Shown in pieces: positions 1-64,000 of a stretch of 64,000 nt of DNA; positions within the stretch are counted from its first letter, which is position 1, and each line of letters opens with the position of its first letter. The stretch lies in assembly GCA_947561715.1 (NCBI GenBank), contig OX387201.1, forward strand, positions 2,126,001 to 2,190,000, read 5' to 3'. The translations under genes were made by a program, and so were the position numbers. The notes below the pieces were generated by a model. It saw only the letters and a list, made by a program, of their open reading frames with translations, made no database searches and was not told where the DNA came from. The DNA comes from Ascidia mentula. Taxonomy: Eukaryota; Chordata; Ascidiacea; Phlebobranchia; Ascidiidae.

Positions 1-94
1 ATAATCACCCATGGATTCAAGGGGACCAGTTCAACTAGATTATACATACTAACACTGCCTGAAAGCGACATATTTTTGATTTATGATTTATGGG

Positions 95-163
95 AAATAT
101 TATACAGACCAGGAATCAGGCTGTTCTGCTTGGTGGTACAAAGGGATCTGTCTTTACGGGTCT
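95..163 (+). repeat. diverged dispersed repeat, copy 1
   Basis: About 69 bases align with 7241-7308 with few gaps. The shared core includes GTTCTGCT followed by GGTGGTAC, then GGAT and TCTT in the same order and spacing. The flanks do not match, so this looks like an old interspersed repeat. The family is not recognised. Confidence 0.55.
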
Positions 164-3100
164 TGTGAGTAATCTTGAAAATTTGTGATTTATCAAGATT
201 GAAAGAAGTGTTTTGGGCGTTTACTCTCAAAAGTAATTTGTTCCACGCCAATGAATCTTAACTGGGCCTTCAGTTACACAGCAGTGTCTTTCTCTACATA
301 ACGTTGAGTCGCAAGGTTCCATGCAGTTCTTTGTCATACCCACAGCATCAATCTTTACCAGCACTAACCAGTTCTCAATAAACTGATCCGAGTCTCCCAT
401 TTATCAACCGATGCCGACCCAATGGAATGTTAGCTGATAACAGGAAGAATTGTGGTTAGCAGATAGTGATGTTCTGCACCTGGTGCTGTGGGAGTCTTAA
501 ACGCATTGGAAATGAATGCAATTCATCACCAATTTTCGTTGTGTTTGGATCATAGGGGTGTAAGAATTGTGATACGGTTTGAATTGGAGCCGAGGTGAAG
601 AACTTAGGACAAAGTGTGTTGATTTAAACCCCCTATTTCCTTCTATCAATCGAAAACAACCCAGGACATTAACAACGCAGAAAATATGTACACAATATAG
701 CTCAGTTCATCCGGATTCTATTTGATCGACAAATTCATCCGGATTAGGCGAAGTTCTGGTTCAACCAAGTTCTACTGCACTTTCGTGTGCAGGAAGAGTG
801 GCAGAGATGATACCAACGTAACCGCAATTTACAATGTTGAAATCCCATCAGATTGCCCTTTGAAAAACGAGAAGTTGGATCACCAAGAAACATTCCTTGT
901 AACTTTTGCACCATCTGTTCTTGCAAAACCTTTATAAAAAGGGATAGAAAAATCCGCAACGAAATTAGAGACTAATTCGGATGCGTAAACACGAAGTCGA
1001 ACCTCACACGAACACAAAAATCCGAGTGACATAAGCCAGGAGTTTAGGTTTAAATGTCACACGAAATCCCGGTAATGTGGCGTACGCTCTCCAGGTCCAA
1101 TAACAGACGCCGTGCACGTTCTGAGCATCGGTGGCAGGTCGCTAAACGGCCATAAACCGCGCTCCAGATTTTTAGTATCGCTAAATGGTTTCCTGCCACT
1201 AAGCGCCCATTCAGCGCGAACGAACCCGAACTGTTGGCTTCTGGCAGTCTGGAGCAGTTTAAGAGTTCAGGGGAGACTTCATGCTGGCAAACGGAGAGCG
1301 CAAGGCGCATGCCGGAGCTAAGTCTCTAGATTAAGTCGTATTAGTTTATCTTTGAGCGACGTCGACAAGCCCGCAGCACTTGCGGCCGGACAAACCCGGG
1401 GACACGGGTTCGGATGGAATTTGAGTCCTCCTTGCGAGCAGATCCCACAAATCTATTTGTATTACCCTTATCCGGTTGTTTACCTACGCCACTGCCAATC
1501 CAGGGCCGAAGGATAAACACTGCTCCCAACAAACGGCATTTCGGGGCACAATTAGTGGAGCTTAGCGACCCTCTGGGGCACTAAAAGCACCTCAGAAGCC
1601 TCGCAAACGCAACACAGGCCGATCTGCGAGATACGGACAGTTACAAGACCCCAAAGCAATGTTAACAGGGGTCACATTCCTCGAATGACCGGCTGTTCGA
1701 CACACGAGGGTGGACTTTCATTAGCGAGTATCCACGGCCCTCCTGGCAGTTCGATACCCGCGGGTAACGCGAGACGCGGGATTTCGGCCCAGAGCGCGTC
1801 ACAAGAGATGCACGCTGGGATTGAAACCAAGTGGCCATGCGATATCGGCAGGGGGGATATGACGAAGATCCTTGTGCCGCTATGCGGTCGATTTTTGCTG
1901 TCGAGTTCGCGGTAAGTTGACACTAAAAAGCAGGAGATAATGCAGACGATATAAGAGGGCGGGGAGGGGCACTGAGAAGCGGAATGACCTGATCACGTGA
2001 TTTAACAGTGCGCCAATACTTCAAGACTATGTCGGTGAATGTACCGTGTTTCGGTTTGCGATTTTCATATGTTCTATGTTATACAATCTAAAAGAAAAAC
2101 ACCCGAATTTCTGGCTACTTTTAAGATGTTTTAATAAATGCTGCTTTGAGTCAACATACTCTATGTAGATCAACATCTCACTATGGTTGCATGGGTCCAC
2201 AGTAAGGGGGCTTTTTCCGTTTAGTCTTGGTTGGGCGATCACTTTTAATAGGAAAACATACAGTAAAGTGATATTCATCACACTTTGCCCAAGCACGACT
2301 GGTAATCCAAAAATTGTATCTGTCTTGCTTTCCAGTTCATGAATTTACAATTTAAATAAATGTACGTGCATAATTCATTTAAACATCTGCGTCAACAGAC
2401 AGGTACAACAAATTCCCCAGACGAAGGTAATCAATGATCAATTCTATAGAAATCATACATTCCAATTGCGAACAGTGGTTTATGAGCTTTGCGCAGGTTC
2501 GACTGGCGCCTCGTTGCAAATGCATTTGCGCTAAATGCATGACTCACCCACACGAGGGTATACAAATACAGCTTAGAGAAGAGTTTGTAAAGCCTCTTAC
2601 TTATGGGTGGCGCAATTCTGGCCATTAAGTTTACTGGGGATTAGCGAAAAGCATTTAAAAAATACACAAAGGAATGGTTGGCATTCCTGTACACGGCCAT
2701 AAATCTAAACTGAACAGAGGGCCCGGTTTAATGGGTCCTTGACTATTTGTTCTTGTCGTTTAACATTGAACTTTGTGTCCCGACAGAACGGGGAATTCGT
2801 GTAACGACTGCGGTTCATGTTTTTAGGAACAGGAAACAATGAGTGCCAGTATGTGTCTGTCGCGCGACTCATTTTACGACCTGGATCGACCGAAATCAAA
2901 TTTGAATCCAGTTTTATTGAAAGCGTTTTGGTTTTACGTCGTGTTCCCTGTTTGGTTTTGCCTTTGTATCACCGTCGTTTAACTATATAAGAACGGTTGA
3001 ACTTTTACTAAAACGCGTGGCATTATTAAAATCCCCAGATACAGATTAATGAGAAGGGTGGATAGCGTTTAGAGGGCATTGGCCAACCATCAATTGAACC

Positions 3101-6050
3101 CTGGTATGTACAATTTGACCAATTGTAACTTCTGGGCCTGCTACATGTATCTGGGCATAGTAGTGTTCATGTTGATAAAATGTGATCGGACAATCATTAT
3201 TGTGAATAGTTTGTTGTTATCTCAAGCATTTGTAATGATCGATGATATATCCGCATGCCTTGACAGGTGAAGGTTGAAATACCTCCTTGACAAGGCAAAA
3301 CCTAAAACGCAAAAATGGGAAAAAAATTAGGAAAACAACAACAAGGCACTTTCCACTTACTCGTTAGAGAACAAGTGTTCAGGATCATATGAGGTAGAAA
3401 GGTTGCTGTAAGATGAGTTTACGTGTACAACAGACCTCCGGCTGGCGGACAAAACAAAAACAAAACCTCGGCGCCCGCAACCTGCAGTGGCGTCTGACAC
3501 GATAATTACCCTGGCTCCCAGCAACCGTTCCGTCAATCTTCGGGTAGAAAGCATGGGCTCGCGCTTTACCACATTCAGAACCCTATATAGAAGAGGTGGG
3601 CGACGCTGCGTGCATCATTCGCTTTCCGCGAACCGACCCCGGTATCTTGCGTTGACTTCCAGGCAATTTGCGGCGGCGCTCGTTAATCGGAACCGACACT
3701 CTGAGCTTGTTCGTGGCGCTGTCAGTTGAAAGAGTATCCCTCCCTGTACACGACCGTCGGTGTTGGCTTACAGGATAGCGCCATTGGTTGAGTTCGCGGT
3801 CTATATCATAACAAAACGCCTACAGGGAAACCAAACGCACCCTGCGTGTGCTGTTAAACCCACGTTACGAGCCGTGAAAGCATGGTAAAGACGCCTGAGC
3901 GAGGTTGCATGCATAAACTCTGCTAAAGGTGCCGTCTTTCTGCTGAGCGGGTCAGTGAGAGCAACCGCAACAGTTTCCACGCCACAACGCCAGTCCGGTA
4001 TTGTCTGCCAGTCATACTAACAAGGAAGGCCAAGATCTCCAATCATTCCTTTTAGTTGACAAACAATACAAAGCATAGAGAGTTATAGAAGTTTTTAACC
4101 ACCTAAATTGTTGGAGATGCAAAATAAATGCCAAGGTTTCCAACCAGTCCTTTTAATTTACGATCAATGCCAAAGTACAGAATAACAAGGTAAGTAAGTG
4201 TGTTAAACACCTGCTGAAGTTAAATGCAAAAGGAATGACTTCCAGGGTGAGCGAGAGATGCATAGTTGTTATGTCACAAAATTTCCCTCAGAGCGATATG
4301 AAGAAAGATGAAATCCGATCCTACAAGTTCGGGATCGAGTTCGGACGGCTGAGGAAGTAAAAAAAAGACTGTTTCCCGTCAGTCAGGACACCGCACAGCG
4401 CTGACGGGGGTGTGTGGTCTTGTGGAGGCGAAAAACAACGTGACCACAAGGTTTCGAGGAAAATCGCGTGTTCGCTTTGCTGGATCCTTAACGAGGCAAT
4501 TCGCTAATCGGATTTAAAGCTTATGTCGCTTGTCGCCTGTCGCGGTAAGCCGAGCAAAGACAATTCAAATTTTGCTTGTTATCGGAAAACACAGAAGGTT
4601 AAATCGCTTTATTTGGGTGTTTTCTTTGCATCTTCCAGCAGTTGACCTTCGGAAGCGCCAAGGTCGAACGACACGTGGCCGAACTTCTTTCGCGCTGCGC
4701 TGTGAGTGGTCGATGCCACTTGAGATTCGAATCAAAAAACATGTGGAGGCGAGTGTCAAGGTCAAGTCAAGTGCGTTCACATTTAAACGCTTCTACAAAC
4801 TGACCCAGGATCGTCCGGCGTTGACCCGGTGTTCCAGAATAGGAGAATTTCTTATATTTTAACAAACAAAAGAAGTGCCCACTGACCACTAATGGCGTAT
4901 TGCTTGTGCAGAAAAGAATTACTTTTTTACTAAAAGCGAGTAAAGACCAACACAAGGAACCTTATTGCAGCAAAAGTTACACAATTAAATAAACTGGAAA
5001 CCTGACTGGCTATTAAGCACTGCTCCTAAGCTAACGAAGCACATTAACTTAGGATTAACTTGGATTTTGCTGGCACATGCCCTGAAACAGTATCACCTGT
5101 GACGTCAGAGCTGCCAAAGCGGCCTTGTTGTCAAGCAAAACTGGACGCTGATTGGTTGGTGTCAACAGAAGACAAAACGTCATCATGTTTTCCCGGTTCA
5201 AAGAGGTTTGAATGGAAAGAACAAGTTGTTTGTTCATTCTGGTGTTCGCAATAAAGTAAAATAAATGACACAGCTCGAAGTGCATCAATTTGTAGCGGAC
5301 TTATATATAGTATCTATAGATACGTACACGTTCAATAAAACTTTAAAACGATGTTCAAACTTCTGCACTTGCATGTATGTTATGACATTTCAGGGGGTAA
5401 AAAAACGGCGCGTCATAGTCAGTCTGCACAAATAATACTAACCGCGGCTTGACGCTTTGCAGTCTGCAAATATTTGATCAACACAATGGGACAAAGTCGG
5501 CACTTGCTCAACAACCAAGCCCGAGCGTTGCCAGTCCAAGCAACATCTCTTAAATCGGATTACTCGATAAAAAGAAATAGAGCTCTTCGCTATCTAAACC
5601 AACGTCACCCCGCCAACCGGTTGCAGAGAAATGGTTCTCATTTTCTTTTACGAGAGAGAAGTCGTTAAAACAGGTATGTCGTACCACAAAGACGGGGAGG
5701 TCACTATACCAAAGCTGCGTGATCCCCACAATAGATTGCACCAACGGGATCCGGCGAACCCTTGAGTCGACAGAAATATTATTTGCTGTCCAAGTTCTTT
5801 TTGTTGGTTAAGGCAAATAAGTACACAATGTCGTTACTTATGCTAACAACGCCGTGGCTTTTAAGTACGAGGTGTAAAAGGTCGCATGCAGTCGATGACG
5901 TTTTCATAAGGTGGCCTGGCTTCGGCGTGATTTTGTGTTTACGATGATCAATAAGGCAAACCGAGCCTTACCCTTTAGAAGGATTTACTTTTCTTCTGAA
6001 GACATTTGTCCTCCAACGAGATTGGCTTCATGTTGCGCAAGAATACAATA

Positions 6051-6105
6051 ATAATGATAATATTTGTTACGTTTCGCCTATTGACGCGCAACTTCTGGTA
6101 AGATA
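6051..6105 (-). repeat. GAAACG-family repeat fragment
   Basis: The minus strand reads ATAGGCGAAACGTAAC followed by an A/T-rich AAATATTA stretch. The first part is nearly identical to the minus strand near 24,798-24,825, and the whole resembles the element at 62,570-62,620. It has the GAAAC box of a hammerhead-like core but no intact CTGATGA box, so it is at most a remnant. Confidence 0.35.
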
Positions 6106-7240
6106 CATTGTTATAGCGGCAGAGAGCCTGTTACGATGGCGTAATATTTACAAATGCCTACATTTATATCGAGTGATACGGATCCGTACAGCCTATTAAA
6201 ACGGTCCATATGTAAAAACCCTTCCACTGGTATATGGTTTTAATGTGCAAAGAAGAGCTACCGTAGAACTTTTATTACCTTAAGCTCATTCAAGCGACGC
6301 ATTACTCTGTAAATGTCACAAGGCAGTCGTAAAACCAACAGTGAAAACGAAGCGTTGGTAAAACAAACTACGTTAAATACTGTTCTCTATGATCGTGAAG
6401 GGCGAGGTTCCCTTAACCAATTACAAGGCGCCGTTCTGGCGTTCGGTTGGAACTTAACCAAACGTGATGGATTGGAAGATAGTATTCATCAATTTCGGTT
6501 GATTTAAATCATCAGATTTGGAAATTTTTTTTGAGGAGTGAATCGTTTTTCTTTCTGGATGACATTATGTCAATTTAAATTCGCGCAGAAATAACCTGCA
6601 ATAAATTAGGACTTCATTAAGTTACGGAAATTAATCAAGTGCCGTAATCCCCCTGTATTCGTAATATTTCTTAGTAAGGCAGCTACTCCATCCTAAAATT
6701 CACGTCGTATAGCAGCATAATCTGCATTTAATAAAAGTCAAGCAGTAGCAGCAGTGCCAAGCCTTGCCAGATTACGGGGATCTTGCCAATAAAATGGACC
6801 TTTCGGTTTTAATAAGTTCGCCAGAGTCCGATGGTTACGGGCTGTGGTGCGTGATAACTGGGGATTAGTTCGTTAAATAGGTGACATGGCATCAATCCCA
6901 ATGTGGTCGTTTGCCAAACGTTCGGTAATACTTTAAATGTCACCAGGGCAATTTTATCACCACGGGCCTGCGTGGGCGTTATTCCAACTCTTACCGTCAT
7001 TCTCCTGGCCAATGCAAAATAGCAAGGGACATTTGCGTTTATAGTGTACTGGGGTTAAATTGAATGGGATGAGGTCATTGCAAAATGGAATTTTTGCATG
7101 AGATTACGAACATTCGCATTTGCAAGCTTTTGTTTTAAATGTTTAGTTTTATAGTTCAGTCATGTCGTACACTGACTGCGCCGAATTGATTCAATTAGTT
7201 TCAACACGTGAGTTTACAAACTTCCCTTATAATTAAGCGA

Positions 7241-7308
7241 AAATATCATGAAGACCACAGGAATCATCCCGTTCTGCTAGGTGGTACCAACGGATGTCTT
7301 GACTGGCC
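7241..7308 (+). repeat. diverged dispersed repeat, copy 2
   Basis: This is the partner of the copy at 95-163, in the same orientation. Shared words include GGAATCA, GTTCTGCT and GGTGGTACC/A in the same order. No coding capacity is visible. Confidence 0.55.
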
Positions 7309-10300
7309 AGATATCCAAAATTAGTAATTTTGATCACTTTTATCTATTTAGAGAAGCCTTATCATGATACCTTGCACGAAAAGGTAACCAGACAACGCCA
7401 AGAAAGGACTGCTCTTGCAAATGAGGAGTTAGGTAAGATCATATCGACCTAAACTGTGCAGACGGTGTGCAAAACAGGTTTAAAATACTCGCGCTGGATC
7501 TATTTCGAGTTGTGGCGACGAAGACGGGAGTCAAGCTCCACTTATTTGGTGACAGGGGATGAGAGCAAAGGTTCGTGGGGGGCGTATCGTATGCGGGCAA
7601 CGATACGATGCAAAACGTGCCGGTTGGGTCGCGAACTATTCGAAACCGAATATTTGCTCACGAGTTCCGTGCTTAAAATGCTCCCGAAAGAAATGCATCG
7701 CCCACGCGAAAACGCGAATTTTTCTCGTATGCTGGTCGCCCGAGCAAGAAGCTGCTCTCGCCGTTGACTCGACTTGTCAACAGATAAAAGGGCTACATTT
7801 CCCTGTGGGCTCGACGCCAAACTCGCGAATTCGATCGTCGGAATTCTAATTCCGGAAAAGTGGGTCGACGATGCACCTAATCCTGGGAGCGTTAACAAAT
7901 TATGCAGGGAATCGATTCGTCTGCTTGTTCATTGATTTGAGCGGGTTTATCGGCAAGGTGCGATATTGATCGTGGGCGAAAATGAAACTTCTCGTATCGT
8001 AGAAAAATATAAAGAATTACGCAGTTCCTCAAGAATCCCCTGGATGTAAAAATACTTGACGGCGGTCGCAGCCTTCGACTCGCAATACCGGATCAAGTAT
8101 TGCGGCCGATGTGTTTTTCGATAGAGTGACATTAAAGGACACAGAGGATCGTGGCTATCGCCGCTTCGAAATCGATCCCCTCAAGTTGTCCGCAAAAAGC
8201 TTCGCACGCAAAGCAGATACCAAATTCCTCCCCCTACCGAGAAGGCTCAACAAGGGCTATTTCTTTTGCTCTTTGTTATTTAGGTTTTCAGCATTTGTGG
8301 CAATTTGTTTTAACAATTACTTCTGTTGTTGATGAAGGGTTGAACATATATCGTCTTGTATTAAGTTTGTATATGTTGCACAGAGCCGAAAATATGCATT
8401 GTTTTTTTTGTGTACATTGAAATTTTACTTCAAGTGGGACAGAATTTAACTTTAACGCAGAGTCAGTGGGGCCAAAACGCAGCTCCTATAAATATTAGTT
8501 CACGTTACCAACACTCTTTACAACATAACAATCAACATCCACTTGACACACCTTCACAAGTTGTGGTAAAGGCGTCATCCAGGTTTGTCAACTGCAAACC
8601 AAGAAAAAATGTCGGTTTCAACCAGTGGATGTACAGGTTGATGTGGTGAAGGAGGAATGTGGCAGAACCAATGCGATGTTTCTGTAAACCTCTGCCAAAT
8701 CATTACCTCACCATCGTACGCAGCAAACATATTGAGTGACGGCTATTCGTTCCTCCGAGCGAAGATTTCGCGAAGTGTCACCACCATAACATTGCGGCCG
8801 CCGTCCAATCTACATTGCAATCTGGCACATGGCCTTCGATAAGATGGCGGGACAGAACGTGAGGGCAGTCAACGGCCGACTTCGGAACGCACAAGGCGTC
8901 CTTTTGTAATGGAAACGCATGCAGCGCGCGCGTCAAAGTCCCGATCGATGGTAATCTGCAGAAATCTGTGCGCTGCAGAGGTGACTCGGTGACTTCTGAG
9001 GCATGCGCGAGCGAACACAGATGATTTGACGCAAAACAGAGGGGCGACATACACGCTACAGGAAGTCAACCGGAAACGAAGCAACACAAACCCGTGATTT
9101 GGAATCTGATGCTGCAGTTTTGACGGGGATGTGCTCCCCTCGTTGCGCGGCAACAATGCAAAGGGGGCGGGGGATTTTAGCTGGCAATATCGATCAATCA
9201 CTTACACCGGTTCCCACCCTTGGCTTTACACAAGTATTTATAGCTAACATAGCTAACATTTGCAACCAACCTGAATAAAATAAAAAAGTGCCTTGACACA
9301 AAAACAGCAACTGATATTCTTAGAGTGGTGTGAAGAGAGGTGGTTGTGTAGATTTCTTAGAAGTGCATCCAAACAGTTGGTTTTCTGCAAAAGATAAAGA
9401 AAAATCAGGTTAAATTGTAAAAGTTCCCATTTGTTGTCAAAATACTAAATGCATGGAATAAGTCCCGTCTAACATTCCCATAATTTTCTCCAAATTCCAC
9501 CCCATCCAGCACGGAGGTCGACATGCAATTAAAACCCCCTCCCACCCCCACCAGTGTAGCTGCGATTCATGCGGACGCTTGGGCAGTGCAAGCTGCGGAA
9601 ACAAACTTGTAAACATGCAAACGAATGCAAGAGTAAACGCAATGCAGTGAATTTCGGCGCTTCTCTGCAAAACGAGCTTTTAAACCCAAAGCTAATATAG
9701 GCCAGCGAACAATTAGCTGTGATTGACGTGTAGATTCTTGTCGAGTAAAATCCACTGGCCGATAGCAAAAGCGTGAAAGTAAAAGAAGGTTTTCTTTTCA
9801 TTTCCCATCGCATCTTTCTCTTTTCAATCCATGGCGGCATCTTATCTGTGAGCAGAAAAATCCCAGTCAACAAACAAATCCACGCTCTTTTAGTTCTGTG
9901 TCGTAGTTCTTGCATCGCAATCCCACGCTCTTAACTTATTTGTCCTGCGACCCCAATTCAAAAAAAATATTTCGGTGCGACCACCAAAAAGCAACACATA
10001 AGAGTTGCTTGTACAACGTCAAATTGTTCGTGACTCCTGAACTACTTTTTGCGAATGTAAATTTTAGCTTTAGAAGCCCAGTTTTACAATAGAGATTATT
10101 GTATTTCAAAATGTAAAACAAGTGCTACTTAAAGGTTTAAGGCATCCTTTGATGAATTGTTTACAGTCGTTTACATCATGGAAAGTCTTCTTGTGGGCAA
10201 ACCCATCTGAAATCAAAAGTCTATTGCGATGACAAGATCTTATACAGAGGCCTTTGACCGGTTGCGTTTATCTCGAAGCTAAGTGCTTAATTGGGCACTC

Positions 10301-13300
10301 TTACTTCACGATGACGCAGGGGCGATAAGGAGTGGGGACATTTGAGACGTCGGTCTATCGACAAACATACACAACCACTCAAATAATCGCGACTATGAAA
10401 GAACAACGAAAGATGCGCGGCGAAATCGATGCAGGGATTTTCAAGTGCTCCAGATCGAACGAAACTAAATTGCGGGCAATTTGTGAGCTACACACGCAGC
10501 CCCAAGAGGGTGGGGGCACTGGCGCTAAACGAATACTCGTGTAGAGCTATCGAGAGGTTTGACACTAACCATCGAAGCGTTTCGGTCGAGACAAACCATT
10601 AGCGCTAATCCTGATATTTGCTTAGGCCCCCGCGCACAAGTCGACGTGATTTACGCGCGTTATGTTGCTAAAAATAGAATACCCAGGTAGAGTACGGCGC
10701 ATGTGTAATGGATCTATTTCCACACTGGATGTTTGCACAAGAATCGGCCCGTCGTCGCTATTGTGACACCCTCCTTAAATCGAGTCGTATCGCTCGATCG
10801 AAGCATCAACAAATATTCAATTTTTCTTGCAAGAAGCATCGATAGTAGCGATCGGCGCTCTCTGCAATCCTTGAAGGGGAAGACGCGCGCGCGGGGCAGG
10901 TTATGTCGGAACGATAATCCCGCTGTCTCTTGCGGCTCCGTTATCTAACTCGACGAGGAACCTTAACACGATTTTGTCATTAACAAGAGGGCAATAAACA
11001 GTGCTCATGACAAGGCGGACAACAAACCGACCACAGCGTGCGCAGCAGTGTGTAATTGCCGACCGCTCCCAAACGTGAACGGAAGGCTCGTTTCTTCGCG
11101 AGAATCGAAGGAAAATGAAGGGCGTTTGGTCTTATCGCATTGACCCCATAGGTTGGAGAACTCAAAGGGACGCATTGTAACGCTACACAGGATGGGTTAG
11201 CAGTAAATCATGTTCATGATCACCTGCTGATGAGATTGCAGGCAAAGTGTCAAATCTGGTCGATTTAACCCGGGCGTGTGATGGAACCAGCTCATCGGCT
11301 TTTTGCTGCCTCGAACGGTTTTGCGGCATCCGCTCAAACAAAACGCTAAGTAAGCGAGAATGGTTGATTAATGTCATGAAAATTTAAACCAACAGCTTTA
11401 ATCATCACAACGCCAAAAAAATCAAACACAACTATAAGGTAACCTCTAGTTACATTATCGCATACACGAGAACAATTTCACAGCTTGCTCGTTCACGTTT
11501 ATCGAAGCTCCCCTAGAAATCACGTGACCTGTGACTACAGAATGCGGGGCGATCGCGCGTTTTCGACAAAACCAATTTACCTTAAATTGTCAAAATTGTG
11601 AGCAGTCGGCGGACCAAGGCCAAGTGCGTGCGTCGCATTTTCGAGTGGCGATCGGAGCGAAATCAAACACACAACTCCGAAAGTTTGGTGTTTTGGAGGC
11701 TCGAGGTCGAATAATTGCGGTTACAACAAGGCTTAATTACGAGAGATAAGTGTTGGGTGAAATCATGTTACGCCCATTACCTGTGAGGGGCCGGGCTCGC
11801 TCCAGGGCAGCAGGCGGTGCGGCCGAACATATTGTGGCTTTGTAGACGTAAAAACTGAAGGTTTGATATTGTTTGGCGTTGGGAAATGATTTAAATCTGA
11901 AGCAACAAAGTTTCTTCACTTCGCGCAAAAATACAATCTTGGCCCAACTGAAAGCAAAAAGAAGAAAAAGTAAATGCAAACAGAACAAAACACAAAGATA
12001 TCTACAGGTTGATTCGCTTCAAGATAGAAGCCTTGTTCCCAAAGAAAGGCCAATATTGATAACACCGTGCCAAAATTGCCGAGCCAAAACTCCCCAATAA
12101 ATCGCATTATTTAATTTCCGGGCCGGTATCGATGCCATCTTTACGCCTCGTTAAGGCATCGGATTGTAACATTTTCCCTTCATTAGGGCAACAATTTGTC
12201 AGGCGAGGTCGTGCGTCGGAAAAGCCGACGCCAATCTGCTGCCCAATCAGCGCCAAGCATCCACATTTTTCAATTTGCTGCAACTTTTCGATCAAAGCGA
12301 TCGCCTGAATGCTTGTGTACGTTTGTCGACTTGCTTCGCGCTGAACCGCGGACCCCTCGGGCTTAATTGTGGCACACAGCGGAAGTATTGCCTGTATGTG
12401 CGCATACTACCATATATTTCCAGATAACATGGTTACATTGCATGGGGGTGCTTTGAGTCATGGCATGATGTGGCTTTATTTACTGCGTTTAAGCAAGTCA
12501 GCATTTACGTCAAGTTTTGCAAGCAGATCTGTATGCCCTTTTTAACATGCAGTATAAATTTTGCAAATGTCCTTTTCTGTCGTTATTCTTGGATCAATAA
12601 TAACCTGTTATCGTGAATTATATCGCTTATTGTAGATGAAGAAAACGCTGGGAAATTGATAAAAAATTATCCTGTGTTTTGACAAGAACAGCAACGTCAT
12701 CCGTAAGTGCGCCATGCTCGTTATGACATACAATTTGCATACATCATTTATCAAGTGGTTTTTGGTAGAATGGCCGAATCACATTACGTGAACGTTCTCG
12801 TACTTATCACCTGTTGAACCCATTTGAATTTGACGGGACTTGTCTCTGCACGTCAAGGTAGAGCTGAATTATAATGTAATAAAACCGACCATTTTTTATC
12901 GGCGCTGAAGCCGCGGAACACTCATTGCATCACGTGTTGCCGTTTCGATCTGCGACGTGACAGGGAAAACATCCAATGAAGGTCGTGGCCTCGAACGACC
13001 GCATATAAAAGCGCGCCACGCCCATCTAGCAACAGAAAACAGAAAGCAATCAAACGCACAACTATTGGCATCTCCAGCATAAGCCAACAGTTGTTTGTTT
13101 TCGTGCGATTAAGGCAGCAAACTGAACACCTGTCGTGTTTGAAAACCTTAATCGCTGCTCTGACATAAATCCGACGATGCGCGTGCGAGCGCAACATCAA
13201 AAAGACTCCGAATAGAGAAAAATCTACAAGCATCATTTGCCTCCATATGTTCCGTGTGTCGTTCGTCAACATGACCGGAACGCTGCGTATCCTCGTTTAG

Positions 13301-16300
13301 GAAGATACGATCTAATATTCTAAGTTGCTTTGCTCGTTGTGCACAAATGAGACGATTTAACGATGCTCCCGCATCATCCAAGGCACTTTTCTAACACATT
13401 GTTGATCTAAAAGTAAAAGGTACGACCGCAAATATGTAGCTTTTTGAAATGTACAGATCTTCCCATTGGCTACTGAGGATAATCTTGGTGTCTAAAATGT
13501 TTCGGTTCAAAGTGATTACTATACACAAGGAACTATGGATGCACACTAAATCAACCCAGATACCTCAAACTTCGAATACACTGTACATGCATTTCGTCCG
13601 TAATTATTAGTATTCCTATTTAAATAGAATGTGCAAACAGTTTATTTTCATCAATTTTTTACCACTGCTTTCAACATGTCAGTGATTAAGTTGATGTTTT
13701 CGTTGAGCCTACAGTGGCAATCCCAGATAATACATTGTATGTAACACAAGTTGGACAAACGCAGTGGAACACAATGCCTCGTTGTTTGATTTTGGGCAAC
13801 AAAGCGTGCCAAGAAACTTTAAACATTCATAACTGTTTTAATTGACCACAAAATGAATTCCTTCCATTCTACAGAAAACCCAACAACACTCAACATCGTA
13901 GCAGCAAAGGTGACAAAAACAAACTCCAGTCTGTTAATAGTGGCTTCTCAAAACAGAAGCTGTTTTCGAAAGCGATACATTGGTCTTGGTTCCAATAGAA
14001 ATTCCCCGTCAGCTGTGAGGCGTTTTTCACACGGGTTTACATATCACTGAACGTAAGTCGCCAATCGCTCATTCTTTTGTTACACAAGACAGCGGTTTGG
14101 TTAACAAACAACAAGCTGTTGGCTTAGGGACGAGTGATTTGAGTCACCACCACGCTGGCGGGTATCGGTAACATGGGAAAGCCACGCTATGTGTGGTGTG
14201 TTTTTAAGAATGGGGAACGTGGCCATTGGTCACGTTTCTTGGTGAAAAAAAGCTGCCAATTTCGCACACTTACGTCTTGTTACGTAGTTAGAAATTAAAG
14301 TGGATTCCCAGATTGGTCCGTTCTGACCAGAAAAACAATGAGTTAACAATAGTAAAATGAGTGTGATGCAAATCAACACAACCGGCATAATTCCAACGTC
14401 ATCAGAAATTACGTCACACGACGATTTTCTGCCAAATGTCGTTATTTGAACATGAAAGAATGATTATGTGGGATGTGTCACTACCCCACAGTGACAAAGG
14501 GGTAAACGATAAGGTCAATGTTCAGCTATAAAGGCTATACAACCCAAAACCAATATCAGTTCCGTTTTGGCAAACGGCAAACCGTAACTCCTCCTGCTCG
14601 GCCGACAATTTCAATCCCGGCTTCACAGCCAGGCCGCAGCGGAGACCATAAAATAACAGTTCTCTATTGGCAGAAAAACGACTCGATCCCGCGCCCGACA
14701 AACTCTACAGCAGGCGCATATGATGAATGCAGAAGCTATCCAAACACGAGCGCTGTTTTGAGTCTGGTCGATTTTACAACCGAGTCCTGACCTCATTTTG
14801 TTTGCTTAGCAGCAAAACGGAAGGCGGCAAAGACCGAGGGCCGTGAACGAGTCCAATGTTTTCGTTTGCTTCGCCCCTTTTGATATAGTGGCAGCGGCTT
14901 TTTGACTCCAAGGCACTCTTAACACAACAGCTCGTATCGCCTCGTCAGTACGGCGTTGATTCTCTCCCCTTTCCAGCATTGATCTCCCTATTTACGCCGT
15001 TGCCATGCCGCACCGTACAGTGATGTGGTCCAAAATAGAAGCAAGTTGTAAAGATGGGAGTGATTTCGACTGGGCTGTGTTGTGACGAACTCGTCATTCA
15101 CTGAATATCTGAGTATATTTGGGAGGCCTCAGTGAGTCCTGTTTGTAAAAAAAGTGCCCGAATCACAGCAGCGCGTGATGATTACTAACATGGGAAGCAG
15201 AGAAATACTTCGGCATCGAATAAACACTGGACAGAGAAGGTTCCCACATGGGCAATAACATTGGTCAATTGTTGCAAACTGTATGTAAAGCCCCACAGAA
15301 CACACGTTGCTAACCCAAGTGTAACATGGTTCCGTGTGGTGTTGTTGGCCACGTTTACTTTAACGCCCATCAGTACATGAACTTATGCAGGTCGAAATCC
15401 AACACGCTTCCTTCTGTTAATTAAACGGGTGCAACGGGGATTATTTCCACCGATATTTTGCCAGCACCTAATTAATACGAGGACCCCGCCCAGAAAAAAT
15501 AACGTGTTAAAGAAGTAGGTGGGTTCGTAACACGTCGATGGTGGAACAAAAATGAGATTCGTGATTGCTTTCATCAAACACGCTAAGCACTTCTTTCAAG
15601 TTAAACTAATAAGGAAAATTGGGAGTATAAATCCTTAACCCATATACGTTGGTCGTGTTACGCTAATACTCTGCCTTTGAACTTGAAACAAACAAACAAA
15701 CGGTCGATGGTGACATTTTCAACTTCTATTACGAGGCGGTAAAAATTCCTAGTGAAAAAATAATGCAAAGTAAAGAAAGCCATGCTTTCGTACATGACTT
15801 ACAAAGGAATGAACGCCGCTGACAACATTTACACAAATCCATCACTCCCGTCGCTTGGCACAAGCACGGCTCGGGTAATTAAAACCCGCCGATGACGTCA
15901 GAGTGGTCCCCCCTGTCGGGTTGCACGATTGCCGCAGGACGGCGAGGGCCTTCGTGGCCCTTAAGCGGGTACACGTGGGCCGTGCGTGCCCGCACAAAAG
16001 TGGCGTGGGCTTAATTACGCGGGGGAACGCTTCGGCTTAGGCCAGTGTATATTGTACGGCGAGACTACAAGTGTTGTAAGAAGTGGTTTTGTCGGTAGCA
16101 GGACCTCGCAGTCACGCACGGTCTCTACGAAAAATTGGCGCACGCTTTAGGATTAAGGTTGAATATCTATAGCTGTGTTGATTTTGTGCCGTCCAAGGGT
16201 GACTTACAGGCAAGGCAATGGCTTTAAACACAATGGTCGGCAAATAAGCACTAAAACGATTTCTGTCCTTTCGGAATATAATCTTAGGCTTTAATTTGGA

Positions 16301-18029
16301 CCACAAAAATTACTAGATATGTTTTCTTAAGGTTTTTTTTATAGAAACGACCCTTTATTAGTCCCTAAATGTAGCCTAGACAAGACATTTGGGCGCGTAA
16401 TGATGTGAACATGTATATTGCAACAATGTTTCAAAATTAAAGCGCTATTTAGTTCGTTTCCACAATGGCCGATGAGTTGTAAATCCTTGCAATCCCGACA
16501 CACAAACAGGACCACAACCCGATATAACCCCAGTTATTTACTCCAGGCACCCCTGATTAATGTGTTTGCAAACATGCCGACGGTCCAGTCTTCCCAGGCA
16601 CGGATTATCGCCCTGGGCCCTCAAAAACACCCCTTAAAGTTGCATTGCAAAACTCTTAACTCAGGTGGCGACGCGTCTCCAATTGCAAGCTATTCTATTG
16701 GTCGGCGACGGAGCGTTAGTTGGGATGCCGACGTCGCGCGACCGCTGAGTGATCAGAATTGATCGGCTCGCTTGCAAGAGCTCTTTGTCTCATGCCGCAA
16801 CGCATGTGGTCACATGAATCGAATACCGACTGTGACGTCATAGTGGAGAGCGCTCGATCGGTTCGACGACAGAGAGGCGTTGAAGATTTGGGGCGAGGGG
16901 TTTTACCGGCGCGTTATACGCTTGTTAACGGGAGAGGTTTTGTGCACACCCAGTATACACGTCTGGTAAATTGCTGACCGAAGTCGACAACGTAAATAAA
17001 CAAATTCACACAATTACGATGAGAATGCCAACAAAAACTCTGCAGTAGGTTCGGACACAACGCCGATAGTTGCTGCTGCAAATGACCTTGTTACCATTGC
17101 TAGCGTAAAACTCGTGTAAAAAAAGCAACGCGCCTAGTTAGAACGAAAAGATTCACAGTACTTACACGTGTGGCAGGTTGCATATGCAACACCTTTTCCA
17201 CGCTACTAGCAGCAAGACCTTGAACTACGACCTTATTTGCGCGCATAACCGTCGGATTTTATGACCCCGAAAAGCGTGAAATTGCAACAAGGCCGCCGTT
17301 AATGTGAGGTTACAACTTTGTCACCTTCGCGTTCGAGACGAGGTGTGTAATGACGTACAAGCCGAACCGTTGTTTATTGCCGTTATCAAATACTCGTTAG
17401 CGGTGTTTATCATCCAACAGAAGTCCTTCCACCTTTCACTATGCCGCTGTGCCAATCTACAATAGGGCTGACGTGATGACAGATGGGATTCCAGATGTGT
17501 GAACTGATGAGGCGTTAGACCCACAGCATCCCCATCTGCATAGATCGTTGCTCGTTACGTAACCGCATCACGACCGACCGGTGTGGAATTTCAAGTGTCT
17601 GACCTTCGAACGTTAATTGGTAGTCGGGTATGCAAAACAGTTGCACATTAGTATCGTAGAAAATTGTGTAATGCCTCGCTTCGTACGTAATGTACATGGT
17701 ATTTGTGATGCGGGATAACACACTGAAAATTCCCCCCAAAACCAACCTACGTCGACTGCATTATAGACCGAAAAAACGCATATTCCACCGTGTCACAACT
17801 TGATCACGGGCTAAGAAACGTACCACACAATACGACATGTCCTTTTTACAAGATGAAGCATTGCTATGTAATAACAATAACTTAAACATTTTATTTCGGG
17901 CAAGTTTCCAATGTATAACCTGTAAACGGTTTTAGCGTTCGCAAAGGACAACTTGTTGCGATCATTTTTACGCTTTTTGGCATCGCGAACCAACCAACCC
18001 GCCAGCCCAAAACAAACGTGCGCTCGGAA

Positions 18030-18260
18030 TCAACCTTTCCGCAGACCGCCATCGTTTTGGGCAAAAGGGTCACCGGGGTTGGACTCCCTATCAAAGCGCC
18101 GACCCGCTGCTTTATGACGCAACAATGGGGGCGATGTTGTGGAAGTGGAAACACGGTCTGATGGTAACGTGAAAATAAATATACGCATAAATATGTGCAA
18201 GTTTATCAACGCTTTCGAATTTCGGTAACGAGGGTGGCCAGTTCGAGTCCGACTGTGTAT
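18030..18260 (+). repeat. possible tRNA-derived SINE remnants
   Basis: Two Pol III B-box-like words occur here: GGTTGGACTCC near 18,077 (10 of 11 positions fit GGTTCGANTCC) and AGTTCGAGTCC near 18,241 (10 of 11). Neither has a convincing A box at the usual upstream distance, and neither T-arm folds cleanly. They are therefore at best decayed tRNA-derived repeats and could be chance. Confidence 0.2.
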
Positions 18261-21200
18261 AAGAGAAACAACCGGTTGGCAGGTAACGCGAAGGCTCTGA
18301 AGACCTCGTCTCTGAGCACTAGGGTGGAAAAAGAGGTGGGTAATTTGATCACCAAACACCGATCAATTGCAGGCGGTTTGTTTTACCTTCCACCCGTCGA
18401 AAGTCTTGAGAATAAGGAGCTCAAAGCTTCAAAAACGGATTCTTTTCGTTGAACGCAAACAGAATGGATGTTTTGGGCAACGCAGAAGCCTCCCAGCAAG
18501 TGTGTGTGATTTTTACAAGAGCTAATGGTAACGTGGTGGCAGGGCCGTTTGCCAAGGTGCGTTGTTTCAGACTTGGCAAATAAAAACTGGCCCGAATCGG
18601 GTTTTGAAGATTTGGCGAGCTTTCCGACTTTAAGCAACAAACCCGAGACATCACAACACCGCATGTTGATGGTGTAGCGGGAACCTGACAAAGGGACGCA
18701 CTTGAGGCTCTGCGCTTAGCATTCAAGTTTAATTAGGTCTTGGCCCAGGGGTTCGAAAACCGACTTATGGTAGAAACCTCAAGTTCACGCTCTTTAATAA
18801 AACGCACACATCATCTGAAAAGTAAACACTTTCGCCCAAAGCGAACGTGGTTGAAAAGCCGGCACATGCCGAACAGACCACATAGGGTAGAGAGTGCCCC
18901 GCAATAAACAACATCTCGTAAATAGCAGAAGGCTGACAACAAACAGCACTCGGCAATACGAAGCCATTTGCTGACACGGCGTGACGAATTCAAGTGCCGA
19001 CTCGGCAATAGCGACAAGCTGCATCGTGGGAACCAAGTGTCGTTGCATCGCCTGCCGAAGGCCAGAGAGACGCGAAAATCCATTGTGTTGGCGTTAAACG
19101 GGTTTGAGTTTGGTCACACGGCCGCACCCCAGCGCATGACACAAGTTCTAGAAATCTTTTGTCAGTCATTTGAGTTTAAATATACTTGTCAAATGTAGAG
19201 AAAGCTATTTTGAGATGCAAGTGGCGAGGCGAGTTCATGAGTTCTTTTATATTATCGTTGGTGTCTAACGTATACGGTTCAGCAGAAAAAAATAGTTCAA
19301 CTTTTTCAAGTTTAACTGAACAGCGCATACAACTTGAACCTAACGCTATGAGATAGTGACAATATGGTGTAGATTGTTGTAATCTGAAAAGCAGGCATGG
19401 GATTACTGTTGCTCTGTGCGGAACGACCATGATACAACCAGGTCAGTGACGGAAGGCAAATGTGTTTGTAGATAAACCGCAAGCAAATTACGTTAAAGTA
19501 TGTTTTCGTGCTGTGCGCATAACCACAGTTCACCAACCGTTGTTGAGACAACAGGATAAGAGCAAGTTTTTTGCAAATAACGTCCTGTCTATCTCATTTC
19601 ATTTCCAGCGTAACTTTTTACGTCAGCATCAAACCGCCAGCGGAAGGATTACAAAGTGAAGTAATTTGAGGTATGGCTGGAAATATAAAGTATGACGGGC
19701 GCAGACAGATATATGGGAATTTGCGGTTCGCTGAATCACGGTTGAACTGCTGCGTGACCGCATGTCACTTGCTTTGGCCGAAGTTTGGTCCGCAAGTTAT
19801 ATCCGAACAAGTTGGCTTGAGGGTTTGCGTCGATAGAAAGAATTCCTTCGATAATTTAAATGGAATTTTGAACCAGAGTTGAATGATAAGGGCGTGTTTG
19901 GGTTCAGTACGTTAACACAAAACCCAGGAAATCAACTAAACAAACGAACATCATTGCCTTCGTCGCTTAAATTTAAGCTTCTGACTGGTTTATGCGTTAT
20001 AACAGAATATGTATTTCTGGGCCTGCTTTAGTTCTTTCGACACAAAGTGAAACAAAAAAGATTTTAGTTGAAAGTCAAAGAAAATAGTTTTACAAATAAG
20101 CGGTCAAACTTCCCACACGATTTTCAGCAAAAACTATTTCCAGAAAAGGTAGAAAACCGGAAAATCCAGTGACGCATCACTTGTTGCGACACAATAACCA
20201 GTGTCGCGTTGAGCGCGCTTGACGTCATCTCGCAAACCGTGACTCCACTATTTGTCTTGGAAGCAAGTTGCGACAATGCCGTGTCCATTATCGGTGTCAC
20301 ACGCTGCACCAACAGGGAACACATCACGCGACGCGTATTTTTACGTTGGATCCATGCGGGTAATTCGACCGCCGACGTCGTGGGCGACGAGTTTGCGGGG
20401 AAGAGGAGTCCGGCTTCGTCCCCGGATGGGTCAGGTTTCAAAATATGACTAACTGTTGTATGGCACGGGCCCATGACAAGGCCTGCTGCCCATCAAGAAA
20501 CAGAGCGGTGTCAATCAAAGTGTTAAGTATTCTGTGTTGGAAACGTCCTATTAGTTTTTTCAGTTGGGCTTAAAATCCGATGCAGTTTTGCGGTTTCAAA
20601 GACATTTCGAACGGTACGTTTTCGCGGTAATAAAAACTACGTGCGTTTGGTTAAGTTTGTTAGTTAAAAAAAATAATGAAAGCGATTAACGTTTTGCCAA
20701 CAGAAGGCACGGGATATATCTTTTGTCGAAGAGTTGCAAGCCTTTGATTTAATTGGCGCTCCGATAAACCTTTGCTTCTTCCAAAATAGAATAACCGTAC
20801 CCGTTGGAAAAATTGAAAAGCTGAACACGTTATAGTGTTTTAAACGTGAAAATTAATGTTTGTTTGTTTAAGAGACCGCTTTTTGTTCTCGGCGAGGTGT
20901 CGAATGTATAAATAGCACCACTCTAAATCCCTGTTTATCAACTTGCGGCATCGACTAGTCCACGAACGACCCTCGAACATTCGCAGGCGCGAAAGGAAGT
21001 CTCGTTCTCTCGTCTGTGTTTTGTGGCGGCGAAAGTGAAGAATGTAAGCCTTCCCTTTTTGGAAGAAACACTTGCCCCCTGCTTTGTTTTGGGGACAAGT
21101 CGCTAATGGGGACCACGGGGGGGCCTTGGGGGTGAGCCACCCGCGCCGTCGCGTGCGGATTGGGGACAATTGCGGTAAACCGTGGGTCCTGGGTCGTCTC

Positions 21201-22523
21201 ATAAACTACTGTTTGGTTGCCTGCATGCGACTTGTCACGAAATGGTCGGTGTCGCTTTTTTGAAACTGAATGTTTTCGCAGAGAAAACGGACGTGTTGTT
21301 ATGTCGGGTGATTCAAAGTCGCTCTGACGTGGACGTTTTAAATAGTGATTTGCAGCAACAAAAGTTGATTTTGGAAAGGTTATAGAAAACATTACATTTT
21401 AAGATGATGATATCGTCTGACAAGCTTTATTTGATCACTTGTGCTGAATATTGCTGTAACAAAGTGAAACGCAACTTGGACGAACGACAGGCGTAATTAA
21501 AGTGAAAGGCGAGGCAAAGAATTCTTGACACACTTTCAAGCACAAAAATCTGACTCAGATCGTGGGGTTATAAACATACATCGGCGGCATTTCTTTGTGG
21601 CTGAAAAGGCCTAAACCGTAAATGGTTTTCCTTGTATCATTATCAGCGCATGGATTGCCGTCTTTCGGCGCCTCTTCCCCCCGCGGGACTCAGATTTAAC
21701 CCCGACCGTGCTTTGGGGGTCACTTCAAAAACTTTGGGCACGAGGGTCAAGGGCGCGGCGCCTGAATCTCAAAGATAAGTGAGAATTCATGGTCGGTGGC
21801 AACTTCAACACGTGAAGTAGAGACCGAACGTCGCCTGCTGTGAAACGTGCAAGATTGGGAATTTAGGATTCGGAACACGTAAAACATATTGTCAGATTGC
21901 TTAGTCAGAGCTAACCAAACCAACAGTGATTTCAACCTTTTTCCTGAGGTCACCAACCGCTTGTCACACCCATACTCTCTTTGGATGTAATTTTAATTCA
22001 ATACGATATATAACAAAACCTGAAAATGACGCTATACCCCACTCCTTAGGAACAAATCTGAAACCAAGCAAAATTATCGAATAAACGATACCGCCCAAAA
22101 GTGTATCGCTAACGTTCGACATTGAGTTTGAGCTCTTAGTTGTAGACGCTAATTGTCATAAAAAACAAGTATTTCGCAAATTGTAGAACAAACTCAACGC
22201 GGAGATGCCGTTAGACAGTGTTTTGTCATTCGATAAATTTACGACCTTCACCATCGAGGTCGTCGCACATTTCGGTCAAACGGTGCAATAAAGCAACCTC
22301 TGTGACCTTCTAAACAAACCATCTCTCGTTTCAATAAATAAACTGCTAAGCTATATTAAGCCGCAGTTAAAGTATCGGGTCCCTTGCTACTGCGGTATAT
22401 CACCTCGGTGGAGGCGTTGTTAAACGTTTTACGGGGTCGCAAATATATCAACGCCAAATGCAATAACAAACAACACTTGTTGACCATTTGTTTCAAACGC
22501 TACCAGGCATAATAGGCCTATTT

Positions 22524-22667
22524 AATAAATTCAAAGCTTTAGTGGCAAAACTTATATATTCGGTCGACATTTCAGTCGTTATTCAATTTTCCTGATGAAG
22601 GTCGGTTAGATAAAGACAGAAACGTCGACCGAATAAATAAGTTTCCCATAAAAGCTTTGAATTTATT
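22524..22667. repeat. 144-bp foldback element with hammerhead-like core
   Basis: The left arm at 22,524-22,568 and right arm at 22,624-22,667 are imperfect inverted complements. Both carry AATAAATTCAAAGCTTT at the outer end and GTCGAC at the inner end, with about 39 of 45 positions matching. The loop-side sequence contains CCTGATGAAGG and then, after a weak stem, GAAACGTCGACC: the two conserved boxes of a hammerhead ribozyme in the correct order. Stem III would be long and strong (12 bp), but stems I and II are poor and the position opposite C15.2 mismatches, so activity is doubtful. It could be a MITE-like or retrozyme-like remnant. Confidence 0.6.
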
Positions 22668-23354
22668 GAGCCGTTGTTGACTTCAATTTAACCAAAGCCG
22701 AAACAGCTTGAAACTAGTCGGAGCAACATCTAAAATTCTTCGTTTCCACGACATGGACGAAACTTAAACAGAAACCAAGAGCGGCTGTGGTCTGCGGATA
22801 CTCTTAAGATAGACGCACCACAAAAACATGTCGCCCAAAGTCACGATTCTAAATCCCCCGGGTGCGAATCTGCACGGAGAACCAACATGAGCAGGCGGAT
22901 GTTGAAAACTTGGTGTCTTCCCAAACATGCAGTGAACGTGTTGATCCAAAGCATGCCGGTACGTTGGGCACGGGTTCATTCAATACGGTTAATCCACGTA
23001 ATTCGATTGCAGTTTATTTGCCATCTGTCGTCGTTGGGCCGCAGTCCTTCAACGCTGCACGGCCTCATGTCGGAGCTGTCCGTATATAGGGCGCTATAGG
23101 CGTGCAGAGCCCACAAGCAAGGCGGGAGATTGTAACGCGGGCATGTAGGCGTATATGGTTACTGGTTAAGAGCTCATTGCGTTAAGGCAGCGAAGCGCAA
23201 GGGCGGTTTACACAGGCGGGCATTAATTAGCTTAGCGAAAGCAAAACACACAATGCAAATTCAAGGCCCCAGGTTTTCCACAGATTGAATGTTCAAAAAG
23301 AGACATCGACCAAAAGAATGTATCACGTTCGAAACAATCTCGCCTCGCAATACA

Positions 23355-23367
23355 CCCCCCCCCCCCC
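23355..23367 (+). repeat. poly-C run (13 C)
   Basis: An uninterrupted run of 13 cytosines follows TACA. It is likely a slippage-prone mononucleotide tract. Its exact length may be unreliable in sequence data. Confidence 0.8.
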
Positions 23368-24795
23368 TAATTTTCCATTTCATTTGGCTTAAGCCCAAGC
23401 AGCAGGCGAGCGAGCGTGTGCATCAACCTTGCCGCGTTATTTCAAAACTAACAACCACAAACCGACGCGTGTTAATCTAATTATCTGTAGAAGCGCGCGC
23501 GACCCTCTGTGCGCGACTCGAAGTGGGGGATAAACCCGAAGTACAACACAACAGCGTTCGAGGTCGAAATTGTGGCTAATTGTTTACGTAAAAGATAGTT
23601 TGCTAAAGCACAGTTGGAGCTGGATGACGACCTAAGTCTCGAGCAGGGCTTAAAATGGATGAGGGTGCGGGCCTGTTTCGCCGCGCAAACCAAACTCCGC
23701 TGCAAGGCCGCGCGTGCCGCAAAACTGTGGGCATCGCGTCAATCAAGCCTTTCCAATAATTCGGGCAAGTTGTATGGGCGTTTAAGCGCGGTTAGCGTGC
23801 TGAAAGGGAAAGACCGTTTGAAGACCCTGCCATTGACGTCACACGCTCCGCGGGCCAGATATCGCTGATGGACGCATTTCTATGGCACATGCGCCTTTAC
23901 CAGTCGAGTTATAACCCACTGTGGAAGAGATTGCAGAACACCAGATGATAATAACGCTGATCCAGGAACGAAAACGTTGGATGAATATCGGAGAGGTTCA
24001 AATCCGCGGTAATCGTCTCTTTAACGCTTCGATCGCTCTACCAAAATGTTTCATATCGTGTCTGGGTTTTCCTGTTGATCCCGGATTTGTTGAAATGCGT
24101 CAAGAGCACGAAATCTTCCCAAACACGTGTCAAACCTCCTGCGCCCACTCCGCGCTTCCTTATTAACAGATTTAAGGAGCTGGCGTCGAAACCGACTTGT
24201 ACCTCGTTATAATTCCCGCTGCCATGTAATTGTGGTACGCGAGGTGCGATATTTCGTCCCCCATCACGTGCTGTGCCACAACCACACCGGGATGTTGAAT
24301 TATTCCGTACTTTTCAACACAACTCAGGTTGCTCAGTTAAAAAAACACCGCCGGTTGAATGCACTGAATGCCACTGATGTTTAACTTGTTCTTTCGGCAC
24401 AGGGGGATCGTCCCGAAGCGATATCGCTTGCCTCATTGACTCAAGAATATTCCTACTTCGACTGAAGCGAGCAGAGTGGAGATAAATGAGTGCGTTGAAA
24501 TGAGACACAAGTGTTAAGTTTCTGGCATGTCACATTGGTTGCTTTAGGCATGTGTTGTCAAAACTTAATGCCTGTACACGAACAATCGCTTTTGGTAATA
24601 TCTGCATTCACATAGCTATAAGATCGTTGTAAATAAACTGGGACGAAAATACCTTTGAACTCAAAATACTTAACTTAGATTGGTCTGGCTTTAAAAGCGG
24701 GTCGTCGCGTCTAATAAGAAACCTCACTTTACAACATGTGTGCAATATTAATAAGTTGGTCGTTTCTCGTCTTTACTGCCTTACAAAGAGGTCTG

Positions 24796-24850
24796 AAAGT
24801 ATTTTATTGCGTTTCGCCTATAGCGAGTAGTGTATATGAACAGGAACAAA
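24796..24850 (-). repeat. GAAACG-family repeat fragment
   Basis: The minus strand reads CTATAGGCGAAACGCAATAA, nearly the same as the minus strand at about 6,055-6,085. The two loci share GTTTCGCCTAT exactly on the plus strand. No intact ribozyme core is present. Confidence 0.35.
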
Positions 24851-27224
24851 TTGGCCCAGAATTCTTAAACGTAAAGTTGAATGATTTACGTACACATGCA
24901 GAAAACCTCGCCAAATAATCCAGCTAACACTAAAAGGTGCGCAAGTGTTGATCCATAATTAAGACGAATAACTCGGGCTTAACGAGGCGGGAATTTTTGC
25001 GCCAACAAGACTCACAACAGAATAAACATGATCTCCCATTCAAAAGGAAACGCAAGGACAGTGCACCTACATCCGCGCCACCCGCCACACCGGCAATTAC
25101 AGCAATCAAAAAGGTGCAGAAAACACATGCGGCGCGAAATCCCACAGGGCGTCAAATCGACATTGGTGGTACCAGCAATTATCCCTAACAAGGAATCTTC
25201 GTCGCGCGCGCTTTGAATCAACGCAAATCCCATTGGTGGGATTGTTTAAGCCATATGTCACCGCAATTATACACCGGCCGGCACCAGGGAATAATAACAT
25301 GCAGAAAAGAAGACATGCTTTTCATTGGAAAACCAATCTGTCCGCAGAAGCTCGTTTGGGGGTGACAGACTGAAAAGTTTAACAAAGGAGTTGCGTAGGC
25401 GTTGGGGGCTTTGTGTGTGTTCACAATCCCGCTCGAAAGTAGAGTGTTTTAGGCACCCGCGCTTTTGTGCGCATATTTCTACTATTAACTGTGGACATAT
25501 ATATATGGTAACTGTAGCATTTCATTTCAACGTTACTTGTCCAACTTCAATGTTTATTCTCTACTCCATGACCACGTCGGAAGCGGGCGCGTTTCACAAA
25601 CAGTCTTTAACAGAGAACATAATTTACGATTTCGGCGACCGGCATCTAAGTCAAATCGTAGAGATTTGCGAAAGGGGTCAAGCCAGATGAGTTTGGTGGG
25701 CTGTCGTCAAAACGATAAACACGCACAACGTAAACAGTGTTTCTAGGAGAATTTCATTCCGACTGATTTACGGCCCTCGCCGACGCGAAGTTGACGAAAT
25801 GGGGGGTGGTGGAGTAAGAAAAACAAAACTGCTGGCCCTTAATCGTGCCGGGGGGGAGGGGGGATCTCGGTTGGAGGGCAGAAGGAAGCGGACAATTAGA
25901 GCAATCAATTAAATGTGGACACAAACAAGCGGAGTGCGACTAAACACATCTATTTAGTTTGGATTGTGTTTAGAAGGCGAAACGTCACCTCTTTTGCAGC
26001 AGAAGTCGCGTGGAAACGAATTTTGATGCGTTGAAAGCTTGGAACCATTAAATGTGACAATATGTTCCATTTGGTGGTTGGGCGTAAAGTTGTTTCTACT
26101 GCAGGAATCGCTCGCATATAAGCAAGAACGTTAGTTCATAATCGACTAAACGTTGGTCAAAGGTCGGTTAAACTTGTAAGATTCGGCTACAGGCGATATC
26201 AAAGTGACAACGGATATTAAAAGGACTTTTGTTTTCAGTTGGTCGTGAGGATTTTATCGTTGATCAAATTTACTGGGAATAAAATGCAGATTAGACGTGG
26301 TTCAGAAATATTGTGGTTAGTTTGTCAGGAAAGTGACGTTGATCGCGGCAACATTTATATATTTATCGGAAAAGGTATGACGCCTTTCACAAACTTACAA
26401 TTCGGTTAAAAGGACCGAGACACGGCCAAGGGTGAAAAACGGCGCGAAATTGCAACTTTCCGACTATCAATCTGCGCGATTAGCGTTGCGGTGTCGAACG
26501 TTTACAAGGGATTAGAGCCGCGAGAAGGACCAGTTGTTCGCTCGGTACCTTTTATGCGCACACGCGAGACGAACGATACCGCGAAACTTGGGCTCAATTC
26601 GACTTTTACCGGAGCGCGCGAGAGCTTGAAAGCGATCGAAGGAAAAAAGTGCGGCACACGCGAGCGCGCGATTTCGCCGCGACGGGGAAAAAAGGACCGC
26701 TCAGGAACTGCACGGCGCTGAGAGCTTTTGGAACTTCAGTTTGCGTTTGTGGAGCGAGAGACGGTTTGCTGGTGGTCGGTGGCAGATTTTTGTTGGACGG
26801 GCAGTTAGCAGACGGAATAATCTGGCCTCAATCCACGGGGCCGGCGCCGTCGTTCCACAACACGTTGTCTCAGACTACTCGTCGATTAGTTATTGAGGGT
26901 GCAACGTTATGAATGAAAGGATAAACGTGATTGGGGCGACTTTGTTCAGATTCATGCAGAGAAATCTCAAGAAAAGCGGATTTGGTGACAATAGAGGAGC
27001 ACAGGGCGGGTCAGGTGGCTTCAGATTCACATGAGAACGGCGCATGGCATTTTGTATTTGCAGTAGTCGGGCTTGGGCTCGAGGCGGCGTGAGATATGAC
27101 AATTTTAAACGAGGAAAGGTTTTATTAGGAAAACAAAATACTGAGCTTTATGTTTTAGCGAGTTTAGTTACATTTAATATTTACGCAGAATTTACCAATG
27201 TTTGACTCTTGGTGTTTTGTTCTT

Positions 27225-27226
27225 AG
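27225..27226 (+). promoter_or_regulatory. candidate 3' splice or trans-splice acceptor in the RASSF 5' leader
   Basis: A T-rich tract (CTTGGTGTTTTGTTCTTAG) ends in AG at 27,225-27,226, 66 bases before the RASSF start codon. The 5' leader may therefore begin with a cis-spliced intron, or receive a spliced leader if the organism trans-splices, as ascidians do. I see no partner donor or upstream leader exon that decides between these. Confidence 0.4.
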
Positions 27227-27292
27227 ATAAAAGCCACTAGCAAGTCATAATAACTGGGGAATTCAAAACTGCAAGAACTTGCGTAAGGCATC

Positions 27293-29099
27293 ATGGCGAC
27301 CATCACAGTTCGCGTCGCTCGAGAAGAGAAAGAAATATCTGGACTTACGCGCAGGACAACATGCTCGGACGTACTGCAAGCGTTGCTCAAAGACAAGAAA
27401 CCTGACGGCCTCGGACAGATCGACGGCCCGATAAACAACAACAACAACAACGACGACGTTGATTCTTGCGACACAAAGTCGCTGAAGGAACTTGCACAGA
27501 GTTACGTGATTGTCGAGACGTGGCGTGGATGCGAGAAGCCGCTGCCACCGCGCACCCGCATACTGGCCGTGTGGCAGGCATGGGGCAAGGAACAATGCCA
27601 CGTTAAGTTCTCCCTCAAAAAAAGTCGCCACACTCGGTACAGAGAATCCGCACAATCCCAAGAAACCAAAGAGCAAATCAACAATCACTACAACTCCATG
27701 ATCGAGAAGATGAACTCGCAACACCCGGAAGCGACCGCTTTCCTCCACAAACTTTCACACGGCCAGAAGAAGCGAATCCGCCGCAACATCATGCAGTACC
27801 AACGCGCCGTGCTTATTCAGCACACCAAAGAAACCACTGTGGAACACCCCGTCGGTGTGCAACAGGCGTGTCGCCACACCGACGCGCCCGCAACCGACCC
27901 TGCGGGAAATAAGTGCCAGAGATCCCGCGGAAAGCAGTTGGACAACGAACGAGTCAAGATAACACTCAGTGAAGAACAATTCGTCGACGGAGTCGTAACT
28001 GGGCCCGATTGCCTACTGCACCACAGAGGAAAGAGCAAGTTTATTCAAAGCGCGTTGGACAATAAGGACTTTAACAAGGAGTACTGCAACTACCGACGGC
28101 GTAACCACCACAGGAGGCGTTCCTTTATGCTCGATGACTCGGATGGCCACTCGGACCAGAATGACGTTCTATCGCCAAGCGGTCACCGCCACAATATCAG
28201 TCACTACCCCTACTGCCAGAAATCGAGAAGACGCTCGAGGTCTTCGAGCAAAAGGCGACGCCGAACCAAGACCAGGCGCCACGGCGGAGTGTCCAAAACG
28301 TCCCGGGGGCGGCACGGTCGGTTGAGTAACCGGGTCAGCACCGATGAAACGACCACCTCGACAGGCACCGCGACCAGCACGGGCTCAGAAGTGGAATGTG
28401 AAGACTCCCACAGCCCTGGTGAAGATGCCGACGACGAAAAATCGATCAAGGCTGAGTACGGAAGTACTCTGGTTCGCAAAGTCATGCCCTATCCAACAGT
28501 GTTGTTGTCGCCATGCAGTGACAGCTACAGCAGCGGTACCACCACAGCTACTACCGCAACCGACTCCAGCAGCGGCACCACGACATGCAGTGAAACCTCT
28601 AACACTAGCGGAAGTAGTCTGAGTGGAACCAGTAGCAGCGAAATGTCCAGTAGCACGGATTACTGCGAAGCATTCTTTGCGTCCAGATTCGCTGCTCCAA
28701 AACCGCAACCAACTCCTGTAAAACCAGCGGTCCCGGAAAAATCTAAGGCCCCTGGCAGCAACGGCGGCGCAGCAAAGCTGTTTAAGAAAGTTCCACAGGG
28801 CCTTATTGGTTCATTCCGCAAGAAGAAGCGATCTCCCCAGCCGTCTCTGCAACAACAGGCGGTAAACGGCAACGCCAAGGCCGCTGTAGCCGCCACCGGA
28901 GGCAATAAAACCACAACGAAACGCACGGTGACTTTTGCGACCTCGCCACTCCAGCACAAGGATCGGGTGGCATCAAAGGAGAGACATGGATCGGTCGACA
29001 AAGAACCCGCGCCTAAAGTGGCTGAAAACGGAGTATCCAAGGCCCAAAATCCTCAACCACAAACTCAAGCAAAGGCAGCGGCTGAGCCAAAGAACGACG
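27293..29099 (+). CDS. RASSF9/10: RASSF9/10-like exon 1 (RA domain, basic and Ser/Thr-rich region)
   Basis: This exon encodes residues 1-602 plus the first base of codon 603. The donor is GACG|GTAAGTTTT, a near-consensus site. Reading past it adds only ten residues before a stop at 29,131. The large first exon carries the whole RA domain and the extended basic and Ser/Thr-rich region. Confidence 0.9.
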
Positions 29100-32000
29100 G
29101 TAAGTTTTGTGTTTTCGATATCTTTCTGTGAACGATATTGTTATGCAAACCATTTGGGAGTTAGTCGTTGTTTGTAAACACAAGTCGGTGAGAGTCAACC
29201 GTCTGGCGCCTAATTGCTCCTTATCTTACTCCACCAAACGGCAATCTAACAAATTGTAACAAGCGTTTCATTGCGGTAGGACTAGGCGACAGACTTCTGC
29301 ACGATTACCATCGCGCTTTAATCACTTTCGTCGTTCGGTCGCGTTCGGGACAATAGGCAGCGAGAGTGGCGCGGTGCAGGCCTGACGCAGGAACGCTGCA
29401 CACAATGGGCATTGTCTGGCGCTAACGGGCCGCCCAGGACCTCTAAACACGCGCCCTCACGCAATTGTTATGAAATCGGCAGCGGCCACATGCGAAAGTA
29501 GAGTGGGATTTGGAACCATCTATTCCAAGAGGCAGGTGCGCGTTCTTGCACATGTGCTGCATTTGAATGTCGGCGCATCGCGGTTTATGTTGCAGCGCTT
29601 AAGAACAGTCGCGGATTTAGGGGGTTTAGACGGACGATCTGCGAACGCGGAGTCGCCTTAATGCAGGGAATAGCGGCGGCGGTGGGAGCGATTATCCCGG
29701 CAGTGTTTACTGACGCAAGTGCACGCTTTGTGATGCTCGACAGCCCAATGCAGACACTAAACACAACGAGTCGTTTCCCAAGCGCTTGAGAATGCTGCAT
29801 GCAAGAGAGGATCCCGAGGTCCCTTCTCGAATGCCACTGAACACAGCTTGCCCTTGACGGCCCGTTGTATTGGGTTACGACTCCTGGTCAATGCTTTTTG
29901 ACGGGAAAGCTTAGCGCGGGCCCGTGTACGCGACAAACTGACTGCGCTAGCATACACACACTGCCTTTGTTTTGCAAGCTTTATATAGCCGCGCTTTGCT
30001 AAACACATAGTTGACGGCCAGGGTGCATTTACTAACGAGCAGGCGGAGCCCACCAAACTGGTTCCAGCAAAAACAATTGGTGGATCAAAGACTGTCTCAT
30101 TAGCGCCCTCTAACCTACGCACGGTAGTCACAAAAAGTTATGGCACATTGACCTTGGGCTTGACGTGTTTATCCGTGTATAAAATGTGCTTCACAATGTG
30201 TAGAAACAATAACACGAAAGTCCACAACGCGTTGCGTTAATTAGGTCACACATGCTATCGCTGTAACAAGAATACGGGTGGTGTCGAAAATCCTCGACGT
30301 CCCCTGTATCTGATTGCGGCATCCAACACCGCATAGCCGTCCTAATCCCCTTGGCTTTGAGCCCAAGGGCCCCGAAGCGCGTGATTGATGCTTTCTGCTG
30401 ACAAGTTGGGTCAAGATCGACTCCGTGTGTCTCCGTCACTCAGCCCTTACTTCCAAGAAACGATCGAAGCTTTCGCGAATTCGTTTCGGCGTGTAGGACT
30501 GGGAGGTCGCTGATCTGTCATGGTTAGTTAGCGTTTTCCCACGTCCAGACAATACGTTACGGTGATTAGGGAGTTTCGCTCGACATTTTTGTGTGCTCGG
30601 TGGTGTAATGTGTTTAGTGTAATGCGCACCGAGACTGTCGACACCTCGCACGTGGTAAAGCGATTGTAAACCTTCTTCAACCGTGACATGATGACAACCG
30701 TCACGGAAAAAGTTATTCCGAGAAACTGCAACAATTTTGACTTATGTGTGTTTAATTACCCCATGGTTTAATATCCGAGGGATCGGGGTCTAAAAGCCTT
30801 GCGGTTTCGAACGTTACGTCATCGCATATCGACACACCGATTTAACGGTCACACCCATAACATCGAGGCAACGCGTCGTCAAAGCAATCGCCAGATAGCT
30901 TGGATACTTACGCATGCTTCTGACGTCACACCACTCTGGATTTTGGGAGGCTGTGAAATCGTTTTCCACACGGGGTCACTCGTCGCCTGGTAATAAACTT
31001 TAAGAGCAGGAGATTCTCCATAGCTCACCATTGTATCAAAGACGCCGCCTGCGGAGGGCATTTCAGTGTCCGGTACTTGTGCGCGCACACACATGCGAAC
31101 GAATATGCGCAGGGTTTAATATTGTTGGTGGTTTGTCGTTGAAACTGGTGTGGAGATTTAATAACCCGAAGTCTATTGTCCGAGGGTCGCCCACGCTCAG
31201 TTTGAAAGTGGCCTGGTCCTCTTGCGCCGCGCGGTTACTCTATTGCCTCGCCCGCACTTCTGAGGATTTGCTTTTGATGTTCGCCCGCACTTGAGGCAGT
31301 GCACAAGCAAGCCGACCTGTTCTTGTGCGCTGGGAAGCTTGGTCAAAGACCGCGACGCGATGTTGGCTCATCAAAAGGTGATTTCACGTCGCGCCACCCC
31401 CAGAAATTCCACAATAGCGCGCCCGGTTAACAAGCGCTAGTTTTATTTGCACGTCCCCTTATCTCGATACCTGTCAAATCAATAACCAGGATCGGGCGCT
31501 TGCGGGGTTGTGATCGGTGGCAGCTTAAATGCCAACGGGTCAATATTTGACAGGGCGTTGGATTGGACCGAGGGTTAACGCTGACCCAAATATGCGTCTT
31601 GGATTGAGTTGCGCTTGGTGGGAAAATCGGGGATCTCTGCCAAATCAAGATTGACACGCTGTGTCTTATCTAAATTCTCGCGGCGCCAAGACGAGTTGCA
31701 GAACCAGCGCGCGCCCTCTTGGCACGTCTGTGTTGTGTAGTCGTGTCTCTTGCACGCCACAGCCAATATATTGCGACACGGGCCTTGGATGGGCCGCTGT
31801 GCTATCGCCGAATAAACACTATGTCCTGGTACAGCGGTTTTGTATCCTTGGATCGGGCTTCCGGCGAAAACATACAGCGCAATGGAAAGAAAACACAGAC
31901 AACGTGTTGCGGGCGTCTTTTTCTGACTGGCTAAGACAACATACAAACAATATGCCATAGGTAGGCGATGTTTTGGCTGAGCACAATACCGACGGCGCGT

Positions 32001-35000
32001 CGTCATCCGCCATTGAACGTCTCCTTGGTGAAAGCATCTCACCGGCGCCTGCAAGAATTACTCACAAAATACGATACGAGGTTCTCGTGTCAACTTCGAG
32101 CGCCCGCCAGTACTAATTACCGTTCTGGCGTTACAAAACACCAGGCAAGCGACGGTTCGTTATCGAGGTAATTGTATCGTTCTTAACTAGCGACAGCGAG
32201 CCAGAAATATGTGCCGCATGCCGGCGTGTTGTACTTGGCTCGAAAACCTTGTACATTCCCATGCCGTCCACTCAATTTAGAAACGTGAATTCCGTACATT
32301 GCGACATTATCAACGTCCGCGTGTAGTTTGGCCGCAGCGACACGAAATTGGGTTCTCTTGTGCAAATAGAACCGTCCCGCATCAGAGTGTCTTGTCGTGT
32401 TGTAACCGACTTCCATTCAAAACACAAGCAAGCTCTTTTACCTTCACGCGCTTCGACGAAGACGAGTCACAGTTTCCGAAAAGACGCGCCACAAATAGTT
32501 GCGCATTAAAAAAGCCCACTGCTCTACGATATCGTGTCCACACAAGCGCGGAGCGTGATGCTAGATATACATTTAGTCAGCGATAAGAGAGTTGTAGCAG
32601 TTTCACGCCTACACGAAACGCTCCTCCCCTTTCTAGAACGTTGCCAACAATTGGGAGTAAGATGCGCGAACTTATCGCAGTTGCCATGGCAATTGTGTAA
32701 CACTAAGGAGAGATGCCATAAAGTACCACGAAATAACAGTTAATAATCCACCAGCAATAATTGGCCATTGGCGACCAGTGGTGCCTTGCGTAAACACAAG
32801 GTGTGTAAGGTTAAATAAAAAACCCGAAGCGCGCGGTTTTCGGGTTGGGTTAGCATAGTTCTCAAATAGCGGATACAGATACAAACGCGCCGCGCGTGGC
32901 CCACGAATAATCACGTGGCGAATGATGGTTTAATTCTGGCTTTGTCGTCCAAGAACCGACACCGATTCGGTCACGACTGCGCGTCGACCTCAATTGAAGT
33001 AAAACGCGTGTCGAGGCTCCGTTAAGGTGGGTGGGTGGCTAAGCTATATCATACGTGGGTTAAGGGTAGCATGCACCTTACGTCTGTTTGTTGACACTAT
33101 AGGGCGGGGTCGTACCCCGCCGCTGGGGCTGTGATACAAAATTGGATAATTTGTTTGAGGGTAAGCTTCCAGGCACACCGGGAATCGCGGCCTATTAGCG
33201 GTAAATCGGGGTTGCCGCCGCACGCAAAAATCTTAATCGCCACACTCGATACTTGTTGCAAGGCGTGATTGACGGGCGGTTGGGTATCCCGACCGCATCC
33301 TCTCGTCACATAATCCTTATCCACGAGACTCGTGGGCTATTTTTGGCGGCAATTTCATGCTTGAATCTCTTTCGCGCGAGCCAAGCCAATTTGACCCAGA
33401 TTCTGACTGCAAATTTGACCCAAAGCGGCCGTAATCGCCCAAGCTACACACGCACACGACGTTGTCGGCACAATACAACCCCTTGTGCAAGGACTGCAAG
33501 TCCCATCGATTGCAGAGCCATCAAAAGCGACCCGTTAGTAAGGAAAAGCATTTCGCGAAGGGGGTGCAGAGTTCAGCTAAAAGGGCTCCACATGGAATGG
33601 GGGTGCACACACCCCTTGCGTGAGGGCGATAGTTTACGTGCTGGTAGCAGCGAGCGTATCGTCCCCTTCCTTCGTACTTTGGTCGCGTTTTACCGCGAGT
33701 GTTCGATTTGTAAAGGTCGCACCGCACTTACTTGCATACCGGCAACGCAAAATAATCGGCGACGATTTTCCTATGTTCTTCCTGTTGTTCGTGATGCCGT
33801 TTCAAAAAAAGGTGTGGCAACTATCAAAGCGGACGAACGGCTTGCTTCGTCAAAACCACCCGGCGACTGGCTTAAAACTGTGTATAAACTTTCTATCCCG
33901 ACCGTAACGGAAATGACGCTGAGTAAGTTGCGCGGTGGAATTCGACTTGAACATTCTGTGAATCCCTGTTTTTCGGCGTTCGACCTCCAACGTCAGAAAC
34001 TATGTAAATTACCAAACTGACCTCGGTGTCGTTCAGAGGTAAACACATCGCGTGAGGACCGGTTGCGTGGACTGGCTTTCGCGGTGGCTTTGTATTGCTC
34101 CGTAATGTGCGGGTGTCAAATCCAGCCTCAAAAAATCGGCTTAGCAGATGTAACGCAACATTGCGTAACGACTTGCAAGGTGACAATTTTCGCACCAGAG
34201 TTTGCTTGGGAACCACATTTGGACTTTGAAAGTTTCATGCATTCCAGATCTTGCATTGCGTCGGTATCAGATGCTCATTAGGGCGAATTGCGTTGTGATC
34301 GTAAGATTCGATAGCGCGTATCGTATCGTCGTTTCCGAATCGTGTAGGCGATTTTATCGGATCGCCAGCGTTCCGAGAAACGCAAGCATAAAAGATCCAC
34401 GTCGCGCGACCAACGAAACAAATATAAATACATGCGTAATGATAAGGGCTCAAGATCGATCTGCAGCAGATTGACCTTCAGAAAAAAGCTCAATGCCGCC
34501 TCTTTGTGTAGCACTTAAATGATACATCTCATATGTTTTGGCCTAAAAGTTGCATTTGTACCAAACAATTTAATGCCAAGGAGTGTTAACATCTATATCC
34601 CTTAAATCTTTCATCGGCGTAATCGAATATTATAGCGCAGAAATCGGCCCAGGCCTAGCGACCTCCGTGTAGCACGTTTAATCTGACAATGCCATCAAAA
34701 GCGGCGATCCTACTTTTGAGCTTGGAGCACGCGATCGCATTTTTGCGACACCGGGGTTACGATAAAACGTGTCACTGGGCTTCGCTCGTAAACACGCCCA
34801 TCTTTCATGCGTTCTTCTCAACACAAAACTGAATAAACGATCAATGCTTTGATCGTAGAAGCACAAACTATTTTGAGACCATCTTGCTATAAAAGCGCCA
34901 AAATATTTATTTTTTGATAAAGCGTATGCAGAAGTTTAGTAAGGAATCCTTTGGGTCTCGTAGTAAAAAGTCTACCCATTTCGTGATGAACCATAGCGGC

Positions 35001-37942
35001 GGTTTCCACTCGTGCGTTTAGCTATTGTTACGACAGTCACGCGAATCGGCAGTTGGTGGCGGAAGAGCAACTTGCAAAGCCGCCTCCTACAGAGATATAA
35101 CCACTCTGTCAGCGTCGTCTGTCTAGACACATCGTGCTTGACAGTCATATTCTCCCAAATGTTATTTGCAACATTCAGTTTTGTATTGTTTCAAGGTGTA
35201 CAGCACAGTGTTTAAGAAAGTTAAAGGTGGCGCTGCATATCAGCATGGATCTTAATCATTCGTCTCTTTGCAGATGCTGAAACGTGCAGGAGCATCGATA
35301 AGTGGAAACAAATAATCTTATCGCAAGACAAACTTCTCACGGAGAAAAAGGAGAAGGTTGCTTCCACCCACGTGGACATCCAGAAGATCGAGTCTGAAGT
35401 TCACAGACACCGGACCCAAACGCACGGGAAGAACTATGTCCAGGTAAGCTTTAGTTAAACCTCAACTAAATGTAAAACTATAACATTAGAAGCAAAGGTT
35501 TTTTACGACAAACTTAGAGAGGATTTTAAAGACGGGCTCTATTAGATTGGTAGATGATCAATTACAGAATAAAGTAGTAAAGAATGTGTTTTTTATTTAG
35601 GACACTTATTTGTCCGGTATGGAAGCCCCGACTCCAGCGTCCAAGTCCAGATTCGGCGCAAACTCTCTGCGTCCGCCACAATGGCTTTCGGAATGCCGGG
35701 ACCCTGCAGCCCTGAGCGAGTACGTAGACGCTTGCCAGAAAGTGGTGGAAATGCAACTAAAAATCGAGGAACACAAACGGCAATTCGAGATCGTCCTGCA
35801 AGATATGCAAGACGAAGTGTGGAAGGCTTCGAACGATCCAAGTGCGATGAGCCAGGCCGCAAATCCCATCACTGCAGCCGCATCAGCGCTTGGTCTTGTT
35901 GTCACCAAGAACGACGACGATGACTCAAGCGACGACGAATCCCGACTCGAATCGTTGTCGGTATCGAATGGACGTAAACCCAATCCTTCTTCTGACAAGG
36001 GAAGCGAAAGAGAAAAGATTGCAGCTGCGGAGGCGACCCTGGAAGTCGAGAGATCCAATAACGAGATGGAGGCGAACTTGTACCTGAGTCTGCGCCTCTC
36101 CTCCGAACTTCAGGAGGTGGACCAGAAGATGGAGGACTCCCAACGCCTTCTGCAGGTAATTTCAACTTCCACTTGAGTATAATAACATAGTTTTATTGAG
36201 AAAAGTAAACTGGCAGACAGGATGGCAAAATCCTGTTACATTTGCGCCTTTGTTGTTTTTTCTGATATTGTATTAAAACGTTGCCAATGACGATTAACTC
36301 AGTGATTCACAGTTTTCTAATCCAACCAATCTTGTTTATTCAGGCGAAGGGAGAAACGCTTCTGGCCATGGTTCGCGAGCTTGCAGAGTCCCCGAACGGA
36401 ATATCACCCGAATTATGGGAAGAATACGGAGACCTCCTGACAGCTTACGACGCCGAAGTGTCCCTTCAGCGTTATTTGGCTGCCTGCGCCGAATCGCAAA
36501 ACGAACCATGTATCGGGGTCACCAATCCGGAAGACGACCCACTTTCAACCACCACCACTGCACTACAAAACGCCCTATCTCCTTGGCTGTGGTGCGAGCA
36601 CTGTAAGATGGAACTGGAGCAGCAACAACACGGTCACGCGTTCGACGGTCAAACGGCCCCTGTATCCCCACACTGGTTCAGTCATTCACCTCTGCCGTTG
36701 AACCTGTCAGAGTTGCCGCTACCGTCGCCTACAGCAGTTAAATCATCGCCAACTCTTGCCACACGTGCGATGGGTCCCCTGCTACCCATGCCGCCGATAC
36801 CGGATTGCAACGACAGCGATTATGACGATTTACCGAACGATATTAAAGGTGACGACGTGACCGCCACCTCCACGATTATATCGACCGAAAACGCGATACC
36901 TAGAGGCATCGTTCTGCGGCATTCCGGTCGTCACCAGAAAGACAAGCAACAGATTGCAACACAACTCAACTACCTCTCAGTAAACCACAACAGCTGCGCC
37001 AACAACACCGACGACTCTGGCAACGCTTCAGCCACAAGCAGTCTTGCGAGCAGCAACAGCGATGGAGGAAGTATCGATATGGGGAGTAGAAACGGAAGCT
37101 GTGACAGCGGAAGTCCCCGACCCTCTCCTTGTTTGGGGGCAGAAAGCCAAGACTCCGGTTCTTCGTCTCCGTATTTCACTCACAGAAACCAGAAGCACAG
37201 CAGCGGACGGAGGTCATTTTTCGTATTTCCATCGCAGACGAAACACGGCAAAAGCGACGAAGGGTCGCGCTCCCCGGCACGCTACAACCAAACCCGAGGC
37301 GGAAACGGCGGCGCAACGAAACCGGTGATTCCCCCGAAACCCAACGCGGCGGGTTCAAAGCACGGAAGCGAGCCGAAGAGGTTGCTGATTCCGAGCAAGG
37401 AAGAAATGGAGCGTCTGCAGCAACAGCAGAAGCTCATTCGCCGCAACAGCGGAGGCAGAAGGAAAAACCCTCTGTTGAACGTGGACGACAAACAACACTT
37501 TGGCAGGAGAGCTGCGAGCTTCGGGAAGTCGGGGATTGGAGTAGGAGCGTTGCCAAACCGACTCAACGGAATCATCAACAAACCCATCGTCAACAACTCG
37601 CACTGCGATCTACGTCAGAGGGAATCATCACAAACACGAGGTAGCAGAGCGTCATCGAAACCGAACTCTCAAATCACAAACAAGGGAAAGCACCCGCACC
37701 GTCTCGCGCCATCGCCCATTGACGTCATCATGAATTCGGGGGGAATCGCGTCTGCCCCGTGTTCTCCGCACGGTTACCAACACCAGAAGTTGCATCCGCG
37801 CGATCCGAGGCGAATTCCTTCTTCTGGGGATGCGAAGAGGCGTATCCATAGCGATACATACGACAACGACTCCGACACTGGGCTGAGCTCTTTGCACAGC
37901 GCTGATTCGGACTTGGTCATGTATTCCGAGACGCTCGTGTAG
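27293..37942 (+). CDS. RASSF9/10: N-terminal RASSF family protein, RASSF9/RASSF10-like (complete, 4 exons)
   Basis: Exons are 27293-29099, 35274-35443, 35601-36155 and 36344-37942. All introns are GT-AG and the frame is continuous, giving 1376 residues. Residues 2-112 form a Ras-association (ubiquitin-like) domain recognisable by SGLTRRTTCSDVLQALL and by VETWRGCEKPLPPRTRIL, with a poly-Asn insertion at 48-53. Residues about 603-870 are a charged coiled coil containing LSQD and NYVQDTYL, words typical of RASSF9 and RASSF10. The rest is low-complexity: an Arg/Ser-basic patch at 312-329, a Ser/Thr tract at about 405-455, and a long disordered tail ending DSDTGLSSLHS and then ETLV, a class I PDZ ligand. 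Vertebrate RASSF9 and RASSF10 are about 430-510 residues, so this protein is more than twice as long. The family acts as scaffolds in polarity, trafficking and growth control. The start is the first ATG of the RA-domain frame, in good context (GCATCATGG). Confidence 0.9.
29100..35273 (+). other. RASSF9/10-like intron 1 (6.2 kb)
   Basis: This intron separates the RA-domain exon from the coiled-coil exons. It begins GTAAGTTTT and ends in a pyrimidine-rich tract followed by TTTGCAG. A 255-aa open frame at 33253-34020 lies inside it but resembles no family I know. A B-box-like word (GGTACGACCCCGC, minus strand near 33,110) hints at a decayed tRNA-derived repeat. I saw nothing else. Confidence 0.8.
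35274..35443 (+). CDS. RASSF9/10: RASSF9/10-like exon 2 (start of coiled coil)
   Basis: It completes the codon split at exon 1 (G|AT, Asp603) and encodes 57 residues rich in Lys, Glu and Gln, including ILSQDKLL and THGKNYVQ. The acceptor is TCTCTTTGCAG and the donor CAG|GTAAGC. The segment matches the region just after the linker in RASSF10, where LSQD and NYVQDTYL are conserved. NYVQDTYL spans the junction with exon 3, which supports the join. Confidence 0.9.
35601..36155 (+). CDS. RASSF9/10: RASSF9/10-like exon 3 (coiled coil and acidic insert)
   Basis: It encodes 185 residues in phase 0, starting DTYLSGMEAP. Heptad-like segments flank an acidic stretch (KNDDDDSSDDES). The acceptor is TTTTTTATTTAG and the donor CTGCAG|GTAATT. 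Confidence 0.9.
36344..37942 (+). CDS. RASSF9/10: RASSF9/10-like exon 4 (disordered tail, PDZ ligand)
   Basis: It encodes 532 residues and the TAG stop. The first about 30 residues (AKGETLLAMVRELAES...) continue the helical region. The remainder is rich in Ser, Pro, Asn, Gly and basic residues and is probably disordered. The end DTGLSSLHSADSD followed by YSETLV resembles the conserved C-terminus of RASSF9/10 proteins and has the S/T-x-V pattern of class I PDZ ligands. Confidence 0.88.
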   Translation, partial: AKGETLLAMVRELAESPNGISPELWEEYGDLLTAYDAEVSLQRYLAACAESQNEPCIGVTNPEDDPLSTTTTALQNALSPWLWCEHCKMELEQQQHGHAFDGQTAPVSPHWFSHSPLPLNLSELPLPSPTAVKSSPTLATRAMGPLLPMPPIPDCNDSDYDDLPNDIKGDDVTATSTIISTENAIPRGIVLRHSGRHQKDKQQIATQLNYLSVNHNSCANNTDDSGNASATSSLASSNSDGGSIDMGSRNGSCDSGSPRPSPCLGAESQDSGSSSPYFTHRNQKHSSGRRSFFVFPSQTKHGKSDEGSRSPARYNQTRGGNGGATKPVIPPKPNAAGSKHGSEPKRLLIPSKEEMERLQQQQKLIRRNSGGRRKNPLLNVDDKQHFGRRAASFGKSGIGVGALPNRLNGIINKPIVNNSHCDLRQRESSQTRGSRASSKPNSQITNKGKHPHRLAPSPIDVIMNSGGIASAPCSPHGYQHQKLHPRDPRRIPSSGDAKRRIHSDTYDNDSDTGLSSLHSADSDLVMYSETLV

Positions 37943-38422
37943 ATATGACACCACTCAACGCCAACCGCCACCAACCGTATCATCACGAAGGTGTGGCGTT
38001 TATTTCGGGGAGCAATCCGCGCATTTCCACCGCGAAATGATAATAAGCGTGCGGGCAAACAGATGACTTTGCGAAAACGCGTGTTTGTGATTCATTACCT
38101 CTTATTTCCTCCAAGCATTGCGACAACATTTTGCTCTTTCATTACTGCAGTCAATCATCTTGTTCTCCTTTTACGTTCTGTCCCCTTTTCGGCGAGGACA
38201 CCGAGTGTTACTATACGTATTTTTTTTGAAAGTATCTTAACCGCGCGCCTCTTTCCCATTGTTCTGTGCTTACGTGTGATCGTCTTTTATCGCCACAGAG
38301 TTTTTCTTTTCCACCTTTATCCAGTTCCATTCTAATTGGTCAAAACCCGCTTGTCACATGGCGGTGTTTCGACCAATCGCCGCTAATCGTGGCGCCTGTA
38401 TGCAGTGTGTGACTTATTTTCC

Positions 38423-38428
38423 AATAAA
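38423..38428 (+). terminator. poly(A) signal AATAAA of the RASSF9/10-like gene
   Basis: This is a canonical hexamer 481 bases after the stop, and the best positioned plus-strand signal downstream. It predicts a 3' UTR of about 0.5 kb. Confidence 0.6.
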
Positions 38429-39093
38429 TTAAAATTGCGGAAAAAATATCAAATGGCTGAAATTTTACGGCGAAAAAGTACTTAAAAGATGTACGGTTTG
38501 AGGGCAGGTGCCAATTACAGTGACGAAGTGCCAGATAAACTAAAAAGTCAGTTAGGAATGGAGAAACGCAGGAATCAATGTAACTTGACAGATCAAAATG
38601 CAACAACACGTTTCGTGTTGGATGTAATACTAAAAAACTCTCAAAGGCTGGTGAAACCGTTTCCACCTTGTTAGAAGCGATCATTCCGTTCAAGAGCGAG
38701 TGGAGAGGGCAATTACAAGCTTAAAATCTTGACCCGATCTTGACCACTTTGGGCCAAGGCCCTTGTGGTGCACTTTGGCCCGGTCGTACAACTTGTTTTG
38801 CAAAGGCGCGTGCTAATTTTCGCGTCCGATCTTTTCGCTGAGGTCACTGAGGATGTTGGTTGCACCACGCAGCGGCAATTTCACGGGATGGGTAAAATTG
38901 CTTATCACGCGAAAACATTTTTAGTCTAATGACATAGGTCGCGTGTTGAGGTTTTGCTAATCCAATCCGAATTAAGTTGTTTTGACGCTAATCGTTGCAC
39001 GTGATCGTTGCACGTTGTACAAACGTGTACAATTGTCTGACCTATGGAATAAGCCATGATAGTCGTACATTGCTTAGCACCTACACAAAAATG

Positions 39094-39242
39094 CCAGCTG
39101 CAGCTGCATACAGATGGCCACTGTTTCGACCTATAAGGTCCTATCAGTGCAATTGGTACGGCCAAGCAATGACACCTTATACGTCGAAGCAGTGGCCGTC
39201 TGTTTGCAGCTTACACATTTCACATTATTGGCTCCACTTTGT
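39094..39242. mobile_element. decayed hammerhead-bearing repeat, inverted pair
   Basis: This locus shares several words with the element at 54,757-54,892: AAAGTGGAGCCAATAAT (minus strand), TTGCTTGGCCGT (minus strand) and GAAACAGTGGCCATCTGT (minus strand, near 39,111-39,128). Two ribozyme-like units face opposite ways. The minus-strand unit (about 39103-39152) has CTGATAG in place of CTGATGA, and the plus-strand unit (about 39165-39213) has lost bases in the CTGATGA box and reads GAAG for GAAA. Both are predicted inactive. Confidence 0.7.
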
Positions 39243-41220
39243 TTATGTTTTTAGTGGTTTGGAATTATTCTATTGTTACAACACACTTTAACACGCCGCC
39301 CAACGCAAGCACTGGCACAGTTGAATCCCTTTGATCTCAGCCCCAGTTGCCCAAATATCAAAGTCCATTCGTCCGACAAAACGGAAACAAGGCTTTCGAT
39401 CGCAAATCTTGATCCACCAGTTGCGCGTGGAGTGCGGACCGCGCCACTTTTGGCGACAGTGGCGCGCCCCTTTCAAGGCAGCACTACAAACTCTTGGAAG
39501 ACTCAATGACTCCAAAAATACGCCCGCGCTGACGGAATTGTCTTCAAGTGTTTGCTCCACTTCTCTTAAGAAGGTGGAAGGATTTTCGGAGTGCAGCCGG
39601 AAATCCAGACCTTGCGCTCACACCGTATTGTTGTAAGCTGGATACAAAGACAGACATAGTGTCATATTGGGAAGATGGCTTGGCCCGCCGTAGCTTGTTA
39701 AGAGTTGGAGGTGTGTATTATACAAATTCTACCATGACTTCAAAGTTGAGTGACAAGCAATAATGGGAACTTTATTTGAATATATGAAAAACAACTCACA
39801 CAAGTTGTATGAATGTCACTCATTTTACATACAGCCTTGAAGGGCTTCGGGAGCTTAACTTGTTGTAGTGGTCACTAAAACGACACTGACGCAACGTCGG
39901 GTAAACAAGAAACTCACCGGGGAGCAAACAAAACTGGCACCTGAATGTCAGCAACAATTAATTCCGCCAGACTCTTAGCCTTTAATCCTCGACCGATTTC
40001 ACTCCGTAAATGTGCTTTAATTTATTGCTCAACTCCCATTAAAGATCCACTTTCCCCATCGGCGTACGAATTAATGTGAAACCCACCTGCGCCAGGCGTT
40101 AGCCCCCGTCACCCCATATCAACCGATTAAAGCCCCAGGGGTCCTCATGTTTCTCACCCACGCGGTGGTTAATGCGCCCACTCTTAATCTCAGTTCAGGT
40201 TCCAGTTCCCCAGCGGCGTCTTCTCACTCAGTTCCCATGACCCTCCACGTCACTCGGGCCCCGGTTCTCAGATGGGTTGGGTTTCTTTTGGTCCCAGAGC
40301 CCAACACCGGACCGTTTTCTCACTTCAAAATGTCAACGCGCGCGAATGTCGATCCAGCGCTTACAAAAACATGCCTTGCAAGGGAAGGCCACCGAAATTG
40401 TTCGCGAGTTGTTTTAGCAAATCCTTTTGCTTGTAAAAATGTGCGAAGCCCGGGGTGGTACAGGTGTACGCTATCGGTGGTTTGTGCGGTTTTTCTTATG
40501 TGGGCCTGCTCTGTTCATACCCACAAAGATGATCGAACAGTTGGGCGCAATTTATTATTATTAAACAGGGTTTTAAAACAACAACCCCACTGGAAAGGCG
40601 CATTTGTTATTCCTTTTTTGTACTGAATGGAATTACATATGTTTTATCTGTTGGTCACATGTCTCATTAACAGAACAGGTAAAATTTGACCGTTCCAACA
40701 ATTAAAACCTCTTCTGAAAATCACGGTATCAAAGTACACTGCGCAATTATTAAACGCTCTGCACATACAAGCGCCGGGAGCTGAATTTACAACCAGTAAG
40801 CAGAGCGGAATGGAAGCGCGATGGAAGCATCAGATCAACGAGGAGGCGATTTCGCGATCATTTACGAGTGGTCGTAGATCGTAATTACCGCAGGCAAGCT
40901 TCACGCCTGTCAGGACGCACAAACAATCGACAAGGACGCTGCCGCGGAGGCGGGTGGCACAAAAGTGGGGCATGCAGAAAAAATGCGGGCGACGCTTTGA
41001 TATGGTAGAAGTGTATAAGCAGCTGCTCTTGGGCAAAGGTTCTGAGCCTCTGCATTCCGCATAAATCGAGCCACAAATGGAGTTGAAATGCATTATTGTT
41101 GGGTAGGTTTTATAGAACCAGATTGACATGGGAGCGACTGGGGTTGCTCTAATTGTAAATTGCCTTAAGTGGCTTCTGGCATTGTTTGAATTTTTTAAGG
41201 AGCAGTGTTTTTTCCTACTT

Positions 41221-41265
41221 ATTTCTTGTTAAACTGTTTTAACGGTGAAACGTTATATTTGCTCG
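41221..41265 (+). repeat. possible GAAACG-family fragment
   Basis: GTTAAACTGTTTTAAC forms a small hairpin immediately before GGTGAAACGTTATATTTG. This resembles the stem II plus GAAAC arrangement at 62.6 kb. There is no CTGATGA box. The assignment is weak. Confidence 0.2.
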
Positions 41266-43232
41266 ACCCCTGAAAAATCCAGAAGTATCTCACACTTTTA
41301 CAGAGAGCCTGGTACAACTTTGTACAACAGAGCCTGGTACAAAGTGTTTCGACATCCTGGTACATAAAAACACGTACTGACAAAACTCGTTACACGTTAC
41401 CAGATTATTCCCTTTGTGGCAGGAGGCAATTGACCCCCTAACCGAAAAGCCATGCTTTGACGTCAACAGAGGTGTTGGCTGTCACCTTGCTGTGTGACAT
41501 GTACCTGTATGTGGCACGTGGTTAGTGGCAGTGGCGCGGGACTGTGCCACGTGTTTGTTTTGGCTGTCAGCAACCGTCTTCAAGTGCAGTTCACACAACC
41601 AAACGTTTGTATATTTTCGAGGTGCCGGTGGTCCTGTCTGCCACAAGTTTCAGTGGAAGCGAATGTGAATGAGCTGATTGTGTGCAGCGAATTTTCATGT
41701 GTTGCGTCACGTTTTGACGTAGTCTCAGTGTCAGAGTTGACGCCCCTTTCGATTCGTTTCGAGATAGTGTTTAATTAAATGTTTTCGGTGACTACTGACA
41801 GAGATGAGTAATTGCTTAACCGCAGCGGTTATTATTTCATTTGGTTTATTCTGCGCCGTTCAAAGGCATAAATATGCATTTCCATGTGTATAAATTTGTG
41901 ATGTCGCATGGCCAGAATGGCTTTGACGTTTGAACTACATCAAAAAATACCTAACGTCGCTTAAACAATTCTTCCTTTTTTTGAACAAAAACACTTGTTT
42001 CCAAGTTATAATGTTCATAGGCTTCGCAGCTAAGGCATTGCAGCCAAGCTGGGTCAGCCACTTTTCCCGACAAATATTAGAGCTGTGGTCGCCAAATATA
42101 AAGGGCCTGCGCAGTGGGGCGATCCTGCCTTGCTATGCGAAAGCATGTCATTACTTCTGCGTTATTTGTGTTTGTTCGAAATATTATTTGCTAAATTCCA
42201 ATAAAAAGAATTTACACAAGTCGGCGTGTTTGAAACAGTGACGGAAAATCGCCTACACAGCGACATATAAGAACACGAATATGAAGGTCACTTCGTAACC
42301 ATATTTGCACTGAACCTTGTTACGACGCGACTTTAGTCGTAGTTTCAACACAGAACAAACCACTTCAAACGACAGCCAGATTTGAGAATATACAAAGGCC
42401 TGCGGTGGACTTTTCAGCTTCTACAGCGGGAGATAGTGGGGGAAGTTAAAAGGAAAGATCAAAGAGGTTGCGGCTGAACGAAAGATTTATAGGTGAACTG
42501 TCAAAAAGTCGGCAGCAGGCGAAAAGTGAAAAGTTTGCAGACCAAACTCGGTGTTTTGTAAAACTGTTCATGCGTGAATTGGCCCCACGCCGCTACACGC
42601 TTTTTTAAGTGGTTGTTGTTTACAATGGGCCTTTTCCAGCGGAATTCCTTGATATTCACGACAGCTTGCACGATATTAACTTATGTAATGCGGGGCTTCA
42701 CAAAATGTTTTGCTTCTTACATTTTTCCGCGACGTCTCATGCTGATTTTGAAGTGGAGTGCTTTATAAATTTTTACAACTAAATGTTGTACTTTTTCATA
42801 ACCCCAACGCGACCTTCAAAATGTGCCGTGCGGTTCCATCCAAGGTCACGACCCCCAATTTCGAAACCCTATATTGAACGCATTATTGAACGCAAGAAAC
42901 AGACAGGGAGAGTCGTTTTTCCCAATGAAATTCAGTATCATTTTATCTCCATCATTACCCGGTAGGAGAAATGAGTTGAAGTTTAGAAAAAAACTATAAC
43001 TAAATTGCATCGTTGATGCCCAAGACGCACAAAGAAGAAACCATATATTCTACTCGACAAAGTTTTGGCTCAAGAACTTCTACACGTTCGCGAAAGATCC
43101 ACTCAACACAATCAGATGAAAAATGCCAACAACATTTTTACATTTATTAACTCACATACATAGCTTGTATTTGTCAAGAACACAAAGCAAGCTGCAAGGC
43201 AAGCACAAGATAAGCAAAGCAGATTTCAGAAG

Positions 43233-43238
43233 TTTATT
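43233..43238 (-). terminator. candidate poly(A) signal of the MyBP-C gene
   Basis: The minus strand reads AATAAA about 105 bases after the predicted stop. A second AATAAA lies at 43143-43148. Either could end the transcript. Confidence 0.45.
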
Positions 43239-43341
43239 AACAAGTTTGTTTGGAAAATCAAAAGCAGCAAAGATTCGCAGAAAAAGTTGAAATTTAGACA
43301 GAGACGGTGAAGAATTGAAGCAGAAGATTGGATAGAAGAGA

Positions 43342-43352
43342 TCATCCTTGCG
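43342..43352 (-). CDS. MYBPC: MyBP-C terminal coding exon (last codons and stop)
   Basis: After the strong donor at 43,588 the frame needs two bases. A pyrimidine-rich acceptor (TTCCTTTAACTTTACCAG) gives Ser-Gln-Gly-TGA, so the protein would end VKEFKSQG. Vertebrate MyBP-C also stops within a few residues of the C10 fold. Without splicing, the frame would add about 20 unrelated residues and stop near 43,527. Only a transcript can settle it. Confidence 0.55.
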
Positions 43353-46300
43353 CTGGTAAAGTTAAAGGAATAAAAGATAAAAAAACGTGTTGTTTTGACA
43401 TTTGATAAGTCATCAAATTATTATTATATAACGAAGTAAGTGTGTAAAATATTGCGTGCGTTGCCAAAAAACTCTCGGTGGCTGAATATCTCCACTAACT
43501 ATAACAAAACCATGATACAAACACATCTAAGTTTTGCTATCAAATGTATCTATAGAAATGTTAAGTATGTGCAATGACGTCAACTTACATTTGAATTCTT
43601 TGACAGTAACTTCGGCGGAACAGGAGGCCTCCCCCAATTCGTTTGCTGCCGACACGGTGTAAACTCCGGCATCTGCAGCTCTGGCACGACGAATCTCCAG
43701 TTGAACAATTCCTATGAAACAAAACGAAAACTCAATCGACATGACCAGTGTGGCTTCCACCTTTAATATTCACAGATACACAATTATGCGTTGATTTACA
43801 GATATGTCTCTTGTGCAGTCAGTTTTTGTTTTAATTGCCATAAAAATAATTTTAAAAAACGGTTTCTTTGGCACAAAAGTCAGCTTACACTATATTTAAC
43901 CGACATTTCGTCAGCCACGCGACGAGACTTAATCAGGGTTAGTTTGCTCACAGTGTATGTATATGTGTTGTTCTTACATAAAGCGAAATTTTTCAAATTT
44001 TCATAGTATATATCATATTTTTTAGTTAAAAGGGTTTCAATCTGATGGATGTAGTTAGTGATGGCAGCCAATACTCCCAACTAAATGGAATTTACCATTA
44101 CACTCGACAACAGGTAACCATTACACCTTTGCGGAAGTCCCCACATAACCCAACACCCCACATTCCAGCACACTCACCCATCGCCTGAGTCATCTTGTAC
44201 TTGGGGTTGTCTATGATTTCAACCTTGTTCTTGTACCATCGCACCTTGGGCCTGGGGTTGCATTTCAACGCACAGCTCAGCGTCCCGTTGTAATTCTCGA
44301 CGATACGACGGCTGTTCAACACTTGGGTAAACTCGGGTTTGATTCTGAAATCCATCGCTGGGTAGTCTGGCTTTTTGTACACAGTTTCTGCACCAAAATA
44401 ATTTTGGGTTATTTGTGTTTGTTGGCATCATAAGGGTGGTATTTTTATCTTCCACTTGCTGCCTTAAACAATGGCTAAAATTAGGGTTACTACATCGTGC
44501 TTAATTCTAAGATTTGAGCTGATTTCCAAAAGAAGTGTTTGAGGGAACACAAATGTTTTTGTCATCTTCTATTTCCTTGCAAATTGTTGATTAAACACAA
44601 TCACTTGGAAAAATCGTGTTCACTGTTTGAATGTGAAAACAAGGCATGCATTGGTGCTTAGTCCTCAGCCAATATCGTAAAAAGTAGACCTCAAAGCAAT
44701 CAACTTCTCCACGCCATCAATCATTTTTACCACAGCGTGAAACTCACAGAAAGGATGTACATAAATTGCGATAAGATCTGTTTGTATGCAAAGACGCGAC
44801 TTACTTTCTTTCGGGATGTTGGCTCCGTCTTTGGATGCGTTGGAATCTCCCACCCCCACTTCGTTGAATGCTTTCACTCTGAAGTAATAACTGTTGCCCA
44901 ACACCAGGTCGCTCACTTGACACTGTTTGTGGCGGAGTTTGTCGTACACAACGTACCTGTAGTTGGGTGAAATATTTCATTTCAAAACTCAAGCTGAAGG
45001 TAAACAGTGAAAAAGTTTGGATACAAAGATATAAAATAAAGAAAGGATATAACGAAAGTTGTATTGTGGAGATTGTACTTGATAATAATAATAAAGCCAG
45101 ACATATTTTTGTTTTTTCGAAGTACTGGACGAGTGTATTGTGACCGATGTTAGATTATGCAACATAAACAAAAAAATGTTCTTTGCTTTGTCTGTTCCAG
45201 TTCCTGGGATTGAACGCAAATCGTTATTTTGCAGATTACGTAATTGTCAAGATACTCAATCTAATCAGCACGAAATGCCTTAAGCTTTCACCGCAAGCTA
45301 ATTGCACGATCCTTGTCTCGAAAATCCTTAGTTTCTTCAACATCGAAAGCAGGAACCGATCGAAAGACGATATCGACTTAACTTAACGACTTAAAACCAA
45401 CGGAAAGTCGAACAAAGGGCGAAAACCCGAAGCGATTTGCGCGGAAGAATCGTCCGATAAGCGCATTGTGATTGATAGGGACATATGGTAATATTTTCAG
45501 GCCCTCGGAATTTGTCTATCTGATCTGGGGAGTTCGAATGCAGCATGCTGCATTACGTAAGCACATGCACAGTTAAATGTTGTAAAGAAGCTCGAGCGAT
45601 TGAATGCGATCTTCGGGGACGATAACGCGCATCGCGATTCGACTATTGACAAACGAGTCACGCGGAACCGTCTGCCACCACATGAAGGCTGGCAAACATG
45701 TTTCCTTGATAGTTAAGGGATTAACCGTGCTTGTGAGAGGAGCTCTTCTTGTCTTACCATAATCAGCGAACAGGTTCGGGTGCAGAGTTAACACAAAGGA
45801 ACATTTAAGGGCACCGGGAAAAAAACAATATATTTTGGTTGTTCGACCGCACGGAATTGGACAAGCTTGTTTGAGAATCGTGCGCGGTCCTACAGAGTGG
45901 GACCAAGCGACTAAACCAGCACGCGCTCAAAGCAGAACACTTCGTTTTTGCGAAGGGGGGTTTTGAATAACACCAAACAAACTTTTTTTTTCAAACAACA
46001 ACGGGGTCGGACTAAACTAGAAATAGATCAGGAATCCAACGTATGTTAAGGTGGCGAAACCAAGCTACTTGCATACGCCGGAAAATGGGTTTTTGACGAC
46101 TTGATAAAGGACACGATACCGGAAAGAAGTATAAGGGACGAACGCGTCACTTGCTTTTATCTCGGGGTCAGAATGCGATAATCGGGTTGAATTGTGACAG
46201 ATATGAAGTTTTGTCGGAGGAAAATCGGCAAATTCAACTTGATTATTTATCTAAATTTGCGTCAGCTGTGTATCATACTGAGCAGCACTTGTATTTTTGA

Positions 46301-49300
46301 AAGCAAAAAAGGCCAAGTACGTTACTAATATCTACAAATAATGCATTAATATAACATAGAAACACATTTTAAGTGTTGTTATTTGTTTAAAAATATAGAC
46401 CAGGTTTCATCGCGGTTCATGGTGAATTTCTTGCAGTAATTAACGATTTTGGTTGTCGTTGCCACAAAACCGAAACTCAATACACAACAGTTACGTCTGC
46501 AGTATCAGAAGAAACCATAAAACACACAGCTGTCAATCAAAATACCTCACTGAAAATAAGTCGGGAACGTGTTGTTTTTTAGCGACGGGAAGAGCGGGTT
46601 ATTGTTTATCGCGATATCAAATCGTTGTCGCACAGGAAAAGCCTCGTATCGTTATGACCAGCTTAAAATATCTGTTTGCGGCAACCTTACCGTAGCAGCG
46701 ATGGTTTCTGGGACAATTTGACACGAAAACGGAAGCATTGGTTTTACCTGCAAGTTAGGTAATGGTAAAAAATAGACCCCCTGTTTCGACTACCAACGAA
46801 AAGTATTAGATTAGTGTCAGATAACAGGCGGTCAGGAGGGATTGGGGAGATATCACCGCCAATTTTTCCCGGAGCAAGATCGACAGGCATTTACTTGTAT
46901 CAAGTTCGTAGGTCAAAGAACCACCGGCAAATTATTTTCATGGTGGATCGTTATAGACCAGAGCAATTGTGCGACTATTTTTAAACTTGTTGTGTGGATT
47001 TTTGCCTGATACGCTCGTCTTTAACGATCCGAGCAAATATTTTGTCATTCCAAGACACATTGAAAACAACCGGTATGAAATTGTTTACGCACGTTGTCGC
47101 ATATGTGGTGCTGAGGTATCCACAGTTGTAAGGGTAGGTTTGTGACCCAAAAACTAGCATATAAGGAAACACCATAAAACCACTTAAATTTTTTTCTAGT
47201 ATTACCATCCATATATTGGAAGATTCGCTGACATTTAAAGGCACAACAGCGTAAAATTTGCGATTTGCTACAACACGAATTACCAGGTGAAATTTTTCTC
47301 GTTCTATTGCAACGGTCGTAAATCAAAGCGCTTTGACAGCTTCTCGCGGCCGCGAAAATTTCAAAACTTCGCGTAACGTTTATGCGTTAAATCGTGCGGG
47401 TGCGAAAGGTCCTTCACAGTCACCTCTCCGCGCCGATGCAGAGTCCTCAAATTTTTGTTGCCAAATATTCGCCGATTTCGCCCGGTTAGGAAGCGTGTCA
47501 AATTAGGGCCAATCGATCAAAACGGCACGGGCTAATTGCCGCCAAAGCCGAACAAAATGCGATTCTCTACGAGGCCCGGGCGAACTTCGTAATCGGATCT
47601 AGGGAGTTTATAATTGTTAAAGCGCGTGGCGACTTGTCACCTCAATCATTAATCAAGCTTAACGAACTGTTTTGAGCGGAGCCCAAAGTTTTCAGCGGTT
47701 AGGTCAGGACTTACGTGACCGAAAAGTCGTAAGCTTTAAATACGCGATATCAACTATGACCTGAAGAAAACACCGTCGAAAGTTCAATTTGCACACACGG
47801 TTGTTTCAAGCATAAGAAAACGTGCGCAGTGTGACCTATTTTGTTGCCAACTGCTGTATATTTTAATAATAATTGTCGTAAAAATAAACAATCATAGTTA
47901 GTTGTATCGGTGTGGTTTTTCAGCAGTTTCAAAACGGAAAATTTTACAAATGCCTCGAAAAATATTACTATCTCACACTTTCTGCGTGATTTCGAAGAAT
48001 CGGTTTACCTGGAAGTCCAAGAAGCACTTAAAAACTTTTACCGTTGCAAAGTGCCCGGGAGCCGGAAAAGCTGCAATTTTTAGACACTTGGATGACACTG
48101 AGAGCCCGAATGGCCGTTTTCACGCGGATGTTGTTAGTTTAAACCAGGTGTCAAATATCAACGGGTGTGGCCCAAGATGGCCTTCAAATGCACAGCGTTG
48201 CCCATTTTTTGCCATCCAATAACCATTAATCACATACTGCCCGTGCGTCAATGCATATCGGCGACCGTGCAGTTGACCTCGGCGACGTGTTTACCAAACT
48301 GCCGGCGATTAAACACCTTAATCCCGCGAGGCTTGCATATTGCCACGGCACAAGTACGAACTTGACGACTTGACCTCTAAAACGTTGCCTCCCGCTCCGT
48401 GATTGGTTGGATGCCGGTCACATGCCCGGTGTCGTCACATGCTCACGGCGTGGTGTAAGCAAAGGATTAACATCGAGCGATTCTAACTTCATTCGACGCT
48501 ACAAGTGGAAGTTCTAAAATTTGGCGTATTGTGCGAATTTGCAGGTGTTACTTTGTTGGCACTTTAGAATGCCACGCATTTCTTGGCAATCTACATTGCA
48601 ACAACGATTCGTCTGAAAACGCGAAATGAATATTTTTTAGCACGCAATAAAATCGCAGGTTGATGAGACTTCACAATCCAAAACTGTTCCAAATATTTTG
48701 TACTGTGGAGTCAGTCAATTAGATCGTCATTGCAACAACCCCAAAAGCAATTCACAACAAATAAGTACAAGTACATTTTAACTTGCTGCTGCAAGTACAT
48801 TTATCACAATTATTTATCGGATATTTTTCAACAGAGTGTTGCAAAATCAGAAACAACATTTTGAGATTTTGTTCGTTAATGGCGTTTCGATATTGCGCAA
48901 TTGTAGACGTGAATACGTGACTGAGATCAAGTTCAAAGCCAAAACTGCTGACCACGTAAGGTTGGATTCATGCTGACTCGCACAGGCGCGTAATCGTATA
49001 CGGCTGTACCGCAGGACAATTACGGCGCAAATGTATTTTTGTAAAACCACTAAGTTAAGCAGTATACGGTACGCCATCGGCGTGTGTGGAATTATTTAAC
49101 CAAAGAAAAAGACTCGGTGTGACCTCCGGATTAAAACACGCTATTTCGGTCCAATGCCCTTCCGCCAGCGCAGACTTAAAACGGCCAAAGGTTGAAAGTT
49201 TAACTCGGCGTTTAGTTAATCTGGATACAAATGTAACAAATTCTTGACGAAACGCGCCTCGCTCGGCAAGAAAAGCCAGACGGACGTAGGCATAATTGGC

Positions 49301-52300
49301 AAATTAGTCGCTGCCCGTAATGCTACGATTGCGCGGTCACGTTTCGTGTGAAGTCGCCGGGTTTGAATCGGATTTATGTGAGTTGAACACAAGGCAAGGC
49401 ATCGTGAAAATCGCATTGAAATCGCCGGATCAAAAGGATGAAATTCACCATCCGTCGGTTGCGCTAAGCATGTCCACTGCTGACCGATGACCGCGACCCA
49501 TTATAAGCTGTTTGAAACTAACATGAAAAGCGTAACCACTTAACTTTGTGGAAACGACACAAAAAAAGCCTTTGGTTGAATGTTAACCGATATATACATC
49601 GACTGCAAGTTGGATATTTTCTTAGATATTACGTATTCTTTTGGGTTTCGTGTACATTCGCAATAGACACTGGTTTATATTTCGATGGAAAGTGTATTAG
49701 TGTACTGAAGTTCACCGTGTTGCGTGTGCCTTAAAATGACAGTGGACATTTTCACCTGGGAAGATCAATTCCAACACAAATATTATTGATATTAGCATAA
49801 ACTTCGGTACATATGAGCGTGTAACGCAGATCACTTTGCACAACAATCACATTAACTGCACGTACATATGGTATCGAATATAAGGTTGTGAAGCACGTGC
49901 TCCAATTTCCTATTCCCGCCCGTATAGTGTTGCCACAAGCCGCCGTAACACAATATTAAGCGTAAACAAAGCGAGCGGGATATTTAATAGTTGTTTGTGG
50001 TGACGTCACCACATTTACGTCTCAACCTCCGTGTAAATATTATGAATGGAGCTTTACGCAACGCAAATATCTCGTATACAGACGATAATGAGGTTTTTAA
50101 CACAACACCGTGTATGTTGGTATTACGTGTGGACACCTCACCCCATGAATCAATACCACATTGAAACTTCAAAAAACGTGGCGTCCGCGATAGTTAGTGA
50201 ACATTGTCTTTGGTCAGCTTGCTATACTTTCGCGCCCAATCAAAAAAAAAACGCAATGACAGCAGTACCACCGACGGGGCTATAGTAAAATATGTTACAT
50301 CTTAACCTAATTAAAGCCTAGTTAAATAGCAGACGAAACGTCGGTGAATTGAAAAAGTAAACGTTAAGTTGTGCCAGAAGAACAGATTAATTGAAATGTA
50401 TTATATCTGTGCATGGGCAAAGTTTTGCATACCAGTCGTCACTGCGCGCGTCCCGTTTCTCAACCACGTATCCCAAAATATCGGTGTTTCCGTTGTCGCT
50501 CGGTTCCTCCCACTTAAGGGAGGCAGAGTTCCCGATCACTTCTCCCAACTTCACTTGTCGGGGTTTCGACGGAATATCTGCAGGAAAAGCGGATGTTTTT
50601 AGGTTCTTCCTGTCTGTGTGGCCTTGTAAGGAAATATGTAACTGCACATAGAGACGTCATGGGTCGTAGGTGTCGTGGTCGGTTTCAGGCGAACGTTAGA
50701 AGATTGGTGCAAGTTGTTTGGGGGGGGGGGGTTATGGGTGTTTAGGTGTAGGGGGCGTTTTGGGTCACGAACTTGTTGGGAGAAAGAGTGGTTACTTGGC
50801 ACTAAAGTCAACGTGGAAGCAGGTTAAAAAATGCCAAAATCATCGTGACTTGGTCAAAGTCACAGCGCTCCTATGATACATTTGTACATAATAATAAATA
50901 TGTTTATCAGACAGAGTTAAGCAACGAGGAGTTAATGTGCTCTAATCGTTGAATTCCGACGACAGTTTTACACATATTTACTTTGCGGTGAAATACTAAC
51001 ATGACGCACAAAAGACTTTGCGTCACGCAGCTAAAATCTTAATAACATTCAACGTGCAGATATCAGGCGGCCTTATCATAAGCTCTGTGTACGTTTGGTA
51101 TGACGTCAAAACTTTTCTTGATTGTTATGATTTGCAAAACATATGGAAGACTTAACGGCGCAAAAAAACGCATACTGTAGGGCGGGGTTACCAACCTGTT
51201 TGGCTCGCGGGTCGGAAATTATCAAAATATGTGACAGGTGGACCAAAGGGTTGCACTACAATTTATAAACTAATTTCCTTTAAATAACTTTGAAATAGTG
51301 TAAACGAAAAGCAAAGAAAATGTGCAATAAAATTAGATTAGGCTTCAGTATGAACGACTTTCTTAAATGATCCTAATTTATATAAAAGCTTAGCGTGCCA
51401 ACTTTAAAGATCCAACAGGGCCGATTTGCACATGCCTACTATAGGAAAATCATTGTCACTTTTCTCTTATGAGCACCCCGTCAACACGTACGTATCAAAA
51501 CACAACGTTGTAAATAATATTTACGTGCGCAGGGGTTACTAAACGGTAAGTTGCCATATTGGGACGCTCCATCGCGACAAAACAGCCCATCGAACACAAA
51601 ACAAGCGTCAATGGCACTCTCATTGTGGGTTGTTATATAAACTGATGAACAGGCGGTTTCAAGAGGACATCCCTTTCCAACGGCACGATGCCATTTAAAA
51701 TGCATTAGCCCAGCCTTGCTATAAACAAACCGTGACAGATTGGAGAACGGGCAGCGTCACAGCGCCTCGAATCGGCGAAACGATCGACGATAGGAAAGCG
51801 TTAAACCATCGATAAGGTGGGATTCGGACGCGGAAAAGCGCAAACAAGCCACGAAAACGCGAAACGCTTGCGGTGGCATCATTGTGACGCATCGCGACGA
51901 CATTTGTTTCACACGTAACGTTTGTTCACCCCCTCCCCAAAAACGCGGCGAGAATAAAGCGCGGTTCCATAATAAACTTTTATTCCGTTGAAACTTCAAG
52001 GATCTTGACGCCCTGCGTCACGCTTGACTGACTTCTCTACGTCACACAGGCGTCGTTGTTTAGTTTTCGGGGGCAAACTGACTTTCAATATTCCCGAATT
52101 AAAGGTTTGGTCGCCAACGCCCTCAAAAGCGCGTGGCGAGATACGTGGTCGACCCCGGAACTTTGAACGCGCCATTGCAATGCAGAAATAAACAATAACA
52201 CGGGGGACACTTTGTGCTGGGGAAGCGGAAAGTAGGCACTGATTCGAAGATTGAAAAATAAATGAACATCGCCAGTAAGTATTTGTTTAAAAGGTATTCT

Positions 52301-55300
52301 GAGATTAAGTAACTCTTTCACCCTTGTCCGCTGGCCAGCAACTGTTAAGCTTTTACTGATAGGCCGGCGAAATTTTGTGTCGTTACCGACAAGTTTGACC
52401 TTGCACTAAATTCAAGAAATCCTCGACTAAATCTCGAAACTCACCGATGACGGCGACCTCTATCTTCGATTCCACCACGTCGTCGCCAACCTTCAGGTTC
52501 AGATCATAAACACCTGAATCCCATCTCTCCGCTTTCCTGATGAAGAGGACGCTCGAATCCAGGGAGTTTCTCACCGCCACGTGCTCTTCCAGGGGTTTTC
52601 CCTCCTTCGTCCACGTCAGATGGGGCTTTGGGCGGCCCTGTGGAATATTTGAGGTGTGCGTTTAGTGTCGTCATAAAGACGCAAATGACGTCACTGAGGA
52701 GTAGTAATTTGTAGATCATGGGCCAGTATCATGGCAAGCCTAACCCAACACTTCGATTTCTTTGTTACAAAGAAGATTCCGGGCCTTTAAACGAATAGAA
52801 GTTCTGAGTGCGTTTGCGTAAGGCTTAATATTTGTACGGCATATATTCCACAGGTTCGCATTTAGTCCTGCATTGAGGTGGGGGTTGGCATGTTGCAGAG
52901 AAGCCATGAAGCCGGCCGAGTGAAGCAGGTTTATGTACACAGTCATATTTAAGCCCGAACGCAAACACAGGGAACCGTTTTTAAAATAACAATCTTCCAA
53001 GTTTACGTCACGCCCCGATGAACACCAACGGAAAGCAATTACCCTGAAGGCGCCAAATTTTTGCGCAAATTTCGCTTTTCGTTGCGCTCAAAAAAACCTC
53101 AACAGAGAAATTGTTTTGCGCACACAAACACATTTCAAGCACTGAAAACATCCTACGGTGTTCATTATCATGCAGTTATCTCGTATTGGACAACAAGCAG
53201 TCGGTGGGCACTTCAAACAGCTTGAATGCCTGCGGCAAAGGTATAATTTAGCGTAGCCTTAGTGGATGTATTTGATTCCGGTTCAAATTGGGCCAATTAA
53301 CCGCTCAAAGCGGAGAGGCGCAAATTTGCAACGCGCCCTTTGATACCTGCCACCGGCTTTGCCTTTAATAAACGTTCCAGAGATATTCCAACGAGCAATC
53401 ACTGCGGCACATTGAAAAGGTTGCATAGGATGTACACCTTGCAGTGGTCGACCGTCGCCCCAGTTTTAATTAAAGGCTTTGTTCGAGCGAAGTTAGGAAA
53501 ATTCCTTTACTTTGATGTTCAAAAAGTTATTGAGTTCCGCTGGTGAATCGGAATCTGCTTTCAAGGTTTCAAACGGATTTTTTTATCGCGGTTCTGGCGC
53601 AATATCCCCAAAACCTTGTCGGGATGAGCACGAATGAAAAAAGGTTAAGGAGCTGGTTATTACATGTATGCAGGTACCTGGTAGGGGACGTTGACGTGGA
53701 GCTTGTCACCAACCTTCACTTTCACCGGCTTCAACAGATGACGTGGCAACACAATCTTGGCTTCCTCTGCGAGAATAAAATGTTGTTATTATGGCACCAG
53801 GACAAAGAAAAACTGCTAACATGTCGGTTCTTTAAAAATGTCGAAATTTGTGTAGTTGTTCCGTTATAACGTACTTTGATTGTGTTGTCAAAATGATTGC
53901 CCATTGGAAATAAGCCATGAAAAGGAAAACGTCTTATTTAATGTATAGTGGTGATGGTAAATGCCAAGGACTTGTGGCCACGCGTTGCGTAACAGATAAA
54001 ACGAGAGTGTGACGCTATGAAAAAACACCCAGATCAAAGATATAGAATGATTCATAATCCTCAACCGCGACCACATCTTGAAACAGGCGACAGGACCCGT
54101 GATGTCACAAGTTCGTGCGACACAAACCGCAACTTTAAAGCGACACGCGACACCGTCATCGCGGTTTCCCTGGGCCGTGATTCAAACGCTTATCGCGACT
54201 TTTGGCGCCAAAATCATCGAAACCACGTGTCTGCGGCCAAAAGCTGACGATATCGCGAATATGAGTTTTTTCGCGGTTTAAGCAACTCGATATGATCGAT
54301 GTCAGTAAAACGATACACTTTGAGAAAAGAAGACATTGTAGCAGTTTAAGAAGATGTTCATTATTAAATTAAATTCCACCAACGCATTTTCCACATGGCA
54401 TTAAATACAGATGATAAGATATTGTGTTGACGCGAACGTGACAAAAACCACGGGATTAACGATAATTCGCAACTTGACAAATGGATTTTCCCAGCTGTGT
54501 GTACAACGACCGCACACGAGATCAAAATAATCGCTTGCGGATTGGATTGTTTGTGTGTGGAGTAAGGAAATGCCTTCTAAACAATTTAATCGTGGATTTG
54601 CGGAGATTTAATGCAGCTGTTTGGTTGTTTTGTCACCTGGTGGAACAGCTAAGAAGCTGATTCAGCGAATGGAAGGCATTGACTTTTGGCAACAACAAAA
54701 CATAGCTAAAAGTCAATGTAAAAAGATACAGCTTTAATACAAACTAAAGTTAATTTAAGCAAAGTGGAGCCAATAATATGAATTGTCTTTGCTTGGCCGT
54801 TTGGTCAGCATAAGTCGTCTTATAGTCACACCAGCTGCACTGATGAGACCTTTTAGGTTGAAACAGTGGCCATCTGTCTGCAGCTTACACAATAAAGTTA
54901 ATTTGTCTGCATTAAATGAACAACATTTAAATTGTGTTAATGCAAAAAGATACTGAAAAGGTAATAGGACGTAAGTTTTTAAACCATTAAGCTTTACTTA
55001 ATAATCACTAGTTGATGACGTAGTGTGCTTTGCAGATGTATTTACTGCGAACAGGAAGCAAAATAGTTGTACAAACCAAGTTGGTTTAGTCTTATAGACC
55101 GCGCAAAGAACCACAAACACACAATCCGGCCTTAAACAAACCCTGGCATTAAGGCGCCAAAGTGAACTTTGATAAACGTAAGCGTTTTGGTCTTATCTAC
55201 CGGTAAACCCCACAATTGTTGACCGTGTAATCAATAATAAGCATGCACCCGTTTGAAGTCGCCCGACTGTCGATGGCTTTGCAAGTTGTGAGGATTTATC

Positions 55301-58300
55301 AAGCTGATAACAAACCCGTGTGGGCAGTTTAACATTTGGGGTTGTTGCTTCTGGGAGATAAGGATTTGTTTACAACAAACGTTTAGGAGGAACTTTAACG
55401 GATACAATGAGGTATCAGCACTTGTGAGGCAAAACGCCGTTTTCATTTTCTGTGGCTTTCTGTACAAAACCACAGGGCTGATAATCCAATAGCGCTTTCC
55501 TGCGTAAAGGATAGAGACCCGGTATTTTTTCGATTTGTCTCACCACTTAGCCCAAACAAATTTTACTGGTAAAGAAAATGCATTGCAAGTTAAAACAGTA
55601 CAAATTACTTCCTTTGCATAGTTTTTAAAATCGCTGTCGTTGATTTTGACCCAGTTCATACTAGGCGTTAAACAATCCGACACCAACAACTCAACCCCAA
55701 AAAAACCGTTGTAACTTTCAGTGGCAACATTCGCGCTGAAGTTACAGCAGCACTTGAGTGTGGAAACTGGGCTGGAGGATTAGCTTATCTTCCACCCAAG
55801 TTTGACGAGACAGAGGCGTCAAAGCCGAACCGACCACCCTGCTGATTGTATCTGGGCCGACCCAGAAAGTTTAAGATCGGCTTGCAACACTGGCGCCGTC
55901 GATCTTCTCGTTACAACAACAACCGCGGTCCCGATTTGTCAACTGGATTTTCACTTTCTTCGCATTTATGTCTGTGGACGAGTGCGGTTGCGACCTCAAA
56001 ATACAGACGATTTGATCTCAATCACATTAATGCTAAAATGATTGCCCATAAGAGTCTTTGCAGGGTTTGAATGTGTATGGGAAAAATATTATAATAACAT
56101 AACCACACTTGGAGCAGCCAGAGAGGAACGATTTTGCCTGTTTATATGTGGTGTAAACGTTGGTATGCACAATGCTACACCATTAAATATTACATGACAT
56201 TTTTTGGTAAAGTTAACATTGACATTGCACTGCTGCCACTTCTCAAAAAAAAAGAAATACACAACTTAAACTGAGTGCGTAAAAATGTATATGTGATGAT
56301 CGTTGTAGCAAATCACAACATCAACGTACAAGTTCGACCACTTCACGTGTGTTAACCGCCAATATCTTCCTCCACGCGCATAAATTTTATGTTACCAGCA
56401 TCGCACATAAGGACAATGACCGGTTATTGTTGACTTTCACATTACACCGGGTAGCACGGCCGACCGACACCTACCATAAAAGTACCGACCGCCCGCTTGA
56501 AACCGCCAATTTCCGCGCTAACTCGAATACTGACGTCAATCTGGAACTTAGAAGACAAAGCCCACAGCTCCAAGAAGGTGGTATTTGCTCAAAAACAAGA
56601 GGTTGTGATTAAGAATGAGGCGTGCGAGGCTTTTTGTCGGTGATTGGGAGGTGTGTGGGCACTTGGACCGTTGCGGGAAAGTCCGGCCAGGTAATATGGT
56701 ATGAAATAAAGTATGAAGGTGGACGTGGTTTTGCTATAAAACTATATTCCTCTTGTATAAGTTAAGTAAAAACTTTTGTACGGTAAGTACTCCACGCAAT
56801 GGTTCTCGCAAGTAGTCATATGGTGTAGGTAGCGCCTTTGCTGCAACTCATTCCAAATTAGCATTGATCATGAACGCAGTTGTGTTCGAAACGTCTTTCG
56901 AACGCAGTTGTATTCGAAAGTTGTGTTCGATATGAGAAGCATAATAGGTTGGCATTCATATTTAGATGTATGTTCCTAAATACATTCTTTCCACCAAGTT
57001 TCAAGGCCACCCTTTCGGGAGGTCCCTCGCGGTCAAGAAAAGGTGGACACTTCGTTGTTCCTATTACCGAAACTTCCACAACGACAAAAACAAATACGAC
57101 AGACACAAAGAATGTGAGATACAACTCTTGGTGTTCTTTCAAAACAAGGTGGGCAATAGAAAGAAACGCCAGGGGCAAAAATACAAGTTGGTCATCTCTG
57201 GTACTGACTTCCTCTTTAAGATCAGAATCTCGCTCTAATTTCCTGTTTTTTCCGCAGGTTTCAATTCCACAGCATCGCCAGCCTTTGGGCATTATTTTCG
57301 TTACATCATAAGTGCCTATGGTGAGTCAGATGGATGAAAACGGGCTGTTACTGATCCGCTAACGACAATTTGATCCAGGGCAGATAAAGTCAATAAGGCT
57401 GACGGGATCCGCTACGGAAGTCTACGTCGTGATATCTGCATCCTGTTTTGAGGCGATTTCGCCGCACTTTCGGAAATGCCAACGACGCCGACAATAACAC
57501 CCCAGGTATACCCAGCATAAGGCTGCTGCAAACTGGAAGATGAATAATCCTATTCATGTGTCTTAAGTATGTAAAAATACATTCGCCCTAGACATCATGC
57601 AAGCTGAATCGAAACTACCCGACAACCGGTTTTGAAGTTAATTGTTTACAGCAATTTGCAGGGAATAAAATTCACCAGCAAACATAAAGTGCGTTATTGC
57701 AAGTTTCGACGCATCAGTTGGTCAAACACGAGGTCATGACTCACGGGATAAAGATTATTACTGGGAAAATTTCCCCTGATCTCGACCGAGGAAACCGTTG
57801 CAAATCGTTTTATTCGAGAACAGAGAGCAACAAGGGTTGCGGTCACGCTTCATCAATTATCGCACCCATTTGTCACGTGCTTAACTTATCTCGCCACACG
57901 CGGGAAGGTTTCGCCGCGAGCCACTGTGACGTAATAATTGGTCGTTTGTGACGTGACTTTCTTAGTACCGGGTGCTTGTTTTCTGCTATGGAAAGGCCCA
58001 GAAATGTCTATGTAAGGATATTTTCTTCCAATATTGTTTACCAATCCAGTGACCTTATCCCTACATGGCAATGACCTGCTCAAAACCATATGCGCCCCCC
58101 GGGTGAACGGGTTTTTGAACATTAGATAAATATTCCTAAATATGGACCAATCCCGACACAAATTCTCATTCAAAAAATTCGCATTCAAAAGAAAGTTTTG
58201 CTCTGGCGAAGTTGTTTAAAACTTTTCTGTGGTATTTTATCACAGAAACATCAGGAGTTTTCAACTATGTGGAAAGGTCTTGATTGAAAACTAAGAACGA

Positions 58301-61300
58301 CGAAACAAAATCAGTGAGTACATAAAACCGCACAGCGCCCACTAGCGGCTCTTAGTCGGGAACACATATCTTGTTGTTTGGATTTCGTTTTCGCGTCATT
58401 AACAAACGTTCTCACCAAAAAATGACGCACAGAATTTGGTTGTGCGTTTCCAGTGCGTCAACCGCGCCGACCGCATGCACGCTATCAGCGCCATTAATGC
58501 CGTGCACGACTTAAATCAGCCAGTGGTGTTTATGCGAGTTAATACCACCACTTGCGCGTATCTCGCACGCACAGCTTAGCACCTTGATCCGGTCTGCGCC
58601 AATTTTCGCGCTTTTCACAGCGAGGATTCGTCCATTACCCGCCCGGGAACTGATCTTGTCGATTCATAGTTTACGCCGACGTGTCGCTCCGATGACGTCA
58701 GATCGCGTACGATCTCGATGTGCCGGCATCAAACGGTGTGGAGGAGAGCAATTGACGATAAGCTAATCGTGGCACAACAAACACGCAAGGCAGTTAGACC
58801 TGCAAATGACCCTCTACTATCTTTTTTCGCCACCGCACGTTGTTATGCGACGTTAACAATTGGGATTTTGCATAGAGAGTCACCACCATGGGTCGAAAAA
58901 CAGTGTATGATGACGTAGTTGCCCTTTTATTCAAGCGGATTACATATCTCTTCAGAATTTTGTCTTTTAAACTGTTTAAAATTTTATTTTAGGGGTTTAA
59001 TCTCGTAGCAACGGTGTTCGAAGGAAAATACTCCATACGTGATTATTCTGCACCTATATAACCTGACACAATTAACTATAAGAGTGAGTGCTTAAATGTT
59101 TGTCATAGGTTTTCTGTTTGAAAGTGTTGGGTGTCAACAATACGCGTTGAACACGAGAAGTTAAAACCAAGATGATGAAAAAGATTGAGACAAAACAAGA
59201 GAAATGTAAGATATCAACATGGAAGCAATCACGCAGCAACTCACTGATCAAGATCCCTATGTTTACAGGAATGGAAGGAGATTGCACAAGAATTATCACA
59301 GTTGTTTTAACGCAAGGAATATCCATTCAATAAACAGAAACATTTATCACACGTCAATGGAACAATCTTCTTAATCTCATCTCATCCGCGTTAAGAAGAG
59401 ATGACGTAAACGACCCGGGATTGCGCGCAGGCAATCGCAGAAAGAAGAACGCAGCATGTAACAGTTGCCTGAGCAACACCGCGCGGATTACATCTTTCCA
59501 CTCACCGCAAGGTCTGATAATCTGCTCTACCCCCCATACCACAATGCCTTAGCAATGACTCAAACCACGACAAGCCCTAATAGTTCCCCCACGCTTTCCG
59601 GAGTCGGTCAAATTTGTAACCGTGTAATTTGTCGCTTCCGACGGGCCAAAGGTCAAATGGGCGGTTTATTTTTTCAAGCTCGCCAGGACTTTCCGAATGA
59701 CCGATGGGTGTAGTTGTTGGGTGTGAAAAGTATGGCAGTCTTGACAGATTGACAACAACACAAATAGCCAAAGCGCGACTAGTGAATAAATGGGAGAATC
59801 GCAACTAAAAAAATTAAATGGAAAGGAAAGCCAAAGCTAATATGCCGCTTTCGCATATTGCTCCCTGTTTTGAAAACTTCGCAGGCTTGGCTATCTTATT
59901 CATAGAAATCAACTCGCACCTATTCGCAGATATTTGAAAGTATTATGTCTATTCCCTATTTTAGCATGTTTTTGTAATTATCCCATTGTTTCAATGCGAT
60001 GTTTTAAGTAATAAGTTTGTAACAAGCATTTATGCAAAGCCTTCTGTTTGTGGGATTGACCGGACTCAGGCATACCTGCATTGAATTTTAACGAGTAACA
60101 AACGCTCAGTGAATTTTAAATCAGTAAACTGTCAAATCATGTCACCGTATTTGTTGTCAGTTCCCAGAAATTAATAAACTGCCCAACTCATAGGGACGAA
60201 CTGTTTACGAACCGACAGCGGCACCTCTCTGTGATGAATTAGTTCAGATGGACAACGCCAGATCAAACCGCACGATTAGACAGGAATTCGGTACCCGCGA
60301 CCATATATGATGCCGGCGAGGGACTATTAACGCGTTTTGCGATACGAGAATTGGACAAATTCGAACAGGTCAATCGATCTCGGGTTGAGATTGTTACAAG
60401 TCGGTTCGGGTTTTGTCATCAAACACGACAATATCGGACCCCGGTGCGTCCGATTTTCACGGCTTGTTATTTTGTCTCGTTTCACGGCGAGGGCAAACAG
60501 ATCGTGGATGCTCAAATACAGCCAGGTTCTGATATTACGGAGAAACCGTAAATTTATAACATTGTAAATATTTGTGAAAGTGCGGAAAGTTTTGCAACAC
60601 GTTGAAATCCTGTTGTCGGCAAATCTATCCCCTAAACGTTTTAGTTTCATAAGTGCACCATACTTTAGGATTTTGTCATTGAAAAAAACAATGACTTAAA
60701 TATTACTAATAATAGGCAACAGTATCGGTCAGAATTCTCTTTGAAAAAGTTATATTGTACGTTTATGTTTTATAATAGTAAAACTTGGTCTTGACGTCAT
60801 AAGTCCATATATTATATGCAAGCCCAACTGTGTTGAGGCATTTAACCAACGCCACAACAAAAACAACTTAACCCGAGCGACTTACCGACCACAGCAGCGC
60901 ACACAACCGGCCCCATCTCAGCGTAACCGCTGGTCCCTGCACGGTTAATAGCAGAGAGACGGAATTTGTATTTCTTTGCCGTCACCAATTTGTCCAAAAC
61001 GATCTTAGTTATGTGACCGGGCAACAGCTCCTCCTGGTGGGCAGACTTCCACTCTTCCGGTTGGGCTCCGACCAAAAGTTGTTCAAGCTGCGAAAGTGAG
61101 AAGAGAGCACAGTTTTTACGCAGAATATGTGTGATTTGTAACTTGACAAACCACAAGTGTCCGTTAATCGCGTAAGTTGTGCATTAATTAAATGCCTTAG
61201 TTTCCAATACAACAACTAAATTTCACTTTAAAATTAAGACACTGAAAACACATTAAAAACATCGTGTTTTAATCAAGAATCGCGAAGAAAGCATTTACAT

Positions 61301-63761
61301 TAAAATGCTGCTTGTATGTCAGCCGAGTACGAATAGTTCAATAAAGGATGTCGCAAAACATAGTTACTACAATACCTTATATCCATCCAACCCTGCAGCA
61401 CCAATTTCCGCTGGAGGGAGCCAGGAGAGCTCCAAACTGTCATCCGTAGCAGCAGAGACTTTCAAGCCGGTCGGTTCGCTACAAGGGGCTGAAGAAAAGA
61501 TGCAAGGAAGGTTTATTTTGAGCCAAAACCTCTCCGATAACACACAATGGATTATCTATCGTGTGGTGGTTGTTGTTGTATTTGAGAATAAAAACTAACA
61601 CGACAAATTTGCTGAATGAAAAATCAAGATTATGTGCAAAAGAGTGTGTTAAAAAATAACACAATACAAGAAACAAAAAAAAAAGAGTTTAAAACCACCA
61701 CATGACCTGTAAAATCGAAACGCATACAACGGGACACAATGCCTATAACAGGCTCCCTAAAGTCAGACCAAACCTACACTGATGGTCAACAAAATAGCTG
61801 GACGACGCCTTCGGCCTAGGGGTAATTACGCACGCAGAGAGAAACTTTTTAAAACCAACACGAGGTGGCGATGAGTTGATCCAGGGGTTAAACCGCGTGC
61901 AAACAGACCAGGGTCACGCTTCACCCATAAGGCCCCATATCAAAGCTTTCGGGCCACAGGGGGCACGATATGTCTGCCCCTGGGGTTGGTAATTGTGATG
62001 CAACAATAAAAATGCGCGCCTATTTTTAGACTCGTAGGTCGGAGGGGTGAATTCGAGTGGGTGGCGGAGGGTCGGCCCCAAACGGGTCCCCATTGTTACC
62101 CCAGGTTTGACCGTTGAATAACGAGGCAAGTTGGGTAAACATTGCGTTACGCCTTATTGGGTTTAAAGGATCTCAGTTGCTGGGTAAAGAATGGATCTGC
62201 TTGCGTTCCAACTCTAATAACAAAGATCGACGAGAAGCAGCAACAGCCGAGACACTATGACCTAACTATGTCAAATAATGTGAAACTTTATAACCAACAG
62301 TTAAAACCGCAGTAGACAAAGACATGAAAAATACTAAATGGCGCCTCAATGAGTTTGGGGAATCCCACAAGCCACAAGACACAACATTATGTATATAATA
62401 ATCCAATAACCTTTTCGAGACACAACTGTACAGTTTATATAGAAGTCAGTTTTCCCTACAGAATGCACAAGTGGCGTATATAGGCTCTTATAATCACAGC
62501 GCCATAACCACTATAAAATGAACTCTTTTTTGACCTCGTCGTGTTTTTTGCACATTTACTTTTGTACATCCCGATAAAAGTTGCTGTATAGCAACTGAAA
62601 CGTTGGTGTTTGTAAATATTAATCCTAGAAGAATTGTCTTGTAGTAATAATACGCCTGGCAGCATCAACAATGTATCACTATAAAAAATGTCACTACGAA
62701 ATCAACGACCGTCACATGCATGTCAGCACAACAAGAACGCACCTAGGCTGGCCGGGGTCACTATCCATATCGGGTTAATATCGATGCAGCGAAAAAGTCG
62801 CGCGAATTGACGCGGTGGCGACCTCTTGCGGAAGTTCGGGCTCGCCCCCCGAGCGTGGAACCGAAAGCAGACTGCGACAAAACAAAATAATTCAGTCGCT
62901 CGGCCGTGAGGAACATTTTGTAGAATAACTTTGATCTTACACCTTCACCGAGCTGACAACCTTCCTATACTACAGGTCTGCTGGATGCGCTGGGTCATAT
63001 TTATCATTCTGCTACTGACAATAAAATATCAGAAGTAGGCTATATACTGTTATGGGCACCGATAAAACCATAAACATTTGTGAGTCGGGCGCTAGTGGAC
63101 CTCGCAGAGCGTTTTTTGTTGTTGTTTTACACTCGCCTGTAGGTATTTTGCATTTGTGGCGTGCCAAACCAACCTAGCGGACCTGTTGTATTGGAAGACA
63201 CGATTTATCCAAGCTTTTGTAAATGACGTTTTGTGTTTGCATTGTGGTCTTAAACCAGGATATTGGGTAGTTGTTAACAGTTTGTTAAACGCACACAACT
63301 AAAGTTCCTTTTGTGCATCGTAAATACTACCAAGTTCTTGCAGTAACCACCCGACGACAACCCTAATTTCGTTGTTTAAAAGCAGTCTATTTACAAACAA
63401 GTTGAACGAAAGTATCTAATTGTACAAATTACTCCTGCATTGCAATCACGCTTCCACAAAGAATATCGTGTCCCGTAAAACTCGTTCTAAATATCGTGAC
63501 CCGTAAAACCTTCCATACAATCACAACCAAACTTCAAAGTTAAAAATAAAACACAGCAAATCCATTACTGACCTAACGGAGTAAAAGGGATGCAGGCTTG
63601 ACTCCCTTCACCAATCCCAACCTCATTAACAGCCCGCACACGAATCTGGTATTCCGTTCCTTCGATCATTCGGCGTGCCACATACTCTATGTATGGGAGA
63701 GGTTCGATCATGAGTCGGATCCAACGTTCCGACTTCACCTTCTTACGTTCCACGATGTAAC
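43342..63761 (-). CDS. MYBPC: myosin-binding protein C, C-terminal part (C6-C10), 5' end outside window
   Basis: Ten minus-strand exons encode about 474 residues: 63573-63761, 61376-61488, 60886-61087, 53678-53766, 52445-52637, 50433-50577, 44805-44956, 44178-44387, 43589-43711 and 43342-43352. All junctions are GT-AG and phases agree throughout. The module order is Fn3, Fn3, Ig, Fn3, Ig, which is C6-C10 of vertebrate MyBP-C. Diagnostic words include GYIVERKKVKSERW (C6), PPAEIGAAGLDGY (C7), LPRHLLKP and VLFIRKAER (C8), LVLGNSYYFRV (C9) and WYKNKVEIIDNPKYKM (C10). In vertebrates this half anchors the protein to myosin rods and titin in the thick filament; no kinase domain, the mark of the twitchin/titin family, follows C10. 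Vertebrate proteins are about 1130-1270 residues, so roughly the first 60% should lie to the right of base 64,000. It converges with the RASSF gene and shares no function with it. Confidence 0.93.
43589..43711 (-). CDS. MYBPC: MyBP-C exon, second half of Ig domain C10
   Basis: It encodes GIVQLEIRRARAADAGVY and onward to EVTVKEFK, the E-to-G strands of an Ig fold. The usual Cys two residues after the Y of DAGVY is Val here, so the canonical Ig disulfide cannot form. The acceptor is TTTGTTTCATAG and the donor AAAT|GTAAGTT. Confidence 0.9.
44178..44387 (-). CDS. MYBPC: MyBP-C exon, C9-C10 linker and first half of Ig domain C10
   Basis: It starts KTVYKKPDYPAMDF, like the linker before C10 in vertebrate MyBP-C, and continues through FTQVLNSRRI, TLSCALKCNPRPKVRWYKNK and on to KMTQAMG. 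The B-strand Cys and the core Trp of the Ig fold are present. The donor is ATGG|GTGAGT. Confidence 0.92.
44805..44956 (-). CDS. MYBPC: MyBP-C exon, second half of Fn3 domain C9
   Basis: It encodes YVVYDKLRHKQCQVSDLVLG then NSYYFRVKAFNEVGVGDSN, the typical Fn3 F-G strand pattern with Y-x-F-R-V-x-A. It joins the previous exon in phase 2, restoring the Trp of DDWYVV. The donor is GAAA|GTAAGT. Confidence 0.92.
45537..45554. repeat. 18-bp perfect palindrome
   Basis: AATGCAGCATGCTGCATT reads the same on both strands. A palindrome this long is mildly unusual in 64 kb but can arise by chance. Confidence 0.9.
50306..50344 (+). repeat. GAAACG-family / hammerhead-like remnant
   Basis: This 39-base segment aligns without large gaps to the core of the 22.6-kb element. 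CCTAATTAAAG stands against CCTGATGAAGG, GTTAAATA against GTTAGATA, and both end in GAAACGTCG. The CTGATGA box is mutated at two positions, so it is predicted inactive. Confidence 0.45.
50433..50577 (-). CDS. MYBPC: MyBP-C exon, first half of Fn3 domain C9
   Basis: It encodes DIPSKPRQVKLGEVIGNSAS, then LKWEEPSDNGNTDILGYVVE and KRDARSDDW. The W of the B strand, the P-x-D-x-G turn and GY-x-V-E are classic Fn3 marks. The acceptor is GCTTTTCCTGCAG. The donor splits the Trp codon (TG|GTATGC). Confidence 0.92.
50720..50731 (+). repeat. poly-G run (12 G)
   Basis: An uninterrupted run of 12 guanines lies in a MyBP-C intron. Its exact length may be unreliable. Confidence 0.75.
52445..52637 (-). CDS. 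MYBPC: MyBP-C exon, second part of Ig domain C8
   Basis: It encodes GRPKPHLTWTKEGKPLEEHV, then AVRNSLDSSVLFIRKAERWD and SGVYDLNLKVGDDVVESKIE. It begins at the Gly of the pattern FQGKPRPELTW seen in vertebrate C8. As in vertebrate C8, both Ig cysteines are absent. The acceptor is AATATTCCACAG and the donor ATCG|GTGAGT. Confidence 0.93.
53678..53766 (-). CDS. MYBPC: MyBP-C exon, start of Ig domain C8
   Basis: This short exon encodes EEAKIVLPRHLLKPVKVKVG and DKLHVNVPYQ, matching the start of C8 (I-x-x-P-R-H-L). The frame is entered in phase 1 and left in phase 0, as the next exon needs. The acceptor is TTTTATTCTCGCAG and the donor CAG|GTACCT. Confidence 0.9.
54745..54904 (+). mobile_element. 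short hammerhead-bearing element with 12-bp flanking direct repeat
   Basis: The direct repeat TAAAGTTAATTT occurs at 54745-54756 and 54893-54904. It brackets 136 bases that begin AAGCAAAGTGGAGCC and end in the 3' strand of ribozyme stem I followed by CTTACACAA. The repeat looks like a target-site duplication. It encodes no protein, so any movement would depend on enzymes from another element. Related words are found at 39.1-39.24 kb. Small non-coding retroelements with hammerheads (retrozymes) and Penelope-like elements are known carriers of this ribozyme class. Assignment to either is inference. Confidence 0.75.
54833..54885 (+). ncRNA. type I hammerhead ribozyme (predicted intact)
   Basis: Stem I pairs AGCTGCA (54833-54839) with TGCAGCT (54879-54885), 7 perfect pairs. 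The CTGATGA box is at 54840-54846. Stem II pairs GACCT (54847-54851) with AGGTT (54855-54859) around a TTT loop, with one closing G-T wobble. GAA is at 54860-54862. A15.1 (54863) pairs with U16.1 (54877). Stem III continues CAG (54864-54866) with CTG (54874-54876) around a 7-nt loop. The cleavage-site nucleotide is C at 54878, so self-cleavage is predicted between 54878 and 54879. Every conserved core nucleotide is present. The short stem III is typical of the minimal type I forms found in animal retroelements. It lies antisense to the MyBP-C transcript, so it would act only in a plus-strand RNA. Confidence 0.88.
56872..56919 (+). repeat. two direct copies of a 20-bp unit
   Basis: GAACGCAGTTGTGTTCGAAA at 56872-56891 is repeated at 56900-56919 with one substitution, and a third partial GTTGTGTTCGA follows. 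It looks like a local tandem duplication. Confidence 0.8.
60886..61087 (-). CDS. MYBPC: MyBP-C exon, second half of Fn3 domain C7
   Basis: It encodes LEQLLVGAQPEEWKSAHQ, then ITKIVLDKLVTAKKYKFRLS and AINRAGTSGYAEMGPVV. The Y-x-F-R-x-x-A-x-N pattern is the Fn3 F strand. The acceptor is TCTTCTCACTTTCGCAG and the donor GTCG|GTAAGT. Confidence 0.92.
61376..61488 (-). CDS. MYBPC: MyBP-C exon, first half of Fn3 domain C7
   Basis: It encodes APCSEPTGLKVSAATDDSLE and LSWLPPAEIGAAGLDGYK. The segment PP-x-x-I-G-A-A-G-L-D-G-Y is a strong signature of C7 in vertebrate MyBP-C. The acceptor is TCTTTTCTTCAG and the donor AAG|GTATTG. Confidence 0.93.
61762..63572 (-). other. MyBP-C intron between C6 and C7 (part)
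   Basis: No exon was identified in this 1.8-kb part of the 2.1-kb intron. It contains the GAAACG-family hairpin at 62,570-62,620 and G/C-rich, repeat-like sequence around 61,900-62,110. Confidence 0.7.
62570..62620 (+). repeat. GAAACG-family element with perfect hairpin
   Basis: The sequence CCCGATAAA is followed by a perfect 6-bp hairpin (AGTTGC, loop TGTATA, GCAACT) and then GAAACGTTGG. This is the order box-1, stem II, GAAAC of a hammerhead, but box-1 differs from CTGATGA at two positions and I find no stem I partner. It is probably a decayed ribozyme-bearing repeat. Confidence 0.45.
63573..63761 (-). CDS. MYBPC: MyBP-C exon, second half of Fn3 domain C6
   Basis: It encodes YIVERKKVKSERWIRLMIEP, then RRMIEGTEYQIRVRAVNEVG and ACIPFTPL. 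ERKK-x-x-S-x-RW and MIEG-x-x-Y match C6 of vertebrate MyBP-C closely. The exon opens inside a Gly codon (phase 1), so an upstream exon ending in G is required. None was found before the window edge. The acceptor is CACATTTTCCCACAG and the donor TTAG|GTCAGT. Confidence 0.93.
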
Positions 63762-64000
63762 CTGTGGGAAAATGTGATGATGTTGTATATCTGCCGTAAC
63801 GTGAACACCGGTATTTTGGGCAATTATAAATTAGGGACTCCATAGCTCCATCATGTAAAATTAAAGTAACAACAGATCACTGGTTAAGCCCTTGTTGTTT
63901 TTTATACTGATATTAGACTTATTCGGACTGTAATTCTGCTAGCAAAGCAACAGCCGAAACATAAAATCCTTTGCTAAATTCATTACACAGATATATTAGG
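63762..64000 (-). other. MyBP-C intron, running off the window edge
   Basis: The missing first half of C6 must lie upstream on the minus strand. These 239 bases show no frame carrying the expected Fn3 B-strand Trp and so are read as intron. Confidence 0.7.

Follow-up and report, generated by a model that had tools for sequence, protein, structure and literature searches.

A stretch of 53 nt in an intron of a MyBP-C-like gene carries what an earlier note described as an apparently intact, minimal type I hammerhead ribozyme, which raises the questions of whether the motif is genuine and how it came to lie there. We analyzed the 64,000-nt stretch of DNA that contains it (the window), which was almost certainly placed on chromosome 5 of the solitary ascidian Ascidia mentula, and searched the genome of this species (195.8 Mb, 79 contigs). 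The hammerhead proved genuine, and the sequence that carries it is the fossil copy of a non-LTR retrozyme of this ascidian. The way in which animal retrozymes move is an open question in the field, with Penelope-like elements (PLEs) named, in the available parts of two accounts, as strong candidate movers (Cervera and de la Pena, 2020; PMC7229834) or likely ones (PMC7761336).

The intronic hammerhead and its insertion

The features of the locus are collected in Table 1. The window hammerhead (AGCTGCA-CTGATGA-GACC-TTTTA-GGTT-GAA-ACAG-TGGCCAT-CTGT-C-TGCAGCT) contains every core nucleotide, with cleavage predicted after C17, as the earlier note had read it. Stems I and III likewise have the 7 and 4 pairs claimed for them, but stem II has 4 pairs and reaches 5 only if a T-A pair closes a 3-nt loop. 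When the core was combined with stems of 5, 4, and 4 pairs, each allowed at most one G·U, the resulting full descriptor matched once in the window and nowhere on either strand of 20 Mb simulated by a first-order Markov model, in agreement with the claim that a random origin is very unlikely. Genome-wide, the strict half-motif CTGATGAGACC-N4..6-GGTCGAAAC occurs at 1,817 places and its reversed pattern at 0, and because of this the hammerhead is not a chance occurrence. A chance likeness within intron sequence might be argued from the lack of an Rfam match above threshold and from an ordinary fold stability, but it has to contend with the empty 20 Mb of random sequence and with the unit junctions and target-site duplications (TSDs) described below; it is already refuted by copy number, and its probability is negligible.

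Table 1. Positions in the window of the hammerhead, the insertions, and the host exons
Feature	Position	Strand	Basis or description
Type I hammerhead ribozyme	54833..54885	+	Letters, full descriptor, family covariance model
Stem I, AGCTGCA/TGCAGCT, 7 bp	54833-54839/54879-54885	+	
Core CTGATGA	54840-54846	+	
Stem II, GACC/GGTT, 4 pairs including one G·U	54847-54850/54856-54859	+	
GAA	54860-54862	+	
Stem III, ACAG/CTGT, 4 bp	54863-54866/54874-54877	+	
C17	54878	+	
Predicted self-cleavage site	54878..54879	+	C17 position
Left TSD TAAAGTTAATTT, 12 bp	54745..54756		Identical to 54893-54904
Right TSD TAAAGTTAATTT, 12 bp	54893..54904		
T arm, inverted, unit ~27 back to 1	54757..54784	-	blastn unit 1-27, 96%
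S1 arm, unit 175-280, end ..CTTACACAA (start site S1)	54785..54892	+	blastn 97%
Ig exon of host MyBP-C-like gene	52386..52661	-	Best match cardiac MyBP-C 998-1051, E 2e-19
Fn3 exon of host gene	63568..63876	-	Titin best (3e-35); MyBP-C 804-868 at 1e-15
Second, decayed two-armed retrozyme insertion	39102..39246		R1 59.0 and 29.8 bits; blastn; sequence

Folding energy was unremarkable for the 53-mer (z = −0.99, with 36 of 200 shuffles equally or more stable). With tertiary contacts left out, the hammerhead fold of the window copy (−12.6 kcal/mol) competes with a more stable alternative (−15.9 kcal/mol), and its 10.1-11.1 pair is G·U where the family usually has G-C. The competing fold is also the more stable one in family-1 copies, including in their predicted circle. 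Covariation of the stem pairs was not detected: none of 15 pairs had changed on both sides, and shuffles did no worse. Structural support comes from the conserved stems and from the fold of a second family (see below), and it is from structure alone that we infer a putative ribozyme activity. The word "intact" thus holds for the core and stems, which are complete, and holds structurally only, given the G·U pair and the competing fold.

Rfam at gathering thresholds gave no match anywhere in the window, the best hammerhead match in a local scan being Hammerhead_3 at 16.2 bits (threshold 48.5), so the covariance-model hit proposed as a check by the earlier note did not appear. The same model gave 20.6–21.6 of 48.5 bits on tandem copies in one further locus (L077) and on copies in another (L034). 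Rfam was dropped as a judge, as neither the window copy nor those in L034, L053, and L077 reach its threshold. Because other family copies also score far below threshold, the miss seems to reflect incomplete Rfam models, and since the other tested copies miss too, it does not refute the window hammerhead. The core and stem layout of RAGATH-1-hammerhead (RF03152) and Hammerhead_3 (RF00008) align with the family copies, which miss the thresholds of both (at most 28.3 of 56.3 bits and 16.2–24.9 of 48.5 bits, respectively). A family covariance model (R1), built from 21 other copies with the window copy excluded, scores the window copy at 87.7 bits (E = 5e-25) and also finds the decayed copy at 39.1 kb. 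There is thus an ascidian hammerhead family with some 1,800 strict half-motifs, yet the tested copies lie under the Rfam thresholds. Weak microRNA-like Rfam matches on inverted arms (mir-556 and mir-605; L034:1234-1355 and L053:1067-1186) are palindromes of retrozyme insertions and no evidence of microRNAs.

The hammerhead sits in an insertion of 136 bp (54757–54892) flanked by a perfect 12-bp TSD. The "136-bp element" of the earlier note therefore survives as an insertion, but has no family of its own, being a truncated two-armed copy of a non-coding element of ~285 bp. Its anatomy is ordinary for the family (T arm ~27–30 nt, S1 arm 107 nt, TSD 12 nt), and beyond the T arm the next letters resemble ~3 nt across the unit junction. 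A lone copy of this kind, having no second unit, would not by itself be able to yield circular RNA. Further out than the TSD, a direct repeat of 18 nt (89%) flanks the insertion (54712–54729 and 54936–54953), possibly through chance or an older event.

In gene direction the Ig exon is downstream and the Fn3 exon upstream of the insertion; the matches of both minus-strand exons to MyBP-C support a MyBP-C-like host context and bear out the reported position of the hammerhead, antisense to the gene in the intron between them. Retention of the window copy as a functional ribozyme acting on the MyBP-C-like transcript, for which the complete core and stems might speak, is very improbable. The motif is antisense to the gene, so that the pre-mRNA lacks it; its exact 39-mer with GGTT, G·U pair included, has 8 genomic occurrences, 7 of them in other copies; and the insertion anatomy is that of the other copies.

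The second retrozyme insertion of the window is laid out as the reverse complement of unit 274–219, then 232–280, then 1–28; its right side bears the tail end, at unit 28. It is older, and the core of its inverted copy is broken, having mutated to CTGATAGG. Two short stretches (43893–43941 and 50326–50384) match stretches downstream of PLE endonuclease domains (L090 and L096) at 75–82%, and are perhaps old PLE scraps.

The retrozyme family in the genome

A loose hammerhead pattern matched 4,661 places in the genome versus 549 for its reversed control. The unit is non-coding and ~285 bp long, the motifs in an array on contig C1 being spaced at 285–286 bp, and 348 unit-unit junctions were found genome-wide against 0 in the control. 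In this array (C1:3,332,442-3,334,266), two part-units, the first of them inverted, come before five full units and a terminal 33 nt. The whole is enclosed by 12-bp repeats ATAACACCTAAT that form its TSD; one arm is 1,680 nt long (~5.9 units) and the inverted one 145 nt. The ribozyme is shared by a second family (L053, L064, L066, L067, L070, L076, and L087), for which blastn against a 180-nt L053 piece gave 40 nt at 92.5% and 13 nt exact, with a further ~60 nt at 77% in L087. Stem III is longer in family 2, and its minimum-energy fold contains the hammerhead.

These findings fit the known animal non-LTR retrozymes. A type I hammerhead with full core, a tandem unit within the ~170–400-bp range, and a TSD longer than 4 bp are all present, and the retrozyme or Penelope affinity suggested by the earlier note is borne out. 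The metazoan non-LTR retrozymes compared here are those of PMC7229834, the A. mentula element being known from DNA alone; in the available text of that source they share with it the type I hammerhead, a non-coding unit of ~170–400 nt, occurrence from dimers to arrays, a TSD of more than 4 bp, thousands of motifs, and co-existing PLEs. They differ in that two-armed, dispersed insertions ending at S1 and T are not described in that text, whereas many were sampled here. The GC content of one A. mentula unit (47.4%) is above the <45% of Figure 1C and below the <50% of the text in the same source. Plant LTR retrozymes are likewise non-autonomous and ribozyme-bearing, with circular RNA intermediates, but have a type III hammerhead, LTRs, and a 4-bp TSD, as the same partial source describes them (PMC7229834). 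Stem III has at least 4 bp in the retrozyme, whereas published PLE hammerheads are described, in the available part of one account, as minimal (PMC7761336). For another tunicate, Didemnum vexillum, 9 type I hammerhead loci are mentioned in the portion available of PMC8704543.

Two observations concern other copies and motifs. One insertion is common to nine loci whose flanks are 87–95% alike (L048-L052 and L055-L058; C1:1.21-1.77 Mb); it adjoins a coding-like stretch and could date the duplications. Another hammerhead-like class, ending in GAAACGTC, is scattered in the genome (e.g. G000:C1:3281654-3281688), and motifs like it also occur in PLE ends (L083 and L085).

Insertion ends, arms, and the RNA template

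We mapped 85 loci, comprising the 30 best matches to the window piece (window copy included), 40 C1 stretches chosen among the loose-pattern matches listed, and the 15 best matches to unit 1–154. Removal of 19 as the same or duplicated locus (flanks 87–100% alike) left 66 deduplicated loci, and composites of at least 80 nt with at least 90% identity were kept, giving 52 insertions in 51 of the 66; the 15 loci that contributed nothing after these cut-offs hold family 2, family 3, old copies, or short single pieces. S1 was defined as unit 268–283. Very short arms are under-sampled, since copies were found via the ribozyme or a long unit piece, and the TSD, arm, and inner-end counts (51 insertions, 79 arms) exclude one insertion (L040).

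In all but 2 exceptions among the 52 insertions, the outward ends fall at S1 or T. S1 ends lie mostly at unit 280–283 (..TATACACAA or ..TTACACAA), at a distance of 16 nt beyond the ribozyme cleavage site; the T ends are found at unit 25–46 of the next unit (..ATTGCTTATC), ~25–46 nt beyond S1. The two kinds of end are paired: 27 insertions have S1 with T, 1 has S1 with S1, and none has T with T, the others being S1 with a truncated end (17), T with a truncated end (5), or of another kind (2). At least 27 mixed pairs of 28 have P = 5e-8 under independent choice of ends. At a looser 80% identity, the 60 composites include 31 S1+T and 2 S1+S1 pairs (L040 and L050). L040:781-1048 reads as S1+S1, with both outer ends at unit 274 in a variant ending CACAGA; a TSD was looked for there and not found, and L040 is a possible single exception to the S1+T pairing.

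Of the 26 S1+T insertions, 18 are flanked by TSDs of at least 10 nt, as are 25 of all 51 insertions, versus 0.17% for shuffled flanks; none of 10 nt was found in the remaining 8 S1+T insertions. The 18 average 12.2 nt and 82% A+T (window, 55%). For L099, the script scored a TSD of 7 nt, yet acaactaacatat is present on both sides. This insertion anatomy, with its preferred ends, S1+T pairing, TSDs, and inverted arms, is new here. Among the papers listed in literature searches on these links, none has a title or opening abstract lines that show such ends for a retrozyme.

The arms bear on the nature of the template. The 45 S1 arms are 62–405 nt long and the 34 others (32 of them T arms) 19–1,680 nt, with 17 of the 79 exceeding 300 nt. 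Because all S1 arms cross the ribozyme cut 16 nt away, their templates had either escaped cleavage at that ribozyme or been resealed there. A comparison of 44 pieces from 15 chosen insertions gave 0.58% differing positions for units of the same insertion (0.79% where the units were in opposite arms) and 1.74% for units of different insertions, and because of this smaller difference within insertions each probably copies one RNA species. In two of the 15 (L034 and L077) both arms share a variant absent from the other 14. Inner ends fall at unit 1–10 in 13 of 79 arms (P = 0.001, for a range chosen afterwards and with a contribution from the alignment edge), as if synthesis had halted on reaching its start site. 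Run-off at the ribozyme cut was considered and rejected, inner ends at unit 262–272 (4 of 79) showing no evident excess. The 29 central joins comprise 17 overlaps (1–6 nt, once 14), 10 with filler, and 2 with neither, counted without a chance control; the overlaps suggest microhomology.

Taken together, the arms, the joins, and the likeness of the units fit two cDNAs made on a small RNA circle. When one natural unit is folded as a circle, the prediction is well paired (z = −2.7 against 40 home-made shuffles), with the ribozyme in the competing fold. The template might instead be a linear multimer transcribed from a tandem array, with no RNA circle involved. Tandem arrays are present, long arms are expected from linear multimers too, and in the available text on the Anolis PLE the unprocessed RNA is the dominant in vitro substrate (PMC11167929). 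The greater likeness of units within than between insertions, the variants common to both arms in L034 and L077, and the cluster of inner ends at unit 1–10, its post hoc range notwithstanding, speak against it, although homogeneous linear multimers would fit both the likeness and the cluster. We regard a linear template as a doubtful but serious possibility.

A further alternative is that the inverted arms arose by self-priming or snap-back of one strand, with no two separate primers. Self-priming on an antisense template is the reading preferred for the inverted arms of Adineta vaga PLEs in the part of that study available (PMC3846280), and it counts against two primers; one insertion (L061) is symmetric at its center, with inner ends 125/125. 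In most two-armed insertions, by contrast, the two inner ends do not share a unit position (e.g. 155/229 and 140/270), and 27 of 28 insertions have S1 at one outer end and T at the other. L061 excepted, single-strand snap-back is not favored, and we consider it distinctly unlikely.

Penelope-like elements and the proposed cycle

Elements of the Penelope type are resident in this genome. GIY-YIG matches numbered 121 among 150 scored of 382 candidates, with open frames of up to 892 aa, and several are in inverted or tandem pairs. In one array (C67:6.13-6.15 Mb), 2,870-bp units run minus, minus, plus, plus, plus, with a hammerhead-like motif CTGACGA, two end points 44 nt apart, and a TSD AGAATCAATAAT that may in part be element sequence. 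Three further PLE pairs have TSDs TTGTATAAAATA, TTTGCCAATTTT, and TTCTTTTCCGCTG and tails of ~32–42 nt. Thus, 4 of 5 PLE pairs have inverted halves, one S1-like end and one ~32–44 nt further, and 12–13-nt TSDs; for the fifth (L088/L089) ends were looked for and none could be defined. The retrozyme shows the corresponding traits, namely two adjacent internal start sites, inverted arms, and a short TSD.

Published PLEs, as far as the available text of two studies goes, share more with the retrozyme (Adineta vaga, PMC3846280; Anolis PAc, PMC11167929). Insertions in Adineta have inverted pLTRs, one of which carries an optional 31-bp tail, and TSDs of 8–10 bp (PMC3846280); tandem units, two adjacent internal start sites, and a hammerhead upstream of them are further common points (PMC3846280, PMC11167929). 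A PLE protein, when purified, cuts the two strands and extends each of them, favors AT-rich DNA, and begins synthesis at a pair of neighboring internal sites; these lie in an AC-rich stem loop and delimit the known "tail" (PMC11167929). Several statements in the same partial sources count against the present proposal: start sites are reported with no difference between strands; ribozyme mutants left in vitro insertion unchanged, so that cleavage was not needed (both PMC11167929); and cross-mobilization between PLE types was not seen (PMC3846280).

The 285-nt unit is too short for an ORF with reverse transcriptase and GIY-YIG, which separate PLEs carry. The retrozyme lacks a PLE ORF and differs from PLEs in having no sequence in common with the 19 PLE-region loci (L079-L097): the unit matched there only retrozyme copies in L087 and L095, apart from one weak 18-nt match in L081. 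No PLE sharing the start-site sequence of the retrozyme was found in these 19 loci, which cover a minority of the 121 GIY-YIG matches.

Because of the retrozyme insertion footprint, mobilization by Penelope machinery is likely, as judged from sequence. The anatomy common to resident PLEs and retrozyme supports the published proposal that PLEs move retrozymes, perhaps via RNA circles. Twin priming also produces 5′ inversions with TSDs. A LINE or other reverse transcriptase might therefore have moved the retrozyme by ordinary twin priming, with no PLE machinery, and the failure to find a PLE partner with matching sequence in the 19 PLE-region loci would be in keeping with this. The outer ends, inspected by eye, have no poly-A or simple 3′ tail, and the two start points 25–46 nt apart, with their S1+T pairing, match the PLEs of the same genome and the published PLE biochemistry in the part available (PMC11167929). 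Insertion by such an enzyme seems rather unlikely.

We consider it quite probable that a single insertion left the motif in this intron as the ribozyme of a retrozyme that is non-autonomous, of the non-LTR kind, and moved by PLE machinery in the following cycle. Tandem copies would be transcribed and the transcript cut by the hammerhead; unit RNAs would be ligated into circles, as we infer from published work in other animals. A PLE reverse transcriptase-endonuclease, probably as a dimer, would then cut both strands of AT-rich DNA ~12 bp apart, and each freed 3′ end would prime a cDNA within the RNA, usually with S1 (..ACACAA) as the starting point of one cDNA and T as that of the other. The two cDNAs may be shorter or longer than one unit length, and their joining in the middle would give the inverted S1...T insertion.

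The wider proposition, that animal retrozymes are Penelope parasites for which a PLE dimer makes two cDNAs on one small RNA circle, almost always from S1 and T, is put forward tentatively, at a little under an even chance. If true, each insertion would record a two-primer rolling-circle event, and PLE integration in general would follow the S1+T pairing. The footprint common to retrozymes and resident PLEs, with its preferred ends, its tail, the pairing of S1 with T, the TSD, and arms of great length, can be counted, which makes the proposal testable in any genome that has both kinds of element; it is also a trace of the way in which PLE proteins may prime synthesis on the two DNA strands. Among the resident elements, the C67 Penelope array (L079-L081; C67:6132200-6148700) has units that are identical where compared in L079, together with the open 892-aa frame, which suggests a recent insertion.
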